64,000 bases of DNA from Daejeonella sp. (GTDB taxonomy: Bacteria; Bacteroidota; Bacteroidia; Sphingobacteriales; Sphingobacteriaceae): positions 62,001-126,000 of the forward strand of contig NZ_JAUYSS010000032.1 of assembly GCF_030695525.1 (NCBI RefSeq). The letters are read 5' to 3'. Shown here one piece after another: positions 1 to 64,000 of this stretch. The translations under genes were made by a program, and so were the position numbers. The notes beneath the pieces were generated by a model. That model saw only the letters and a list, made by a program, of their open reading frames with translations. It was not told the DNA's origin and ran no database searches. Every line of letters begins with the position of its first letter. Position 1 is the stretch's first letter.

Positions 1-1
1 T

Positions 2-421
2 ATTGATTTGTTACCTCATGATAAGATTATTGAACTTATTCAGGCTCAGAAGATGGTGAATGGACGTAAAACGCTCTCTGGATTATTATCTGATTTGTTC
101 ACAAAGAAATTTGCTGATGCCTTAGCAAAATTTTTACCTGTTGAAAAAAATCTGGCTTCCTTAACTAAGGAAGATATTCAGAAAATTGATCAATACATTC
201 ATCATTTTGATGTGAAACCTGCAGGTGACAAGGGCTATGATAAAGCTGAAGTAATGAGAGGAGGGGTAGCTACTGATGAACTATCCTCAAAAACGCTTGA
301 GGCTAAAAAAGTGCCTGGTTTGTTTTTTGGTGGTGAATGTGTTGATGTAACCGGATGGCTGGGTGGTTATAACTTTCAATGGGCATGGTCGGCTGGTTTT
401 GTTATTGCGCAGAATATTTAA
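2..421 (+). CDS. HI0933/YhiN-type flavoprotein, C-terminal part
   Basis: The window opens inside this gene, so only about the last 140 residues are visible and the TTG at 8 is not the true start. The tail segment GECVDVTGWLGGYNFQWAW matches the closing FAD-binding motif of HI0933-like (YhiN) NAD(P)/FAD-dependent oxidoreductases, where a GGYN-QWAW-SG signature contacts the isoalloxazine side of FAD. These are cytosolic flavoproteins of about 400 residues with no firmly established substrate. The gene ends just before a strong palindrome that probably terminates it. The family call is confident; the biochemical role is unknown. Confidence 0.85.
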   Translation: MDLLPHDKIIELIQAQKMVNGRKTLSGLLSDLFTKKFADALAKFLPVEKNLASLTKEDIQKIDQYIHHFDVKPAGDKGYDKAEVMRGGVATDELSSKTLEAKKVPGLFFGGECVDVTGWLGGYNFQWAWSAGFVIAQNI

Positions 422-427
422 TTTGAT

Positions 428-480
428 AACGCAGACAGGGTTTAAAACCCTGTCTGCGTTTAAAACCCTGTCAGCTTTTT
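428..480. terminator. Large palindrome, probable bidirectional terminator
   Basis: Two 16-base arms, AACGCAGACAGGGTTT (428-443) and its exact complement (445-460), are separated by one base. A second copy of the AAACCCTGTC word (463-472) follows, then AGCTTTTT. Either right arm can pair with the left arm, and the second pairing is followed by a T run. It lies between convergent genes and overlaps the end of the minus-strand amidohydrolase, as expected for a shared terminator. Confidence 0.7.
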
Positions 481-3400
481 AATCACATTCCGGATGTGTG
501 AAAGTATAAGTCTCAACATTACCCTGTGGGATTGTATAGCTTTCTGATCTGCTCATCTGCCACCAGAATAAATTTCGTGCTTTTTCACGACTAATAGTTT
601 CATTCATTGTTTCGGTATCATACACACGACCATTTATGATCACATACTTGATTTTTTCGGTATTTCGGATGTCATCAAGAGGATTTGCATCCAGAATAAG
701 CATATCTGCCAGTTTTCCGGTCTCCAGTGAGCCTATTTCCTTAGCCATACCTAAATGCTCAGCACCATTTAATGTGGCGCTCCTGATAGCCTGCAGTGAC
801 GACATACCTCCCTGGGCGAACATCCATAACTCCCAGTGTGCCCCAAGTCCCTGCAACTGCCCATGTGCTCCCAGGTTTACGTTAGTCCCGCCATCTGAAA
901 GTTCCTTCGCAGCCCTTGCAACTTTAATATGGCCATAATCTGCAAATGCTGAAGTTGTTCTTCTTCTCGATCTTGAGTCGATTATATAGCGAGGGGTGTA
1001 ACTTAAAAGCCGCTCATTTTCCCATACATTGGTACGGTCATACCAGTAGTTTTCGCCTGACTGAGATCCATAACTAACAATCAGAGTCGGAGTATAAGAT
1101 GTGGTACTTTTATTCCAAAGTGCCTTAACATCTTTAAACAAGGGAACCTGAGGGATGTTATGTTCCAGACTGGTATGACCATCCTGGATATGAGTCAGGT
1201 TATGAAAGAAGGTAGATCCGCCTTCAGGAACAACCTCTAATTGTAATTCCCTGGCAGCCTGTATAATCTGCTGCCGCTGATCCCTCCTTGGCTGATTGTA
1301 TGATTTTACGGAAAAAGCTCCAACAGCTTTCATCCTTCTCAAAGCAGATCTTGCATCATCCAGACTATTCACAACAGCTTTAAAATCTCCGTCAGCACCA
1401 TACAGAATGGTTCCTGTCGAGTAGACTCTTGGCCCAACCATATGGCCAGCCCTGACCATTTCTGCCTGGCTGAATACCATTTCAGTATTGGCAGAAGGAT
1501 CATGTGATGTAGTTACCCCAAAAGCAAGGTTGGCATAATAACTCCAATCCTGCTGCGGACTAACCCCATCAGAACTGGCTCTAAGATGACTATGTACATC
1601 AATAATACCTGGCATAATCGTTTTTCCGCTTGCATTAATGACCCTTGCACCTTCAGGAATACTTATGTTAGTACCAATGGCTGTGATTTTGTTTTGGTCG
1701 ATCACAATTGTACCATTTTCAATCACTTCATCACCTTTCATCGTGATAATCCGCGCATTCGTTATCGCGATTTTGCCTTCTGGCAGATCTGATTTTAATC
1801 GCAAATCAATATCTAATCCCAAAGTGTCAGATTTGGCTACTTTTTCGGAGCTACCCAGAAAGCTAAAAGTACTGTGGATATCCCTTGAAAAATACTTAGG
1901 GCCCAATGTCCAGTTTAACCGCTTTGAGTCTTTACTCCAATGGATATAGGTCCCGGCATCTTTACTAACTTTTGTAAGAGGCAGGGATTTGTTATTAGAA
2001 GAAAGTTCCAATGCCATTCCTGTATTTGCAAAAGGGGTGATATAAACATTGAAGAGTTCTGTAAATGCTATCCATTTTCCATCAGGGCTCGGACTAAAGA
2101 CATTTGCATAGGTTGATGTGTAATGAGTCCGGATATTTCCACCATTCAGATCCATACTTTTCAGCGCTTTTTTATCTCCCTCAGTACTCTGGAAAAATAT
2201 ACGGCTATCATTTGTATCAAAACTTGGACGGATACCATTGTTCAGAATTAAACTTGGTGTTCCCCCGTTTACCGGTATGGTATAGATACCGGGATTCTTT
2301 CCGAATGCATATCCTAATACATCATTTCCCACCCCTTTTCTGTAAACAATTTTATCCCCTCTGTTTGAGAACTTCGGACTATAATAATAACCCTTTTCAG
2401 TACTAAGTTTCATAAAGGAAGAGTCGGGTATACTAAACTTCATGATAGAGCCTCGATTATCATCCGACCAGCTTACATAGACCAGTGATTTACCATCCGG
2501 GCTAAAATCCGGTTCAAATTCAAACTCATTACCACTTGAAATCCGAATTGGCTTTCCGTTTGGAAGATCCTTTAAATAGATGTGTCCAGCTGCATTGAAA
2601 GCTACTTTTTTACCATCAGGAGATGTACTGAGCTGGCGGATCATTTTGGCGAAAAACTCCTCATTAAATACCTTCTGCTCAAAATGAAGAGCATCGGTGA
2701 TTGTTTGATTGACACTTACTTCAAATGGAATTTCACTTAAATATTGAGTCAATACCTCAAGTTTTCTGATCTTTCCCTCAGCATAGAAAACAATCTCTCT
2801 GCTGTCTGGTGTCCAGGCAAAATTGGGATAAAGCCCAAAAATTGCCCAGGCTTCCTGCTGATCATGGCTAAGATCATCATAAACCGACCATTCTTCACCT
2901 GTTTGTAGGTCCTGTATAAATAACTCCGTATTCAAACGGACCCTTCTTACAAAAGCCAGAAACTTACCATCAGGTGAAATCTGAGGGCGCATAGCACCTC
3001 CGCTGCCTCCTGCAACAGTTTCTATACTACCATTTTCGCGATTGAGTCTGCGGATATTATAAATTTCGCCGTTCGGGTCTTTATTGTATTGGAATAAAGG
3101 ACCCGGACTAACATCCTCAGAAAAGTAAACATATTTACCATCTGGAGAAACTACAGGCTCTCCGGCATCCTGCTGATCATTCTTTCTTATAGTTAGTTGA
3201 ACACCTTCACCACCGCCTGCAATATGGTACATCCACATTTCTCCGGCACCAAGTGAACGCTTACTGGTGAAATGCTTTCTGGCTATTAAATATTCACTAT
3301 CTGGTGTCCAGACTGCATTATTCAATAAGCGAAATGTTTCTGTAGTTATCGGTCTCTTACCGGATCCATCAGTATTCATGATCCAGATATTATCTCCACC

Positions 3401-3715
3401 GTCTTTGTCGCTTGTGTATGAAATATATCTTCCGTTAGGGCTAAATCTTGGTTGGACTTCTGAGGCCATGCCTCCTGCAAGCAATGTAGCTTTGCCTCCT
3501 GTAATTGGCATTCTGTAGATATCGCCAAGGAGATCAAAAACAATTGTCTGTCCATCCGGACTAAGGTCAAGGTTCATCCAGGTTCCTTCGTTAGTCTGAA
3601 AGCTTAATGATTTTGATGGCCCCGTAGGTTTTTCAACATTCCATTTCGGATTTTGCTGTGCTGACAACTCTAATGCCAGCAAAAATATTAATGTAAGTGT
3701 TAGTGCTCTCTTCAT
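479..3715 (-). CDS. Secreted TolB-like propeller / amidohydrolase fusion
   Basis: A protein of about 1078 residues with an N-terminal signal peptide (MKRALTLTLIFLLALELSAQ). I chose the ATG at 3715 because it places this peptide first; an upstream in-frame start at 3739 would add eight residues. Residues 40-620 contain many PD40/WD40-like repeats (SPDGK, FSPNGRYI, WTPDS), which form a TolB/DPP-IV-type beta-propeller. From about 650 an amidohydrolase domain follows, with the metal motif DVHSHLR near residue 708, a further His in NLGAHGQ near 950, and the family ending GSLETGKLADMLILDANP. This two-domain architecture is common in Bacteroidota and resembles imidazolonepropionase-like and dipeptidase-like hydrolases. 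The substrate is unknown. It probably acts in the periplasm. Confidence 0.9.
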   Translation of the reverse strand: MKRALTLTLIFLLALELSAQQNPKWNVEKPTGPSKSLSFQTNEGTWMNLDLSPDGQTIVFDLLGDIYRMPITGGKATLLAGGMASEVQPRFSPNGRYISYTSDKDGGDNIWIMNTDGSGKRPITTETFRLLNNAVWTPDSEYLIARKHFTSKRSLGAGEMWMYHIAGGGEGVQLTIRKNDQQDAGEPVVSPDGKYVYFSEDVSPGPLFQYNKDPNGEIYNIRRLNRENGSIETVAGGSGGAMRPQISPDGKFLAFVRRVRLNTELFIQDLQTGEEWSVYDDLSHDQQEAWAIFGLYPNFAWTPDSREIVFYAEGKIRKLEVLTQYLSEIPFEVSVNQTITDALHFEQKVFNEEFFAKMIRQLSTSPDGKKVAFNAAGHIYLKDLPNGKPIRISSGNEFEFEPDFSPDGKSLVYVSWSDDNRGSIMKFSIPDSSFMKLSTEKGYYYSPKFSNRGDKIVYRKGVGNDVLGYAFGKNPGIYTIPVNGGTPSLILNNGIRPSFDTNDSRIFFQSTEGDKKALKSMDLNGGNIRTHYTSTYANVFSPSPDGKWIAFTELFNVYITPFANTGMALELSSNNKSLPLTKVSKDAGTYIHWSKDSKRLNWTLGPKYFSRDIHSTFSFLGSSEKVAKSDTLGLDIDLRLKSDLPEGKIAITNARIITMKGDEVIENGTIVIDQNKITAIGTNISIPEGARVINASGKTIMPGIIDVHSHLRASSDGVSPQQDWSYYANLAFGVTTSHDPSANTEMVFSQAEMVRAGHMVGPRVYSTGTILYGADGDFKAVVNSLDDARSALRRMKAVGAFSVKSYNQPRRDQRQQIIQAARELQLEVVPEGGSTFFHNLTHIQDGHTSLEHNIPQVPLFKDVKALWNKSTTSYTPTLIVSYGSQSGENYWYDRTNVWENERLLSYTPRYIIDSRSRRRTTSAFADYGHIKVARAAKELSDGGTNVNLGAHGQLQGLGAHWELWMFAQGGMSSLQAIRSATLNGAEHLGMAKEIGSLETGKLADMLILDANPLDDIRNTEKIKYVIINGRVYDTETMNETISREKARNLFWWQMSRSESYTIPQGNVETYTFTHPECD

Positions 3716-3833
3716 GTAAAAAATCAATTCAACCCGCAATTTAGTAAATATTCATAGTTTTGAGTTAATCAGCTATTAAATGAAGATTTCTTGATTTTAT
3801 TGTGATAAATCATTAAAGCCCGAACCAACAAGA

Positions 3834-5732
3834 ATGACAATTCAATCAATCCTTTCTAATTACTGGGGTTTTTCCACATTCCGGCCATTGCAGGAGGATA
3901 TTATTCAGTCGGTTCTGGAGGGTAAGGATACACTTGCGCTCATGCCTACAGGAGGGGGTAAATCCCTGTGTTTTCAGGTTCCTGCACTATTAAAACCGGG
4001 TATCTGCATAGTCGTTTCACCATTGATAGCCCTGATGAAAGATCAGGTTGAGAATCTGAAGGAAAAGGGTATAAAGGCAATCGCAATTATTTCAGGTATG
4101 GGAAAAAGGGAAGTAGATATTGCCCTGGATAATTGTATTTATGGAGATATCAAGTTTCTCTATCTTTCGCCCGAAAGACTTTTGTCGGATCTGGTAAGGG
4201 AGCGTATCAGGCATATGAAAGTCAATCTGATCGCAATAGATGAAGCGCATTGTATATCGCAATGGGGTTATGATTTCAGACCTCCATATCTTCATTTAAC
4301 TGAATTAAGGGAACTTCATCCTGAAATTCCTGTACTTGCCCTTACCGCAACCGCTACTGAACGTGTTGCAGCAGATATACAGCAAAAACTCAATTTTAAA
4401 AATGGGCAGGTATTCAGAAAATCTTTTGAACGATTAAATCTGAGTTATCTGGTTTACAATGAAGAAAACAAACTTAGAAAGCTCATATCCATAGCAAAGA
4501 ATGTAAAAGGCTCTGGCATTATTTACGTCAGGAACAGACGTGAAACGCAGGAAGTTTCCAGACAACTCAATCTGGAAGGCATAACAAGTGATTTTTATCA
4601 TGCCGGTCTTGAAACTCCTTTAAGGATGAAAAAGCAATCTGCCTGGAAAAGCTCGGAGATCAGGATAATAGTTGCAACAAATGCATTCGGTATGGGAATT
4701 GACAAAGCGGATGTTCGTTTTGTCATCCATCTGGATTTGCCCGAGAGCCTGGAAGCATACTATCAGGAAGCCGGAAGGGGAGGCCGGGATGAGAAGAAAG
4801 CTTATGCGGTTTTACTATATTCTAATGCAGATAAAGCTCTGATTACTAAAAGACTAGATCAGCATTACCCTTCAATTGATGAGATAAAACAGATCTATCA
4901 TCATCTTGGAAATTATTATCAGCTTGCCTATGGGGCGGGGGAAGGCCTTTCATTAGAATTTGATCTGGCAGATTTTTGCAACAGGTTTAAATTGGATCCT
5001 ATACGAACGATACATGCATTAAAGTTTCTTGAGCATGATGAATATATCGCATTGAGTGAAACCGTCTTTTTACCCTCCCGGGTTCAGGTACTTTTTGCGC
5101 ATGAAGATCTTTATCGTTTTCAGGTTGGTCAACCGGCTTTCGATCATTTTATTAAAGTTTTATTAAGATCATATGGAGGTGTTTTTGAACAGTTAGTAGG
5201 TGTCAAAGAGAGCGATCTCGCAAAACGGGTTGGTATTAGCAGAGCTGAAACGGTTAAAATACTTAGCAAATTACATGAGCTGCAGGTAATTAATTATATA
5301 CAGCAAACTGATAAACCTCAGTTAAATTTTATTAAGCCAAGGGCCGACTCACTACATCTGTATATTGATCGAAAATACCATGCAGATCGCTATCAGATTC
5401 ATAAATCACAGGTCGAAGCTGTTCTGGCTTATGCAGAAAATCATAAATGCAGGAGTCAGCAATTACTCCACTATTTCAACGAAACCCATGCAAAGGTTTG
5501 TGGTGTGTGTGATGTTTGTATTGAAAATAGAAAGCTGACAAAAAGTGATGGCCGTACTGATGAAATTATCAAGGAAGTTTTAAATGAATTAAGTAAGAAT
5601 CCTTCACATCTCGATCAGCTCATGGAAGCCATAACTACAGGTAATTCTAATGAAAGGCTTAAGGTTATCAGAATGATGCTTGATGCCGGAACGATTAAAG
5701 TGAACGGGGAGTTTTACTATTTAAAAAGCTGA
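3834..5732 (+). CDS. recQ: RecQ-family ATP-dependent DNA helicase
   Basis: A 632-residue superfamily 2 helicase that unwinds DNA 3' to 5' during recombination and fork repair. Visible motifs are the Walker A region MPTGGGKSLCFQ (about residues 36-48), the DEAH box followed by CISQWGYDFRP (about 136-150), helicase motif VI in QEAGRGGRD, and a zinc-binding RecQ-CT region with clustered cysteines (C-x16-C-x2-C-x2-C, ending near residue 563). The C-terminal part looks like a winged helix without an obvious HRDC domain, which fits the shorter RecQ type; Bacteroidota often carry a second, longer RecQ. Divergent from the amidohydrolase gene. Confidence 0.95.
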   Translation: MTIQSILSNYWGFSTFRPLQEDIIQSVLEGKDTLALMPTGGGKSLCFQVPALLKPGICIVVSPLIALMKDQVENLKEKGIKAIAIISGMGKREVDIALDNCIYGDIKFLYLSPERLLSDLVRERIRHMKVNLIAIDEAHCISQWGYDFRPPYLHLTELRELHPEIPVLALTATATERVAADIQQKLNFKNGQVFRKSFERLNLSYLVYNEENKLRKLISIAKNVKGSGIIYVRNRRETQEVSRQLNLEGITSDFYHAGLETPLRMKKQSAWKSSEIRIIVATNAFGMGIDKADVRFVIHLDLPESLEAYYQEAGRGGRDEKKAYAVLLYSNADKALITKRLDQHYPSIDEIKQIYHHLGNYYQLAYGAGEGLSLEFDLADFCNRFKLDPIRTIHALKFLEHDEYIALSETVFLPSRVQVLFAHEDLYRFQVGQPAFDHFIKVLLRSYGGVFEQLVGVKESDLAKRVGISRAETVKILSKLHELQVINYIQQTDKPQLNFIKPRADSLHLYIDRKYHADRYQIHKSQVEAVLAYAENHKCRSQQLLHYFNETHAKVCGVCDVCIENRKLTKSDGRTDEIIKEVLNELSKNPSHLDQLMEAITTGNSNERLKVIRMMLDAGTIKVNGEFYYLKS

Positions 5733-5744
5733 AGGTTTTAAATA

Positions 5745-5899
5745 TGGGTGTTACCTCCCCCTGCCAGCACACAGGGCCAAACGCGCCTCCCTATCCGAAG
5801 GAGTCCTTTGGACCAGCGGGGGATAGAATGGATTTTCTCTGAAAAGGGCAATTCATCCCCCTGCAGTTTGACCCCCATCCTCCTAAAGAGGTTAGAATA
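5745..5899. repeat. GC-rich structured intergenic repeat, degenerate
   Basis: This stretch is clearly richer in G and C than its surroundings. It contains CTCCCCCTGCCAGC and, 50-60 bases later, ACCAGCGGGGGATAG, which are partial inverted copies, plus a local hairpin TCCGAAGGAGTCCTTTGGA and a right part reading GACCCCCATCCTCCTAAAG. Intergenic repeats built from CCCC-TAAAGGGG words are widespread in Bacteroidota, and this looks like a decayed member. A 66-codon minus-strand reading frame across it shows no recognisable protein and is not called. Confidence 0.5.
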
Positions 5900-6016
5900 A
5901 TACCCAGATATAAGAATGTAAACAGATTTTTTGGGCAATTACTAATAGTGATTTTTATGCTTATTTATTTATATTGTAACTTAATTATTGCGTTTGTTAT
6001 CAAAAGAAAAAGGACC

Positions 6017-6739
6017 ATGAGAAAGTTTTTACTGAATCTAATTGCTTATCTCTCTGCAGGTGTACTGTTATTGTCATCCTGCAATGGATTTGACTGTATA
6101 GAAGGCTCTGGCAATCAGGTCACTGAAACCAGGGATATAGGAACATTTACCCAAGTTAAGACAAGTGGTTCTCTTAAAATTGTACTTAGCCAGGATTCAA
6201 CAAGTTCTGTCAGGATTTTAGCTGATGATAATATTCAGGAGGAGATTCAAACCAGACTTAGTGGAAGAACGCTTAAAATTGATATTGACGGGAATTTTTG
6301 TGATGCAGGCCCGGTTACGATTTACCTTAGTTCAAAGGACTATCAAAAAATTGAATCTTCAGGTTCCGTTGAAATTTTGAGTGATGGAAAATTAGACCTA
6401 AACGAACTTGATGTGGATCTGCAGGGTTCATCAAAGGTGACGCTCGATCTGAACGTCAAATCATTAAAAACTTCTTCAAGCGGCTCATCTGAAATAGTTT
6501 TGAAAGGGCAGGCCGGAAGGCATGATCTGGATATGACCGGATCCAGCTCTGTAGAAGCGCTCGGATTTGTGGTCGGAGAGTACCGGATTAGTAGTACAGG
6601 TGCAAGCAAATCACGGATTAATGTATTAAATTCACTGGAAGTTAATTCTTATGGAGCCAGTGAAGTGGAGTATAAAGGTAAACCTTCTAAAATTAACAAA
6701 GATAATTCAGGTGCTTCAGTAGTCAGAAGCATCAATTGA
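6017..6739 (+). CDS. Head-GIN domain (DUF2807) lipoprotein
   Basis: A predicted lipoprotein of about 240 residues. The signal MRKFLLNLIAYLSAGVLLLS ends in the lipobox LLSSC. I chose the ATG at 6017, preceded by AAAAGGACC, because it starts the signal peptide; upstream in-frame codons from 5948 give an unlikely hydrophobic tail. The rest is a right-handed beta-solenoid-like putative auto-transporter adhesin, head-GIN domain, with repeating short strands rich in Ser, Gly and Asp (SSGSVEILSDGKLDL, QGSSKVTLDLNVKSL, TGSSSVEALGFVVG). The molecular function of the family is not settled. Located in the outer membrane or periplasm. Confidence 0.88.
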   Translation: MRKFLLNLIAYLSAGVLLLSSCNGFDCIEGSGNQVTETRDIGTFTQVKTSGSLKIVLSQDSTSSVRILADDNIQEEIQTRLSGRTLKIDIDGNFCDAGPVTIYLSSKDYQKIESSGSVEILSDGKLDLNELDVDLQGSSKVTLDLNVKSLKTSSSGSSEIVLKGQAGRHDLDMTGSSSVEALGFVVGEYRISSTGASKSRINVLNSLEVNSYGASEVEYKGKPSKINKDNSGASVVRSIN

Positions 6740-6808
6740 TTCTCATAGACATTCGAGTTTTATAAATTTCGCACAGATTAAATAATATTATTAATTTAAG
6801 CCTTATCA

Positions 6809-8119
6809 ATGCGAAATAATAAAGAGACGATAAAAGCCTGGGCCATGTTCGACTGGTCCAATTCAGCCTATAATCTGGTCATTACATCCACAATCTTTCC
6901 AGCTTATTATACAATAATTACTACCACTGAGGAATTTGGGGATCAGGTAATTTTTTTTGGCAGAACTTTTACTAACACCGCGCTATCAAATTATGCGCTG
7001 TCGCTAGCCTACCTTATTATGGCTCTTTTACTTCCGGTATTGTCCTCGATCGCAGATTTTAGGGGTAATAAGAAAATATTTATGAAGGTATTTACCTATA
7101 TAGGAAGTATTTCATGTGCCGGTCTTTATTTTTTTAAGCTGGAAACACTCGAACTTGGTATCATCTGTTTTACATTGGCTGCAATAGGTTATATCGGTGG
7201 GGTAATGTTCAATAATTCGTATTTGCCTGAAATTGCCACCGTAGATCAACAGGACAGGGTAAGTGCTAAAGGTTTCGCTTTCGGCTATGTAGGAAGTGTT
7301 ATTCTTCAGATTATCTGCTTTGTTTTTGTTCTTAAGCCTGAGCTTTTTGGTATTACAGATGCTTCATTACCCGCTCGTTTATCTTTTCTATTGGTAGGTA
7401 TCTGGTGGATAGGATTTGCTCAGATCCCATTTAAAAAGTTGCCTGCAGGAAGTCCTAACTACGATAAGATCACAAAAAGTACGGTTAAAAATGGATTTCA
7501 GGAACTTCTCAAAGTTTGGAATCAGCTAAAGTCGATGGTTTTATTAAAAAGATTTCTGCTCGCCTTCTTTTTCTATTCAATGGGAGTACAGACAATTATG
7601 CTTGTTGCTGCGGGCTTTGGAGAGAAAGTACTGAAACTTGGCACCTCAAAATTGATTGCTATCATTCTGATTATTCAGTTGGTGGCAATAGTTGGTGCAT
7701 TGATTATGTCGATTTTTGCAAAGAAATATGGTAATATCCAGGTTATTATGGTTGTTCTGTCGATCTGGATTGGAGTATGTATTACAGCTTATTACATTGA
7801 AAATGAAACTCAGTTCTATGCTGTTGCAGCAGTCGTGGGATTGGTAATGGGAGGGATACAGTCCATTTCCAGATCCACCTACTCCAAATTCCTTCCCCAA
7901 AATACACCCGATACAGCATCTTTTTTTAGTTTTTATGATGTAACAGAGAAGATTGCGATTGTTATTGGCCTGTTCAGTTTTGCATATATCGAAGAATTTA
8001 CCGGAAGTATGCGCAATTCGGCCATTAGCCTCGCCGGATTTTTTATATTTGGTTTAATCATCCTTTTCTCAATCTTTTTTATAAAGTCAGAAAATTCAGA
8101 TAGTTTGCGTTCAGTATAA
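6809..8119 (+). CDS. MFS transporter, UMF1/Atg22-like family
   Basis: A 436-residue polytopic membrane protein with 12 predicted hydrophobic segments. The N-terminus MRNNKETIKAWAMFDWSNSA, with the conserved WAMFDWANSAY-type motif before helix 1, is the hallmark of the UMF1 (Atg22-like) branch of the major facilitator superfamily, and the later GGIQSISRSTYSKFLPQ loop is also typical. Substrates are not established for bacterial members; the yeast relative exports amino acids from the vacuole. The gene stands alone, about 70 bases after the GIN-domain gene and 57 before the LutA-like gene. Confidence 0.93.
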   Translation: MRNNKETIKAWAMFDWSNSAYNLVITSTIFPAYYTIITTTEEFGDQVIFFGRTFTNTALSNYALSLAYLIMALLLPVLSSIADFRGNKKIFMKVFTYIGSISCAGLYFFKLETLELGIICFTLAAIGYIGGVMFNNSYLPEIATVDQQDRVSAKGFAFGYVGSVILQIICFVFVLKPELFGITDASLPARLSFLLVGIWWIGFAQIPFKKLPAGSPNYDKITKSTVKNGFQELLKVWNQLKSMVLLKRFLLAFFFYSMGVQTIMLVAAGFGEKVLKLGTSKLIAIILIIQLVAIVGALIMSIFAKKYGNIQVIMVVLSIWIGVCITAYYIENETQFYAVAAVVGLVMGGIQSISRSTYSKFLPQNTPDTASFFSFYDVTEKIAIVIGLFSFAYIEEFTGSMRNSAISLAGFFIFGLIILFSIFFIKSENSDSLRSV

Positions 8120-8176
8120 TTTTTTTTCGGAATTTAGCAGGATTCCCTTCCTCCTGATAAAATCTGTTTTAAGAAT

Positions 8177-8905
8177 ATGAATGTTGAATTATTTATTCCC
8201 TGCTTTATCGATCAGTTATACCCTCAGACTGCATTTAACACGATTAAGATTCTTGAAAAGGCTGGATGTAAAGTAATGTATAATGCTGAACAAACCTGTT
8301 GCGGACAACCGGCTTATAATGCTGGTTTTTGGGAAGAGGCTAAAGTGGTAGGAGCAAAATTTCTGAATGATTTTTCTGATAGTACCTATATCGTTTCACC
8401 TTCGGCATCCTGTACAGGTATGGTAAAAAATTCATTTAACGACCTTTTTACGAATACTGCAGTACATAATAAATGCCGTTCCATTCAAAATAACATTCAT
8501 GAATTATCTGGATTTCTGGTGAATATTCTGAAGAAAGATTATTTTGGAGCAGAATTGGAAGGAAGGGCGGTTTATCACGATTCCTGTTCAGCATTAAGGG
8601 AATGTAATATTAAAACCGAACCCAGGCAGTTGCTGACAAAGGTGCATGGTCTTGACCTTGTTGAGATGAAGGATACAGATGTTTGCTGTGGTTTTGGGGG
8701 CACGTTTGCAGTCAAATTTGATTCTATCTCCAGTGCCATGGCAGAACAGAAGATTAATAATGCACTTGAAATGGAGGCTGATTATATTATTTCAACTGAT
8801 GCATCCTGTTTAATTAACCTTCAGGCTTATATTGATCAGCATAATCTCAAGCTAAAAACTATGCATATTGCTGATGTTCTGGCAAGTGGTTGGGGAAATG
8901 TATAA
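8177..8905 (+). CDS. lutA: LutA/YkgE-type (Fe-S)-binding oxidoreductase subunit
   Basis: A 242-residue protein with two cysteine-rich CCG domains. The first has CCGQPAYNAGFWEEA near residues 40-55 and the second CCGFGGTFAVKF near 172-183; each CCG motif contributes cysteines for an Fe-S cluster of the heterodisulfide-reductase type. It matches LutA, one of three proteins (LutABC) that oxidise L-lactate to pyruvate. The LutB and LutC partners are not adjacent, so they must lie elsewhere or the protein serves another oxidoreductase. A weak hairpin (AAACCT/AGGTTT, 8904-8924) follows the stop. Convergent with the Rrf2 gene. Confidence 0.88.
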   Translation: MNVELFIPCFIDQLYPQTAFNTIKILEKAGCKVMYNAEQTCCGQPAYNAGFWEEAKVVGAKFLNDFSDSTYIVSPSASCTGMVKNSFNDLFTNTAVHNKCRSIQNNIHELSGFLVNILKKDYFGAELEGRAVYHDSCSALRECNIKTEPRQLLTKVHGLDLVEMKDTDVCCGFGGTFAVKFDSISSAMAEQKINNALEMEADYIISTDASCLINLQAYIDQHNLKLKTMHIADVLASGWGNV

Positions 8906-8923
8906 ACCTGTTTTTTAAAGGTT

Positions 8924-9355
8924 TTACCCGATCAGGAACGCAAGCCCATTGCTTACAGGATCGCAAAGATCCTTTACTTTTTTCTCCCGGAATAATTTTT
9001 CAATCAAATCACGTGCAACCTTATAATCGTCATGAATAGGGCATGGATGTGAGGCTGAACATTTGCTTAAACCCAGACCACAACCCTTAAATACCTGGTC
9101 TCCTTCAATGGCCTCCACGATATTGATTATTGGCTGAACACGCTGTGATTCATTGATGAAAAAACCGCCTGATGGCCCCTTGGAGCTATGTATTAAACCT
9201 TTCCGCACTAAGGTTTGTAGTATTTTACCAACAGTATGTTCACTTGCTTCTATGTGATTCGCAATTTCAACCATACCGGCTTTATCATTCTCCTCAGCCT
9301 TTGATGCCAGATATATAACGGCCTTTATCGCTGTCTTACAGGTATAACTTAACAT
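8924..9355 (-). CDS. Rrf2-family Fe-S regulator, NsrR/IscR-like (module 1)
   Basis: A 143-residue winged-helix regulator of the Rrf2 family. The DNA-binding part ends with the wing signature KGPSGGFFI, and the effector region carries Cys92, Cys99 and Cys105 plus His108 in CGLGLSKCSASHPCPIHDDY. That ligand set resembles the IscR/NsrR cluster site, with one extra residue between the first two cysteines. Such proteins sense nitric oxide or Fe-S status through the cluster. It is the last gene of the ric operon, two bases after the DUF59 gene, so it probably autoregulates through the palindrome at 12790-12809. It is a paralogue of the regulator at 16430-16864. Confidence 0.9.
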   Translation of the reverse strand: MLSYTCKTAIKAVIYLASKAEENDKAGMVEIANHIEASEHTVGKILQTLVRKGLIHSSKGPSGGFFINESQRVQPIINIVEAIEGDQVFKGCGLGLSKCSASHPCPIHDDYKVARDLIEKLFREKKVKDLCDPVSNGLAFLIG

Positions 9356-9357
9356 TT

Positions 9358-9681
9358 TTAGCGGTTTAAATATTCCTGGCCTTCAGGTGAGATATTATCC
9401 GGACTCCAGGCAGGGTCAAACACAAGATTAACACTGACCTGATAGTCCTTAAAAGCATTGCTAACTGATTGCTGTACATCTGAAGTTATACTTTCTCCCA
9501 TAGGGCAAAATTGTGTAGTCAGAGTCATCGTAACAGCTATGGTTTTATCTTCATCTTTAAAATCTATCCGGTAAATCAGCCCGAGATCTACCACATTCAG
9601 CCCAATTTCGGGATCGAACACATCGTAAAGACCGGCAAGGGCTGCACTGCAATACAGATTATTATTGCTTAAAACCTCCAT
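9358..9681 (-). CDS. MIP18/DUF59 Fe-S assembly protein (SufT/PaaD-like)
   Basis: A 107-residue MIP18-family (DUF59) protein. It has the family's VFDPEIGLNVVDLGLIY segment (residues about 21-37) and the single conserved cysteine in LTTQFCPMG (about residue 62). Relatives (SufT, PaaD, CIAO2) help mature or deliver Fe-S clusters. It overlaps the upstream membrane-protein stop by one base (TAATG) and is followed by the Rrf2 gene. The context suggests rebuilding of Fe-S proteins damaged by nitric oxide, together with Ric; that role is inferred. Confidence 0.9.
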   Translation of the reverse strand: MEVLSNNNLYCSAALAGLYDVFDPEIGLNVVDLGLIYRIDFKDEDKTIAVTMTLTTQFCPMGESITSDVQQSVSNAFKDYQVSVNLVFDPAWSPDNISPEGQEYLNR

Positions 9682-10961
9682 TATTCTTTCGCCTGATGAA
9701 ACACTGTTTTTAAAACATTAATGACATATACAATGGCCGATACCAGCAAGGTTACCGCACCGGTTTTCAAAAGCAAATTATTTAATAATAGGATACCCAC
9801 AAAGAACAGTATGAAGCCTGTAAGATAGAGCAAGCCCATGACTTTGAAAAGAATTTCACTGAATAATTCTTTAGGTGCAGGTGTTTTTCCGATAGCCCTT
9901 ATTTGATAGACCTTATTCCATATTATGAAGGGTAATGTTTTAAACGTCATACCCATAATCAGTGCAGTTATCCAGCCAAAGAATATGCAAAATCCGTACA
10001 AAAGCACCATGTTCGATCTTGAATTTTCCCTGATAGAATAAATAACTACCAGTAAACTGAGGAGAGGCAGAAGCAACATGGCCACAGATAAGAGTGAAAT
10101 TTTCATTTGCTTGTCAACATGCTTCCTTATCCGTTCTTTAAAGGCTTTGTAGTTGTAATATCCAAATAATATTAATGCGATGAGTACAAGCAAAAACGGG
10201 CTATAATAGAAGTTTGGATAGGCACCCGAAGATTTTAAAATGATAAAACCTAAGAGTGCGATATTGATCAGTGCAAAGATCCACCACAGGCTAACAGGAC
10301 TTGAATATTTGGAAATCAGAAACATGGGAATAAGCCGAGAAGCAACCCCAATAATCACCAGTAAAAACCACCCTGCAATACCCATGTGTGCATGGATGGA
10401 GAGGTATTCTATAGAATTTTCTGGTAACCAGGAACGACTGAAATTGAAGACTAAGAGCAGCCCAAAAAAAGTAGTTGTGAAAAGCCAAAGTGAAGCTGTG
10501 GCAATAAAAAAGGCATGAATATTGTATTTTTTGCTTTCACCAATGCTTGTTATCACATTCAAAAAGTAACAGATTACAGAAGCATTGATCAAAACTGCAC
10601 CGCTCTGCAGGATGAGGCCCGTATTAAACAGGTAAAATCCGGTTACAAGAAGTGGAATACCGACGGCAGCAAAAATAAAGGATAATAAGGCAAGTAAAAA
10701 ACTATCAAGTTTACCTTCAATAAGTACAGGGAGCAACTGGTGACTGGCACCCAGAATGATCATAGTTCCCCATCCTAAAGCCATGAGGTGGGTTATTGCC
10801 AGAGTTTGAGGCTGAAAATAATGCTGATGGAAAATATCCGTATTGAGCAGCAGGAGGGTACATGATATTAAAAATGATACTGCCGCGAAAACATAAAAAG
10901 GCAGCACGACTTTATAAGACGTGGTTTGCTGTAACCCGGAACCTGGATCGCTTACTGGCAT
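9681..10961 (-). CDS. 12-TM haem-copper-oxidase/NnrS-like membrane protein
   Basis: A 426-residue, very hydrophobic protein with about 12 membrane segments. Two helices resemble the low-spin haem ligands of cbb3 subunit I: THLMALGWGTM near residue 58, and HAHMGIAGWFLL near residues 190-193. I cannot find the adjacent HH pair that would complete a Cu-B site, so it is probably not a working oxidase. Position and topology also recall NnrS, a haem membrane protein protecting against nitric oxide. It lies two bases after the DUF2249 gene in the ric operon. The most cautious description is a haem-binding membrane protein of nitric-oxide defence; the exact family is uncertain. Confidence 0.65.
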   Translation of the reverse strand: MPVSDPGSGLQQTTSYKVVLPFYVFAAVSFLISCTLLLLNTDIFHQHYFQPQTLAITHLMALGWGTMIILGASHQLLPVLIEGKLDSFLLALLSFIFAAVGIPLLVTGFYLFNTGLILQSGAVLINASVICYFLNVITSIGESKKYNIHAFFIATASLWLFTTTFFGLLLVFNFSRSWLPENSIEYLSIHAHMGIAGWFLLVIIGVASRLIPMFLISKYSSPVSLWWIFALINIALLGFIILKSSGAYPNFYYSPFLLVLIALILFGYYNYKAFKERIRKHVDKQMKISLLSVAMLLLPLLSLLVVIYSIRENSRSNMVLLYGFCIFFGWITALIMGMTFKTLPFIIWNKVYQIRAIGKTPAPKELFSEILFKVMGLLYLTGFILFFVGILLLNNLLLKTGAVTLLVSAIVYVINVLKTVFHQAKE

Positions 10962-10962
10962 A

Positions 10963-11781
10963 TTATTTCTTAAATATCAATAAATATACTTCAGTCCCGC
11001 TGATCTCATTAATTCGATATTCGAAGTTTCTGTCTTTTAGTTCACTCAGAAGAAAAACAGGAATGCGTTTATGATGAACATATAATGCTTTGCCATAATC
11101 CAGTTTTTCCAGCTCCTCCAGAATGGCCATCATTGGGCCGGGCATTTCGAGATGCCGAACGTCAAGTTCAATCATCTTGTTATCATATTGCTTTAAAAGC
11201 TGATTCCAGTCACTTTCTACTCCTTCAGGGATAGCTTGATTTATTTCTGCAGGCTTGTTTCTGTAAAAATAGGTTTCAATCAGGTTCTTTTCAATCTGAT
11301 CGACGTAGGATTCAAAACCTTGCTTTTCCAATAATTTGATCAGGGGAGTAGGTTCGAATGTATTAATGATCTTTAATACCTGCCCTTCCTTCAGCTCTTT
11401 GACATATTGCTGAATAAGCCTCAGCGGGTCATTGCCTTCAGCAAGCATCGCCCTGACATCCAAAGGAATAATATGGGCAGTTTCAATATCCTTTACAAAA
11501 TCTTTCAATGATTTTCGGAGCAGAACTTCCTGTTCCTGAATTGAATTGTCGGAAACAAAGCCCAGAGGTTTCAATATTTCAAAGAAATCCTCTGGTTTGC
11601 ATCCCCCAATTTTTGAAGCCATTGATATACTTGTTCTGCCCGCCATTAATCTTCTGAGGATCGGATTACGTAGTTTCTTAAAATCCGGACTTAAAGAAAT
11701 TATTGCTTCCAGTGCATCCGGATGGAACTTTATCAAATCCGCGATTTTCGTTCCTGAATTTATCTGCATCTCCTGTCTCAT
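10963..11781 (-). CDS. DUF1858 + DUF2249 domain protein
   Basis: A 272-residue cytosolic protein. The N-terminal 75 residues (INSGTKIADLIKFHPDALEA) form a DUF1858 domain like the ScdA N-terminal helix bundle. The C-terminal 70 residues (MIELDVRHLEMPGPMMAILE onward) form a DUF2249 domain of the TusA/SirA-like fold. The ATG at 11781 was used; an ATG at 11769 is also possible. DUF2249 proteins cluster with denitrification and nitrosative-stress genes, as here between ric and the haem-type membrane protein. The molecular activity is unknown. The 24 bases before the gene repeat GAGAT/TGAGA words. Confidence 0.85.
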   Translation of the reverse strand: MRQEMQINSGTKIADLIKFHPDALEAIISLSPDFKKLRNPILRRLMAGRTSISMASKIGGCKPEDFFEILKPLGFVSDNSIQEQEVLLRKSLKDFVKDIETAHIIPLDVRAMLAEGNDPLRLIQQYVKELKEGQVLKIINTFEPTPLIKLLEKQGFESYVDQIEKNLIETYFYRNKPAEINQAIPEGVESDWNQLLKQYDNKMIELDVRHLEMPGPMMAILEELEKLDYGKALYVHHKRIPVFLLSELKDRNFEYRINEISGTEVYLLIFKK

Positions 11782-11805
11782 ATCTCATATCTCAATTCTC
11801 ACATC

Positions 11806-12750
11806 TCAACCAACCTGCTCCATTTCAATTGCTTTTGGAAACAGAATGTTATTTTCCAAATGGATATGCAGGTGTAAATCATCTTCAAACTCCTGTATCA
11901 TTTTATACAATAAGGTATAGCTTGCACAGGCATCCGCAGGTAATGCATATTCCTTACTCAGTTCACGGATCTGGTCAAAAGCCCTTCCCACCAGGTCATG
12001 GTCTTTCTCCAATTCGTCAATTAATCCGGCCAGATCTTTCTCCTGTTTGACTAATGGAAGATTACCTTTCCGGGCTTCTACAATCTTCTTTATATAGGTA
12101 AACAATACATTTTCTTCCTGTCCCATATGCTCAGTAAGTTCTTCGTTGATCTCGGAAACCAGTTTTTGAATTGGTATAAGTTCAGGATGCTGTGCACCAT
12201 GTACCTGTGCAACTTTTGATGCATAAGTCATTAGTTCAGGCAGGTATTTCCTTACATAACTGTGATGGGTATTGACAATATAATCAGCAAGAAAATCTAT
12301 ACTCCAGTCATTATAAGAAACGTTGCTTGCTTTGTTTGCAGTTTCAATCTGCCTTAGTTCTGTTTGTACTTTCGTCGCGTCAATATTCTTTTCAGCACAT
12401 ACCTCGGCTAGAGTCTTCTTGCCACCACAACAGAAGTCGATCCCATATTTTTTGAATACTTCTACTTTACGGAGATCTTTCACGGCGATCTCTCCAATGG
12501 TTTCCTGACTATCTTCCCTTTTGGACACCCTTACATCCCACCATTCTGGACCCTCTTCAAGATATTCCCAGGTAAAGATATCGCCACGCTCACCCAGCAA
12601 TTGATAATATACAGGTTTAGGATCATGGTCATTATGAATGGTCAGGCTTTCCCCGGCTTTAAGATTGTCAAATACCCTGAATATTGTCGGGTGTTTCAAC
12701 TTAGGTTCAATAAGGGTAACATTGATAAAGTTCTTTTCTAAGATTTCCAT
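11806..12750 (-). CDS. ric: Ric/ScdA/YtfE-type di-iron Fe-S repair protein with N-terminal DUF2249
   Basis: A protein of about 314 residues. Order: DUF2249 domain (residues 1-75, ending in EGPEWWDVRV), ScdA N-terminal domain (about 85-140, with KYGIDFCCGGKKTL), and a hemerythrin-like domain whose ligands are visible in NTHHSYVRKYLPEL, GQEENVLF, DHDLVGR and LHIHLENNILFPK. Ric proteins carry a di-iron site and restore or protect Fe-S clusters after nitric-oxide damage. I chose the ATG at 12750; the frame extends to a TTG at 12777. It is the first gene of a five-gene operon with a TATATTTG -7 box and a near-perfect palindrome just upstream. Confidence 0.93.
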   Translation of the reverse strand: MEILEKNFINVTLIEPKLKHPTIFRVFDNLKAGESLTIHNDHDPKPVYYQLLGERGDIFTWEYLEEGPEWWDVRVSKREDSQETIGEIAVKDLRKVEVFKKYGIDFCCGGKKTLAEVCAEKNIDATKVQTELRQIETANKASNVSYNDWSIDFLADYIVNTHHSYVRKYLPELMTYASKVAQVHGAQHPELIPIQKLVSEINEELTEHMGQEENVLFTYIKKIVEARKGNLPLVKQEKDLAGLIDELEKDHDLVGRAFDQIRELSKEYALPADACASYTLLYKMIQEFEDDLHLHIHLENNILFPKAIEMEQVG

Positions 12751-12774
12751 ATTATGTTGAATTAGTTTACGAAT

Positions 12775-12809
12775 CAAATATAAGACAATAAAAGTATTTA
12801 AGTACTTTT
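12775..12809 (-). promoter_or_regulatory. ric promoter with 20-bp palindromic operator
   Basis: Read on the minus strand, TATATTTG (12782-12775) is an exact Bacteroidota -7 box about 25 bases before the ric ATG. Directly upstream lies AAAAGTATTTAAGTACTTTT (12790-12809, plus strand), a palindrome with a mismatch at only one symmetric pair. It occupies the space between the -7 and -33 regions, where a repressor would block RNA polymerase. The likely ligand is the Rrf2 protein encoded at the end of the same operon (inference). Confidence 0.7.
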
Positions 12810-12877
12810 ATACTTATAAAATTACAATTCTATGTGTAAGCTTCCCTGTAATTAGGTTTAGTTCCGTTCTGAAGAGT

Positions 12878-13282
12878 TTAAAGACTAAAATTAGTAATCA
12901 GGTAGTATGCTGCCCAGGCGAAAAAGACAATCAGTAAAATCCATAACCAATTCGGAACGCTTTGTGGAGTTTCGCTTCCTTCTATTATAAATTTACTTTG
13001 ATTTCCTTTGTCGTAGGCATTTATCATCAAAGGGATAACCCCATCAACTACACCATTGTCGCTTAATCCTTCAACCGCAATAGCCGGACCATTACGAACT
13101 ACAAATTTTATTTTTCGTATACCTTCTCTTCCGGTTGGCGATTTGCTGACAAGTTTTAAAATGTGTTCACCATCAGTAAGTTTTCTGGTATCTAATTCAA
13201 ATTGTACAGGTGTTAATAATTCTGCTATAGGTTGAAGATCATCATCAATAAATAACATTATTTTACTTTTATCTTCTTTCAT
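12878..13282 (-). CDS. C-terminally anchored membrane protein of the cbb3-like operon
   Basis: A 134-residue protein with no signal peptide. The body looks like an all-beta, Ig-like domain (MLFIDDDLQPIAELL, VQFELDTRKL, IRKIKFVVRNG), followed by one C-terminal membrane helix near residues 111-130 (WLWILLIVFFAWAAYYLI). It is the last gene of the cbb3-like operon and overlaps the preceding small gene by 14 bases. I do not recognise a named family. Its tight linkage suggests an accessory or assembly subunit of the oxidase, in the way FixH/CcoH accompanies cbb3 enzymes, but there is no clear FixH similarity. Confidence 0.72.
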   Translation of the reverse strand: MKEDKSKIMLFIDDDLQPIAELLTPVQFELDTRKLTDGEHILKLVSKSPTGREGIRKIKFVVRNGPAIAVEGLSDNGVVDGVIPLMINAYDKGNQSKFIIEGSETPQSVPNWLWILLIVFFAWAAYYLITNFSL

Positions 13283-13556
13283 TTTCAGTATTTGATAAGA
13301 TTAATTGTTTTATATGGTCAATGTTCTTTTCACCTGGTTTGATAAGATATTTTATAGAAAAAATAAGTGTCAGCAAAGTAATAAGGCTAATTACGGTGAT
13401 GATTGCCCAGTCCCAGTTGCTTTCCGGCCCTGTTCCATGTGTTAATCCCTGGGTTATTTCGGGCTGTTGTTTTTCGCAAACCGGGCAGGAAATGGCTGTA
13501 TTATATGCGAAAAACACAAGAATAAGGATGATAATACTCTTTATTTTATTTTTCAT
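13269..13556 (-). CDS. Small membrane protein with exported CPVC motif
   Basis: A 95-residue protein. An N-terminal hydrophobic segment (IKSIIILILVFFAYNTAIS) is followed at once by CPVCEKQQPEITQGLTHG, which would face the periplasm. A second membrane helix covers about residues 50-70, and a basic cytosolic tail follows. The CxxC next to the membrane suggests metal binding or thiol exchange, as in copper or haem delivery to an oxidase; that is inference. It sits between the di-haem cytochrome and the tail-anchored protein of the same operon. No named family recognised. Confidence 0.72.
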   Translation of the reverse strand: MKNKIKSIIILILVFFAYNTAISCPVCEKQQPEITQGLTHGTGPESNWDWAIITVISLITLLTLIFSIKYLIKPGEKNIDHIKQLILSNTENERR

Positions 13557-13617
13557 TTCTTCAAAAATTATTGTTTTGTTTTTTCTGTATCGGTTGCAGA
13601 TAGCAATAGATTATGGA

Positions 13618-14622
13618 CTATTTTTTCGATGCCTGCTTGATGTAATCCATTATTTTTTTTACATCATCACTAGTTACCGTTTTGGCGTTGTTACCCCAAC
13701 TGGTTTTTTCGTGATTGATAATTGCAGTTACCTCCTCAGGACTTAAATTATTGTCGGTTCCTACTGCATTCATAACAGCATATTCTTCTCTGGCATCATA
13801 GCCCCTCATAATTATATCTACAAACAATTCAAGATTATCTTCAAGTACAATGGAGCTTCCTTTTAATGGGGGGAAAGCACCCTTCAAACCTTCTCCATTA
13901 GCCTGATGACAACTAGCACAGTTTTGTGTGTAGAGTGTTTGGCCATCAGGAAGATTCGCTTTATTACCATCAGACATTGGAGATTCTTTTTTCTTGTACA
14001 AAAATTCCATTGGTATTTTCCCTTCAGGCAATGGAGTTTGTTTTAGGCTTTGTAAATAAGCAACTAAATGCAGCGCTTCTTTTTTAGCTATGATTTTCCC
14101 ATTTATGCCTTTTCTGAATTCATCAGGAACAATGACTTCAACGTCATCTTTACCTATTTCATTTTTTATTTCAAAGAGCCAGGGATAGGCGGGCATTATA
14201 GATTTTTCAACCACAGTTCTTGGTTGATAGAGATGCAATAAATTCCATGCTAAACCAGGTTGTCGTGTACCAATATTTGTTAAATCTGGCCCTGTTCTTT
14301 CTGTTCCCATTAAGGTGGCAGTATTTCGCCAGAAATCTGTTCGTGTAATTCCTGCATAATCAGCAGCAATTCCGGGTCGCTTACCCCACATTTTATCCAT
14401 ATCAACATTACGTACCTGTTGTGTATGACAAGCTACGCAACCATTGGCAATAAAACTTTTCTTGCCCAGAGATGCTTCTTCACTTGAGGGTTCATAATTC
14501 GGCAATGGAGCATTGTTTTCCTGGTTATTTAGAGCAGGAATAATAGCAACAAACAGTGTTAACAGAAGGAATAAACCAAGTGCTGATCTGAACAATTTTT
14601 TATGATTATCGAAAAATTCCAT
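13618..14622 (-). CDS. Di-haem cytochrome c, CcoO-like fused to a CcoP-like domain
   Basis: A 334-residue membrane-anchored cytochrome with one N-terminal helix (about residues 10-30). The first haem site CVACHTQQVRN (about residue 62) and the later RTGPDL and SIMPAYPWL segments match CcoO/FixO, the membrane cytochrome of cbb3 oxidases; the Met in SIMPAYPW is the expected axial ligand. A second site CASCHQANGEG (about residues 235-245) heads a class I cytochrome domain like that of CcoP. One protein thus appears to merge the two electron-input subunits. It lies 8 bases after the subunit I gene and would pass electrons to it from the periplasm. Confidence 0.88.
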   Translation of the reverse strand: MEFFDNHKKLFRSALGLFLLLTLFVAIIPALNNQENNAPLPNYEPSSEEASLGKKSFIANGCVACHTQQVRNVDMDKMWGKRPGIAADYAGITRTDFWRNTATLMGTERTGPDLTNIGTRQPGLAWNLLHLYQPRTVVEKSIMPAYPWLFEIKNEIGKDDVEVIVPDEFRKGINGKIIAKKEALHLVAYLQSLKQTPLPEGKIPMEFLYKKKESPMSDGNKANLPDGQTLYTQNCASCHQANGEGLKGAFPPLKGSSIVLEDNLELFVDIIMRGYDAREEYAVMNAVGTDNNLSPEEVTAIINHEKTSWGNNAKTVTSDDVKKIMDYIKQASKK

Positions 14623-14630
14623 TTCTTTGT

Positions 14631-16382
14631 TTATTTATTTGTAATGGTTTGTTTGTCTAATTCCAATTTGGCTTTTAAGATATCTATTGGTGATTCTGGT
14701 ATTATTATTTCTTCTTTACGTCTTACCATCACATAAAAATTATAAGCAAACAAAATGTGTGATAGCCACATCAATGAACCTCCGATGGCACGCCACATCC
14801 AGTAAGGAGCCATCAATTCTACACTTTCAATAAATGGTTTTCCATCCATCCACATTAGGCCCCGCAGAGTTGCTCCATACATTAAAGGAAATGAGTAGAA
14901 TATTAAGCCGATTAATGCCAACCAGAAATGTGCCCCAACTGTAATTTGTGGAGGTTCATTGCCCGTTAATCTTGGAACGATAGTGTAAATAAACCCCCAA
15001 AGCATAAAGCATATAATGCCATACATGGTTAAATGTGAATGGGCAACTGTAAAATCTGTGAAATGCCAAACCAAATTGGTGAAACGGAATGCTTCTGCAG
15101 TTCCCTGTAATGAACCTGTGAAATAAAATATTATGCCTATCAAATAAAATGGGAGGGTATAACTACCCGAAAGTTTATTCCAGGAACCTTTAAAGGTCAT
15201 TAAGAAGTTTGTTGTACCTGCTACCACAGGTATAATCATTCCTGCACTCCCTACAATGGCAACAGTTTGTAGCCACCAGGGAATCGCACTAAAAATAAAG
15301 TGATGTGTCCCGATTAAGGTATAAAATAGAATTTGAGTCCAAAATGCTAAAATGCCTAAGCTATAAGAATAGATAGGTCTGTTTAATTGTTGTGGCAGGA
15401 AATAATACATCAGTCCAAGGTTAAAAAGCATAAACCACATGCCTACGCCCTGATGCATGTAATAGCCCTGTACAATGGTTTCTCCTAAACCCCTTTGCCA
15501 ACCCGGCCAATAGGCAACAAAGGCAATTACCAGTAAATACATCATTGCTGATATAATATACCAGTTAGATACATATATTTCTTTGTTTGTCCTTTTAGCA
15601 ATGGTTTTGAAAAAATTCCTTAAAGAAATAAGGATACCAATGCCAAATAATGCCATTACCGGCCAAATGTATTCTCTATATTCTCCACCGCCATTATTTA
15701 TTCCTGCCATCAAACAGATGCTGCCAATAATAACAGATGTGTTGATAAGGATGAGGGAACGATAGCCTGTTTTTATGCTTGCAATTGGAACATTACTTAC
15801 CCTCGGAATTACATAATACGCCAGTCCCATCATTGCTAAAGACGCCCAACCCCAAAAAACAGCATTGGTATGAACCGGTCTAAGCCTGCCGAAACTCAAC
15901 CAACTATAGTGGTCAACATCTGGTGCTACGAATTTTATTCCAAGATATTCACCGACTGTTGTGCCAAATACTAGCCAAAAAGTTGCACAACCTAAATACC
16001 ATAATATGAGTTTGGATAACTGAGGTTCAATATAAGGCCTGGGCTGGCTTTTTTTCTTTTGCTCAATAAAACGAAGAGCCTCCACCTGGCTCACATGATT
16101 TATTAATCCTTTCGTATCAATAGGAGTGGTTTCACCTGCTAATTCATTGTTTGATAGAGCAAATTCAAGTTCTTTTTTTCGTTGCTCCAGTTTTTGTACT
16201 TCTTCAGGATGTAAATCTTTGATGTATTCATTGAATTTTTCTAATTCCTTTTTCTTGAAGTAATTACTTACAACAGTATTAGCTCTTAAGATAACGATGA
16301 TCGAAGCAACAATTACCGGAATAGCAATCAGGATAATGGTAATGATAATTCCCCATTCATTAAGTATGTTTTCTATTTTCAT
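14631..16382 (-). CDS. cbb3-like haem-copper oxidase subunit I with N-terminal extension
   Basis: A 583-residue protein, about 100 longer than usual CcoN. The extra N-terminus is one membrane helix (residues 10-33) plus a charged, coiled-coil-like stretch (40-110). The core keeps the CcoN ligands: RPVHTNAV (low-spin haem, about 170), YMHQGVG (Cu-B, about 308), GTHHF (Cu-B, about 359), HFTDFTVAHSHLT (haem, about 440-450), and the helix-VII tyrosine in RPIYSYSLG that is cross-linked in cbb3 enzymes. It lacks the glutamate four residues after the first Cu-B His that marks cNOR. It is therefore most likely a high-affinity O2 reductase, though cbb3 enzymes can also reduce nitric oxide. Confidence 0.88.
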   Translation of the reverse strand: MKIENILNEWGIIITIILIAIPVIVASIIVILRANTVVSNYFKKKELEKFNEYIKDLHPEEVQKLEQRKKELEFALSNNELAGETTPIDTKGLINHVSQVEALRFIEQKKKSQPRPYIEPQLSKLILWYLGCATFWLVFGTTVGEYLGIKFVAPDVDHYSWLSFGRLRPVHTNAVFWGWASLAMMGLAYYVIPRVSNVPIASIKTGYRSLILINTSVIIGSICLMAGINNGGGEYREYIWPVMALFGIGILISLRNFFKTIAKRTNKEIYVSNWYIISAMMYLLVIAFVAYWPGWQRGLGETIVQGYYMHQGVGMWFMLFNLGLMYYFLPQQLNRPIYSYSLGILAFWTQILFYTLIGTHHFIFSAIPWWLQTVAIVGSAGMIIPVVAGTTNFLMTFKGSWNKLSGSYTLPFYLIGIIFYFTGSLQGTAEAFRFTNLVWHFTDFTVAHSHLTMYGIICFMLWGFIYTIVPRLTGNEPPQITVGAHFWLALIGLIFYSFPLMYGATLRGLMWMDGKPFIESVELMAPYWMWRAIGGSLMWLSHILFAYNFYVMVRRKEEIIIPESPIDILKAKLELDKQTITNK

Positions 16383-16396
16383 TTTTTATAAGTATT

Positions 16397-16410
16397 GGAT
16401 AAAATTGTCC
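16397..16410. promoter_or_regulatory. Operator copy before the cbb3-like operon
   Basis: GGATAAAATTGTCC, an imperfect palindrome (GGAYAA...TTRTCC), lies 15-28 bases before the subunit I ATG. It matches the site upstream of the Rrf2 gene (16907-16920) at 13 of 14 positions. Two copies flanking one Rrf2 gene are good evidence for a regulator site. No exact -7 box is visible here, so the site may overlap the start of transcription. Confidence 0.68.
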
Positions 16411-16429
16411 ACTATTTGATTAAAATTTT

Positions 16430-16864
16430 TTAACGCTTCAAAAAGGTTAATCCTTTTTCAAAATCTGCTGTTAATGATTGTACACTTGTAGTTTCTAACA
16501 TTGTTTTTAGTTTGTCTCTAATCAGTTTAAATTGATCGTGAACAGGACAAGGCATTTTTTCGTTACATTGTTTTAAGCCCAATCCACAACCTTTATAAAT
16601 TTCTTCACCATCAAATGCTAAAACTATTGTACTTAAATATACCTTATCAAGCTCTTGTTTATCCATAGAAAAACCGCCGCCAGGGCCTTTCTCTGAGTTT
16701 ATGATCTTGTTACGGGAAAGTTGTTGCAAAATTTTCGATGTATAAGCTATGGGAGAATCAATTGATTCTGCAACTTCTTTGAGTCCTACTTTTCTGTCTA
16801 ACTGCGATTGCTCTGCAATGTAAATTGACGCTCTAATCCCGTATTCACAAGCTTTTGAAAACAT
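16430..16864 (-). CDS. Rrf2-family Fe-S regulator, NsrR/IscR-like (module 2)
   Basis: A 144-residue Rrf2 winged-helix regulator. The ATG at 16864 is preceded by AAGGACA; the frame itself opens at a TTG seven codons earlier. The wing KGPGGGFSM and the effector cysteines Cys93, Cys100 and Cys106 with His109 (CGLGLKQCNEKMPCPVHDQF) parallel those of the module 1 paralogue. It probably binds an Fe-S cluster and responds to nitric oxide, oxygen or iron supply. Matching palindromes lie in its own promoter and before the oxidase operon 48 bases downstream, so it probably controls itself and the oxidase. The promoter has an exact TATATTTG box. Confidence 0.9.
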   Translation of the reverse strand: MFSKACEYGIRASIYIAEQSQLDRKVGLKEVAESIDSPIAYTSKILQQLSRNKIINSEKGPGGGFSMDKQELDKVYLSTIVLAFDGEEIYKGCGLGLKQCNEKMPCPVHDQFKLIRDKLKTMLETTSVQSLTADFEKGLTFLKR

Positions 16865-16882
16865 TTGTCCTTGTTTTTGCAG

Positions 16883-16920
16883 CAAATATACATATTTTTT
16901 AATAACGGATAAATTTGTCC
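16883..16920 (-). promoter_or_regulatory. Promoter and operator of the module 2 Rrf2 gene
   Basis: On the minus strand TATATTTG (16890-16883) is an exact -7 box, giving a predicted 5' leader of about 15 bases. GGATAAATTTGTCC (16907-16920) begins 16 bases upstream and therefore covers the expected -33 element. It is the second copy of the palindrome found at 16397-16410. The arrangement fits autorepression by the Rrf2 protein. Confidence 0.7.
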
Positions 16921-17126
16921 ATTAATATTCATGTATGCTATCTAAAGGGTCTTTACCAACTTCCTGAGGCAAGTTTTATATTATGCGGTTTGTATTAAAC
17001 CTAAGACTATCCTGAAAGATTATAAATTATTTAAAAAGTATTATTAAGATTTACTTGGGTCTTATTGGATTGACTTTATTTAAGCGTATAACATTAGTTT
17101 ATGCATAAAAATCCCTCAAATTATCC

Positions 17127-17134
17127 TATTTTTG
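17127..17134 (+). promoter_or_regulatory. thrS promoter, -7 box
   Basis: TATTTTTG matches the Bacteroidota -7 consensus TAnnTTTG exactly. Transcription would start near 17138, so the thrS leader is about 70 bases and begins just before the first tRNA-like hairpin. No clear TTTG is seen at the ideal -33 distance. Confidence 0.6.
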
Positions 17135-17147
17135 CTGTTGAATTGAA

Positions 17148-17212
17148 GATCACTTTGTAGGTGATCATTTGAATATTTTAAAATATAACTTATAAATCAT
17201 TTTGTAGATGAT
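17148..17212 (+). promoter_or_regulatory. thrS leader: two tRNA-Thr anticodon-arm mimics
   Basis: Hairpin 1 has stem ATCAC/GTGAT (17149-17153 with 17161-17165; a flanking G-C extends it to 6 bp). Hairpin 2 has stem ATCAT/ATGAT (17196-17200 with 17208-17212). Both enclose the same 7-base loop TTTGTAG. A 5-bp stem with a 7-base loop is anticodon-arm geometry: U33, anticodon UGU (34-36) and A37 read as tRNA-Thr(UGU). The thrS ATG forms the first three bases of the right side of hairpin 2. E. coli thrS is known to be repressed by ThrRS binding to tRNA-like hairpins in its leader; the same logic here is inferred. Confidence 0.72.
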
Positions 17213-19133
17213 CAAGATCACTCTTCCTGATGGTTCAGTTCGGGAATACGAACAGGGAACCACAGCGAATCAAATCGCACTTTCAATTTCTGAAGGATTA
17301 GCCAGAAATGTTTTAGCAGCAGAGGTTAACGGGCAAGTATGGGATTCAAATCGCCCGATTGAATCAGATTCAGCAGTAAAATTACTTACCTGGAATGATC
17401 AGGATGGAAAAGCTACCTTCTGGCATTCATCTGCGCATTTAATGGCTGAGGCTCTCGAATCCTTATATCCTGGTACCAAGTTTGGCATTGGACCTGCAAT
17501 TGAAACCGGCTTTTACTATGATGTCGATTTCGGTGATCGTGAATTTTCCTCTGATGATTTTAAACAGATTGAAGATAAAATTCTGGAGCTTGCCAGACAG
17601 AAATCTGATTTTTCAAGAAAGGCAGTTTCAAAAGCTGATGCTATTAAATATTTTACAGAAAAAGATGATGAATATAAGCTGGATCTGATCAAAGATCTTA
17701 GCGATGGTTCAATTACTTTTTATACCCAGGGAAATTTTACTGATCTATGCCGTGGACCACATATTCCGAATACAGGATTTATCAAAGCAGTAAAGCTGAT
17801 GAATGTTGCCGGAGCTTACTGGAGAGGGGATGAGAGCAGGAAACAATTAACCCGTATCTACGGAGTTACCTATCCGAAACAAAGTGAACTGACTGATTAC
17901 CTGCACATGATCGAAGAAGCGAAAAAACGCGATCATCGTAAACTGGGTAAGGAACTGGAGCTTTTTGCTTTTTCAGATAAGGTGGGTATGGGATTGCCCT
18001 TATGGCTTCCAAAAGGAACTGCACTGAGAGAAAAACTGGTGAATTTCCTTCAGCGGGCACAGGTTAAATCAGGATATGAACAGGTAATAACCCCGCATAT
18101 TGGTCATAAGAATCTATACATCACTTCTGGACATTATGAGAAGTACGGTGCTGATTCATTTCAACCTATAAAAACACCGCAGGAAGGGGAGGAGTTCTTT
18201 TTAAAACCGATGAACTGCCCACATCACTGCGAAATCTATAAAACCAAGCCTCGTTCCTATAAAGACCTTCCGGTCAGGTATGCAGAATTTGGAACCGTTT
18301 ATAGATATGAGCAGAGCGGCGAATTGCATGGACTTACCCGTGTACGTGGCTTTACTCAGGATGATGCACATTTATTCTGCCGACCCGATCAGGTGAAGGA
18401 AGAATTTAAGAAAGTTATTGACCTTGTTCTTTATGTATTCAAGGCCCTGGGATTTGACAATTATACCGCACAAATTTCCCTTCGTGATCCCGAAAACAAA
18501 GCGAAATATATTGGTAGTGATGAGAATTGGAAGTTAGCAGAATCTGCAATCATTGAAGCAGCAGAGGAAAAGGGCTTAACAACCATTATTGAATTTGGAG
18601 AAGCTGCTTTTTACGGGCCCAAACTCGACTTTATGGTGAAAGATGCATTGGGAAGAAAGTGGCAGTTGGGGACTATCCAGGTTGATTATAATTTACCTGA
18701 ACGTTTCGAGCTGGAATACACAGGAAGCGATAATCAGAAGCATCGTCCGGTTATGATTCACAGGGCACCTTTTGGCTCACTTGAACGTTTCGTAGCCGTA
18801 TTGATCGAACATTGTGCCGGAGAATTTCCTTTATGGTTAACACCTGAACAATTTATTGTTCTCCCTATCTCCGAAAAATATGAGGAATATGCAAAAAAAG
18901 TTTTAGAATCGCTTAATAATTCCGATATTCGCGGCCTGATTGACTCCAGAGATGAGAAGATTGGACGAAAGATTCGTGATGCGGAAATGAAGAAAATACC
19001 TTATATGCTTATCATTGGAGAGAAGGAAATGAATGACGGCATGGTTTCTGTAAGAAGACATGGTCAGGGAGATATTGGAAGTATGAAGATAGAAGAGTTT
19101 AGTAATCAATTAGTTAAAGAAATAACAATTTAA
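17208..19133 (+). CDS. thrS: Threonyl-tRNA synthetase
   Basis: A 641-residue class II synthetase charging tRNA-Thr. Order: TGS domain (1-62), editing domain (about 65-225; [12 protein letters not shown] carries the HxxxH motif), catalytic core (about 245-535; [28 protein letters not shown], and the [11 protein letters not shown] motif 3), and the C-terminal anticodon-binding domain. The zinc ligands appear as Cys in MNCPHH plus two histidines. It heads the operon thrS-infC-rpmI-rplT. The ATG lies inside an anticodon-arm-like hairpin, which suggests autogenous translational control. Confidence 0.97.
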
Positions 19134-19144
19134 GTAAATATAAT

Positions 19145-19717
19145 TTGGCATTAGGAAGACCAGGCTTTAACAGGGGACCACGACCTCCGTTTAAAAAGAA
19201 AGAAGCAGAACATAAGATCAATGACTTGATCAGGGCGCCTGAAGTGCGCTTAACTGGTGATAACGTGGAAACTGGTATTTATCCGTTCAGGGAAGCCTTA
19301 GCTATGGCTATTGAACAGGATCTTGACCTTGTTGAGATTTCCCCGAATGCAGTTCCGCCTGTATGTAAAATTGTTGATTACAACAAGTTTATCTACGAGC
19401 AGAAGAAAAAAATGAAGGAAATTAAGTCCAATGCAAAACAAACGGTCATTAAAGAGATTCGTTTTGGACCTAATACCAATGACCATGATTTTCAGTTCAA
19501 ACTGAAACATGCTATTGGGTTCCTTGAAAACGGAGAAAAAGTTCGTGCCTACGTTCATTTCAAAGGCCGTGCGATTGTGTATAAAGAGCAGGGAGAAATC
19601 CTTTTATTAAAATTTGCTCAGGCATTGGAAGATGTTGGTAAGGTAGAGCAGCTTCCTAAGCTGGAAGGAAAACGGATGTTTTTGACCGTTGCTCCTAAAC
19701 ATGCAGGGAAAAAATAA
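19145..19717 (+). CDS. infC: Translation initiation factor IF-3
   Basis: A 190-residue IF-3, which keeps 30S subunits apart from 50S and checks start codons. The N-terminal domain contains [16 protein letters not shown], the central part is the lysine-rich linker ([11 protein letters not shown]), and the C-terminal domain contains [17 protein letters not shown]. The only possible start in this frame after the thrS stop (11 bases away) is TTG at 19145, and no Shine-Dalgarno is visible. E. coli infC uses a rare AUU start so that IF-3 limits its own synthesis; a UUG start here could serve the same purpose (inference). Confidence 0.95.
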
Positions 19718-19723
19718 TTTGTC

Positions 19724-19768
19724 ATCCGATAGTTATCGGATTTATCGATTTGTCCATTGGACATATCG
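19724..19768 (+). promoter_or_regulatory. Candidate L20-type leader of rpmI-rplT
   Basis: Two hairpins lie between infC and rpmI: ATCCGATA/TATCGGAT (19724-19741), and a longer one, CGAT-T-TGTCC around ATT with GGACA-T-ATCG (19746-19768). Three TTGACAAA words follow before the L35 start. In E. coli and Bacillus the equivalent region binds ribosomal protein L20 for feedback control. The position fits such a leader; the secondary structure differs from models I know, so it could also act as a terminator or processing site. Confidence 0.45.
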
Positions 19769-19822
19769 CTTATTGACAAATTGACAAATAGAATAATTGA
19801 CAAATAATAAATAGATAGAGTT

Positions 19823-20023
19823 ATGCCAAAAATGAAAACGTGCTCCAGTGCAAAAAAGCGTTTTAAGCTTACTGGAACAGGTAAAATCAAAAGAAAGAAC
19901 GCATTCAAGAGCCACATCTTAACCAAGATGAGCAACAAACGTAAGCGCGCTTTAGGTCAGACAAGTTTAGTTTCTGACGCAGATATGGGCAACGTAAAAC
20001 GTATGCTTACAATCGGCAAATAA
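19823..20023 (+). CDS. rpmI: 50S ribosomal protein L35
   Basis: A 66-residue basic protein, the usual length for bL35, with the family start [20 protein letters not shown] and the central KRKNAFKSH segment. It is a late-assembling component of the large subunit. The gene lies 105 bases after infC, behind two hairpins, and 77 bases before rplT, as in most bacterial infC-rpmI-rplT operons. The C-terminus ([15 protein letters not shown]) is complete. Confidence 0.96.
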
Positions 20024-20100
20024 TTAACAAATTAATTTAACCAGGTATCAGGTTTTAAAGTTTCTTAAAAGGAACACCGCTTACCAAAAAACAACACAAC

Positions 20101-20445
20101 ATGCCACGTTCGGTTAACGCAGTAGCGTCAAGAAGAAGAAGAAAAAAGGTCTTAGATTTAGCCAAAGGCTATTGGGGATCAAGAAGCAAGGTTTTTACCG
20201 TTGCTAAGAATACAGTCGAGAAAGGTTTGCAATATGCTTATCGTGACCGTAAAACTAAGAAAAGAGAATTCAGAGCGTTGTGGATTCAGCGTATTAACGC
20301 CGGTGCACGTCAGCACGGATTATCCTATTCAGTATTAATGGGTAAATTAACTGCAAAAGGAAATGGTTTGAACCGTAAAGTTTTAGCTGATTTGGCTATG
20401 AACCATCCTGAAGCCTTTAAAGCTGTGGTTGATACAGTAAAATAG
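20101..20445 (+). CDS. rplT: 50S ribosomal protein L20
   Basis: A 114-residue bL20, normal length. It begins [20 protein letters not shown], with the long basic N-terminal helix that binds 23S rRNA, and has the conserved [18 protein letters not shown] core. It is needed early in assembly of the large subunit and in other bacteria represses its own operon. It is the last gene of the thrS-infC-rpmI-rplT operon and is followed 25 bases later by a strong terminator. Confidence 0.97.
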
Positions 20446-20467
20446 ATTTATTTCTAACATATTTTTA

Positions 20468-20495
20468 AAGGGAACCAAATTTGGTTCCTTTTTTT
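20468..20495 (+). terminator. Terminator of the thrS-rplT operon
   Basis: GGAACCAAA directly followed by its complement TTTGGTTCC (20471-20488), then a run of seven T. This is a classical intrinsic terminator right after rplT. Confidence 0.9.
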
Positions 20496-20516
20496 GTTTA
20501 ATCTCAATTTTGTAAA

Positions 20517-20706
20517 TTAACGTGAGTTCGATATATAAAAATCTAAAGATCAATATCTAACCACATAGATAGGCTTAAATTGTGCTTTAAAGGAAACATA
20601 GATTGAAGCGAAGCTTCAAGGTTATCTGTGCCTAAAATGAAGGTTGGCAACCATAAACCGCTATGTTTCTATGTGGTTTTTAATTATTATGTCGAGTTTA
20701 CGTTAA
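20517..20706. mobile_element. MITE-like element, about 190 bp
   Basis: Outer inverted repeats TTAACGTGAGTTCGA (20517-20531) and the complement of TCGAGTTTACGTTAA (20692-20706) agree at 12 of 15 positions. Inside is a second pair, AACCACATAGA near the left and TCTATGTGGTT near the right, with an extra AACATAG/CTATGTT pair. There is no open reading frame. It sits between two terminators, an inert location typical of MITEs or of structured intergenic repeats. No target-site duplication is obvious. Confidence 0.5.
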
Positions 20707-20742
20707 ATTAGGTATAAATGATAATTCGAAATTATTAGAATG

Positions 20743-20774
20743 AAAAAAGCCGTTGATTTTAAATCAACGGCTTT
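20743..20774 (-). terminator. Terminator of sucC
   Basis: AAAGCCGTTGATTT (20746-20759) and its exact complement (20761-20774) with one base between them. On the minus strand the stem is followed by a T run. It lies 25 bases after the sucC stop. Confidence 0.88.
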
Positions 20775-20798
20775 ATACCTCAGGTTAAAACCTAAAGA

Positions 20799-21995
20799 TT
20801 ATTTTTCTTCTAAAACCTTCGTTACAAGTGCAGCTGCTTCTTTTAAAAGAATCGCTGAATAAACTTTCAATCCCGATTCATCTATAAGCTTCTTAGCTTC
20901 TACAGCATTAGTTCCCTGTAAGCGAACTATGATAGGCACCGGAATATTTCCTATTTCCTTGTAAGCATCAATCACACCCTGAGCTACACGATCGCAGCGT
21001 ACAATACCACCAAAGATATTGATCAGGATCGCTTTTACATTCGGGTCTGAAAGAATGATGTTAAATCCTGCTTTTACAGTTTCAGCATTGGCAGTTCCAC
21101 CAACATCCAGGAAATTTGCCGGCTCACCGCCTGCAAGTTTAATGATATCCATAGTTGCCATTGCAAGTCCGGCACCATTAACCATACAACCAACATTACC
21201 ATCTAACTTTACGTAGTTCAGATTTGATTTGCTTGCTTCAACTTCTGTTGGATCTTCCTCGCTGGTATCACGCATAGCTGCATAATCCGGATGACGGAAT
21301 AAACCATTATCATCAAGATTTACCTTGGCATCAACAGCAAGTATTTTATTATCAGATGTTTTTAAAACAGGATTGATTTCAAACATAGCAGAATCTGTTC
21401 CTTCATATGCTTTGTACAATGCTGCGATGAACTTGGTCATGTCTTTAAACGCATCACCGCTTAATCCCAGATTAAAGGCGATTTTACGTGTCTGAAATCC
21501 CTGAAGACCAACTTTAGGGTCAATTTCTTCTTTGAAAATCAGATGAGGGGTATGTTCTGCAACCTCTTCAATATCCATGCCTCCTTCTGTAGAGTACATG
21601 ATGATATTACGTCCTCTGGAACGGTCGAGCAATACACTTACATAAAATTCTTTGGTTTCGCTCTCACCAGGATAGTAAACATCCTGAGCAACCAAAACTT
21701 TACTTACCAGCTTGCCTTCAGGACCGGTTTGAGGGGTCACTAATTGCATTCCGATAATCTGGCCTGCTTTTTCCTTAACTTCATCTAAGTTTTTTGCAAG
21801 TTTAACACCGCCACCTTTTCCTCTGCCTCCGGCATGGATTTGAGCCTTTATAACAACCCAGTCTGAATTATAATCTACCTTTAACTTTTTAGCGGCGTCA
21901 ACAGCCTGTTCTGCAGTATCAGCAACAATGCCTTCCTGGACTCTGACACCAAAGCTTTTTAAAATTGCTTTACCCTGATATTCGTGAATATTCAT
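20799..21995 (-). CDS. sucC: ADP-forming succinate-CoA ligase, beta subunit
   Basis: A 398-residue subunit of the TCA-cycle enzyme that makes succinate and a nucleoside triphosphate from succinyl-CoA. It has the ATP-grasp N-terminal half ([40 protein letters not shown]) and the C-terminal ligase-CoA domain with the family signature [19 protein letters not shown]. Length is normal. The alpha subunit gene sucD is not adjacent, which is common in Bacteroidota. It stands alone with its own terminator. Confidence 0.97.
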
Positions 21996-22143
21996 TTACT
22001 TATTATTTGTGGTAAAACTACGTTTTTATTGCTAACCTGAAAATAGTAAAGGCTGTTTTTTTCAAAAATTAAGCTATTATTTTACAGGAAGCCATAGTTT
22101 AGTAAACAATTCACACATTTGCATATTCATAAGATCTATATTC

Positions 22144-22800
22144 ATGCTTGAGGCAAGAGGAATTCGGAAATCATACGGTAACTTACAGATATTAAAGGGG
22201 GTTGATCTGGATATTAAAAAGGCTGAAATTGTTACTATTATTGGAGCATCAGGTGCTGGAAAGAGCACCTTACTACATATAATTGGAACCCTCGATAAAC
22301 CTGATCAGGGGACTTTACTATTAAATAATATTGACGTTAACTCCCTTTCTTCAAAGAAGCTGAGTGCCTTTAGAAATGAGCAAATTGGTTTTATATTCCA
22401 GTTCCACCATTTGCTGCCCGAGTTTACAGCCCTCGAAAATATTTGTATTCCTGCATTTATTGCTAAAAAAGGCAAAAGAGAAGCTGAAGCCAGGGCATTT
22501 GAACTTCTTGATCTTCTTGGTTTAAGGAACAGGGCAAATCATAAACCCAATGAACTTTCCGGTGGTGAGCAGCAGCGGATAGCTGTTGCCAGAGCAATGG
22601 TCAATAATCCGGCAATTATTCTGGCAGATGAACCTTCCGGCAATCTGGATTCTTCAAATGCCGAAAGTCTGCATCGCTTATTTTTAGAACTTCGCGACAG
22701 TATGCAACAAACTTTTGTCATCGTTACACATAATGAAAATCTGGCAGAAATGGCCGATCGAAAGGTATTGATGAAGGATGGTCTGATAATTAATTATTAG
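22144..22800 (+). CDS. lolD: ABC transporter ATP-binding protein, LolD-like
   Basis: A 218-residue ATPase with Walker [10 protein letters not shown] (about residues 35-43), the Q-loop [12 protein letters not shown], the signature [14 protein letters not shown], Walker [13 protein letters not shown], and the switch His in IVTHNENLA. The pattern, including [10 protein letters not shown], fits the LolD/MacB subfamily; LolD powers release of lipoproteins from the inner membrane with LolC/E-type permeases. No permease gene is adjacent, as is usual for Bacteroidota LolD. Two bases separate it from the next small gene. Confidence 0.9.
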
Positions 22801-22802
22801 CC

Positions 22803-23111
22803 ATGGCAATTCTGATTACCGCAGCATCCTCTGCCATCGCATACAAGTTAGAGCGCTTGCTAAATGAGTCTGAAGTGTATTTTGCTGAGCAAATTGAAAT
22901 GCCTGAAATTCCAGGTAAAAGGTTTATTCGCATACCCGATGCTTCATCACCAATTTTTACAAGTGAAATGCTAAAAATATGCCTTGATAATCATATTGTT
23001 AAAATTTTTCCGCTCAAAGTGCCAGAAATCAAAGAATTATCCAAAGCAGATCAGCTTTTTAAGGAATATGGAATAAATATCATATTGCTGTCAAATGATT
23101 GGATATTATAA
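22803..23111 (+). CDS. Small Rossmann-like conserved hypothetical protein
   Basis: A 102-residue protein beginning MAILITAASSAIAYKLERLL, a beta-strand, glycine-poor loop and helix that recall a Rossmann or pre-ATP-grasp half-domain, but no ATP-grasp region follows. It starts two bases after lolD, so the two are probably co-transcribed. I do not recognise a named family. The complete frame and tight spacing support a real gene. Confidence 0.7.
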   Translation: MAILITAASSAIAYKLERLLNESEVYFAEQIEMPEIPGKRFIRIPDASSPIFTSEMLKICLDNHIVKIFPLKVPEIKELSKADQLFKEYGINIILLSNDWIL

Positions 23112-23185
23112 GCATGAATAAACTAAATTCAATTTGATTGGTCTAATATTTGTAATCTTCCAATATTGATTAAATAAATTTGAAC

Positions 23186-23800
23186 ATGCTTAAATATAAA
23201 GATCTGGACGATCGTATAAAAGCTTTTGTATTTGAACTTGACGATGTAATTTATCCTGAGAAAGATTATCTGCTGCAGGTTTATTACCTCTTTGCCAATT
23301 TTATTGAATTTACTGAAGGCTTTCCAACTGCTCAGGATCTTACAGCATTTTTTAAAACATCTTACACTCATCATGGAGATGAAGGGATTTTTGACAGGGC
23401 AAAAGAAGCTTTTGGTATAGATGAGAAATATCGGGATAATTTTGAAAGATTGTATTCTACAGCAATATTACCATTGAAATTGTTATTATTTTCAGGCATT
23501 CTGGAATTAATGCAGGAAATTATTGTAGACAGGAAACATTTGTTTTTGGTGACAAACGGAAAGCCTGAAATTCAGTTGAATAAGATCAGACAGATCGAAT
23601 GGAATGGCCTGGAAAAATATTTGAGAGTTTATTATGCATCAGAGATAAACCTGAAACCAAATCCTGACGTATTATCGTATATAATGAAAGATCATCAGTT
23701 AACAAGAAAAGATATTATGATCATTGGAGCAACAGAAACTGATCAGGAATTTGCAATATCCTCGGGTGTTGATTATTTAGCTGTTGATGAATTTCTGTAA
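23186..23800 (+). CDS. HAD-superfamily-like protein with degenerate active site
   Basis: About 204 residues with HAD fold features: cap-type helices after DDVIYPEKDYLLQVYYLF, motif II in FLVTNGKPE, and the motif III Lys in NLKPNPDV. The nucleophile position of motif I (DxDxT) is Glu17 (FELDDV), the motif Thr is Val21, and motif IV reads IIGATETDQE, so the first acidic residue is missing. Phosphatase activity by the usual phospho-aspartate route is unlikely; a binding or regulatory role is possible. The ATG at 23186 was preferred over the TTG at 23180. Downstream of lolD and the small Rossmann-like gene. Confidence 0.85.
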   Translation: MLKYKDLDDRIKAFVFELDDVIYPEKDYLLQVYYLFANFIEFTEGFPTAQDLTAFFKTSYTHHGDEGIFDRAKEAFGIDEKYRDNFERLYSTAILPLKLLLFSGILELMQEIIVDRKHLFLVTNGKPEIQLNKIRQIEWNGLEKYLRVYYASEINLKPNPDVLSYIMKDHQLTRKDIMIIGATETDQEFAISSGVDYLAVDEFL

Positions 23801-23855
23801 ATTGAATTTAAATTTGAACTGCCAATTCTAAACTACATAAAACTAACCAAAAAAA

Positions 23856-25439
23856 ATGTTGAATAAAATGAATTTAAGATCCATAAGTAAATTGTTAATA
23901 TTCTCTTTGAGTTTATTAATGCTTGCATCTTCTTGTAAGAAAGACCCGAAAGCTAGTGTAGGACCGGAACCTAACCCAACTGTCCCGGTTGTTGCCTCAA
24001 GGTCGGACCTGACTAAAGATTCTATTTTCCTTTATGCTAAGGAAACCTATTACTGGAATGAAGGCATGCCAACTTATGCAGTTTTTAATCCAAGAAGTTA
24101 TGGTAGTAATCAGGCGGTATTAAATGCCATTATTGCCTTGCCTGGAACAAATAAACCTACAGATAAGTATTCATTCCTGGATGATGGCTCAGTATCGACC
24201 TCATTGGGTGGTGTAAGCGGAGATTTTGGCTTTTCTGTTTTTTATCATGATACTGATGGCATAAGTTCAACTCCTACAGATGACTTACGTATAAAGTACG
24301 TTTCACCAAACTCACCTGCAGCATCTAAAGGTCTGAAAAGAGGTTACCAGATTAAGAAATTAAATGGCAGAACCGACTTGAGTACTTCTCAAAGTGCGAC
24401 TTTGGATTTTGTTGGTAATGCAGTATTTGGTTCAGCTAATTCTGTCTCTATGACTATTTTGAAACCGGATGGTAGTTTGGAAGATGTAACGATTACTCGA
24501 GCTTCCTATTCAAACAATCCCATATTTCTGACTAAAATACTCAACGCAGGATCTAAAAAAGTTGGATATATTGTTTACAATAGTTTTACTACTAATTCAA
24601 GGGATGCTTTAACAACTGAAATCAGTAAATTTCAGACTGCCGGTGCCACTGAGCTAATTGTAGACCTTCGCTATAATGGGGGTGGTTCAGTTGCTACCGC
24701 AGACGTGTTTACAAATCTAATTGCCCCTGCAGCATATAATGGGCAGGTAATGTATACTACTATATGGACAAAGACCATGCAGGATGGAAATGCGAAGATT
24801 TTATCCCACCAGCCGCTTCTTGATGCTCAGGGTAAATTACAAAGTTTTACAGGTGGTGTGAATGGGGTATATGCTACCTATGCTGACATAAATTATAAGG
24901 TTAAATTAGTAAGTAATGTTGACCCTGCGTTAAATGATAATGTAGAGATATTTAAAAAGATCGGTGGAGCAGAATTCAGCAAAATCTATTTCCTGGTTCT
25001 CAGCGGCACAGCTTCTGCCAGTGAATTACTGATCAACAGTATGAAAGGGGTAATGCCTAGTAATGTTAAAATTATTGGCCAGAAAACCTATGGTAAGCCG
25101 GTTGGTTTTTTTGCAATTAAAATTGATAAACTTGACCTGTATGTTCCTCAGTTTGAAACTAAAAACCAAAAGAATGAGGGTGGATATTACAGCGGAATGG
25201 CTGTTGATTATAGTGTGTCTGATGATGTTACTAAGGATTTTGGTGACCCAACAGAACGATTACTGGCTGCTGCCTTAAGCTATTCTGAAAAAGGAACCTT
25301 CTCGATCAGTAATATTCCATCTAAGATTGCAAGTGTATCTGGTATGTCTGCTTTTGAAACTCAAAGATTGAATGAAGTTTTTGATAAAAATGTATTCAAG
25401 GGAATGATTGATGATAAATTAAGGTTTAAAAAGCAGTAA
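23856..25439 (+). CDS. S41-family peptidase, lipoprotein with PDZ domain
   Basis: A 527-residue exported protease. The signal ends in the lipobox LMLASSC at about residue 29, so it is probably a lipoprotein. An N-terminal helical region is followed by a PDZ-like domain (about 115-215; VSPNSPAASKGLKRGYQIKK) and the tail-specific protease core (about 225-430). The catalytic Ser is visible in LSGTASASELLINSMKG, and the Lys partner probably lies in IGQKTYGKPVG, as in CtpA-type Ser-Lys enzymes. The alternative ATG at 23868 would shorten it by four residues. It probably cleaves C-termini of envelope proteins. Confidence 0.92.
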   Translation: MLNKMNLRSISKLLIFSLSLLMLASSCKKDPKASVGPEPNPTVPVVASRSDLTKDSIFLYAKETYYWNEGMPTYAVFNPRSYGSNQAVLNAIIALPGTNKPTDKYSFLDDGSVSTSLGGVSGDFGFSVFYHDTDGISSTPTDDLRIKYVSPNSPAASKGLKRGYQIKKLNGRTDLSTSQSATLDFVGNAVFGSANSVSMTILKPDGSLEDVTITRASYSNNPIFLTKILNAGSKKVGYIVYNSFTTNSRDALTTEISKFQTAGATELIVDLRYNGGGSVATADVFTNLIAPAAYNGQVMYTTIWTKTMQDGNAKILSHQPLLDAQGKLQSFTGGVNGVYATYADINYKVKLVSNVDPALNDNVEIFKKIGGAEFSKIYFLVLSGTASASELLINSMKGVMPSNVKIIGQKTYGKPVGFFAIKIDKLDLYVPQFETKNQKNEGGYYSGMAVDYSVSDDVTKDFGDPTERLLAAALSYSEKGTFSISNIPSKIASVSGMSAFETQRLNEVFDKNVFKGMIDDKLRFKKQ

Positions 25440-25480
25440 AATTGAATTATTGAATTGCCCTTAAACACATTCGGGTAAAA

Positions 25481-25515
25481 AAACACTTCATAGCTATTTA
25501 TGAAGTGTTTTTTTT
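25481..25515 (+). terminator. Terminator after the S41 peptidase gene
   Basis: AAACACTTCATA pairs perfectly with TATGAAGTGTTT around a 6-base loop, followed by a run of T. An intrinsic terminator in the gap before the peroxiredoxin gene. Confidence 0.87.
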
Positions 25516-25587
25516 GAAATCAATCCAAAATATCCCTTAAATTAGTACTGTTTAACTTATTAACACATCTGCTTAAATTTTACGATT

Positions 25588-26223
25588 ATGAATCTAAAAC
25601 TGGGCGATCTAGCCCCAAATTTCAAAGCAAAAACATCTCAGGGAGATATTAGTTTTTACGATTATTTAGGCGATAGCTGGGCGGTTCTTTTCTCGCATCC
25701 TGCTGATTATACACCTGTTTGTACTACAGAATTAGGTAAAACGGCTTCTTTGAAGAATGAGTTTGATAAACGAAATGTTAAGGTTATTGCATTAAGTGTT
25801 GATTCTGTTGAATCACATAAAGGCTGGATCAAAGATATCAACGAAACACAGCATGTGGAAGTAAATTTTCCGATTATAGCTGATGAGAACAGGGAAATTG
25901 CAGAAATGTATGGTATGATGCATCCATTAGCTTCAGAGACTTTTACAGTTCGTTCACTTTTCATCATAGGACCTGATAAAAAGATAAAACTGATGATTAC
26001 TTATCCTGCATCTACAGGAAGGAATTTTCAGGAAATTTTAAGGGTTATCGATTCCCTTCAGTTGACTGCCAACTACAGTGTAGCAACTCCTGCCGATTGG
26101 AAGGAAGGTGAGGATGTAGTTGTGGTTCCGGCTATTAAAACAGCTGATATTCCCGCTAAATTCCCTAAAGGATTCACAGAAATAAAACCTTATTTAAGAA
26201 TGACCCCTCAGCCTGATAAATAG
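25588..26223 (+). CDS. Peroxiredoxin, 1-Cys (Prx6) type
   Basis: A 211-residue peroxiredoxin that reduces hydrogen peroxide and organic peroxides. The active-site motif PADYTPVCTTE places the peroxidatic Cys at residue 45, and the Prx6 subgroup is indicated by the length, the RSLFIIGPDKKIKLMITYPA segment and the C-terminal dimerisation extension (KFPKGFTEIKPYLRMTPQP). No resolving cysteine is evident. Monocistronic, flanked by terminators on both sides. Confidence 0.95.
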   Translation: MNLKLGDLAPNFKAKTSQGDISFYDYLGDSWAVLFSHPADYTPVCTTELGKTASLKNEFDKRNVKVIALSVDSVESHKGWIKDINETQHVEVNFPIIADENREIAEMYGMMHPLASETFTVRSLFIIGPDKKIKLMITYPASTGRNFQEILRVIDSLQLTANYSVATPADWKEGEDVVVVPAIKTADIPAKFPKGFTEIKPYLRMTPQPDK

Positions 26224-26233
26224 GTTCGAATTT

Positions 26234-26264
26234 AAAATGGAGCATTTATTTGCTCCATTTTTTT
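26234..26264. terminator. Bidirectional terminator
   Basis: AAAATGGAGCA (26234-26244) pairs with TGCTCCATTTT (26251-26261) around a 6-base loop, with T on one side and A on the other. It serves the plus-strand peroxiredoxin gene and abuts the stop of the minus-strand methyltransferase. Confidence 0.85.
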
Positions 26265-27444
26265 AAATGAATCTGTCGCAATTAAGAACGATAAGCTCAT
26301 TTTTTTTGTTAGTGCAGAACAAGAGATACTCATCTCCGCCGTCACCTATCTTCAATTTTTTCTTTACTTTCTCCGGACTCAAAGGGAAATTTTTGCAAAT
26401 AATATTTGCCTTTTTAAATTTATGTTCTTTAATAAAATTACCATAGCTCCAGGCCTTTTTGAATTTAAATTTTCGGCCAGGGAATGAACTATCCAGTTCG
26501 GCAGAAGTGTATAAATGCGTGTGCTGCTGTATTTTATGAACATTGAAGTCGCGTGTAATCAGTTTAAAACATCCAGCTTTGAGCAGGGCTACATCAGGTA
26601 CATAAATAAAATTTAAAGGTTCTGAGTATTCACTGATCCCGAAATTCCGTTCTTCACTTAATCGGAATGTATAGGAACTGCTTTCTTCAGTACCTATCAA
26701 TGCACAAATGATTAATGGATCAATTCCGCATTTTTTCCTGTCAATAAGATATAACAGTTCCTTACATTCATTTTTTATACTGACAATATGAACATAACTT
26801 ACTTCCTTCAATTCATTAATTGTTGAATGAATATCCAAAAGAGGGGCTGTTTTGATCATCAGAAACTCTGAACGGGATCGCAATAGATCCAGATTATGGA
26901 TAATATCAGGTTCACAATCCTTCAATAGAAAAACTTTTTTTGAATTAACCCTCCTGGAAGGGTCGATATAAATTGTACTGTAAGACTTATCATTGGAACG
27001 AAGATATTCCACACCATTCTGCAAATGGTAGCTGATCTTTAAACCTAGGATTTTTGAATTATACTCAGAGATTTCAGATAATTCCTTGTTCAGTTCACAA
27101 TGTGTTACATTTTTTGCCTTCCCGGCAAAAATGCAGGTATCAACTCCAAAACCGCCTGTGAGGTCGATAATATCATCTCCAGTAATGAAATTCGATTTGT
27201 ATCTGGCTGCCAGTTCTGATGAAGCCTGTTCAATAGCCAGTTTTGGCGGGTAATAGATACCAGGGGTATTAAACCATAGAGGAAGTTTCTGCTCACACCT
27301 TTTTTTACTGTCGATCTGCTCAGCCAGTTCTTTAGTACTAATATTGGGAAAAGGACTTTTTTTAAGACTTAGTGTTCGGATATCTGAATTCAAATTATCC
27401 TCAATAAAGTTCTGAACTTCAATATTTAAAAGATTCTTATTCAC
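26263..27444 (-). CDS. Class I SAM-dependent methyltransferase with THUMP-like domain
   Basis: A 393-residue protein of the PG_1098-like group found in Bacteroidota. An N-terminal helical region is followed by the SAM-binding core with DDIIDLTGGFGVDTCIFAG (motif I, about 89-107), an acidic motif II near HCELN, and IYIDPSRR (motif IV, DPSRR, about 145-155). The C-terminal part is the THUMP-like / ferredoxin-fold domain that suggests an RNA substrate. The start is GTG at 27444, inside GTGA shared with the aspartate kinase stop, so the two genes are translationally coupled. The exact nucleic acid target is unknown. Confidence 0.87.
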   Translation of the reverse strand: MNKNLLNIEVQNFIEDNLNSDIRTLSLKKSPFPNISTKELAEQIDSKKRCEQKLPLWFNTPGIYYPPKLAIEQASSELAARYKSNFITGDDIIDLTGGFGVDTCIFAGKAKNVTHCELNKELSEISEYNSKILGLKISYHLQNGVEYLRSNDKSYSTIYIDPSRRVNSKKVFLLKDCEPDIIHNLDLLRSRSEFLMIKTAPLLDIHSTINELKEVSYVHIVSIKNECKELLYLIDRKKCGIDPLIICALIGTEESSSYTFRLSEERNFGISEYSEPLNFIYVPDVALLKAGCFKLITRDFNVHKIQQHTHLYTSAELDSSFPGRKFKFKKAWSYGNFIKEHKFKKANIICKNFPLSPEKVKKKLKIGDGGDEYLLFCTNKKNELIVLNCDRFI

Positions 27445-28703
27445 AAATATTTCATGACTAGTTGGGCTGTTTTAATACTGATTTGTTCCATCATTATTGT
27501 TTTTCCCTTGCTAAGTTTCTGGACTTCATCTTCTTTAAAATTGAGAATAGTCAATAATTCAAGACCTTCATCTGCTTTAAACAGTAATTTATCATGAAAC
27601 AGATCAGTAACCTTCTTTAATTTTACTTCATCCTGATCAAGGCAAACTGAAACGCTAAGTGCAGATAGCTGCATCATGTTTAGTTTGATATGGGCCTCGC
27701 TAAAGGTTTTTAACAAAGCGCTCAAATACTGTTCATCCATATAGGAGAAATCTTTGGTAGAAATAGTTAACAGTATCTGGTGTTTCTTTAAAATAATGGC
27801 CGTAATGTTATTATTTAACTTTGCTGACTGGTCAATCCTTGTGCCACTTTCTTCAGGCTTTAGAAAAGGCTTAACAAATAATGGAATGCCGGCATTTTGT
27901 AAAGGTTTTATTGTTTTGGGGTGGATGATATTTGCTCCGTAGTAGGCCAGTTCCAATGCTTCTGAATAGGGGAGTTCTTCGTATTTCTGTGCGGAACTAA
28001 ATAGTGCAGGATCTGCATTCATAATACCAGGTACATCCTTCCAAACGGTTAATGATTCAGCATGTATACAGGATGCAAAAACAGCAGCTGAATAATCAGA
28101 ACCCTCTCTTCCAAGTGTTGTTGTGAAATTTTCGCTTGTACCGCCAATAAAACCCTGAGAGACAATAATTTGATTCTTAATATGCTCTTGTAATTGAAGG
28201 ATTGAAGCCGAGGTTTTTTCCCAGTCAATTATACCTTCCCTATAAGAATTGTCGGTATGAATATAGCTCCTGGCATCGATCCATTTAGAATTGAGCTTGC
28301 ATTCTGCTAAATAGGCTGATATTATTTTGCTTGAAACAAGTTCGCCGATAGAAACAATCTGATCGTAAATAAAATCAAAGTCTGGATGAGGTTCCTCTTC
28401 AAGCATCCATTCAATTTCAATAAAGGTATTGGCAACTTCGTCATAAACCGGATGATCTTCAGATCCGAATAGTTCAGAAATAATCAGCTCATGAAATTCC
28501 TTAATACCATTTAGAAGAAGGATCGCTTCATTTCTATTGTTTAAATATGCAAGGCAAAGCTTTTCAAGTGCATCTGTTGTTTTTCCCATGGCAGATACGA
28601 TGATCAAGAGCTGATCTGTACTGTTCATGTTGATAATATTAACCAGATTTTTAATATTTGCTGCAGTAGAAACCGCAAAGCCTCCAAACTTAAATACCTT
28701 CAC
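27441..28703 (-). CDS. Aspartate kinase-like protein
   Basis: A 420-residue aspartokinase. It has the amino-acid-kinase domain (residues 1-280; TTLGREGSDYSAAVFAS is the family signature) and C-terminal ACT-type regulatory segments. It would phosphorylate aspartate for the lysine, threonine and methionine pathway. The first motif reads KFGGFAV instead of the usual KFGGTSV, so the conserved Ser of KxGGxS is Ala; activity or substrate may differ. The start is GTG at 28703. It is overlapped by the methyltransferase gene at its 3' end. Confidence 0.88.
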   Translation of the reverse strand: MKVFKFGGFAVSTAANIKNLVNIINMNSTDQLLIIVSAMGKTTDALEKLCLAYLNNRNEAILLLNGIKEFHELIISELFGSEDHPVYDEVANTFIEIEWMLEEEPHPDFDFIYDQIVSIGELVSSKIISAYLAECKLNSKWIDARSYIHTDNSYREGIIDWEKTSASILQLQEHIKNQIIVSQGFIGGTSENFTTTLGREGSDYSAAVFASCIHAESLTVWKDVPGIMNADPALFSSAQKYEELPYSEALELAYYGANIIHPKTIKPLQNAGIPLFVKPFLKPEESGTRIDQSAKLNNNITAIILKKHQILLTISTKDFSYMDEQYLSALLKTFSEAHIKLNMMQLSALSVSVCLDQDEVKLKKVTDLFHDKLLFKADEGLELLTILNFKEDEVQKLSKGKTIMMEQISIKTAQLVMKYL

Positions 28704-28738
28704 TAATGTATATTTGGTTAAAAAACAATTATTAAAAT

Positions 28739-29206
28739 TTATAACTTCTCAATCTGATCCTTTGAAAGGGAAACATTAATCCATCCTGAATCAAACTCGG
28801 TATTGTATTTTTTATAGAAATGGATAGCCGGGTCATTCCAGTCAAGGACCTGCCAGGAAATGCCATTGAATCCCTTTTCTTTAGCCTCTTCGATTAATCT
28901 GTCAAGGATCATCTTTCCCATTCCTTTTCCTCGCATTTTTTCAGTAACTAACAAATCTTCCAGATACATACGGCTGCCTTTCCAGGTAGAATATCTAACA
29001 TAATAGAGGCCAAATCCCTGAATGATTCCATCTACTTCAGCTACAAAGGCTTTCCATACGGGATTAGGTCCAAAACCTGCATTCTCAAATTCTTCCAGGC
29101 TCACTGTGACCTCATTAGGAGCTTTTTCATAAACAGCTAGTTCATGAATCAGCTCAAGTAATCTGCTACAGTCTGCTTTAACTGCAGTTCGAATAGTTAT
29201 TGACAT
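28739..29206 (-). CDS. GNAT-family N-acetyltransferase
   Basis: A 155-residue GNAT protein. The acetyl-CoA motif A is visible as LLVTEKMRGKGMGKMILDRL (the RGKGMG loop, about residues 89-99), preceded by the YLEDLLV strand; W-x-x-x-x-W-N-x-x-A-x-x-F-Y-K-K is typical of the spermidine/diamine or thialysine acetyltransferase branch (SSAT-like). It transfers an acetyl group to a small amine; the substrate is not determined from sequence. It starts two bases downstream of the YggS gene on the same strand. Confidence 0.9.
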   Translation of the reverse strand: MSITIRTAVKADCSRLLELIHELAVYEKAPNEVTVSLEEFENAGFGPNPVWKAFVAEVDGIIQGFGLYYVRYSTWKGSRMYLEDLLVTEKMRGKGMGKMILDRLIEEAKEKGFNGISWQVLDWNDPAIHFYKKYNTEFDSGWINVSLSKDQIEKL

Positions 29207-29208
29207 AG

Positions 29209-29889
29209 TTAATTTTTCTTATTTGATCTGGATCCAAAGATTGTACTACCCAGTCTGATCATTGTACTTCCCTGATCAATTGCAAGCTTGTAATCACCCG
29301 ACATACCCATTGAAATCTCACTGAAAGCCGGATCCTTTCTAAAAAATGTTTCCTTCAAACCTTTAAAGAAAGTACTTAACTCATAGAACTCTTCTTTGGT
29401 CATTTCCTTATTTTCGGTAAGGGTTGCAATTCCCATGACTCCGCAAATCCGGATGTTCTTTAATCCCTTAAACTCCTCAGATCGCAGCAATTCGACTGCT
29501 TCTGCCAGATCCATGCCATACTTCGTATCTTCATCTGCAATCTCAAGTTGAAGCAGGCAATCAATGACACGATTGTTCTTCAATGCCTGTTTATTGATTT
29601 CCAGCAATAGTTTCATGCTATCAACCGAATGAATCAGGCTGATAAAAGGAGCTATGTATTTAACTTTATTTGTTTGAAGATGCCCAATTAAATGCCATTC
29701 TATGTCTTTGGGAAGCTTTTCCTGTTTGTCAACAAGTTCTTGTACTGTATTTTCCCCAAATATCCGCTGTCCGGCATTATATGCTTCAGAAATACTTTCT
29801 AAAGGTTTTGTTTTAGACACTGCGATTAATTTCACTCCGGTATTCGCAATCTCTTTGTTTATAGCCGATATATTATCTGCAATGCTCAT
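29209..29889 (-). CDS. YggS-family pyridoxal-phosphate homeostasis protein
   Basis: About 226 residues, the usual length of the YggS/PLPBP family. The pyridoxal-phosphate lysine is Lys26 in IAVSKTKP, and further family marks are FGENTVQELVDKQ, WHLIGHLQTNK, SVDSMKLLLEIN and GMSGDYKLAIDQGSTMIRLG. The protein binds PLP and buffers its level rather than catalysing a reaction. I chose the ATG at 29889; the frame extends to a TTG at 29940 whose extra residues do not fit the family. First gene of a pair with the GNAT gene. Confidence 0.95.
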   Translation of the reverse strand: MSIADNISAINKEIANTGVKLIAVSKTKPLESISEAYNAGQRIFGENTVQELVDKQEKLPKDIEWHLIGHLQTNKVKYIAPFISLIHSVDSMKLLLEINKQALKNNRVIDCLLQLEIADEDTKYGMDLAEAVELLRSEEFKGLKNIRICGVMGIATLTENKEMTKEEFYELSTFFKGLKETFFRKDPAFSEISMGMSGDYKLAIDQGSTMIRLGSTIFGSRSNKKN

Positions 29890-30002
29890 TAATCTGTATT
29901 TTTGATTGATTTTTTTAATTGCTAAACCTACGGGATACAATACTAAAATGCAACAGAATTATCATATCAAATCTTATTTGTCAGTCTGCAACCTGAATTT
30001 AA

Positions 30003-30377
30003 ATGAAAGTAATCAAACTTCTTTTCCTTATAGCTCCACTATTATTTGCCTGTGAGCAGAAAAAAATACCAAAGGACATTATAGATCAAAAAAAAATGAT
30101 CCTAATTATGGCAGATCTCCATACAATGGATGGTTACATGTCAACTATCATATACAATGATACACTCAGACAGAATAATAAGCATCTATATGCTACCATT
30201 TATAAAACATATAATATTACACCTGAATTGTACGAAAAAAGCCTGAAGTATTACAGTATGAAACCGGCAATGCTCGACACCATGTATAACAGGGTTCAGG
30301 CAATTTTGGATGAAAAGGAGCATATAATCAATAGTGCCGAGATTAGAAAAACGAACAGGACACAGAATAAGAAATGA
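30003..30377 (+). CDS. DUF4296 lipoprotein
   Basis: A 124-residue predicted lipoprotein with the signal MKVIKLLFLIAPLLFAC, where the cysteine is the lipidation site. The rest is helical with the DUF4296 pattern (IMADLHTMDGYMS; YKTYNITPELYEKSLKYYS), a family restricted to Bacteroidota and of unknown function. It overlaps mutS2 by four bases (ATGA), so the two are co-transcribed. The charged C-terminus (KTNRTQNKK) is normal for the family. Confidence 0.9.
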   Translation: MKVIKLLFLIAPLLFACEQKKIPKDIIDQKKMILIMADLHTMDGYMSTIIYNDTLRQNNKHLYATIYKTYNITPELYEKSLKYYSMKPAMLDTMYNRVQAILDEKEHIINSAEIRKTNRTQNKK

Positions 30378-32737
30378 TATACCCCAATAATGCCAGTGAA
30401 AAGCTGGGCTTTCTGGACATTAAGGAACTTATTAAGTTATACTGCCTAAGCCCTATGGGACGGGAGATGGTCGATAAGATCCAGGTAATGCATAATTACG
30501 ATCATATAAATAAGTTTTTACGCCAAACCAATGAATTTAAGAGTATCCTTCAAAATGATTCTCCCTTAAGTATTCAAAATTTCTTCGATATCAAAAGTAT
30601 GGTTGAAAAGGCCAGAATTGAAGGAACCTATCTTTCTGAAGATGAATTTTTTAAGGTATCTGCCTCACTGGTAACAGTATTCTCTATTATTCAGTATTTT
30701 TCTGACCGTGAGGGTCTTTATCCAAATCTTACGGCACTTTTTGAACATCTTCCGATTGAAAAATCCATCATTCTAAAGATCGAAAAAATTATAGATCCCA
30801 AAGGAAAGATAAAACCCAATGCATCTTCAGCTTTAATGGAGATTACATCCGGAATCTCGAAGGCTGAACAGGAAGCCCGGAAGAAAATAGATCAAATCTA
30901 TAAAAATGCTCAAAATAATGGCTGGACTGCTGATGGAAATCTAACCATCCGGGATGGTAGGTTATGCATTCCGGTACTGGCTGAAAATAAACGAAAATTA
31001 AAAGGTTTTATTCACGATGAATCTGCTTCCGGACAGACCGTATATTTGGAGCCCGAAGAGGTATTTCAGTTAAATAATCTGCTCAGGGATCTTGAATTTG
31101 AGAGAAAAAGAGAGATTATAAAATTGCTCGTTGCTCTGACCAGCGAATTAAGACCATACGTACCCTTATTATTATCCTATCATGGTTTATTAACAAAACT
31201 TGATTTTGTTCGTGCTAAAGCCCTCTTTGCGATTAGCATTGAAGCCGAAATGCCTGTATTGGTCAGGGAATCAGAAATTAATCTGATAAATGCCCGGCAC
31301 CCTTTATTAATGATTAGTTTGAAGAAGGATAATCAGTCGGTTGTACCCCTTAATATTAAAATTGACGAACAGGATCGGGTTATTGTAGTATCAGGGCCTA
31401 ATGCCGGAGGTAAATCGGTGTGTATGAAAACAGTTGGCCTTCTTCAGATCATGGTCCAGGCCGGTCTTTTAATCCCTGCAGATGAACACTCAAAGCTGGG
31501 TGTATTTAAACAGATATTTGCAGATATTGGTGATGATCAATCTATTGAGAGTGATTTAAGTACCTATAGTGCTCATCTTTCTAAAATGAAATATTTTATG
31601 GAATGGGCCAATGCGAAAACGCTGATTCTGATTGATGAATTTGGTACAGGTACGGATCCGCAGTTTGGAGGACCGATCGCCGAATCAGTATTGGAATCAC
31701 TAAACAGAAAGAACGTAAGGGGTGTGGTCACTACACATTATTCAAACCTGAAAACTTTTGCCAATTCCACTCCCGGACTTGAAAATGCATCCATGTTATT
31801 TGATAATGCAAAGATGCTACCACTTTATATACTTTCTTTAGGTAAGCCCGGAAGTTCATATGCATTTGAAATTGCACAGAAAATTGGCCTTGGAGCCGAT
31901 GTGATTGAATCGGCAAAAAGAAAAGTAGGTAATTATCAGAAAAAAGTAGATACGCTGCTTGTAGACCTTGAGCGGGATAAGAAAGACCTGATTGAAGCGA
32001 AAAGGTCGGTAGATAAGAAAGAGGAAAGAGTGAAGGCTCTACTTGCTGAAAACGAGCAATTAAAGGCATATCTGGAACAGAATAAGAAGTTAATTCTCAA
32101 AGATGCCAAACTTGAGGCACAGAATATTATTAAAAATGCAAACAAGCTGATCGAAAACACGATTTCAGAAATCAGGGAAAGCAAGGCAGAAAAGGTGAAA
32201 ACGCAAAATCTGAGACAAAATCTGCAGCAGGAATTGAAGAAGCATGATGTTCAGGAAAAGAAAATCACGAAGATCAAAGAAGCTGTGGAAATTAAGTCCG
32301 GCGACTGGGTGAAGCTCATCGATTCAGAAACTGTAGGGCAAGTCATGGAAATTGCACGTGATAATGTCATTCTGGCTATGGGCGACTTACGCTCAGTTGT
32401 AAAATTAAGCCGTGTTGAGAAGGTATCAAACCGCTCTGTTCCAAAAGAGATCAGAAAATCACATGGTACTGATCTTACCGGGAGTTTCTCAACGTTCAAT
32501 ACAGAACTTGATCTTCGCGGAAGAAGGGGCGAGGAGGCTATCTATGAGATTGAAAAGTATCTTGACAGGGCTGTAATGCTGGGTTTATCCTCTTTGAAGA
32601 TCATTCATGGCAAAGGCGATGGAATTTTGCGCAAACTTATTCGTGAATATTTACGTAAATATACTGAGGTCAGCCGTATTGAGGATGAACATGCCGACCG
32701 GGGCGGGGATGGCATAACTTATGTCTATCTTAAATAG
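30374..32737 (+). CDS. mutS2: MutS2-type endonuclease with Smr domain
   Basis: A 787-residue MutS2. Order: N-terminal lever and clamp region (1-310), ATPase domain with Walker A SGPNAGGKSVCMK (about 340-352), Walker B LILIDEFGTGTDPQ (about 416-429), a long coiled coil (about 520-640), and the C-terminal Smr domain with the LDLRGRRGEEA motif (about 711-721) and IIHGKGDGILRK. MutS2 does not repair mismatches; it suppresses recombination or resolves collided ribosomes in different bacteria. Start ATG overlaps the DUF4296 stop. Confidence 0.96.
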   Translation: MIYPNNASEKLGFLDIKELIKLYCLSPMGREMVDKIQVMHNYDHINKFLRQTNEFKSILQNDSPLSIQNFFDIKSMVEKARIEGTYLSEDEFFKVSASLVTVFSIIQYFSDREGLYPNLTALFEHLPIEKSIILKIEKIIDPKGKIKPNASSALMEITSGISKAEQEARKKIDQIYKNAQNNGWTADGNLTIRDGRLCIPVLAENKRKLKGFIHDESASGQTVYLEPEEVFQLNNLLRDLEFERKREIIKLLVALTSELRPYVPLLLSYHGLLTKLDFVRAKALFAISIEAEMPVLVRESEINLINARHPLLMISLKKDNQSVVPLNIKIDEQDRVIVVSGPNAGGKSVCMKTVGLLQIMVQAGLLIPADEHSKLGVFKQIFADIGDDQSIESDLSTYSAHLSKMKYFMEWANAKTLILIDEFGTGTDPQFGGPIAESVLESLNRKNVRGVVTTHYSNLKTFANSTPGLENASMLFDNAKMLPLYILSLGKPGSSYAFEIAQKIGLGADVIESAKRKVGNYQKKVDTLLVDLERDKKDLIEAKRSVDKKEERVKALLAENEQLKAYLEQNKKLILKDAKLEAQNIIKNANKLIENTISEIRESKAEKVKTQNLRQNLQQELKKHDVQEKKITKIKEAVEIKSGDWVKLIDSETVGQVMEIARDNVILAMGDLRSVVKLSRVEKVSNRSVPKEIRKSHGTDLTGSFSTFNTELDLRGRRGEEAIYEIEKYLDRAVMLGLSSLKIIHGKGDGILRKLIREYLRKYTEVSRIEDEHADRGGDGITYVYLK

Positions 32738-32778
32738 ATAATTATTCTGATTAATGCGTTATATACGAAACAGAGAAT

Positions 32779-33889
32779 ATGAAAACTTCATTAATCTTTT
32801 TGGTTTTCGCATTATTTATTGCCTGTACAGCATGCAAAAAATCAGCTAAGAATTCAGTCAGTACCTCTGAAACAACACAGGATATAGCCTTTGATATTCA
32901 GATTCTTACGCAGAATCTAACTTTTCCCTGGGAATTATTATGGGGTCCTGATAATTTAATTTGGATGACTGAGAGGGGTGGTAAGATTAGTCGTGTTAAC
33001 CCCGATAATGGAACTATAAATATGGTTTTCACAATCCCGGATGTTAAATCAATTGGAGAAGGGGGATTGTTGGGAATGGTTCTGCATCCTTCCTTTACGT
33101 TGAATCCTCATGTATTTGTTGCCTATAATTATGATAAGGCCGGTACATATACCGAGAAAATAGTCAGGTACACTTATAATGGCAGAAGTCTGGTAAATCC
33201 TTTGATCATTCTGGACAATATACCAGCATCAAGCATTCATAATGGTTGTCGTTTACTGATCAGTTCGGATCTCAAATTATTTATCAGTACCGGTGATGCA
33301 TCAAATCAGGCATCGGCTCAGAATATTAATTCTTTAAGTGGAAAGATTCTTCGTTTAAATCTGGACGGCTCTATTCCTTCAGATAATCCTATAAATTCGA
33401 ATCCTGTATGGTCCTTTGGTCATCGTAATCCGCAAGGACTGGTTTTTGTAAAAGAAAGTCTGTTCAGTTCAGAGCATGGGTCAAATATAGATGATGAAAT
33501 TAATCTGATCCTTAAGAACAGAAATTTCGGATGGCCAACAGTCAATGGCTTTTGCAATGAAAGTGGAGAACAATCATTTTGCACCACTAATAATGTGGCA
33601 GTCCCGCTTAAGAGCTGGACCCCCAACGCTCGCTGTATCCGGAATGGATTACTATAATCATGATGGAATTCCTCAATGGAAGAATTCTTTGATTTTGGCT
33701 ACACTAAAGGATCAGACTCTTTACCAGCTAAAACTAAATTCCAGTACTGATAAAATAGAAGAGACAAAAGAGATATTCAGAGCCAACTATGGTCGCTTAA
33801 GGGATGTTTGTGTGTCACCGGATGGCAGGGTATTTGTAGCTACCAGTAATGGTTCAAATGATAAAATTATTGTACTTAAAAAGAAGTAA
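32779..33889 (+). pseudogene. PQQ-type sugar dehydrogenase (sorbosone/Hip-like), frameshifted
   Basis: Two overlapping frames encode one protein of about 370 residues. The first (32779-33657) has a lipoprotein signal (FALFIACTAC), PWELLWGPDNLIWMTERGG, and the GEGGLLGMVLHP and SFGHRNPQGLVF motifs of soluble glucose/sorbosone dehydrogenase propellers. The second (33545-33889) continues with TLAVSGMDYYNHDGIPQWKN and ends ...KIIVLKKK. Homology passes from SWTP in frame 1 to TLAVSG in frame 2 across a run of five C at 33620-33624; one C fewer restores the frame. It is either a real frameshift mutation or a sequencing error in the homopolymer. When intact, the enzyme would oxidise sugars in the periplasm using PQQ. 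Confidence 0.85.
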
Positions 33890-33943
33890 ATCTGCGGTAT
33901 TTCACTATTGATTTGTTAATTTCAGCTTTTCCAATTATAAAAT

Positions 33944-34642
33944 ATGATCAACAAAGTAGTGGCAAATGCCGATGAGGCAATTAGCGACATTGAGAGTGGG
34001 ATGACATTGATGCTTGGAGGGTTTGGACTCTGCGGTATTCCTGAAAATTGCATAAATGCATTAGTTAAAAAAGGGATTAATCAGTTAACCTGCATATCCA
34101 ATAATGCAGGTGTTGACGATTTCGGAATCGGATTAATGCTAAAAAAAAGACAGGTAAAGAAAATGATCTCCTCCTATGTTGGTGAGAATGCGGAGTTTGA
34201 GAGACAGCTTCTGAGCGGCGAACTGGAAGTGGAACTTATCCCTCAGGGTACACTAGCAACGCGTTGCATGGCATCAGGGTACGGAATGCCGGCCATATTT
34301 ACACCTGCAGGTGTTGGTACTGAGGTGGCAGAAGGTAAAGAAGTTCGTAATTTTAACGGTAAGGATTACCTGATGGAAATGGCTTTTGATGCTGATTTTG
34401 CAATTGTGAAGGCCTGGAAAGGGGATACAGCCGGTAATCTGATCTTCCGATCAACTGCCCGTAATTTTAATCCGGTAATGGCTATGGCTGGGAAAATTAC
34501 AATTGCCGAAGTAGAACAACTGGTAGAGATAGGGGAGCTTGATCCCGATCAGATTCATACACCCGGTATTTATGTTCACCGGATATTTCAGGGAAGGAAT
34601 TATGAGAAGAGGATTGAGCAGAGGACGGTGAGATTGATTTGA
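33944..34642 (+). CDS. scoA: 3-oxoacid CoA-transferase subunit A
   Basis: A 232-residue CoA-transferase family I subunit A. The start region [33 protein letters not shown] carries the [10 protein letters not shown] signature, and [20 protein letters not shown] is also typical. With subunit B it transfers CoA between succinyl-CoA and acetoacetate, allowing ketone-body or branched-chain carbon use. The usual direct scoA-scoB junction is interrupted here by a four-helix-bundle gene. Confidence 0.95.
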
Positions 34643-34695
34643 TGATTTGGCAATCGGGATTTGACAATTTGAAGATTTGAAAATTTGATGATTAA
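34643..34695. repeat. Left ATTTGA-rich inverted repeat of the four-helix-bundle cassette
   Basis: The 53 bases after scoA repeat the word ATTTGA/GATTTG about seven times. The inner part, ATTTGAAGATTTGAAAATTT followed by GATGATTAAA, from 34667, matches the reverse complement of 35049-35081 with few mismatches. Together the two form imperfect inverted repeats of about 30 bases around the inserted gene. Confidence 0.65.
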
Positions 34696-35046
34696 ATGAG
34701 AAGTGACAAAGAGAATTTGATCGTTAAATTGACATTTGATTTTGCAATAGAAATCATAAAGTGTTCAAAAATCTTACAACAAAGTCATGATTACGCCCTC
34801 TCAAATCAAATCTTACGAGCAGGTATTTCAATAGGTGCAAATGTAAGGGAGGCTCAAAATGCAGAGAGTAAAGCTGACTTTATACATAAAATGAAAATTG
34901 CAGCCAAAGAAGCAGATGAAGTGGAATATTACTTTAGTTTAATACAGCATTCAGAAGATTTACCCACAATAGACTTACCCACAACCCAAATTCAATCTAT
35001 AATCAAAATTATTTCCAAGATTATTTCATCTTCAAAATCAAATTAA
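34696..35046 (+). CDS. Four-helix-bundle protein (23S rRNA intervening-sequence family)
   Basis: A 116-residue helical protein of the IVP/S23 family (diversity-generating-retroelement bAvd-like fold). The signature is LSNQILRAGISIGANVREAQ followed by KADFIHKMKIAAKEADEVEYY, with YALSNQ at the helix start. Family members were first found within insertions in 23S rRNA genes, and free-standing copies are common in Bacteroidota intergenic regions; the function is unclear. The gene splits scoA from scoB and is bracketed by ATTTGA-rich inverted repeats, so it looks like a small transposable or recombining cassette. The Ser-rich end (IISKIISSSKSN) is normal. Confidence 0.9.
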   Translation: MRSDKENLIVKLTFDFAIEIIKCSKILQQSHDYALSNQILRAGISIGANVREAQNAESKADFIHKMKIAAKEADEVEYYFSLIQHSEDLPTIDLPTTQIQSIIKIISKIISSSKSN

Positions 35047-35048
35047 TG

Positions 35049-35090
35049 TTTTATCATTTTCAAATTACCAAATCTTCAAATCCTCAAATC
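35049..35090. repeat. Right inverted repeat of the four-helix-bundle cassette
   Basis: TTTTATCATTTTCAAATTAC followed by CAAATCTTCAAAT is an imperfect inverted copy of 34667-34695. It continues with more TCAAATC words up to the scoB start. Confidence 0.65.
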
Positions 35091-35094
35091 AAAC

Positions 35095-35751
35095 ATGTTA
35101 GATAAAACCGGAATAGCAAAACGTATCGCTAAGGAAATTAAAGATGGTTATTATGTAAACCTGGGTATCGGGATTCCTACCCTTGTGGCTAATTACATCC
35201 CTGAAGGGATCAATGTGGTACTTCAGTCTGAAAATGGTTTATTAGGAATGGGGCCGTTTCCATATGATGGTGAAGAAGATCCGGATTTGATCAATGCAGG
35301 AAAACAGACTATTACTACATTGCCGGGTTCTGCAATATTCGACTCAGCAATGAGTTTTGGTATGATCAGGTCTCAGAAAGTTGATCTTACAATTTTGGGT
35401 GCGATGGAGGTTTCTGAGAATGGCGATATAGCCAATTGGAAAATACCTGGCAAGATGGTGAAAGGAATGGGTGGAGCAATGGATCTGGTGGCATCAGCAA
35501 AGAACATTATTGTAGCAATGCAGCATGTTAATAAAGCAGGTGAGAGTAAATTACTAAAAGAGTGCTCCTTGCCTCTAACCGGTGTAAACTGTGTTAAAAA
35601 AATCGTTACCGAACTTGCAGTTCTTGAAGTCGCATCAGGAGGTGGATTCCGGTTGCTCGAGCGAGCCCCGGGAGTAAGCCTGGAAGATATACGTAAGGCT
35701 ACATCCGGAAAACTGATTATCGAGGGCCAAATTCCTGAAATGCAGATCTAG
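35095..35751 (+). CDS. scoB: 3-oxoacid CoA-transferase subunit B
   Basis: A 218-residue CoA-transferase family I subunit B. The catalytic glutamate lies in the signature QSENGLLGMGP (about residue 47), which forms the glutamyl-CoA intermediate. KMVKGMGGAMDLV is another family mark. It partners scoA upstream. The stop codon TAG shares the palindrome CTAG with the stop codon of the convergent uridine kinase gene (35748-35751). Confidence 0.95.
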   Translation: MLDKTGIAKRIAKEIKDGYYVNLGIGIPTLVANYIPEGINVVLQSENGLLGMGPFPYDGEEDPDLINAGKQTITTLPGSAIFDSAMSFGMIRSQKVDLTILGAMEVSENGDIANWKIPGKMVKGMGGAMDLVASAKNIIVAMQHVNKAGESKLLKECSLPLTGVNCVKKIVTELAVLEVASGGGFRLLERAPGVSLEDIRKATSGKLIIEGQIPEMQI

Positions 35752-36398
35752 CTTATTTGTTCTGCCAATATGCTTTTCCGTAATTTTTTTGATATCTCAC
35801 TGGTTATCTTAATAATGTCTTCCGCAACATGGGTGTTATTGGTAATAATCACATCACAAAGCTCCTTATAAGGTAAAAGATAATCTTTGAATGCCGGGAC
35901 TACATGATTCTTCCATTTGTAAAGAACATCACTTTCGGGATACCCCCGCTCAGTAAAATCTCTTTTTAAGCGGCGTTGTAGTGCAATTTCTTCTTTGGTA
36001 TCGATGAATATTTTAAGGTCCAGCAGATCAGCAATCTCCTTAAAATGAAGTATGAATAAGCCTTCAACCATAATAATTGGCGCAGGCTTTATTTCCAGAA
36101 GTTTTGGCTCAGCATCCGGATTATTAAAGGTATATTCCTTTTTATGCACAGTTTCGCCCTTTATCAGCTTTTTTATGTCGCTTATAAACTGTTGATTATC
36201 AATGGTTGAGGGTAGGTCGAAATTATAGAATTTATTTTCTTCTGCCGTCATGGTATGGGCAATCCGAAAATAGTAATCATCCTGTGAGAGCAAACAGACT
36301 TCATTTTCTTTGAAATGTTTTAAGAAACATTTTAGAAAAAATGTTTTTCCTGATCCGCTGCCACCTGCTACACCAATTACAAAAGGTCTCTTATTCAT
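35748..36398 (-). CDS. Uridine kinase-like P-loop kinase
   Basis: A protein of about 216 residues. It has the Walker A motif GVAGGSGSGKTFFLKCF (about residues 9-25), the DDYY substrate segment (about 43), the lid region RRLKRDFTERGYPE and a terminal DVIITNN strand. It would phosphorylate uridine/cytidine in the salvage pathway. I chose the ATG at 36398, which overlaps the stop of the LysM gene (ATGAATAA); a GTG at 36407 would add three residues. Similarity to phosphoribulokinase-type enzymes is shared by the whole family. Confidence 0.9.
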   Translation of the reverse strand: MNKRPFVIGVAGGSGSGKTFFLKCFLKHFKENEVCLLSQDDYYFRIAHTMTAEENKFYNFDLPSTIDNQQFISDIKKLIKGETVHKKEYTFNNPDAEPKLLEIKPAPIIMVEGLFILHFKEIADLLDLKIFIDTKEEIALQRRLKRDFTERGYPESDVLYKWKNHVVPAFKDYLLPYKELCDVIITNNTHVAEDIIKITSEISKKLRKSILAEQIS

Positions 36399-37260
36399 TT
36401 GGAACACCGTAAACTAAAGTTGCCTGAAATCGTTTGTCCATTACCCCGATTAAATCAGCGGCAGCTTTCGTTATAACAATAATAACGTCTTTGGTTGACT
36501 CATTCTGCGTGAATTTCCCAACAACCTTGGCGAAAGTGCTTGTTCCAGTCATTGGATTGGTGATTTTTACTACTGTGCCAATTGGTGCAGTTTGATGCAG
36601 TGCCAGCATTTTAGTTCCATCAAGATTATCATCTGCTATCCAGATTGCAACACCACGTTCAGTTACCTCTCTTAAACCATACCTTGACGGTGGTAGCTTC
36701 AGGCGATCGCTGGCATTCCTGCTGCTATCAACCATGGTAGGCTGGTTTCTGGAATCTGCTGATGGAGTATCAATTGGAGCTGATGGCGGAGGTGCAAGCT
36801 GTTCCTGAGCAGCAGTACCATAAGGGACTTTTATGATCTGGCCAATTGCTAAAGTATTGTTTGTTAAATTATTCAAGGCCTTCAAGTCCTCTATCGTGGT
36901 ATTAAACTTTCTGGCAATCAAGCCTAAATATTCACGGGGGCCAACTTTATAATCGATAACCGCAAGCTTAGAGCCACCTGCAACCTGAGGTTTATTAGTT
37001 GCCGACTCTTTAAAAGGCCTTTCTGTAGGTACCCTTATAATGGAACCTATCTGCAAAGAACGGTTACTGTTGAATTGAATAACCGATTGAGGACTTACAT
37101 TATATTTTCTGGCTATGGAATAATAAGTCTCCTTAGCTACCACTTTATGTACAATATTTTTATAGCCATTTAATTCCTCAACATTGATTGAATCTATTGA
37201 TGCGCTCGCTGTGAATGAAATTAGGGCAATACAAATTGACAAAACGAATCGTTTCAGCAT
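36391..37260 (-). CDS. Secreted LysM-LysM-RlpA-like protein
   Basis: A 289-residue exported protein with a signal peptide (MLKRFVLSICIALISFTASA). Two LysM modules bind peptidoglycan: one at about 37-80 (HKVVAKETYYSIARKYNVSP) and one at about 103-148 (YKVGPREYLGLIARKFNTTI). A proline-rich linker leads to a C-terminal double-psi beta-barrel of the RlpA type (about 195-285; GVAIWIADDNLDGTKMLALH, GTVVKITNP). The DPBB lacks an obvious catalytic Asp pair that I could verify, so it may bind rather than cleave glycan. It overlaps the kinase gene by eight bases. Confidence 0.88.
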   Translation of the reverse strand: MLKRFVLSICIALISFTASASIDSINVEELNGYKNIVHKVVAKETYYSIARKYNVSPQSVIQFNSNRSLQIGSIIRVPTERPFKESATNKPQVAGGSKLAVIDYKVGPREYLGLIARKFNTTIEDLKALNNLTNNTLAIGQIIKVPYGTAAQEQLAPPPSAPIDTPSADSRNQPTMVDSSRNASDRLKLPPSRYGLREVTERGVAIWIADDNLDGTKMLALHQTAPIGTVVKITNPMTGTSTFAKVVGKFTQNESTKDVIIVITKAAADLIGVMDKRFQATLVYGVPNE

Positions 37261-37285
37261 TAATCAGAATTTAAAAATTGTGCAA

Positions 37286-38050
37286 TTATACAAAATATGA
37301 AACTATTTCATTCTTGTTCCGGATATAGAACAAGTAGTTATTTACCATAAAGAACGATTCAGGTTGCAGTTTTTGTATATCCCTGATCAATATTTCATCA
37401 AGTAAAATGGTATCTTCCTGATAAACAAGCAGTCTTTGCTGAATTTTATTTGTAATTTTTTCATGAAAACATATAATAGTATGATTTTCTAGACTTAATG
37501 CCGAGGGCTTTCCAATTATTTCAGCCCTCGTAAGGAAATCAGGAATTTCCGATTGTTGTATAAATTCAGGGAATAAAACTGGCTCCCGGGGATAGTTTAC
37601 TTTTTCAGAATCTAATATACTTTCTCCATTAATATGGCTTATCCAGGAATATCTTCTAGGATTAATCCTTGGATCATATACCTGCAAACCCTCATCGGTT
37701 GCCCTGTTCAAAGATAAATTATAATGTGCCCATAAGATTTCAGCATTTAGAATATTAACAGAGATAATCCCTTTACTTTCCAGGCTTTCATGCTGATCAA
37801 AGCCTTTAATAATCAGATTTTTCTGTGCAATATACGCCAGATTGAGATTCCATGGTTCCTGAAAAATCTTTTCTTTAAAATGGACTTCGCCGGTGTGGTA
37901 ATTCATGACGGTAAAAGATGTTTTCTTTAAATCTATTATGCGGCTTTCAATTGCCATTAAACCAAATTTATCATTCATCTCAATTTTCCAGATGATGCCA
38001 TCAAATTTTTCGGATAAAATTTGTCTTAATTTTGATTTATTCAAGTTCAT
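37286..38050 (-). CDS. DUF4905 protein
   Basis: About 254 residues, predicted cytosolic, mostly beta. Its pattern (GIIWKIEMNDKFGLMAIESR, FTVMNYHTGEVHFKEK, LNRATDEGLQVYDPRINPRR) fits DUF4905, a Bacteroidota family of unknown function that may form a propeller-like sheet. I chose the ATG at 38050; the frame extends to 38107 with a less likely N-terminus. It precedes the LysM and uridine kinase genes on the same strand, with only 25 bases between it and the LysM gene. Confidence 0.85.
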   Translation of the reverse strand: MNLNKSKLRQILSEKFDGIIWKIEMNDKFGLMAIESRIIDLKKTSFTVMNYHTGEVHFKEKIFQEPWNLNLAYIAQKNLIIKGFDQHESLESKGIISVNILNAEILWAHYNLSLNRATDEGLQVYDPRINPRRYSWISHINGESILDSEKVNYPREPVLFPEFIQQSEIPDFLTRAEIIGKPSALSLENHTIICFHEKITNKIQQRLLVYQEDTILLDEILIRDIQKLQPESFFMVNNYLFYIRNKNEIVSYFV

Positions 38051-38168
38051 GAAAAGAAACACATAATTATTAACTCTGATTGAATCAGAGATGATCCTAA
38101 AATACATTAAAACTTTCGGGCATGAAAATTGTGAAGTTTTTTATATGAATCAATAAATCAATAATCAT

Positions 38169-38648
38169 ATGAACGCAAAAGAAATAAGTCTGGAAGAAAA
38201 AGAATTAAAGCCAATTGTAGATCATCTGAACGATTTACTTGCAAATTATCATATTCATTACCAAAAGTTAAGAGGCTGCCATTGGAATGTAAAAGGTTCG
38301 CATTTCTTTACACTTCATGTAAAATTTGAAGAACTCTACACCAATGCCCAGTTAACCATTGATGAACTTGCAGAACGCATACTGACAATAGGTAAATCAC
38401 CTTATAGTACTTTTACAGATTACTTAAAAATATCAAAACTTAAAGAGATCAATACTATTGGGATGAAGGATACCGAAATGGTATTGGCTATTATGGATGA
38501 TTTCAGTAATTTAATTGAAATGGAACGTGTGATTATGGACCTGGCTTCAAAAGCTGGTGATGAGGGTACAAGCGATCTTATCAATAAATTCATGCAGTTT
38601 AAAGAAAAGAATAACTGGATGCTCAGATCCTTTGTCGGAAAGAGTTAG
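38169..38648 (+). CDS. dps: Dps-family ferritin-like DNA-protection protein
   Basis: A 159-residue Dps. The ferroxidase site is visible in LRGCHWNVKGSHFFTLHVKFEELYTNAQLTIDE (split: His in CHWNVKG, His in FFTLHVKFEELY, Asp/Glu in IDELAERI), which sits at the subunit interface of the 12-mer. Dps oxidises Fe(II) with peroxide, stores iron and protects DNA. No long basic N-terminal tail is present, so DNA binding may be weak. A strong terminator follows. Confidence 0.94.
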   Translation: MNAKEISLEEKELKPIVDHLNDLLANYHIHYQKLRGCHWNVKGSHFFTLHVKFEELYTNAQLTIDELAERILTIGKSPYSTFTDYLKISKLKEINTIGMKDTEMVLAIMDDFSNLIEMERVIMDLASKAGDEGTSDLINKFMQFKEKNNWMLRSFVGKS

Positions 38649-38653
38649 TAAAC

Positions 38654-38683
38654 AAAAAAAACCGCCTTCCGGCGGTTTTTTTT
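38654..38683. terminator. Bidirectional terminator between dps and the FadL-type gene
   Basis: AAACCGCC, loop TTCC, GGCGGTTT (38659-38678), with seven A on the left and eight T on the right. Works for the plus-strand dps gene and the convergent outer-membrane protein gene. Confidence 0.9.
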
Positions 38684-38684
38684 G

Positions 38685-40172
38685 TTAGAATCTGCTCCCT
38701 ATTGTTAAGAAAACATTATTCCTGTTATTTTTTATACTTGCAATTGAGGTAGGATTATTATTGAATGAATAGGGCCACCTTTCTGAGTCAGATACTACTT
38801 TCTGGTAAGTAAGATCGATATAATAATTATTAATTCGATACCCTAAACCCCCGCTATAAGTACTTATATTAAAGCGTTTATAGTCTGTAACAACATAAGG
38901 ATCGCCCTGTGAGCCATATCCCGCTCTGAGCATCAGATTATCAATTTTGTATTCTGCACCTATCCTGAAGTTAATTGCATCGGTATAATTTGTCACTACT
39001 GCTTTATTGTTATCAGATATTACCTGAATGTCACCTGTGTTTGCCTGTGCAAAGTTAATGGTTGAATAATCTACATAATCAATATCTGCGGAAATAAACC
39101 CCTTGTCTTCAAAGAAATAAGATATACCTGTACTGATTTTTAAAGGAGTTCGTAATTTGTATGTAAAATCATAGAATTCATCATTATTTACAAACTGCGA
39201 ATCGACTCTGTTTTTACCATATTTTGTATCCAATCCTTCTGAATAGCTATCGTCAATGGTATACCAGGTTGGACTTTCTACCGCTGCTCCTAAGCGAACA
39301 TTCGGGATTGGTCTGTAAATTGCACCAATCTTCGCATTGATTCCTGAGCCTCTGGTTAACTGTGATTGACGGTATGAGAGTTCATAATCATTGTTTTCGG
39401 TTACATTGAACCCTTTCTCCTGATATAAATCACTGGTATTGTAATTTATATTTGCAATACCAACACTTGCACCAACATAGAACTGATTGCTGTAATTTGC
39501 TCCGACACTAAAATTGACTTCAGATTGTCTTCCAAATCTCAGATCATTTTTTGTCTGTACATTATTGACATCAGTTTCGGGGAAATAGTATCCGCCCGGA
39601 TTGTCATATCCGATCAGATAATTATCATAGGCCATCCTTTCCAATGAACCTGATTGAAGGGTATTTGGTGCTCCGTAATTATTGCTCGCGGATTCTGCAA
39701 AATAATCAGCAATTGAATTATTTGGATTTGTGCCTGAATACCCGATGCCATTGTCAAAACCCTGTGTTTGGCTGTATCCCAAACCAAAATTAAAACTTAA
39801 CCATCCCTGGTCAAGCTTCGCACCTTTGGGTTTTGCTGCCCTGGTATGAAATACAACTGCGGCATTTGCCAGGCCAAGTTTATCCCCTCTTGCAATAGTT
39901 TGATTGCCAAGATAGTTCGAACTATTATTATAGCCGTTAAATTCAGGGGTAATACTCAACTCAGAACGTGTGAAAAAGCCTATTCCTGCAGGATTTCCGC
40001 CAACAGAACTTAAATCTCCCCCGACACCTGTTTGTGCGCCTATTGCTTTAAATCTGGCTGTGCTTCCCCACTGGGATCTTGAAAATCGTAATGCATCTTC
40101 CGAATACTGGGCACGTATCTCCCCTGTAGCAGCCACTATGACTGCCATAGAGAATAAAACTCTTAATTTCAT
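38685..40172 (-). CDS. OmpP1/FadL-type outer-membrane transport protein
   Basis: A 495-residue beta-barrel protein. The signal peptide (MKLRVLFSMAVIVAATGEIRA) is followed by a FadL-like N-terminus with AIGAQTGVGGDLSSVGGNPAG, the conserved NPAG turn. The rest alternates aromatic beta strands and ends in phenylalanine (TIGSRF), the usual C-terminal signal for barrel assembly. The family moves hydrophobic molecules such as fatty acids across the outer membrane. It is 12 bases downstream of the Tyr/Asn-rich lipoprotein gene and probably co-transcribed with it. Confidence 0.9.
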   Translation of the reverse strand: MKLRVLFSMAVIVAATGEIRAQYSEDALRFSRSQWGSTARFKAIGAQTGVGGDLSSVGGNPAGIGFFTRSELSITPEFNGYNNSSNYLGNQTIARGDKLGLANAAVVFHTRAAKPKGAKLDQGWLSFNFGLGYSQTQGFDNGIGYSGTNPNNSIADYFAESASNNYGAPNTLQSGSLERMAYDNYLIGYDNPGGYYFPETDVNNVQTKNDLRFGRQSEVNFSVGANYSNQFYVGASVGIANINYNTSDLYQEKGFNVTENNDYELSYRQSQLTRGSGINAKIGAIYRPIPNVRLGAAVESPTWYTIDDSYSEGLDTKYGKNRVDSQFVNNDEFYDFTYKLRTPLKISTGISYFFEDKGFISADIDYVDYSTINFAQANTGDIQVISDNNKAVVTNYTDAINFRIGAEYKIDNLMLRAGYGSQGDPYVVTDYKRFNISTYSGGLGYRINNYYIDLTYQKVVSDSERWPYSFNNNPTSIASIKNNRNNVFLTIGSRF

Positions 40173-40184
40173 AAAGTATCTCTC

Positions 40185-41120
40185 TTAGTTTCCTCTTGAC
40201 GGACGTGGCCCACTGCTGCCGCCGCCTCCGTTATTATTGGATGGTTGTGAACTTCTTGAACCTGAACCATTATCTTGTCTTGGAGCAGTATAAATTCGCT
40301 CCGGCTGGGTGGTTCTTGCTGGGGGACTCTGGTTTACACGTTCAGGACGTGTGGTAGGCTGTGTCCGGTTTGGTGTATTGTTTGTTGGTTCAGTACCATA
40401 ACGTTCTGCTCTTCCACGTGATTGAATGATATTCCCGCTGTTATCCCTGATAATTGAACCGGGTGCACCTATTACAGTACCCCTTTCCATTGGGATGTTA
40501 TCTCCTGCGCGGGTTGGACGTGCACGGTAGTTAGGTGCGCTAACTGCCGGACTACTGTAAATCCCGCTGTAATATCCGCGGTTGAAATTACCCCGATTGA
40601 AATTACCGCCTCCAAATCCAAAAGAATTGTACGGATTATAGTAGGAATATGGTCCCCAGAAATTGTTGCCATAGTTAAATCCGTAATATCTCCATGGATT
40701 GTAGCTGAAAAACCCACTGTTAATTCCGATCCCAATATTTATACCTGGTGAACCGTAATAACTATATGGAAAAAAGGATGGGCTGAAAAATGGATCATAA
40801 TTAAAACCGTAAATGCTGTTATAATAACTTAATGAAGGATGATATCCTCTGAACCGGTTAATACGTGAGGTATAATCAGTATAACCATAATTGCTGTAGG
40901 TATCACCGTATAATTCTTCTTCTGTAACATAATCAGAGGCCGGCTTCTCTTCCCGTATAACCCGCTCAGCAATCACAATCTCCTTAGCTTTTGCATTGGA
41001 GTAGTAAACGTCATCTTCAGGAAGTGTAATCTGAGCAGTTTTAGTACTCATACATGAAGAAAGACTTACTGCAATTATAAAAGCATGCAGTGCTGAAAAA
41101 TAAATGATTTTCTTTATCAT
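40185..41120 (-). CDS. Tyr/Asn/Gly-rich low-complexity lipoprotein
   Basis: A 311-residue predicted lipoprotein (signal with lipobox AVSLSSC at about residue 23). The middle (residues 85-190) is a low-complexity region rich in Tyr, Asn, Gly, Phe and Ser (NPWRYYGFNYGNNFWGPYSY), and the C-terminal third is rich in Arg, Pro, Thr, Asn and Ser and ends in a Gly/Ser run. No enzyme motif is seen. Similar proteins are common in Bacteroidota and may coat the outer membrane or aid porin assembly. Its linkage to the FadL-type gene suggests a shared envelope role (inference). Confidence 0.85.
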   Translation of the reverse strand: MIKKIIYFSALHAFIIAVSLSSCMSTKTAQITLPEDDVYYSNAKAKEIVIAERVIREEKPASDYVTEEELYGDTYSNYGYTDYTSRINRFRGYHPSLSYYNSIYGFNYDPFFSPSFFPYSYYGSPGINIGIGINSGFFSYNPWRYYGFNYGNNFWGPYSYYNPYNSFGFGGGNFNRGNFNRGYYSGIYSSPAVSAPNYRARPTRAGDNIPMERGTVIGAPGSIIRDNSGNIIQSRGRAERYGTEPTNNTPNRTQPTTRPERVNQSPPARTTQPERIYTAPRQDNGSGSRSSQPSNNNGGGGSSGPRPSRGN

Positions 41121-41214
41121 GGCCGTAGTATTTAATGTTAACGCTTAATATGTAGACGAGATTATATCCCTATTGGTTGCATTTCAAAAAATTATAATAC
41201 ATCGTCTAGTTTTA

Positions 41215-41222
41215 TAACTTTG
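41215..41222 (+). promoter_or_regulatory. proS promoter, -7 box
   Basis: TAACTTTG matches TAnnTTTG exactly, 51 bases before the proS ATG, giving a leader of about 48 bases. An inverted repeat TAGACGA/TCGTCTA (41153-41159 and 41202-41208) lies just upstream and might bind a regulator. Confidence 0.5.
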
Positions 41223-41273
41223 CCTAAAGTTTAAATTATATAAATATACGTAATTTTTTGACAGCTAAGTAAG

Positions 41274-42746
41274 ATGAGTAAGGGTTTAACCAGTAGAGAA
41301 GAGGATTATTCACAGTGGTATAATGAAATAGTAGGGAAGGCAGATATGGCCGAACATTCTGCAGTGCGGGGTTGTATGGTCATAAAACCCTATGGCTATG
41401 CGATTTGGGAAAATATGCAGGCAGCTCTCGATAAAATGTTCAAAGAAACTGGCCATAGCAATGCCTATTTCCCATTATTCATTCCTAAGTCATTTTTTTC
41501 GAAGGAAGCATCTCATGTTGAGGGTTTCGCGACAGAATGTGCTGTAGTTACCCATTACCGCTTAAAAAATGATGGTAATGGAAATATTATTGTTGATGAG
41601 GATGCCAAGCTGGAAGAGGAACTGATTGTCAGACCAACTTCAGAGACTATTATATGGAACACCTATAAAGGATGGATACAATCCTACAGAGATTTACCAA
41701 TTCTGGTTAATCAGTGGGCTAATGTGGTTCGCTGGGAAATGCGGACCAGACTATTTTTACGTACTGCCGAATTTCTATGGCAGGAAGGCCATACCGCTCA
41801 TGCCACATCACAGGAAGCTATCGAAGAAACAGAGCGCATGCTTGATGTTTATGCAGATTTTGCAGAAAACTGGATGGCAGTTCCTGTCATCAAAGGCAAG
41901 AAAACGGCCAATGAACGTTTCGCAGGAGCTTTGGATACCTATTGCATTGAGGCTTTGATGCAGGATGGAAAAGCCTTACAGGCAGGAACTTCCCATTTCT
42001 TGGGTCAGAATTTTGCAAAGGCTTTTGATGTTAAGTTTACAAGTAAGGAAGGAAAACTCGATTATGTTTGGGCTACATCATGGGGAGTTTCAACACGGCT
42101 TATCGGGGCATTGATCATGGCACATTCTGATGATTCCGGATTGGTTTTACCTCCAAAACTGGCACCTATTCAGGTAGTTATCGTTCCGATCTATCGTTCG
42201 GACGAAGAACTCGAAAAAATATCTGAACTTGCGAAAGCGCTCTCAAATGAACTTAAACAAAAAAACATATCCGTAAAATATGACAACCGGGATACATTAA
42301 GACCTGGATTTAAATTTGCAGAGTATGAAATGAAGGGTGTTCCGGTTCGTTTGGCAATAGGAGGGCGTGATCTGGAAAATGGTACGATTGAGATCGCCAG
42401 AAGGGATACAAAAGAAAAGCAAACTATTTCGAGGGAAGGTATTATAGATCATATAGAAAATTTACTTTCAGATATTCAGCAGAATATATTCAATAAAGCC
42501 CTTAGATTCAGAGAGGAAAACACTCATGAGGCGAACTCATACGAGGAGTTTAAAGAAATTTTGGATACCAGGGCAGGATTTATTTCAGCGCATTGGGATG
42601 GTACATCTGAAACCGAAAAGCGCATAAAAGACGAAACAAAGGCAACGATACGTTGTATTCCTTTAAATAATAAATTAGAGAGCGGATCTTGTATGGTGAC
42701 CGGAAATCCTTCCACACAAAGGGTGTTGTTTGCCAGAGCATATTAA
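41274..42746 (+). CDS. proS: Prolyl-tRNA synthetase, archaeal/eukaryote-like type
   Basis: A 490-residue class II synthetase charging tRNA-Pro. It is the short form without the bacterial insertion-editing domain: [21 protein letters not shown] opens the protein, [23 protein letters not shown] is motif 2, and the C-terminus ([17 protein letters not shown]) contains the zinc-type domain that ends in Tyr, as in archaeal and eukaryotic enzymes. This type is normal in Bacteroidota. It stands 11 bases upstream of a conserved hypothetical gene. Confidence 0.96.
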
Positions 42747-42756
42747 AAATTGAAAA

Positions 42757-43470
42757 ATGGAAGAAGTTGAATCTTATGAACATATTTTAAAGCTACTTGA
42801 GAATAAAGCTTCAGTAAAGCAGCAAATTTTCCAAACAACTTCTTCTGTTTTTAATCAGTTTAAAGTGGTGCTTCAGGAGATCTGTCTTGATATGCAGAAT
42901 GATTTTCACAAAATAGATCGGAATGTTGAGATTAGCTACTCTGACAGGGGAGATTTTGAAGCACAACTTAAGTTCTCAGGCGATGTTCTGGTTTTATCCA
43001 TGCACAGCAATGTGTTCAGTTTCCCACCTGAACATGAGATCAATAAACTAAAATATGTTCAGGATGACCCCTCTAGGAAATATTGCGGAATCATTCACAT
43101 TCATAATTTTCTTGCTGACTCCTTAAAGTATAACAGAAGTTCAGATATTGGTTATCTGATAGGCAGGATATTCATAAACAGGGAAGAACATTTCTTTGTA
43201 GACGGTCAGAGCCAGCTTGGTTTTCTCTTTAACTCATTCTGGAAAGGCAAATTAAAAAAAGAGCAGATCAGGAAGATCCTGGAACTTGCTATAATTTATT
43301 GTATGGATTTTGATTTGCTGACTCCACCTTTTGAAGCTGTAAGGCAAATATCTCTGGAGGAAAAACAATACATGGGCTCAAATTCAGGTTATCCTACAGG
43401 CAAACACATGGGCTATAAATTTAAACAGGAACTTAATCCATCTTTAGTTCCGGTAAATAAGAGTAAATAA
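42757..43470 (+). CDS. Conserved hypothetical protein, Bacteroidota type
   Basis: A 237-residue cytosolic protein of mixed alpha/beta composition, without signal peptide or membrane segment. It starts with a helix-rich region (SYEHILKLLENKASVKQQIF), then a beta-rich part (GDVLVLSMHSNVFSFPPEHE), and a helical end. I do not recognise a named domain. It begins 11 bases after proS and is therefore likely in the same transcript. No function can be inferred. Confidence 0.8.
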   Translation: MEEVESYEHILKLLENKASVKQQIFQTTSSVFNQFKVVLQEICLDMQNDFHKIDRNVEISYSDRGDFEAQLKFSGDVLVLSMHSNVFSFPPEHEINKLKYVQDDPSRKYCGIIHIHNFLADSLKYNRSSDIGYLIGRIFINREEHFFVDGQSQLGFLFNSFWKGKLKKEQIRKILELAIIYCMDFDLLTPPFEAVRQISLEEKQYMGSNSGYPTGKHMGYKFKQELNPSLVPVNKSK

Positions 43471-43541
43471 CCTGCTTAATTTCAATTAATTCATAACTAT
43501 ATCCATTTTTTGTAATTCGCAAGATCTTTAATAAAATATCT

Positions 43542-44681
43542 ATGAAATTCGGAACCAAAGCAATACATGCCGGGCAGGAACCAGATCCAAGTACCGGGGC
43601 AATAATGACTCCAATCTATCAGACTTCAACTTACTGGCAGAAGTCGCCTGGAGACAATAAGGGGTTTGAATATTCCAGGGGAACCAACCCAACACGTAAA
43701 GCATTGGAATCATGCCTTGCGGCACTTGAAAACGCAAAACACGGACTGGCTTTTTCCAGTGGGATGGGCGCTACTGATGCTGTGATGAAACTTTTAAGTC
43801 CGGGTGATGAAGTGATTACAGGGGATGATCTTTATGGAGGTTCCTATCGCATATTCACCAAAATATTTTCAAATTATGGCATCAAATTTCATTTTATAAA
43901 TATGAATGATGCTCAGAATGTGAAGCAGTATATAAACCAGAATACCAAATTGATCTGGATTGAAACACCTACTAATCCAACCATGCAAATTGTTGATATA
44001 GAGGCTGTCGCTGCAATTGCAAAATCAAATAAGATATTGTTGGCTGTAGATAATACCTTTGCCTCTCCTTATCTTCAGAATCCGATTGATCTTGGGGCAG
44101 ATATCGTAATGCATTCAGTTACCAAATACCTTGGGGGCCATTCAGATGTCGTCATGGGCGCATTAATGTTGAATGATGATGATCTGTATAATCGTCTTTG
44201 GTTCATTTATAATGCTTGTGGTGCAACACCCGGGCCAATGGATAGTTTTCTTGTTTTAAGGGGGCTAAAAACACTTCATCTTCGAATGAAAGCCCATTGT
44301 GAAAATGGCTCTCAAGTCGCAACCTATTTGAAAACCCATCCTAAAGTGGATAAAATATACTGGCCCGGATTTTCCGATCATCCCAACCACGATATTGCAA
44401 AAAAACAAATGCGTGATTTCGGTGGAATGATTTCTATCACACTGAAAGGAGCTGATTTGCAGGAGACTTACAGGGTTGCATCTTCATTTAAAGTTTTTTC
44501 ATTAGCTGAATCACTGGGTGGGGTTGAATCGCTGATTAATCACCCGGTATCTATGACCCATGGCTCTATTCCAAAAGCTGAACGTGATAAAGTTGGGGTA
44601 ACTGATAATCTTTTACGGTTAAGCGTAGGAGTGGAGGATATAGAAGATTTGCTTGATGATTTGAAACAAGCACTTTCCTGA
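43542..44681 (+). CDS. Trans-sulfuration PLP enzyme (cystathionine gamma-synthase/lyase)
   Basis: A 379-residue Cys/Met-metabolism PLP enzyme. The PLP lysine is in VMHSVTKYLGGHSDVV (about residue 195), and the phosphate-binding FSSGMGA, YGGSY and DNTFASPYLQNP motifs are present, with SLGGVESLINHP near the end. Members make or break cystathionine in methionine and cysteine metabolism. The LGGVESL pattern fits both gamma-synthase and gamma-lyase, so I leave the activity open. It precedes the TIGR02757 gene by 14 bases. Confidence 0.92.
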   Translation: MKFGTKAIHAGQEPDPSTGAIMTPIYQTSTYWQKSPGDNKGFEYSRGTNPTRKALESCLAALENAKHGLAFSSGMGATDAVMKLLSPGDEVITGDDLYGGSYRIFTKIFSNYGIKFHFINMNDAQNVKQYINQNTKLIWIETPTNPTMQIVDIEAVAAIAKSNKILLAVDNTFASPYLQNPIDLGADIVMHSVTKYLGGHSDVVMGALMLNDDDLYNRLWFIYNACGATPGPMDSFLVLRGLKTLHLRMKAHCENGSQVATYLKTHPKVDKIYWPGFSDHPNHDIAKKQMRDFGGMISITLKGADLQETYRVASSFKVFSLAESLGGVESLINHPVSMTHGSIPKAERDKVGVTDNLLRLSVGVEDIEDLLDDLKQALS

Positions 44682-44695
44682 TTGATTGAAATTAA

Positions 44696-45607
44696 ATGAT
44701 AGCTTACCCGGCTTCCTTTCATACTTTTCAGGAACTGAAAGAATTTCTTGATGTCAAATTCGATCAGTATAACCGACCGGGTTTTATAGAAAATGATCCG
44801 ATCTGCATTCCTCACCTATTTGCGAGAAAGCAGGATATCGAGATCATGGGCTTCTGGGCATCAATTCTGGCCTGGGGGCAAAGAAAAACGATTATTAATA
44901 AGTGTAAAGAACTTATTTACTTGATGGACGGCGTTCCTTATGATTTTATTTTAAATCACCAGGAAACCGATCTGAAACGTTTCGCCAATTTTAAGCACCG
45001 CACCTTCAACGATACAGATACCTTATATTTCATTGAGTTTTTCAGACAGCACTATTTAAGGTCTGATACATTGGAAACAGCTTTTAAGACTTTAAGACCA
45101 AATATTTTCCGTGAAGACTTTATTGAAGAGGGAAAGCTTTCTTCGGAATATAATGAAGTTGCATCTGCACCATGTTTCCTTAGCGAATTGAAAAACAAAA
45201 ATTCAGAATCTGTTACAGAATATGCATTAAATTCCTTCAGAACATATTTTTTCTCTTTACCTGATTTTCCGGCACGTACAAAAAAGCATATCAGTTCGCC
45301 TTCAAAAAAATCAACTTGTAAAAGACTGAATATGTTTTTACGGTGGATGGTACGTAAAGATGATCGGGGTGTAGATTTCGGACTCTGGAACAGCATTAAA
45401 CCTTCAGATCTGATCTGTCCGACAGATCTTCATGTTGAACGGGTAGCAAGAAAGTTAAAACTCATCAGCCGGAAGCAGGTTGATTGGCTAACTGCAACTG
45501 AACTAACTGAAAACCTACGGAAATTTGATCCTAATGACCCTGTCAAGTATGATTTTGCATTATTTGGTTTAGGCATTGAGGAACAATTTCAAAACCGGAT
45601 CATCTGA
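44696..45607 (+). CDS. TIGR02757 family protein
   Basis: A 303-residue protein of the TIGR02757 family, found mainly in Bacteroidota. Recognisable parts are FDQYNRPGFIENDPICIPHL, FWASILAWGQRKTIINKC, and the C-terminal CKRLNMFLRWMVRKDDRGVD, with a helix-hairpin-helix-like repeat pattern reminiscent of DNA glycosylases of the EndoIII superfamily. The activity is unproven. The gene follows the PLP enzyme gene and converges with the AI-2E transporter gene. Confidence 0.9.
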   Translation: MIAYPASFHTFQELKEFLDVKFDQYNRPGFIENDPICIPHLFARKQDIEIMGFWASILAWGQRKTIINKCKELIYLMDGVPYDFILNHQETDLKRFANFKHRTFNDTDTLYFIEFFRQHYLRSDTLETAFKTLRPNIFREDFIEEGKLSSEYNEVASAPCFLSELKNKNSESVTEYALNSFRTYFFSLPDFPARTKKHISSPSKKSTCKRLNMFLRWMVRKDDRGVDFGLWNSIKPSDLICPTDLHVERVARKLKLISRKQVDWLTATELTENLRKFDPNDPVKYDFALFGLGIEEQFQNRII

Positions 45608-45622
45608 ATAGGGCCTATTTTT

Positions 45623-46735
45623 TTACACTTCTGACTTATCGATTTTCTTTTTTCGAATAATTAATTTGGGAAATTTGATAGGCTTTTTTAGGATAACCTC
45701 ATCACCCAGGAGAATTCCCCAGGGTTTGAACATTTCTGAGCGGTCAAAAATTACTTTGAAAATTGCGATCATAGGCAGGGCAAGGAACATACCAGTAAAA
45801 CCGGCCAGACTTCCTGAAATAAATACACCCAATATCGCAGCAAAAGCATTTATTCTGACTTTTGAACCTACAATTCTTGGCATTAAAATATTATTATCAA
45901 GAAACTGAACTGCTGCAATAACACCAAGAACAATGAATACCGGTAATATTTCCTGTGAATTAGTTAGTGTAAGAAGTACACCTATTATATTCCCTATCAA
46001 GGCACCTATATAAGGAATCAGGTTTAATATTGCAAAGATCACACCTATTAATAAGGCGTGCTTTATGCCAAATAGAAGTAGTAATCCTCCTAAAAGTACT
46101 ATGATATAACTTATCTGGATCATAAGTCCGATCAGATAGCCCTTTATTATCACTTCGGTTTCTTTCATGACTTCCTCAACTTTTTTATGTTCTGCTTTTT
46201 CAAACCATACAAATACAAAGCGTATCAGCAGTGATTTATAGGATAAAAAAAGATAAATGTATATAGGTACCAGTCCAATGTAAATTAAAATAGAGGTTAT
46301 TGAATTTGCAGCACCACCGAGAATTGCTCCTGCATTGGACAGAATTTTATTACTTTGCTCATTTATAAATTTTAGCTGTTCAGGAGTTGAAAAATTGGTT
46401 TTTTGGTTGATCCATCCGCTCAAATCAGCCAAATGCATCGCTATATTCTTCTTAATCATCGGAAACTCAGCCAGAAGGCTGTTGAATTGTCCGGTAAAGA
46501 ACCAGATAACCAGTGCAATTAAAACAGCCCCTAGTAATATGGGTAAAAGGATAGCCAAAAATTCTGGTGCTTTTTTTGACCTCAGAAATCGGTAAACCGG
46601 AAGCAGAACTATACTCAGGAAAAAAGCAAGAATTACCGGCATAATGATTTGCTGACCATAGGCAACTAGTACCCCTATAAGGCAAAGACCCATTAATTCT
46701 ATTGATCGTTTAACGGTTAGTGGTAATTCCTTCAT
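45623..46735 (-). CDS. AI-2E family transporter (YdgG/TqsA-like)
   Basis: A 370-residue inner-membrane protein with about eight membrane segments. The fold is that of the AI-2 exporter/UPF0118 family: two N-terminal helices (LMGLCLIGVLVAYGQQIIMP), a central soluble stretch (TEQ-rich, residues about 100-150), and a C-terminal block with NLIPYIGALIGNIIGVLLTL and DNNILMPRIVG. Members export autoinducer-2 or act as Na+/H+ antiporters; substrate here is unknown. Its upstream side is the long intergenic 46736-47117. Confidence 0.92.
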   Translation of the reverse strand: MKELPLTVKRSIELMGLCLIGVLVAYGQQIIMPVILAFFLSIVLLPVYRFLRSKKAPEFLAILLPILLGAVLIALVIWFFTGQFNSLLAEFPMIKKNIAMHLADLSGWINQKTNFSTPEQLKFINEQSNKILSNAGAILGGAANSITSILIYIGLVPIYIYLFLSYKSLLIRFVFVWFEKAEHKKVEEVMKETEVIIKGYLIGLMIQISYIIVLLGGLLLLFGIKHALLIGVIFAILNLIPYIGALIGNIIGVLLTLTNSQEILPVFIVLGVIAAVQFLDNNILMPRIVGSKVRINAFAAILGVFISGSLAGFTGMFLALPMIAIFKVIFDRSEMFKPWGILLGDEVILKKPIKFPKLIIRKKKIDKSEV

Positions 46736-47117
46736 ATTAGTTGACTTCAGTTTGATATCTGGTTAGATATTTAATCTTGATGATTATGTAGAACAGGTAA
46801 AAGTTAAAACACAGCAGAATTCATACCAAAATTCATTTTAGGGCTCAAAGTAATATTTTAAAACAAATATAATAGAACCCCCATTATATTGAATAGTATG
46901 TCATATTTCATAATAAAAAATGACTTTGTTTTTATTACGTTATCATGAGTGCCTTTTTTCCTGTTATCCTTGTTAAGATTTTAGTGTTTTGTATTAAATT
47001 TAAATTAATAATTTATCTCAATATTTTATATTTTAAAAAAAATAGGAAATGAAATATAGTTTTAGTTAAATAATTTAATTTATCTTTCGTAAACAAAACG
47101 TAAATATTTTATTAAAA
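46736..47117. other. AT-rich intergenic region, 382 bp
   Basis: Very AT-rich, with no open reading frame of note. Near the right end TATCTTTC (47081-47088) is a 7/8 match to the -7 box of the small secreted-protein gene, followed by an A-rich leader. No repeat or RNA motif was recognised in the rest; it must also hold the promoter of the AI-2E gene. Confidence 0.5.
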
Positions 47118-47414
47118 ATGAGAACATTAAGTTTATTGGCGATCACTGCATTAGTTGCGGCATCGTTTACTGCGAATGCAGCAGGCGGAAAAATTAAGAT
47201 CAGACACAAAGGAAAAATGATTGAAGTTTCTTCGAATGCATTGGATGCACATTTAGACCATGGGGATGTTCAATTATTTCCATACAAGGGAACTTTTTTA
47301 TCTCAGGCTGAAATAAATGCTGACCTTGCTGCAATAGAACAAGAATTTGTAGATACACCTCGTGAGGATGGTGAAATTGATCAGGAAGAACCGGCACCAG
47401 AAGACGAATTCTAA
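47118..47414 (+). CDS. Small secreted acidic-tailed protein
   Basis: A 98-residue protein with a clear signal peptide (MRTLSLLAITALVAASFTANA). The mature part starts with a basic stretch GGKIKIRHKGKMIEVSSNAL, which is chemically like a short metal- or ligand-binding beta hairpin, and ends in a very acidic tail (DTPREDGEIDQEEPAPEDEF). No named family recognised. Its isolated position between a long AT-rich region and a terminator suggests a separately regulated, possibly abundant, periplasmic product. Confidence 0.75.
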   Translation: MRTLSLLAITALVAASFTANAAGGKIKIRHKGKMIEVSSNALDAHLDHGDVQLFPYKGTFLSQAEINADLAAIEQEFVDTPREDGEIDQEEPAPEDEF

Positions 47415-47461
47415 GAATAGGTTGAATCAAAATACCTCATATTTATTGAACTCCAATTTTT

Positions 47462-47507
47462 ATCTGGTTGTAAGAAAATTATTATTTTTTCTACAACCAG
47501 ATTTTTT
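47462..47507 (+). terminator. Terminator of the small secreted-protein gene
   Basis: ATCTGGTTGTA (47462-47472) pairs with TACAACCAGAT (47492-47502), followed by TTTTT. A perfect 11-bp stem with a 19-base loop. Confidence 0.85.
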
Positions 47508-47661
47508 ATGACGATTGGTAAATAATATTATTAGCCTGTTTTTATTCCCAATATTATCTCATTCATCTCCTAAAATGCCTTAAGGCCTCTTAACCTTCTA
47601 AGCGAATTTCCCTTAATTTGTTTATATAGATTTATTCTCTTAAAATGTTGATAACATTCAT

Positions 47662-47692
47662 TTGTAGTTTTATGTGCTAATATTAAATTTGC
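47662..47692 (+). promoter_or_regulatory. Promoter of the cobalamin-riboswitch transcript
   Basis: TTTG (47662-47665), a 19-base spacer, then TAAATTTG (47685-47692): an exact Bacteroidota promoter. Transcription would begin near 47696, a few bases before the riboswitch. Confidence 0.8.
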
Positions 47693-47698
47693 AATGCT

Positions 47699-47866
47699 TT
47701 AGGTTTCCGAAATCAAAATCGGAATTAAAAGGGAACCGGGTTAGAATCCCGGACAGTCCCGCTGCTGTGTTCTCCATAACGGTTCCATAATAAGCCACTT
47801 TTCGCCATATGCGGATGGGAAGGCAGGATAAACCGGGAGTAAGTCAGAAGACCTGCCTCTGCATAA
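47699..47866 (+). promoter_or_regulatory. Cobalamin (B12) riboswitch
   Basis: The core matches the cobalamin riboswitch: AAAAGGGAACCGGGTTAGAA, then CCGGACAGTCCCGCTGCTGT, GCCACTTTTCG, and AAGTCAGAAGACCTGCCTCTG near 47840-47862. The GGGAA...ACAGTCCCGC and AGTCAGAAGACC boxes are diagnostic. It binds adenosyl- or other cobalamins and shuts off expression when B12 is plentiful. The following GGGGATTGAAGC region before the btuB start is the likely expression platform. Right edge approximate. Confidence 0.95.
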
Positions 47867-47977
47867 TAATTCATAGCTTTCGGGGATTGAAGCTTGGAGA
47901 GGACTATTCGCAAGAATAGATTCATTTCTGGTATTCCTTCATTATCTGTTTGCTGTGGGACAAAAACTCACAACAAA

Positions 47978-49876
47978 ATGAAAACAAAAAAACTTTACGT
48001 TGGGCTAAGTCTGGGACTTGCACAACTGGTATTGCTGAACAGCAGTACCCTGGCACAGGAAAGACCTGCGTCAAATCTCGATGAAGTGGTGGTAGTGGCC
48101 AGCCGTTCACCCAAAAAATTATCGGAAATAGGGAAGGTGGTTCGGGTAATCACTGCAGAAACGATTTCAAAAAGTCAGGGTAGGACTTTGCCCGAACTGT
48201 TAAACAATGTGGCCGGCTTGACAATAGGAGGAAATGGAGGAAATCCTGCTGATATTAAGGCTGTGTATCTCCGTGGTGCAAGTGCTGCCAATACCCTGAT
48301 ACTGATTGATGGTATTCCTGTAAATGATGCATCAGAAATATCCGGAGAATACAATATTTCGGCCATTGGGATTGAAAATATTGAGCGCATTGAAATTTTA
48401 AAGGGAGGAAATTCTACATTATATGGTTCTGATGCAGTAGCAGGCGTTATTAATGTGATTACCAGAAAAGGCAGCGGCAAATTAGCAGCAAATCTTCTGG
48501 CTACCGGAGGGAGTTACGGAACTTATAAACAAGTTTTAGGTTTGAGCGGACAAATCGAAAATACATCTTTATCATTCAATGCCTCTAATCTGGATTCAAA
48601 GAATTTCTCTTCAGCAATGCCTGCTAATGCTGAATCAGGTTTTGATAAGGATGGATTCCATCAGAAATCCATGATGTTTAATATGGGGCAGCGGGTAAGC
48701 AAAAACTTTCTGTTAAGAGGGAACTTTCAGGCTAACAATAATGCCGCCGACCTCGATAATGGTGCATTTGCTGATGCAAAGGACTATACCTATAGCAAAT
48801 CTTCATTTCTGGCCGGAATTGGGGGGAAGCTGGATCTAAATAAAGCTGTTCTCAATTTCAATCTAAGCCAGAATAACCTGAAAAATAAATATAATAATCA
48901 GGGTTCACTTACCAATAATACAGGGAATATTACGCATCTGGAAACTAACCTCAATTATGCTTTCAATAATTTTATAGATGTGGCAAGTGGCATTTCATAC
49001 AGGAATCTTAGTACTGATCAGAGAAATCCATTTAGTTCAAGATTATTTGCAGACAATAATATAAAAAGTCTGTTCAGCTCTCTTTTTATTAAATCAAAAT
49101 TGGGCTTTCAGGCAGAGATTGGTGGTCGATTTAATGATCATAGTGAATACGGCAGTAACTTTACCTATACTATAAATCCATCCTACCTCATTGCAGACCG
49201 TTATAAGGTATTTGCAAACCTTTCATCTGCTTACAGAGTGCCATCCCTGTATCAGTTGTTTTCAGAATACGGGAATTTGGCTCTTAGTCCTGAAACATCC
49301 AGAACTTATGAAGCAGGTTTTGATCTGAATTTTACACCGCAAATAAATCTATCCCTTTCTTATTTTAAGAGGGATATTGAAAATGTAATTGATTTTGGTC
49401 AGGTTTCTCCTGGTAAATTTGGTTACTTAAATCAAAATAAACAAAATGATAAAGGTTATGAAGTTGAACTAAGCTATAAACCAAATGGATTACTGAATCT
49501 GAATGCTTTCTATGCTTATGTAGATGGGGAGGTGACTACTCCGGCAGGCACATCTTTTAATCTCTTCCGTAGGCCAAAGAATTCTTTCGGATTGAATGCG
49601 GGTCTTGATTTAAGTAAATCCCTAAGCTTTAATCTGATCTATAAGTTTACTGGCGACAGAAGAGACAGATATTTTGATGGTAAGACTTTCAAAACGGTGG
49701 ACGCTGAACTGGGTTCATTTAATGTGCTGGATGTTTATGCGCAATACAAAGTTTCAACCAGACTTAGCTTGTTTACAGATGTTAAGAATGTGCTGGATGA
49801 GAATTATGTCGAATTTGCAGGCTATCAAACAAAAGGGATTAATTTTAATGCTGGATTTAAGTTAGATATCCGATAA
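47978..49876 (+). CDS. btuB: TonB-dependent receptor, BtuB-like (cobalamin uptake)
   Basis: About 632 residues. I chose the ATG at 47978, which begins a signal peptide (MKTKKLYVGLSLGLAQLVLL); the frame opens earlier, inside the riboswitch region. DEVVVVASRSPKKLSEIGK (about residues 34-52) contains the TonB box region, followed by the plug (LPELLNNVAGLTIGGNGG; ERIEILKGGNSTLYGSDAVAG) and a 22-strand barrel ending INFNAGFKLDIR. The cobalamin riboswitch directly upstream makes it the outer-membrane B12 receptor. Energy comes from TonB/ExbBD in the inner membrane. Confidence 0.95.
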   Translation: MKTKKLYVGLSLGLAQLVLLNSSTLAQERPASNLDEVVVVASRSPKKLSEIGKVVRVITAETISKSQGRTLPELLNNVAGLTIGGNGGNPADIKAVYLRGASAANTLILIDGIPVNDASEISGEYNISAIGIENIERIEILKGGNSTLYGSDAVAGVINVITRKGSGKLAANLLATGGSYGTYKQVLGLSGQIENTSLSFNASNLDSKNFSSAMPANAESGFDKDGFHQKSMMFNMGQRVSKNFLLRGNFQANNNAADLDNGAFADAKDYTYSKSSFLAGIGGKLDLNKAVLNFNLSQNNLKNKYNNQGSLTNNTGNITHLETNLNYAFNNFIDVASGISYRNLSTDQRNPFSSRLFADNNIKSLFSSLFIKSKLGFQAEIGGRFNDHSEYGSNFTYTINPSYLIADRYKVFANLSSAYRVPSLYQLFSEYGNLALSPETSRTYEAGFDLNFTPQINLSLSYFKRDIENVIDFGQVSPGKFGYLNQNKQNDKGYEVELSYKPNGLLNLNAFYAYVDGEVTTPAGTSFNLFRRPKNSFGLNAGLDLSKSLSFNLIYKFTGDRRDRYFDGKTFKTVDAELGSFNVLDVYAQYKVSTRLSLFTDVKNVLDENYVEFAGYQTKGINFNAGFKLDIR

Positions 49877-49894
49877 GTTGCAAAACCAAATAAT

Positions 49895-49930
49895 AAATAG
49901 CGATGGATGAAAATTCATCGCTATTTTTGT
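49895..49930 (+). terminator. Terminator of btuB
   Basis: AAATAGCGATG (49895-49905) pairs with CATCGCTATTT (49916-49926) around a 10-base loop, with further T. TATTTTTG (49922-49929) within the right arm also matches a -7 box, so a promoter for the next gene could overlap the stem. Confidence 0.82.
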
Positions 49931-49947
49931 TTTAAGACAGATTATTC

Positions 49948-50640
49948 ATGATGAAGGCAGTTTTATTTTGGAGTGCAGGTAAGGATTCAGCAATGGCATT
50001 AAACAGGCTTAAACAAAACCCTCAGGTCGAAATAATAGGACTTATAACCACTTTAAATAGTGATTATAAGCGAATTTCAATGCATGGAATAGCCGAACAA
50101 GTGCTTGACAGGCAAGCTGAGCAACTTGGATTTCCAGTCATTAAAATGTGGGTATCAAGTCAGCCTGACAATCATACTTATGAAGAGGCATTTATGAAAA
50201 CCTGTTCACAATTAACAGAAATGAGTGTTGACACCCTGGTGTTTGGAGATATTTTTCTGGAAGACCTCCGGGTATATCGGGAGGATTTAGCAACAAAGGC
50301 GGGCTTGAAAACATATTTTCCTTTGTGGAAGATTTCTTTGATGGAACTTCAAAAAGAGTTATCAGATGGAGGATATGAAGCTATAACTTGCTGTGTCCAA
50401 TCGGATAAATTAGGGATGGATTGGATTGGAAAACAATTAAATCCGGATTTCTTCAAGAAATTACCCCATGGAATTGATCCATTCGGAGAAAATGGTGAAT
50501 TCCACACTTTTTGTTACAATGGGCCAATCTTCAGAGAGCCTATAACTTATCAAACCGGAGAAGTTGTATTCAGACCATTGCAAATTAAGCAAACAGACAT
50601 GGCAGAGGAAGCTGGATTCTTATACCTGGATATAATCTGA
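49948..50640 (+). CDS. Dph6-like PP-loop ATP pyrophosphatase
   Basis: A 230-residue adenine-nucleotide alpha hydrolase of the diphthine-ammonia ligase (Dph6/COG2102) family. The PP-loop is LFWSAGKDSAMAL (about residues 6-18), and the C-terminal GENGEFHTFCYNGPIF is the family mark. In eukaryotes and archaea Dph6 amidates diphthine on EF-2, which bacteria lack, so the bacterial substrate is different and unknown. It follows the B12 receptor gene and ends eight bases before the sirtuin gene. A role linked to cobalamin handling is possible but unproven. Confidence 0.88.
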   Translation: MMKAVLFWSAGKDSAMALNRLKQNPQVEIIGLITTLNSDYKRISMHGIAEQVLDRQAEQLGFPVIKMWVSSQPDNHTYEEAFMKTCSQLTEMSVDTLVFGDIFLEDLRVYREDLATKAGLKTYFPLWKISLMELQKELSDGGYEAITCCVQSDKLGMDWIGKQLNPDFFKKLPHGIDPFGENGEFHTFCYNGPIFREPITYQTGEVVFRPLQIKQTDMAEEAGFLYLDII

Positions 50641-50648
50641 CAAAAACC

Positions 50649-51332
50649 ATGAAAAAAATTGTTGTATTTACAGGAGCCGGTATCTCAGCCGAAAGTGGCT
50701 TAAAAACTTTCAGAGATTCTGGGGGACTATGGGAAGGGTACAATGTTTATGATGTTGCTACCCCGGAAGCCTGGAGACGGGATCCCAACCTTGTGCAAAA
50801 TTTTTATAATGAACGACGTAAATCTGTTCTTGAAGCTGAACCCAATGCAGCACATTATGCTCTGGTTAAACTGGAAGAAAAGTATGATGTGACAATCATT
50901 ACTCAAAATGTCGATGATCTTCATGAACGTGCAGGATCTTCCAAAATTATTCATTTACATGGCCTGATCACAAAGTCCCAATCGGATAAAAACCCCAATC
51001 TGACCTATGACATTTCCGGCTGGGAATTGAAAATGGGCGAAAGTTGTGAATTAGGCTCTCAGCTTCGGCCACATGTTGTTTGGTTTGGAGAAGCTGTTCC
51101 AATGATCGAAAAAGCTGCTGAAAAATGCTACGTTGCTGATATATTCATAGTAATAGGTACCTCATTACAGGTTTACCCGGCAGCAGGCCTCATTGATCTG
51201 ATACCTGGTAAAGCCCAGAAATTTCTGGTAGATCCCAAGGCAATGGAGATATCTGCAATAAATATTGAACGGATTCCTGAAAGCTCTGTTGCTGCTGTTC
51301 CTGAATTGGTAGAGCGATTGTTAAATCAATAA
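50649..51332 (+). CDS. cobB: NAD-dependent protein deacylase, class III sirtuin
   Basis: A 227-residue Sir2 enzyme that removes acyl groups from lysines, producing O-acyl-ADP-ribose. NAD-binding motifs GAGISAESGLKTFRD (7-21) and TQNVDDLHERAG (about 90-101) are visible, the catalytic His is in IIHLHG (about 103), and NFYNERRK carries the Tyr-x-x-Arg pattern of SIRT5-like desuccinylases. The zinc cysteines are not in the usual C-x-x-C pairs. Not to be confused with cobalamin synthesis. Lies eight bases after the PP-loop gene. Confidence 0.92.
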   Translation: MKKIVVFTGAGISAESGLKTFRDSGGLWEGYNVYDVATPEAWRRDPNLVQNFYNERRKSVLEAEPNAAHYALVKLEEKYDVTIITQNVDDLHERAGSSKIIHLHGLITKSQSDKNPNLTYDISGWELKMGESCELGSQLRPHVVWFGEAVPMIEKAAEKCYVADIFIVIGTSLQVYPAAGLIDLIPGKAQKFLVDPKAMEISAINIERIPESSVAAVPELVERLLNQ

Positions 51333-51506
51333 GTTAATGTATGAGATTAGCCTATCCTGATGTAGTACTATCAGCGATTGGCCTTTATGGGCTTTTGGTC
51401 TTATAGGAACCAGTTTGCTTTGTATGGAATGAAATAGCTTAGAACGGTACTTTAGCATTATATTTACTTAAGCAGAGGATAAGAACTGATAAGAAATTAT
51501 ATACAA

Positions 51507-52583
51507 ATGAAGATGAATCAAAACTCAAGACGAAATTTTTTGCAAAAGTCAGCAATAACTGCAGGTCTCATGTCTATAGGCAACATTGGCATGTCTGAAA
51601 CATCAGGCATAGACCATCCCTTAAATTCCCAAAAAAATTCAGCTAACAAACTTCCACGCGAGGTTTGGATAGCAAGTTTTTCGCAAGAAAAACTATCTGA
51701 AGACACTCCGGATTTAATGGTTAATAGAGTGTTGGAATATCTGAAGGGTATCGAACCTTTTAGCCCCGATGTGATTTGCCTGCCCGAATGTTTCTACATT
51801 GCAAATACTAAAATGGATGGTAAGTTCTCTGTAAAGCAAAGGATAATTAAATCAGAAGAAGTGTTAAACCAGTTTTCTGATTTCTCTAAAAAAAACAATT
51901 GCTACACTATATGTTCTGTTGATACCCCTGCAGGGGATGGGATGTTTTATATCTCGTCTGTTGTTATTGACCGGCAAGGGAAACGTGTCGGAGCGTATCA
52001 TAAAGTTCATCCGACAGAAGGTGAGATAAAAAGTGGAGTGATGCCCGGACCATTATTTCAGCCTGTTATCCAAACTGATTTCGGGAAAATTGGGGTTCAG
52101 ATTTGCTTTGATATATTATGGGATGATGGATGGGAGATGTACCGTAAACAGGGAGCTGAAATCATTTTCTTCCCTTCAGCTTTTTCAGCCGGACAAATGA
52201 TTAATGCACGTGCATGGAAGCATAAATGCGTTGTAGTTTCCAGTACCAGAAAAGGAACCAGTAAAATATGCAGTATCAGTGGTGAAGAGCTGGCAAAGAC
52301 AGGCTCCTGGAACCCTCAACTTTGTTGGGCTCCTGTAAACCTGGAGAAAGTCTTTTTACATCTATGGCCATTCGTACAACATTTTCCTGCAATTCAGAAA
52401 AAATACGGACGCAAAGTGGATATAAAAGTTTTCCATGAGGAAGAGTGGGCAATTATAGAAAGTTTATCTCCGGATGTCCTGGTGAAGGATATTTTAAAAG
52501 AGTTTAATCTTAAAACTCACGAAGAGATTACTGTTGAAGGCGAAAGGGCACAATTAGAAGCTCGTAAAAAATATGCATCGTAA
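51507..52583 (+). CDS. Tat-exported carbon-nitrogen hydrolase
   Basis: A 358-residue nitrilase-superfamily enzyme. The N-terminus MKMNQNSRRNFLQKSAITAG has the twin-arginine motif SRRNFL, so it is exported folded to the periplasm. The Glu-Lys-Cys triad is visible: LPECFYI (about 94), YHKVHPTEGE (about 164), and GVQICFDILWDDGWE (about 198). Nitrilase-fold amidases cleave amides or nitriles; the substrate is unknown. About 175 bases of featureless DNA precede it. The C-terminal extension (after about residue 300) is longer than in minimal amidases. Confidence 0.92.
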   Translation: MKMNQNSRRNFLQKSAITAGLMSIGNIGMSETSGIDHPLNSQKNSANKLPREVWIASFSQEKLSEDTPDLMVNRVLEYLKGIEPFSPDVICLPECFYIANTKMDGKFSVKQRIIKSEEVLNQFSDFSKKNNCYTICSVDTPAGDGMFYISSVVIDRQGKRVGAYHKVHPTEGEIKSGVMPGPLFQPVIQTDFGKIGVQICFDILWDDGWEMYRKQGAEIIFFPSAFSAGQMINARAWKHKCVVVSSTRKGTSKICSISGEELAKTGSWNPQLCWAPVNLEKVFLHLWPFVQHFPAIQKKYGRKVDIKVFHEEEWAIIESLSPDVLVKDILKEFNLKTHEEITVEGERAQLEARKKYAS

Positions 52584-52707
52584 ATCCTCTCGGAGAGGGG
52601 AAAAACATTAAATTCCACATTTAAATCCCGAGTAAGGAATTCAGGATTTTTACAAAGATCAGAACTATTCCAGTTGTATATTCTACGAATTATCTCTTAA
52701 TCCCAAA

Positions 52708-53238
52708 CTAAACTTTTGCCAATACAGGATATCTTTTTGATAAAAGATAGAAACTTCCAAATAAGAGTGCCGAAAATACCAAATTACCTACCAGCATATT
52801 TCTAAAGAATGGAAGGCCTGCAGCATACGAAGTCAGAATTCCTGATATATTTCGTGGGTATAGGGTAGCCGGATATAAAAATGCAAAATTAGTGATCAGA
52901 TAAAAAACTGATGCGCTGATAAATGAAGCTAAAATTACATTAGTCGCGTTTACCTTATTCCTGATCATGAACCCGCATGCAACCATTGCAACAAAGCCGA
53001 TATAGACCGCAATACTAAATCCATTTCCAATGAATAGGTCGGAGACAGCCATAGCTGCTATCGGTACAATGAATGCCATTCGTTTATCACTGAACTGAGC
53101 GCCTGCAAATATTGCCAGGGCTCCAATGGCCGTAAAGTTCCAGATATGTGGAATCAAATAGGGTAGTGCCCTGCTTAGTGCAGCTGCAATGACAAGAAGA
53201 GTTAATACTATAAAACGGCTTGTGATGATATGTTTCAT
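52708..53238 (-). CDS. DUF6580 / ECF-S-like membrane protein
   Basis: A 176-residue protein with about five membrane segments and small glycine- and alanine-rich turns, like substrate-binding S components of ECF vitamin transporters. It matches the DUF6580 putative transport family (LPYLIPHIWNFTAIGALAIF; FRNMLVGNLVFSALLFG). No ATPase or T component lies nearby. The neighbouring B12 receptor and riboswitch make vitamin transport plausible but not demonstrated. The -7 box lies only four bases before its ATG, so its mRNA is probably leaderless. Confidence 0.85.
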   Translation of the reverse strand: MKHIITSRFIVLTLLVIAAALSRALPYLIPHIWNFTAIGALAIFAGAQFSDKRMAFIVPIAAMAVSDLFIGNGFSIAVYIGFVAMVACGFMIRNKVNATNVILASFISASVFYLITNFAFLYPATLYPRNISGILTSYAAGLPFFRNMLVGNLVFSALLFGSFYLLSKRYPVLAKV

Positions 53239-53242
53239 GATA

Positions 53243-53250
53243 CAAAAATA
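53243..53250 (-). promoter_or_regulatory. -7 box directly before the DUF6580 gene
   Basis: On the minus strand TATTTTTG is followed by exactly four bases and the ATG (53238). The predicted start of transcription is at or next to the A of ATG. Confidence 0.6.
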
Positions 53251-53385
53251 GGAAAATAAATCTAAGCTTTTAAAATGTATTGAAATATATAATAATATCG
53301 AAACCTCCCATAAATTTGGCGTTTTTGCCTAATAAAATATTATTTTGTTTGATATTATAAATATTTGTAAATCAATTAGTTATTA

Positions 53386-53401
53386 TACTTAATATTAAGT
53401 A
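53386..53401. repeat. Perfect 16-bp AT palindrome
   Basis: TACTTAATATTAAGTA in an extremely AT-rich 257-bp gap between two minus-strand genes. It could be an operator or merely a by-product of base composition; no other structure is seen in the gap. Confidence 0.4.
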
Positions 53402-53495
53402 ATATTTTATATTTAATTATACTTTTCGATTAAAAATAGTGATAAAAACCAAATATAATTCTGTTTTGCTATTTAATATACTGTTTATCAAATAC

Positions 53496-53753
53496 TTATG
53501 ATATATTATTATCATATCTTTTGTATGCCTGATTGAAATCAACCCTCATTTGGTTAAATCGTTCAGCTGCTGATTTTATAAATTCTGAATCAAGTAATTG
53601 AAAGACTCCGTTCACTCCTTCGGGGATATCAAGTTCTGGTATTTTATAGATCTGTTCAAAGATCCCCTTCTCCAGTTTTATAATATACTTTTGATTCATG
53701 GAGAATAAGGTGATCTTACAATCCGGATGTGGCAGTTCTGCTATTACTCTCAT
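53496..53753 (-). CDS. Small conserved hypothetical protein downstream of crtA-like gene
   Basis: An 85-residue cytosolic protein (MRVIAELPHPDCKITLFSMN) with a basic beta-rich start and a helical end. No named family recognised; similar short proteins occur in Bacteroidota. The start overlaps the stop of the CrtA-like gene by four bases (ATGA), which strongly supports a real, co-translated gene. Confidence 0.8.
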   Translation of the reverse strand: MRVIAELPHPDCKITLFSMNQKYIIKLEKGIFEQIYKIPELDIPEGVNGVFQLLDSEFIKSAAERFNQMRVDFNQAYKRYDNNIS

Positions 53754-54472
53754 TGTTTAGCTTTTAATAAATCTTGTTGAATTTCTTTTATCGGGTCTAT
53801 TCCTTTATTGCTTCCCTTTCCCGATAGCAATCGGAAACGTGCAAAAAGCTCCTCACTATACCAATCTAATTTTCTGGTCTTCCTTATCACTTCAGCATGT
53901 TTAGCAGAGCCATAAGCGAATGCTTTCATACTTTCCATATTTTTCCAGATTGAAAGGGTAGCTTGTCTGAAGTATGGAGCTTCACCAATTCCAATAGAGC
54001 AGATATAGCCGGGAGCTTTAGTCATGATTTCTGCTACAGGTTCTACATTGGCCCAGAATTGGCTTAATTTATTCAAACGTATCGTAGCTCTGGTTAAAAC
54101 TGCAACCGGTCCATTGTAATTCGCTTCGTAATTATCCATCTTAAATGGATCCTTACCATCCCATTTGCCATGACTTGCTAATGGAATACTTAATACTGTC
54201 CACTGTTCTTTTGTAAATTTCTTCCACCACCATGCTATAAATGAGCTTTCATTAAATCTCTTAAAGTCCTCTTCTGAAGTCCAAACTGCCAATAATGCCC
54301 ATTGCTGCCAGTCGGGCTGGAGATCAAATGATCCATTTTTACCACAACCCATCAATTTCCAGAAAGTACAGGATTTATTTAAGGCAAGCGGAATACGGTG
54401 AATAGCCATAGCAAGGACGGCCAGCGGAACGAATAATGGTCTGTATCTTACTATACTTATTGAAACTAACAT
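53750..54472 (-). CDS. CrtA-like (spheroidene monooxygenase family) protein
   Basis: A 240-residue protein whose pattern fits the CrtA family across its length: KSCTFWKLMGCGKNGSFDLQ, PDWQQWALLAVWTSEEDF, ASHGKWDGKDPF, VAVLTRATIRLNKLSQFWAN, GYICSIGIGEAPYFRQATLS and FAYGSAKHAEVIRKTRK. CrtA inserts a keto group in carotenoids using O2 and a haem-like cofactor. The Bacteroidota homologues are often far from carotenoid genes, so this may be a haem-type oxygenase with another substrate. First gene of a two-gene operon. Confidence 0.87.
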   Translation of the reverse strand: MLVSISIVRYRPLFVPLAVLAMAIHRIPLALNKSCTFWKLMGCGKNGSFDLQPDWQQWALLAVWTSEEDFKRFNESSFIAWWWKKFTKEQWTVLSIPLASHGKWDGKDPFKMDNYEANYNGPVAVLTRATIRLNKLSQFWANVEPVAEIMTKAPGYICSIGIGEAPYFRQATLSIWKNMESMKAFAYGSAKHAEVIRKTRKLDWYSEELFARFRLLSGKGSNKGIDPIKEIQQDLLKAKQ

Positions 54473-54544
54473 AGTTGATCTTAATGATTTCTTTCTCAGG
54501 TCTCAAAGGTAATTTATCAAAATGTATTCTTAAGGTCATAAAAA

Positions 54545-54575
54545 AGAAAAGTCTTCCCTGTTATAGGAAGACTTT
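54545..54575 (-). terminator. Terminator of the basic secreted-protein gene
   Basis: AAAGTCTTCC (54548-54557) pairs with GGAAGACTTT (54566-54575) around an 8-base loop. On the minus strand the stem is followed by TCTTTTT. Confidence 0.8.
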
Positions 54576-54595
54576 GATTCTTAAAATTAAAATTC

Positions 54596-55045
54596 TTAAT
54601 AACGGTCATTGTTCCCTTTGCCATGGCCTTTTTGATTCCTTCGATTATCATAACGGCCATTCTGGTTTCTGTCCCCATAATTATCATCGTGTTTGTCACG
54701 CCCGTACCTTTGATCATAATTGTTATTAGATTTTTTTCTTTGTCCCGGAGGCATTCCATGCGGATGCTGATTTCTATTTTGACGTGTATATACCCTTACA
54801 CGTTCATTTCTCATTTCATAATGTCCGGGTACTCTTCGGCTTCCTATCCCAAATATGCCGGCAGTTCGATACTCAGGGATCCAAACCCGTCTCTCACGAA
54901 TTTCATAACGGTATTCGCCACGATTATCTCTGTAAACCTTTTGGTCAGTTTGACCCCATACTGTTTGTACCTGTCGGTATTGGGCCTGTGTTTTGGTAGT
55001 CCCCAATGCTGCAAAGAGGATTGCCAGGATGATTAATTTTTTCAT
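54596..55045 (-). CDS. Secreted basic Arg/Tyr/Asn-rich protein
   Basis: A 149-residue protein with a signal peptide (MKKLIILAILFAALGTTKTQA). The mature part is very basic and rich in Arg, Tyr, Gln and Asn, with RREVWIPEYRTAG-like short repeats early on and a disordered Arg/Asn/Gly/Asp end (RRNQKGHGKGNNDRY). No enzyme motif. A large open frame on the opposite strand (54623-55036) is its mirror image and is not called. Possibly binds anionic polymers at the cell surface. Confidence 0.78.
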   Translation of the reverse strand: MKKLIILAILFAALGTTKTQAQYRQVQTVWGQTDQKVYRDNRGEYRYEIRERRVWIPEYRTAGIFGIGSRRVPGHYEMRNERVRVYTRQNRNQHPHGMPPGQRKKSNNNYDQRYGRDKHDDNYGDRNQNGRYDNRRNQKGHGKGNNDRY

Positions 55046-55225
55046 AGCTGTTTCTTTTTTTTGAACTCTTTTAAGGATAAATCTTAGTATATTATACTAC
55101 AACACAACTAATTTACAATGCTATATTTCGATTGTTCCTTATCTTTCAAAACAAAATTTGTCAATGAACATGAAGATATGATGAAGATAATATTTTATAT
55201 AATGCTGACTTTCTTAATTCAATTG

Positions 55226-55233
55226 TAATTTTG
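55226..55233 (+). promoter_or_regulatory. -7 box directly before the fRMsr gene
   Basis: TAATTTTG, exactly four bases (CACC) before the ATG at 55238. The mRNA is predicted to be leaderless or nearly so. Confidence 0.6.
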
Positions 55234-55237
55234 CACC

Positions 55238-55717
55238 ATGGCAGAAGATTTAAAAATAGCTGGAGGGAGCAAGGAGAAGCAATATCATTCATTATTGCCT
55301 CAGATTTCTGCTTTACTTGAAGGAGAAAATGATAAGATTGCCAATATGGCTAATGTGTGTGCTGCCCTAAAAGAGCAGTTTAACTTCTTTTGGGTCGGTT
55401 TTTATATGGTAAATGGAGGAGATCTGGTTTTAGGCCCATTTCAGGGACCGGTGGCCTGCACCAGGATTAAGAAAGGAAAGGGAGTTTGCGGTACCTCTTG
55501 GGAGCAGGCTCAAACCCTGATTGTTCCTGATGTGGAGGCATTTCCAGGGCATATCGCCTGCAGCGCTGCTTCAAAGTCTGAAATAGTAATACCTATAATC
55601 AAACAAGGGAATGTAATTGGTGTTCTGGATGTTGACAGTGCAGAACTAAATAGTTTTGATGAAACTGATGCAGCATATCTTGCTCAGATTCTTGAACTTA
55701 TTGAATTTAATTCCTGA
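55238..55717 (+). CDS. msrC: Free methionine-(R)-sulfoxide reductase, GAF type
   Basis: A 159-residue single GAF-domain protein. The three catalytic cysteines are Cys74 (PVACTRI), Cys84 (GVCGTSWE) and Cys108 (HIACSAAS), with spacing of 10 and 24 residues that equals the E. coli enzyme (Cys84, Cys94, Cys118). It reduces free methionine-R-sulfoxide with thioredoxin. NFFWVGFYMV and IVIPIIKQGNVIGVLDVDS are the usual GAF strands. Predicted leaderless, followed 71 bases later by the TspO-like gene. Confidence 0.93.
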   Translation: MAEDLKIAGGSKEKQYHSLLPQISALLEGENDKIANMANVCAALKEQFNFFWVGFYMVNGGDLVLGPFQGPVACTRIKKGKGVCGTSWEQAQTLIVPDVEAFPGHIACSAASKSEIVIPIIKQGNVIGVLDVDSAELNSFDETDAAYLAQILELIEFNS

Positions 55718-55788
55718 ATTTAACTTAAATAATCAGGACTTTTGTATTGGGCTAAGAACATTTCTTACCCATATTTTATTAATCAAAC

Positions 55789-56592
55789 ATGAAAACAAGA
55801 TTATTGGCAATTCTGAATTTGATAACACTTGCTTTTCAACTGCTGATTGCATATCTCGTTCAATTAAAAACATTTTCATCTCAGGATGTAGGGCAGGTCT
55901 CCGCCAGATATGATACCGTTTTTGCACCGGCTGGGATTACATTCGCTATTTGGGGACTAATTTACATTTCCCTTATTGCACTTTGTGTATTCCATTTATA
56001 CAAAGCATTTTCGAAATCATCAAGCTGTCAAACAAATCAGGATACCCACAATATGGGATGGTTATTTATCCTCAACAATATAGCTACCGGGCTATGGTTG
56101 ATAGCCTGGGTCAATGCGCAACTATTTTTATCAGTCATTTTGATTCTGATCCAGCTTTTCACTCTCATTAAAATCAGTATTAAAGCCCATATTTCCAATC
56201 CTAATCGTCCAATCCAAACAAAGATATTTACACAATTTCCCCTGAGCATTTACTTTGGCTGGATTTGTATTGCTAGTATAGCGAATATCAGCGCCTGGCT
56301 AAAGTCAAGCGCATGGAATGGAATGGGAATTTCTGAAAGCTATTGGGTTATCATCCTGATAGGCCTAGCAGCTCTTCTTTCCTTGTTTGTTGTTCTGGTC
56401 AGGAGGAATATACCTTTCGGTTTTGTTGTCCTCTGGGCATTATATGGCATCATTTTAAAACGAAAAGAAGTCGATGCTTTATTATTTGAAGACGTGATCA
56501 ATGCCGCTTATGCAGCTTTTGCGATCATATTGGTTGCGTTGATTATCAGAATATTTAAAACCGATAACCCAAAATCATCGCTTAATTATTGA
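55789..56592 (+). CDS. TspO/MBR-related (tryptophan-rich sensory) membrane protein
   Basis: A 267-residue protein with about eight membrane helices, longer than the 160-residue TspO. The FAPAGITFAIWGLIYISLIAL segment (about 44-64) resembles the TspO helix start with its P-x-x-x-x-x-x-W pattern, and tryptophans line several helices. TspO binds tetrapyrroles and cholesterol; this longer Bacteroidota relative is named by that similarity only. It overlaps the HDAC-like gene region by its stop (TTGA). Confidence 0.7.
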   Translation: MKTRLLAILNLITLAFQLLIAYLVQLKTFSSQDVGQVSARYDTVFAPAGITFAIWGLIYISLIALCVFHLYKAFSKSSSCQTNQDTHNMGWLFILNNIATGLWLIAWVNAQLFLSVILILIQLFTLIKISIKAHISNPNRPIQTKIFTQFPLSIYFGWICIASIANISAWLKSSAWNGMGISESYWVIILIGLAALLSLFVVLVRRNIPFGFVVLWALYGIILKRKEVDALLFEDVINAAYAAFAIILVALIIRIFKTDNPKSSLNY

Positions 56593-56597
56593 TTTCC

Positions 56598-57500
56598 TTG
56601 CTTTATATTGCATTTGATCCTATTTATATTCATCCTTTGCCGGTAGCGCATCGCTTCCCAATGCTAAAGTATGAACTCGTTCCTGAACAACTTATATATG
56701 AAGGTTTAATCAGCAGTGAATCGTTGTTTTCACCTGAGAAGCTGGATGAAGATGTTATTTTGCTGACACATGAGCAGAATTACTGGGAAAGACTCAGGGA
56801 TTTGAGGCTGAGTGATGCTGAAATCCGCCGCACAGGCTTTCCATTATCTGCTTCTTTGATAGAACGTGAAATCAGAATTGCGCGTGGTACAGTTGATGGC
56901 TGTATCCATGCTTTAGAACATGGTATTGCCTTTAATGTAGCAGGAGGTACCCATCATGCAGGTTCTTGCTGGGGAGAAGGATTTTGTCTGTTAAATGATC
57001 AGGCTATCGCGGCTAATTATTTGTTAAGTAATTCATTAGCTCAACGTATATTAATCATTGACTTAGACGTTCATCAGGGAAATGGAACTGCTGAAATATT
57101 CAATAATGAAAAAAGGGTTTTTACTTTTTCTATGCATGCAGAAAAGAATTTTCCTTTTAGAAAAGAACCTTCTGATCTTGATGTCGGTTTGGCTGATGGA
57201 ACTACTGATAAAGAATACCTTAAATTGCTTTCTCAGAACCTGAACTATATTTTTGAATCCTTTAAACCTGATTTTATTTTTTATTTGGCAGGTGTGGATG
57301 TCCTCGCAACTGATACATTAGGAAAGCTTAATCTTACTATAGCCGGATGCAAACAAAGGGATGAACTGGTGATAGATAAGTGCCGAAGTTTGAGACTGCC
57401 GGTTCAAATAAGTATGGGTGGAGGCTATTCACCCAAAATTTCAGATATCGTTGAAGCCCACTGTAATACCTATCGGGTTGCACATGATATTTACTTCTAA
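56598..57500 (+). CDS. Histone-deacetylase-family (HDAC-like) deacetylase
   Basis: About 301 residues with the zinc-dependent deacetylase fold. The active-site motif GGTHHAG (about residue 120, the tandem His) and the metal ligands in LIIDLDVHQGNGTAE and in AGVDVLATDTLGKL (Asp) are present, with GGGYSP near the end. Bacterial members act on acetylpolyamines or acetyl-lysines. No ATG exists near the family start (LLYIAFDPIYIHPLPVAHRF), so I use TTG at 56598; TTG at 56589 is an alternative. It is translationally close to the TspO-like gene. Confidence 0.9.
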   Translation: MLYIAFDPIYIHPLPVAHRFPMLKYELVPEQLIYEGLISSESLFSPEKLDEDVILLTHEQNYWERLRDLRLSDAEIRRTGFPLSASLIEREIRIARGTVDGCIHALEHGIAFNVAGGTHHAGSCWGEGFCLLNDQAIAANYLLSNSLAQRILIIDLDVHQGNGTAEIFNNEKRVFTFSMHAEKNFPFRKEPSDLDVGLADGTTDKEYLKLLSQNLNYIFESFKPDFIFYLAGVDVLATDTLGKLNLTIAGCKQRDELVIDKCRSLRLPVQISMGGGYSPKISDIVEAHCNTYRVAHDIYF

Positions 57501-57566
57501 ATATATAGTTTTTAAATTTTACAATTCTTTGATTGCGTAAAATACTGATTTTCAATAAATTTAGTG

Positions 57567-57574
57567 TAAATTTG
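57567..57574 (+). promoter_or_regulatory. -7 box directly before the small 63-residue gene
   Basis: TAAATTTG, exactly four bases (CAGT) before the ATG at 57579. Third example of the same spacing within about 4 kb. Confidence 0.55.
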
Positions 57575-57578
57575 CAGT

Positions 57579-57770
57579 ATGGAAAAGCAACATTTTACCC
57601 GTTACAGGTTCATTGATTCAAGAACTGGCGATTTAATCAGATATATGAACATAAATGATCGCCTTGAAGATCATAACGATAGATTGAAAAAAATGCAATC
57701 TCAGATTTTTAATGAGATTAGAATTCCGGTGGCATCAATTATATATGAGCTTGCCGAACCAGTTTCTTAG
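57579..57770 (+). CDS. Small hypothetical protein, 63 residues
   Basis: A short charged protein (MEKQHFTRYRFIDSRTGDLI...), rich in Arg, Asp and Asn, with one predicted helix (about 25-50). It has an exact -7 box in the leaderless position, which supports transcription and translation. Its last 32 bases overlap the convergent MATE gene. No family recognised; it could be regulatory. Confidence 0.6.
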   Translation: MEKQHFTRYRFIDSRTGDLIRYMNINDRLEDHNDRLKKMQSQIFNEIRIPVASIIYELAEPVS

Positions 57771-59103
57771 AAAAATAATGGAATCTGGTAAAGAGCAGTC
57801 CGGCTGAAACAAGTAAGCCAAGAGTAAGGCCATACCAGATTCCATTAGCACCCCATCCCATTATTATTCCGAGATAATAACCTGCGGGTATACCAATGAC
57901 CCAGTAGGCTACAAAAGTGATCAATGTTGGTATATTAACGTCTCCGATTCCGCGTAGTATACCTAATCCAACAATTTGCGTTCCATCGAACAACTGGAAA
58001 AATGCTGCAATTATAAGTAACTGAGCTGCAATATTTATTACTTCTTCATCTGAAGTATATATCCAAGGTAAGTATTCATTTAAACCAGCGAATAATAAAG
58101 CCGCAATAGCCATAAAGATCAGTACTATATGATAACTTGATATAGCCGATAGTCTGAGATTCAAAAAATCCTCTCTTCCGAAATTATTGCCGGTTTTAAT
58201 GGTTGCAGCAGCAGAAATTCCACTCGCCATCATATATGTAATTGCTGCTAAATTAATTGCTACCAGATGGGCAGCCTGTTCTACAGCACCAATAGTTCCA
58301 ATCAGAATGGCTGATGCACTAAATGCACTTACTTCAAACGTATATTGAAGCGCCACCGGTGTGCCAATCCTCAGGATTTTTAAAGACCTTATTTTATCAA
58401 TCGATTTGTGGGTAAATGATTGCAGATAAACCTTAAAATATTTTGACCTTAATACATAAATACACATAACAATAGCCATTATAGTACGGTCAATTAGTGT
58501 ACTCCAGCCTACTCCATTAACGCCCATAGGTGCAATTCCAAACATGCCTTTAACAAAAATGAGCCCCAGACATACATTGATGAGATTACCCCATAAAGAA
58601 ATCATCATTGCCTGCTTGGTGAAACCAAGTCCTTCGGCGAATTGTTTAAATGTCATGAAAATCATCAATGGCACTATTGAAAAACCCAGCAAACCCAGAT
58701 AGGGTATTGCCTGTTCTACTACCTTTGGATCCTGATCCATTCTATGAATAAACAGGAGAGACCCGTAATAGATGAGTATGAACAGCAGTATCCCAAATAT
58801 TGCATTAATTAATAAACTGTTTACCAGAAGCTTGCCACACTCCCGATTGTTATTTTTTCCACTTTCCTGGGCAATTAGCGGAGTAAGCCCATAGGAAATG
58901 CCCATGCCAATAACAAGAGCTACAATAAACATACTATTGACCAGAGAGACTGCAGCTAAGGGAATTGTACCTGCAAAATGGCCTACAATAATACTGTCAG
59001 CAGTGTGTACCAGCGTATGCCCAAGTTGCGAAATAACAACAGGTATTGCCAGGGTAAGATTGCTTTGATAATGGTATTTGTATTTATGGTATATGCGTTT
59101 CAA
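57739..59103 (-). CDS. MATE-family efflux transporter (NorM-like)
   Basis: A 454-residue protein with 12 membrane segments and the MATE pattern (LAIPVVISQLGHTLVHTADS; VGHFAGTIPLAAVSLVNSMF; GILRGIGDVNIPTLITFVAYW). It exports cationic drugs using a Na+ or H+ gradient. No ATG fits; the start is TTG at 59103 after an AT-rich leader. No regulator gene is adjacent. Confidence 0.92.
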   Translation of the reverse strand: MKRIYHKYKYHYQSNLTLAIPVVISQLGHTLVHTADSIIVGHFAGTIPLAAVSLVNSMFIVALVIGMGISYGLTPLIAQESGKNNNRECGKLLVNSLLINAIFGILLFILIYYGSLLFIHRMDQDPKVVEQAIPYLGLLGFSIVPLMIFMTFKQFAEGLGFTKQAMMISLWGNLINVCLGLIFVKGMFGIAPMGVNGVGWSTLIDRTIMAIVMCIYVLRSKYFKVYLQSFTHKSIDKIRSLKILRIGTPVALQYTFEVSAFSASAILIGTIGAVEQAAHLVAINLAAITYMMASGISAAATIKTGNNFGREDFLNLRLSAISSYHIVLIFMAIAALLFAGLNEYLPWIYTSDEEVINIAAQLLIIAAFFQLFDGTQIVGLGILRGIGDVNIPTLITFVAYWVIGIPAGYYLGIIMGWGANGIWYGLTLGLLVSAGLLFTRFHYFSKKLVRQAHI

Positions 59104-59157
59104 ATGAAATTTTAATAAAATTTGTTTGTGGTAAAATAGTTTTTAAACTATTTTTTT

Positions 59158-59787
59158 CTAAGAAGCAGTATAGTATTCCTCTTTTTCCGTCGTATGTAGT
59201 CTGATTACACCGGAAAGTACCAGGTTGACAAGAATGCGATGGGTTCTTCTTCTTGAAAGATTAAGCATCAGGCTATATTCGCGAGAGGTGATTCGTTCAT
59301 GTTCATTCAGATATTCCAGGAGGGCTTTTTCTTTTGAAGAATATTCAATTAGAACACCATTTTCATTGTTTTCGCGCTTCAGAACATCAATTACAATTTT
59401 ACTGGCCAGCACACTTTTATCCTTGACCCGAATATAGACCCACCATTTTTTATCTTCACCCAGAGCATAATGGGGTTTCATTTCACTCTTATTTATTTCA
59501 GCAACGAGAATTGTTTTATCATCAAGATAGACCTCTTCAAATTTAGGTTCGATAGCGGGTTTACAATAAAAATGGGCTGCCCGGGTAATCATATATTTCT
59601 CTTCATCTTCAGATTTAACCCCACTAATAGTTCCATCATCAGATACCCCTACTAAAAGTCTTCCTCCCTTATTATTTGCAAATGAAACCATTGTTTTAGC
59701 GATTTTTTCACAGCTGGTGATTTTTTTTTTAAAATCCTGTGTGACGCCCTCTCCATCTAAAATTAGTCTCCTGATGTTCATGTCCAT
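59158..59787 (-). CDS. AlbA/Schlafen-type ATP-binding protein with winged-helix tail
   Basis: About 209 residues. The first two thirds form the AlbA_2 (Schlafen DNA/RNA-binding) domain: CEKIAKTMVSFANNKGGRLL and VGVSDDGTISGVKSEDEEKY are the signature. A C-terminal winged-helix region (ALLEYLNEHERITSREYSLM) follows. I chose the ATG at 59787; the frame opens further upstream. The family is a putative transcription regulator or nucleic-acid-binding protein. Starts eight bases after the DUF4442 gene stop. Confidence 0.88.
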   Translation of the reverse strand: MDMNIRRLILDGEGVTQDFKKKITSCEKIAKTMVSFANNKGGRLLVGVSDDGTISGVKSEDEEKYMITRAAHFYCKPAIEPKFEEVYLDDKTILVAEINKSEMKPHYALGEDKKWWVYIRVKDKSVLASKIVIDVLKRENNENGVLIEYSSKEKALLEYLNEHERITSREYSLMLNLSRRRTHRILVNLVLSGVIRLHTTEKEEYYTAS

Positions 59788-59794
59788 TAAATCT

Positions 59795-60280
59795 TTAGTA
59801 GGCAATTGTTTGTTCTTCGCCCTTATACAGGTTACGAATATAAACTTCATTGATTACCGTTGCGCAAAGTACTCCATCCGCATTAAATATATTCATTGGA
59901 TACGCTTTTACAAATTTGCCAACAGTATCCAGTGTGGTTTTAGCCTCCATAATTTGCTCTTCACTAATTGAAATGGTAAAAAACAGATTAGTTGCCCCGG
60001 GTTTTATATACTTAATTTCAGCACTTTTAAGCCAAACCCGACATTTTATCCCTCTTCTTTGAAGTATCTGATCAAAAAGCAGGGCAAAGAAAGGATCTGA
60101 AGCGCTGAATATGGTTCCCCCAAAGATGGTTCGGTTATAATTGATATTCCAAAAGCTTTTCGCAATCTTGACATGTACTCCTGTAAAGCCCTTATCAAAC
60201 TTAATAACCCAGATTCTTTGAAAAAATAGCGGGGGATAAAAACGCATTGCCCATTTGAGCATGTTTTCTGATAATACCAT
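59795..60280 (-). CDS. DUF4442 thioesterase-like hotdog protein
   Basis: About 161 residues. The DUF4442 hotdog pattern is visible: MLKWAMRFYPPLFFQRIWVI, NRTIFGGTIFSASDPFFALL, and the C-terminal strands NADGVLCATVINEVYIR. These are related to acyl-CoA thioesterases such as PaaI, but the catalytic residue is not certain. I chose the ATG at 60280; the frame extends to a TTG at 60298. First gene of a pair with the AlbA-type gene. Confidence 0.88.
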   Translation of the reverse strand: MVLSENMLKWAMRFYPPLFFQRIWVIKFDKGFTGVHVKIAKSFWNINYNRTIFGGTIFSASDPFFALLFDQILQRRGIKCRVWLKSAEIKYIKPGATNLFFTISISEEQIMEAKTTLDTVGKFVKAYPMNIFNADGVLCATVINEVYIRNLYKGEEQTIAY

Positions 60281-60407
60281 CCTTGCAAATATCCGCAAAT
60301 TGACTTGATATTAAAAAATTTCGATTGAATCTGACTGCTTAAAATGAATAAAGCTATTGTTTTGGTTTTTCAATTTTGTTTGTAGATTGGGAGATAAAAT
60401 AATTCAT

Positions 60408-61637
60408 ATGGATCAGGATGCTGTAAATAAGAAAAATGTTAAATTAATCATTATCGTAGCCGCATTAGGCTATTTTGTAGATATATATGACCTGATCCTT
60501 TTTTCAGTTATTCGTATTAAAAGTTTAAAGGGACTGGGGGTTCCGGAAAGTGATTTGCTGGATGTTGGTACCATGCTGATTAACAGCCAAATGTTTGGAA
60601 TGTTGATTGGGGGAATTTTATGGGGTGTGTTGGGTGATAAAAAGGGACGCTTAAGTGTACTTTTCGGTTCTATACTTTTATACTCTGCAGCAAATCTTGC
60701 CAATGGTTTTGTCACAACTGTTGAACAATATGCAATCATACGCTTTATTGCCGGAATAGGTCTTGCAGGTGAGCTGGGTGCCGGTATTACCCTCGTTACC
60801 GAAACGATGAGCAAGGAAAATCGAGGCTATGGCACTATGATTGTCGCAGGGGTAGGCCTCATGGGGGCAGTTGCTGCTGCAATTGTTGGCGAAAATTATG
60901 CATGGGAAACATCCTATATCATAGGGGGGATCATGGGACTATTGCTGCTTGGAATGCGTGTTGGCCTGGCGGAGTCCGGGATGTTTAAAAATTTAAAAAA
61001 CGATGGCGTGAGCAGAGGAAATATTTTTATGCTCTTTTCAGACTGGAAGCGATTTAAAAAGTATCTGAGCTGTATATTAATTGGAATTCCACTTTGGTTT
61101 GTAGTAGGAGTGCTTGTTACATTTTCGCCTGAATTTGGTAAGGAATTAAATGCAACAGAACCTCTTTCGGCCGGGACCGGAATTATGTATTGTTACATAG
61201 GAATAGCCATCGGAGATATAGTTGCAGGCTTTTTGAGCCAGATGTGGCGCTCAAGAAAAAAAGTTATGCTCGTTTTTCTATTGCTTACAGGAGTCAGCAT
61301 TGTAGTTTATCTGAACGCCGAGGGTATGAATTCACAACAGTTTATATGGCTTGTATTGTTCCTTGGTTTCTCATCGGGATATTGGGCAACCTTTGTTACA
61401 ATAGCATCAGAGCAGTTTGGAACGAACCTCAGAGCTACAGTAACTACTACTGTACCCAATTTTGTAAGGGGATCTCTGGTACTGGCAACGCTTTCATTTA
61501 CGGCTTTAAAAGGTAGTTTGGGTATCATTAATAGTGCTTTAGTTGTGGGATTTGTGTCGCTTTTAATAGCCTTAATTGCATTATCCCAGCTTAAGGAAAC
61601 CTTTGGTAAGGATCTGGATTACCTGGAAATAAGCTGA
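60408..61637 (+). CDS. MFS transporter, sugar/metabolite type
   Basis: About 409 residues and 12 membrane segments. The first loop motif is GVLGDKKGRLSVLFGSILLY (MFS motif A), and RFIAGIGLAGELGAGITLVT follows, as in the metabolite:H+ symporter group. I chose the ATG at 60408, behind GGGAGATAAAAT; the frame opens at 60357. Substrate not inferable. Sixty bases upstream of hemF. Confidence 0.9.
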   Translation: MDQDAVNKKNVKLIIIVAALGYFVDIYDLILFSVIRIKSLKGLGVPESDLLDVGTMLINSQMFGMLIGGILWGVLGDKKGRLSVLFGSILLYSAANLANGFVTTVEQYAIIRFIAGIGLAGELGAGITLVTETMSKENRGYGTMIVAGVGLMGAVAAAIVGENYAWETSYIIGGIMGLLLLGMRVGLAESGMFKNLKNDGVSRGNIFMLFSDWKRFKKYLSCILIGIPLWFVVGVLVTFSPEFGKELNATEPLSAGTGIMYCYIGIAIGDIVAGFLSQMWRSRKKVMLVFLLLTGVSIVVYLNAEGMNSQQFIWLVLFLGFSSGYWATFVTIASEQFGTNLRATVTTTVPNFVRGSLVLATLSFTALKGSLGIINSALVVGFVSLLIALIALSQLKETFGKDLDYLEIS

Positions 61638-61700
61638 TCCGAATTGAGTATTTTGAGAATTACTTTCATGATCTAATTAAATAATCATCATTTTTGAAGA

Positions 61701-62612
61701 ATGATTACGAAAGAGAAGATAGCTGAGGCTTATCAACTAATTCAGGATGAAATATGTACGGGACTTGAAATATCTGATGGTTCAGCTAAATTTCAGGAAG
61801 AGTTATGGCAAAGGAATGGGGGCGGGGGCGGCCGTACCCGAATAATTCAAAGTGGAAGCGTCATTGAGAAGGGTGGGGTGAATTTTTCTGCAGTCTATGG
61901 CAAGCTTCCTGAAAATATAAAAAAAGCTTTTGGAGTGACAGAGGATGATTTTTTTGCAACGGGTGTGTCAATTGTTATTCATCCGAATCATCCATGGGTA
62001 CCGATTATTCATATGAATATCCGGTACTTTGAAATGACTGGTGAATCCGGAAAGGATTTGAGATGGTTTGGAGGTGGAATTGACCTTACGCCGCATTATG
62101 TGATTGAAGATGACGCACGTTTTTTTCATTCTGCCTTAAAACAAACCTGCGACCGCTTTCAGTCTGAATTTTATACCAAATTTAAAAATTGGGCCGATGA
62201 TTATTTCTTTATCAAACACCGGGGAGAGACAAGGGGTATAGGAGGCATTTTTTATGACCGCTTAAATCCTCAGACAACAGGCCTGGATTGGGATGATATT
62301 TTTGAGTTTTCCTTGGCTGTAGGAAGAACTTTTTTATCAGTTTATCCCGAACTTATTCGAAGAAATAGAAACAAATCTTTTAACGATGAACAAAAAAAAT
62401 GGCAAATGCAGCGCCGAAGCCGATATGTGGAGTTTAACCTGGTATATGACGCAGGAACTAAATTCGGACTGGAAACCAACGGTAGAATCGAGTCTATTCT
62501 TATGAGCCTTCCGCCCCAGGCTAACTGGATTTATGATTTTAAAGCATCTATAGGTTCTGAGGAAGAAAAGACTCTGAAATTGTTAAAAAAAGAAATAAAT
62601 TGGGTTTCCTGA
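61701..62612 (+). CDS. hemF: Oxygen-dependent coproporphyrinogen III oxidase
   Basis: A 303-residue HemF that decarboxylates coproporphyrinogen III to protoporphyrinogen IX with O2 in haem synthesis. Family signatures: GGGGGRTRIIQSG, VSIVIHPNHPWVPIIHMNIR, WFGGGIDLTPHY, KHRGETRGIGGIFYDRL, and RRSRYVEFNLVYDAGTKFGL. Length is normal. CATTTTTG four bases before the ATG is a 7/8 match to the leaderless -7 pattern. Protoporphyrin is a photosensitiser, and a light/B12 regulator gene lies just downstream. Confidence 0.97.
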   Translation: MITKEKIAEAYQLIQDEICTGLEISDGSAKFQEELWQRNGGGGGRTRIIQSGSVIEKGGVNFSAVYGKLPENIKKAFGVTEDDFFATGVSIVIHPNHPWVPIIHMNIRYFEMTGESGKDLRWFGGGIDLTPHYVIEDDARFFHSALKQTCDRFQSEFYTKFKNWADDYFFIKHRGETRGIGGIFYDRLNPQTTGLDWDDIFEFSLAVGRTFLSVYPELIRRNRNKSFNDEQKKWQMQRRSRYVEFNLVYDAGTKFGLETNGRIESILMSLPPQANWIYDFKASIGSEEEKTLKLLKKEINWVS

Positions 62613-62625
62613 TAAAATAAATCTC

Positions 62626-63027
62626 ATGAAGAAATTTTTCAATGTTTCGTTTGCACTCATGTGCTTAGTTTTAATACCCTCATGCAGTACTGGTCCTCTG
62701 AAAGGAACCTGGCAGTATGATGGAGGGGTTTATGACGGCAGATCCCAAAAAGCCTCTACTGAGTTTCAAATGCAAAGAATCTATAACGCTGATACTTATG
62801 AAGCATTTATGCTCGAAGGCAACAATCCTCCGGAATTATATAATTCAGGTATTTATGAGATAAAAGGTGATAGTTTATTCATTACCAGTAAGTTCAGTAG
62901 CAGACCCTCCCAAAATACCGATGTGACTATCGCCTATAAATTTGCAATTGATATTGATAAACTCACTATCAATGGTGTTTTACCTAATGGAATGATTGTC
63001 GAGGAATATTGGAAAAGGATTAAATAG
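62626..63027 (+). CDS. Lipocalin-like hypothetical lipoprotein
   Basis: A 133-residue predicted lipoprotein (signal with lipobox VLIPSC at about residue 20). The mature region is all-beta with GTWQYDGGVYDG and a final strand MIVEEYWKRIK, resembling the lipocalin-like DUF4488 group. It lies 14 bases after hemF, so it is probably in the same transcript. Function unknown; haem or lipid binding is possible. Confidence 0.8.
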   Translation: MKKFFNVSFALMCLVLIPSCSTGPLKGTWQYDGGVYDGRSQKASTEFQMQRIYNADTYEAFMLEGNNPPELYNSGIYEIKGDSLFITSKFSSRPSQNTDVTIAYKFAIDIDKLTINGVLPNGMIVEEYWKRIK

Positions 63028-63087
63028 TTTCTCAAATCCTTATACCCTGCATTTTCACATATTATTGTAAAATTGCTGTATTAATTA

Positions 63088-63120
63088 TTTTGTTTAAATT
63101 TTTTATCATAAATTTAAACA
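63088..63120 (+). promoter_or_regulatory. MerR/CarH-type promoter-operator
   Basis: TGTTTAAATTT (63091-63101) and AAATTTAAACA (63110-63120) form perfect 11-bp arms with an 8-base spacer. The right arm ends at the base before the ATG. TTTG (63089-63092) and TAAATTTA (63109-63116, a 7/8 -7 box) would make a promoter with a 16-base spacer whose -7 box lies four bases before the ATG. The operator fills the spacer, the typical arrangement for MerR/CarH autoregulation. Confidence 0.7.
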
Positions 63121-64000
63121 ATGAATTTGTTTTCTATTTCACAACTGTCCCAATTTTCAGGAATCAAAGCCCATACAATCAGAATATGGGAGCAGAGATA
63201 TAATGCCTTAAAGCCTGAGCGTTCAGAAGGAAATACCCGGTATTATGACGATATACAGTTAAGACGTTTACTAAATATTGTTAGTCTCATGGAACAAGGG
63301 CATAAAGTTTCCCAATTATGTTCCATGAGTGATGAAACTTTATTCTCAATGATTCATGATTCCGGAAGAATCGATTCAGGTGAAACCGCAGAATACTATA
63401 TAAATCAGTTAATTGCTGCCGGGATGTCTTTTGATTCCGGCCATTTTGAACATATTCTTTCTTTAAGTTTTTCGGCCTATGGAATTAGAGACACTTATAA
63501 AACAGTAATATATCCCTTAATGAATCGGATAGGTTTACTTTGGGCGAGTGATATCCTGCCTACTACCAGTGAACATTTTATCAGCAATATATTTCATCAA
63601 AAATTATCGGCAGCTATCGATTCATTGCCTTTGCCTGATTCAACAAAGAAAACCTGGTTACTTTTCCTTCCTGAAAATGAATTTCATGAATTACCATTAT
63701 TATATGCTAATTTTTTAATCAGGCTTTCAGGCCATAAAGTGATTTATCTGGGAAGTAATGTCCCTGTAAAATCCTTGAAATCGCCTATTATAGATACCAG
63801 ACCAGATTATTTATTGATGTTCCTGATTCATTTTGATCTGCCTGAACAGATTCAAAAAGATATCGAAGGTATAAATGAGTACTTTACAGGTGATAAAATA
63901 TTTCTTGCTGGTAATCATAAATTGATAACCAGCATAAAATATCCTCAGAATGCAGAATACCTGTCTTCAGTGGTAGATATTGAAAGAATACTAGGATTGA
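63121..64000 (+). CDS. MerR-family regulator with B12-binding domain, CarH-like (partial)
   Basis: Starts at the ATG 63121 and runs off the window after 293 codons; the visible end may be close to the stop. N-terminal MerR helix-turn-helix: FSGIKAHTIRIWEQRYNALK and PERSEGNTRYYDDIQLRRLL. The middle has the CarH cobalamin-cap motif W-x9-E-H in GLLWASDILPTTSEHF. The Rossmann-like B12 domain has ENEFHELPLLYANFL, where His is the lower axial ligand; the usual Gly of ExHxxG is Pro. CarH binds adenosylcobalamin and represses in the dark; light breaks it. Carotenoid genes often follow in Bacteroidota, here beyond the window. Confidence 0.9.
   Translation, partial: MNLFSISQLSQFSGIKAHTIRIWEQRYNALKPERSEGNTRYYDDIQLRRLLNIVSLMEQGHKVSQLCSMSDETLFSMIHDSGRIDSGETAEYYINQLIAAGMSFDSGHFEHILSLSFSAYGIRDTYKTVIYPLMNRIGLLWASDILPTTSEHFISNIFHQKLSAAIDSLPLPDSTKKTWLLFLPENEFHELPLLYANFLIRLSGHKVIYLGSNVPVKSLKSPIIDTRPDYLLMFLIHFDLPEQIQKDIEGINEYFTGDKIFLAGNHKLITSIKYPQNAEYLSSVVDIERILGL

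Follow-up and report, generated by a model that had tools for sequence, protein, structure and literature searches.

A CarH-like regulator gene with a probable symmetric operator at its start codon, at the head of a carotenoid and photolyase operon in Bacteroidota

Background

B12 photoreceptors have been described from Thermus, Bacillus, myxobacteria and Chloracidobacterium, and in the form of the photocobilins (excerpts of PMC9304148 and PMC11796333). According to passages of PMC9304148, the CarH operator consists of tandem 11-bp direct repeats of the form nnnnTnnACAn, and CarA has been suggested to read direct repeats too, rather than the palindromes once proposed. The same passages give the B12 motif as D/ExHx2G/P x41 SxT/V x22-27 GG, and describe the B12-independent CarA of Myxococcus xanthus as a repressor of crt genes that is without the Trp of Wx9EH and keeps the classic B12 motif. 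For CtMerR of Chloracidobacterium thermophilum, the signature of light-responsive cobalamin binding is composed of GxxW, EH, GxxH and GxxxP, with the contact of the GxxH Gly made by the main chain (sections of PMC11796333). The class II LitR proteins of Pseudomonas combine a MerR domain with a helical bundle, keep only this four-helix bundle of the B12-binding region, and have photolyase genes among their light-induced targets (sections of PMC9758184).

Within the literature that we searched, which took in few subscription papers and no bioRxiv preprints, no study was found that deals with CarH in Bacteroidota or with its operator. Two papers, PMC8123684 and PMC7435645, contain both 'CarH' and 'Bacteroidetes'. 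In Chryseobacterium lacus, as reported in extracts of PMC7064467, light induces carotenoids in the absence of car and lit genes, and the phylum may thus have light switches of other kinds.

Data and sampling

The window is the whole stretch of 64,000 nucleotides that was analysed (G000:C6:62001-126000), part of a genome of 4.2 Mb in 73 contigs. Homologues of its CarH-like gene were taken from two sources: 30 family loci and 20 overlapping regions, drawn from 104 matches in 98 of 251 family genomes, and the best 80 of 577 named relatives. The matches comprise 135 loci with 111 distinct proteins, one of which is from Thermus, leaving 110 distinct Bacteroidota loci; near relatives are over-represented among the sampled loci, which are not independent of each other. 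Residue counts are based on 109 full-length rows; two rows are partial, L055 being without its N-terminal part and L145 being cut by a contig end. In the phylogeny of the homologues, inferred with FastTree and used only for counts, the branch leading to Thermus is very long, and at one point long branches join each other.

The inverted dyad described below was searched for as TGTYTA...TARACA in the 100 bp that precede carH, the gap being free to vary from 14 to 24. For a control we took 30 family genomes in which carH gave no match at E <= 1e-20; 21 of these have crtB, and the crtB regions read represent 20 of 23 matches, from 18 carH-less genomes.

Results

The CarH-like gene lies on the forward strand at the end of the window (63121..64000; L002:2121-3032) and encodes a MerR DNA-binding domain, a helical B12 domain and a Rossmann-like domain. 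The full protein has 303 amino acids, and the window ends at residue 293, with the last 10 residues beyond it. On the contig beyond the window, the stop codon of carH overlaps the ATG of crtI, and the operon runs in the order carH-crtI-crtB-small secreted protein-idi-type Nudix-SRPBCC-SDR-photolyase, with gyrA next; the names of the genes 3' of carH are our reading of the sequences, profile searches having been made on five window ORFs only. The initial annotation had anticipated carotenoid genes and a sigma factor gene past the window's edge. The former are there, crtI and crtB following carH directly, but the ORFs of L002, the locus extending past the window, include none that we recognised as a sigma factor gene. 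L002 has no match in Rfam at the gathering threshold, and the genome holds no second carH homologue, the next match having an E value of 0.6. Linkage to carotenoid genes is common in this group, since crtI and/or crtB occur in the flanks of 97 of the 110 distinct relatives (a set that includes the best 80 of 577 named relatives).

A sigma-factor-like ORF does lie between carH and crtI in Algoriphagus (L125, 10876-11605, identified by reading the sequence, without a profile search) and likewise in other Algoriphagus and Pontibacter loci, where up to three dyads are found in the gap before it.

At the start of carH the window carries a perfect, strandless inverted repeat of 32 bp in total, with a left arm at 63090-63101 (half-site TGTTTA, 63091-63096), a spacer of 8 bp at 63102-63109, and a right arm at 63110-63121 (half-site TAAACA, 63115-63120) that is kept in relatives; the dyad has the form TGTTTA-N18-TAAACA. 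Read directly from the window, the arms are perfect reverse complements of 12 bp each, so that a perfect repeat with an 8-base spacer was correctly recognised at the outset, while the arm length of 11 bp given then has to be amended. The repeat reaches the ATG, as first stated, the twelfth base of the right arm being the A of the start codon at 63121. The window contains 8 perfect inverted repeats with arms of at least 11 and spacers of at most 20, against an average of 0.55 over 20 first-order Markov shuffles. Because seven further repeats of this kind exist in the window, the repeat alone is no proof of an operator, though the class as such exceeds chance. These seven are found at window positions 428, 20746, 25477, 26234, 38651, 47462 and 49895, with arms of 11-16 bp, and part of them may be terminators.

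Among relatives the dyad occurs within 100 bp before carH in 69 of the 110 distinct Bacteroidota loci (best 80 of 577 named relatives included), with half-site starts 24 bp apart in 60 of these and 25 bp apart in 9. Of the other 41 loci, 26 carry the dyad within -3000 to +4500 of the carH start, mostly just 3' of carH, and the dyads of Algoriphagus and Pontibacter are of this kind. Both arrangements coexist in six loci (L051, L079, L081, L090, L099 and L119), in which a second strict dyad lies just 3' of carH in addition to the upstream one. Near carH and the crt genes, a gap of 18 is found 105 times, a gap of 19 is found 11 times, and all remaining gaps from 8 to 30 together are found 3 times; elsewhere in those loci there are 8 instances with gaps of 18-19 and 16 with other gaps. 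The dyad is present in 91 of 97 crt-linked loci versus 4 of 13 others, again in a set including the best 80 of 577 named relatives. By these criteria 15 of the 110 loci are without a dyad, and the six of them that are crt-linked (L040, L046, L048, L055, L073 and L082) count against a strict rule; on visual inspection, L046, L048 and L073 show a weakened dyad at the corresponding position. Taken as a conserved sequence element, the dyad is very likely an operator.

It is very improbable that the repeat works instead as an RNA hairpin over the start codon, in translation control or attenuation. The repeat does abut the start codon in many loci, and its arms change together in some relatives, the half-site pair being T-A in 57, C-G in 10 and mixed in 2 of the 69 loci. 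However, the spacing is fixed at 24-25 bp, copies also lie behind carH before the crt genes (those in Algoriphagus being in the gap before the sigma-like gene), and the promoter boxes described below, found at one position in 18 and at another in 17 of the 69 loci, would place the RNA start within the dyad. We rejected half-site covariation as proof of function, as the tree holds only 4 state changes and 2-3 independent pairs; with so few changes, it decides nothing on an RNA hairpin either.

The initial annotation also placed a promoter across the repeat. The letters are present (TTTG at 63089-63092 and TAAATTTA at 63109-63116) and may form one. From the pattern in relatives, a tentative -7 element, TTATTTTG (63085..63092, forward strand), overlaps the left arm with one mismatch to TAnnTTTG, which we take to be the -7 promoter consensus. 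Perfect TAnnTTTG boxes start 6 bases before the left half-site in 18 of the 69 loci and 8 bases after the left half-site start in 17 of the 69 (best 80 of 577 named relatives included), against a background mean of 0.5 per offset; the first of these positions is not independent evidence, because the box there overlaps the conserved half-site. With either position the transcription start would fall under the dyad, in keeping with repression. The same layout, a dyad overlapping a promoter, is also in keeping with a MerR activator, and the DNA-binding domain here is of the MerR type. We nevertheless regard it as improbable that the protein is an activator bound between promoter elements, since boxes at or in the dyad would have the dyad reach over the transcription start, and since the CarH proteins studied so far are repressors (passages of PMC9304148).

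To see what becomes of the dyad where carH is missing, we turn to the control genomes. In the 20 carH-less crtB regions, the dyad with a gap of 18 is found in none, and that with a gap of 19 in one, about 2.8 kb from crtB. A genome of the window's own genus, G092, keeps the same upstream neighbours and the crtI-to-photolyase operon (L210, G092:C8:170000-178000); in it, carH and the dyad are both missing from the interval that separates the lipocalin-like gene from crtI, and this locus is a natural loss. The near absence of the dyad without carH (1 of 20), together with its being missing in G092, indicates that the dyad goes with carH and not with the crt genes as such. Comparing 95 of 110 with 1 of 20 by Fisher's test gives p = 1e-12, a value not to be taken at face value because the rows are related and the compared stretches are unequal in length. 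These patterns also argue against the dyad being the site of another crt regulator, with the CarH-like protein acting elsewhere or through that regulator. Such an arrangement would fit Thermus, where the gene for a further regulator, ldrP, comes after carH, and the Algoriphagus cluster with its sigma-like gene; yet no further regulator was recognised in the window's operon, the half-site fits the CarH core TnnACA, and we consider this explanation highly unlikely.

In L055, from a congener of the window's organism (G124:C14), the homologue match starts at about residue 117; the DNA-binding part and the dyad are missing, and the crt operon is intact.

The agreement with TnnACA extends to both forms of the half-site, TAAACA and TAGACA, and Thermus thermophilus CarH shares this half-site as well as neighbouring crtB and photolyase genes. 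The geometry of the operator is different: an inverted dyad at 24 bp in the window, and three tandem 11-bp repeats in Thermus thermophilus. A tandem direct-repeat pair is not found in window 63000-63125 and is found in 2 of the 69 relatives, whereas the Thermus control gives all three repeats.

A search for the operator over the window's whole genome returned one site with no mismatches. At 3 mismatches there were 8 sites, and the reversed control pattern gave 6. Summed over 20 relatives, 39 sites had at most 2 mismatches, versus 20 for the control pattern; in 12 regions around some of the extra sites, none of crtI, crtB, idi, SRPBCC, SDR, photolyase and carH was matched. In view of these counts and regions we claim no wider regulon.

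Turning to the protein, the 293 residues within the window match the Pfam domains MerR_1, MerR and the helical B12-binding_2 above cut-off (PF13411 at 2.8e-15); the Rossmann B12-binding domain stays below cut-off (16.3 vs 32.1 bits), and the NCBIfam CarH equivalog NF052513 is not reached (68.5 bits, cut-off 400). The recognition motif RIWEQRY is one residue off the RxWERRY that appears in passages of PMC9304148. In Foldseek, a structure model built from 13 aligned relatives (mean pLDDT 87.7) has 5c8d and 5c8e, which are Thermus CarH, as its top matches. The model aligns across residues 88-293, that is, over both halves with the Rossmann half included. Against the B12 domains of CtMerR and TtCarH, its C-terminal part has a Z score of about 18, compared with 14.8 against methionine synthase; the highest value, 18.2, is to CtMerR (8jbs/8jbt), tied with TtCarH entries. 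The protein is accordingly modelled, and predicted, to have the CarH fold. It shares domain order and predicted fold with Thermus thermophilus CarH/LitR (class I LitR), together with W-x9-EH, the axial His and GxxxP, although identity in structural alignments is 18-19 %.

Aligned to Thermus thermophilus CarH, the protein keeps W-x9-E-H (W141, E151 and H152) and the axial histidine (H189), both of which had been picked out from the sequence at the start, as well as GxxW (G138/W141), EH (E151-H152) and GxxxP (G211/P215). The Gly of ExHxxG is indeed Pro (E187-x-H189-x-x-P192), as the initial annotation had it, but this is no departure from the motif and no warning sign, since D/ExHx2G/P as given in the part of PMC9304148 cited above allows Pro. 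On the alignment, the real departure from CarH is in SxT/V and GG and not in this Gly-to-Pro change: Phe234-Leu-Ile236 stands in place of SxT/V, and Ala263-Gly264 in place of GG. The Gly of GxxH is replaced by Asn186, which separates the protein from both Thermus thermophilus CarH and CtMerR, the GxxW, EH and GxxxP of the latter being kept. The residue after the Trp is Ala, where Thermus thermophilus CarH has His; CtMerR, with Arg, has no His at this position either.

All 69 dyad-bearing rows, from the set with the best 80 of 577 named relatives, have the Trp and the axial His; the Glu is found in 67 and the His of EH in 68. Phe replaces the Ser of SxT/V in 66 of these 69 rows, and Ala or Ser replaces the first Gly of GG in 65, which argues that the changed motif is not the decay of a single gene; the Gly of GxxH is mostly Asp or Asn. 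Full-length rows that have no upstream dyad number 40; at the Ser position 19 of them carry Val and 14 carry Phe. With the upper-ligand and axial site intact, a substitution that is itself conserved would suggest a rebuilt pocket more than a dead pocket.

The same substitutions, at SxT/V, GG and GxxH, would also be expected if the protein bound the dyad and controlled the operon without cobalamin, answering a partner protein or another ligand in the manner of Myxococcus CarA or class II LitR, and B12-independent relatives do exist (portions of PMC9304148 and PMC9758184). We think this unlikely. CarA has the same architecture, but the window protein is its reverse in the motifs, with W141 present, and the Trp that CarA lacks is found in all dyad-bearing rows, as is the axial His; the Rossmann half, absent from class II LitR, is present in the model. 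Moreover, a PduO-type adenosyltransferase is encoded in 95 of the 98 family genomes with a homologue versus 91 of the 153 without, a comparison uncorrected for kinship. This co-occurrence is suggestive; the homologue is found without a match for the enzyme in G023, G043 and G148. The window's genome encodes a PduO-type adenosyltransferase, and three other B12-binding proteins above cut-off.

Discussion

We consider it likely that this gene encodes a CarH-like repressor that controls itself and the photoprotection operon from carH to the photolyase gene by an adenosylcobalamin/light mechanism. In the dark, the protein would hold a cofactor, probably adenosylcobalamin, between W141/E151/H152 and the axial H189, and the cofactor-bound protein, as a symmetric dimer or larger oligomer, would sit on TGTTTA-N18-TAAACA. 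As the dyad overlaps the promoter region and the start codon, transcription would be blocked. Light would break the Co-C bond, the protein would leave the DNA, and the pigment and DNA-repair genes would be made. We infer that this protein binds this dyad, and that it represses rather than activates, from the features summarised here, and the cofactor, the oligomer and the response to light are put forward in the same sense.

Counting for this reading are the fixed-spacing dyad at carH and the crt genes, its tie to carH, the gene order, the predicted fold, the conserved upper-ligand and axial residues, the fit of the half-site to TnnACA, and the adenosyltransferase, cobalamin riboswitches and further B12-domain proteins of the genome. 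Counting against it are the loss of SxT/V and GG, the low scores for the CarH model and the Rossmann domain, the inverted dyad, the 15 of 110 loci without a dyad, and the three family genomes that have a homologue but no match to a PduO-type adenosyltransferase. The initial proposal of a CarH-like regulator is supported by the predicted CarH fold, the conserved residues and the crt linkage, and that of autoregulation follows from the very likely operator at carH's own start. We would describe the Bacteroidota variant as a putative CarH-like repressor and not file it as a member of CarH, because it differs in the second half of the B12 motif, in the Gly of GxxH and in operator geometry.

A bolder and more tentative idea, doubtful as it stands, is that in this Bacteroidota branch the nucleotide-tail pocket was rebuilt around the conserved Phe and accommodates a cobamide whose lower base is different or missing, or else another tetrapyrrole, and that the protein reads its DNA as a single symmetric dyad, with 24 bp between half-site starts, in place of tandem direct repeats. 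With its tail half altered, the B12 motif raises the question of what a CarH-type sensor requires for holding its cofactor, and a symmetric operator would add another DNA-binding geometry, with possible optogenetic use. The dyad can also serve as a search motif for probable light-controlled promoters across Bacteroidota, a phylum rich in pigmented bacteria.

Five homologues from the same family (L056, L057, L060, L061 and L062) form one clade, without the dyad and without crtI or crtB in the examined flanks; this clade may serve another target.

Directly 5' of carH, at window 62626-63027, lies a gene for a small lipocalin-like lipoprotein (Pfam 20.5 bits, cut-off 22.4). In Chryseobacterium lacus, light induces a gene for a lipocalin-family lipoprotein adjoining the crt genes (extracts of PMC7064467); the likeness may be a coincidence.

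The genome has two cobalamin riboswitches, one of them within the window on the forward strand (47683..47874, converted from contig coordinates). Behind it, on the same strand, is an ORF like those of TonB-dependent receptors (47894..49876, named by reading its sequence), which is a probable corrinoid uptake gene; the pair (window 47683-49876) lies about 13 kb upstream of carH.
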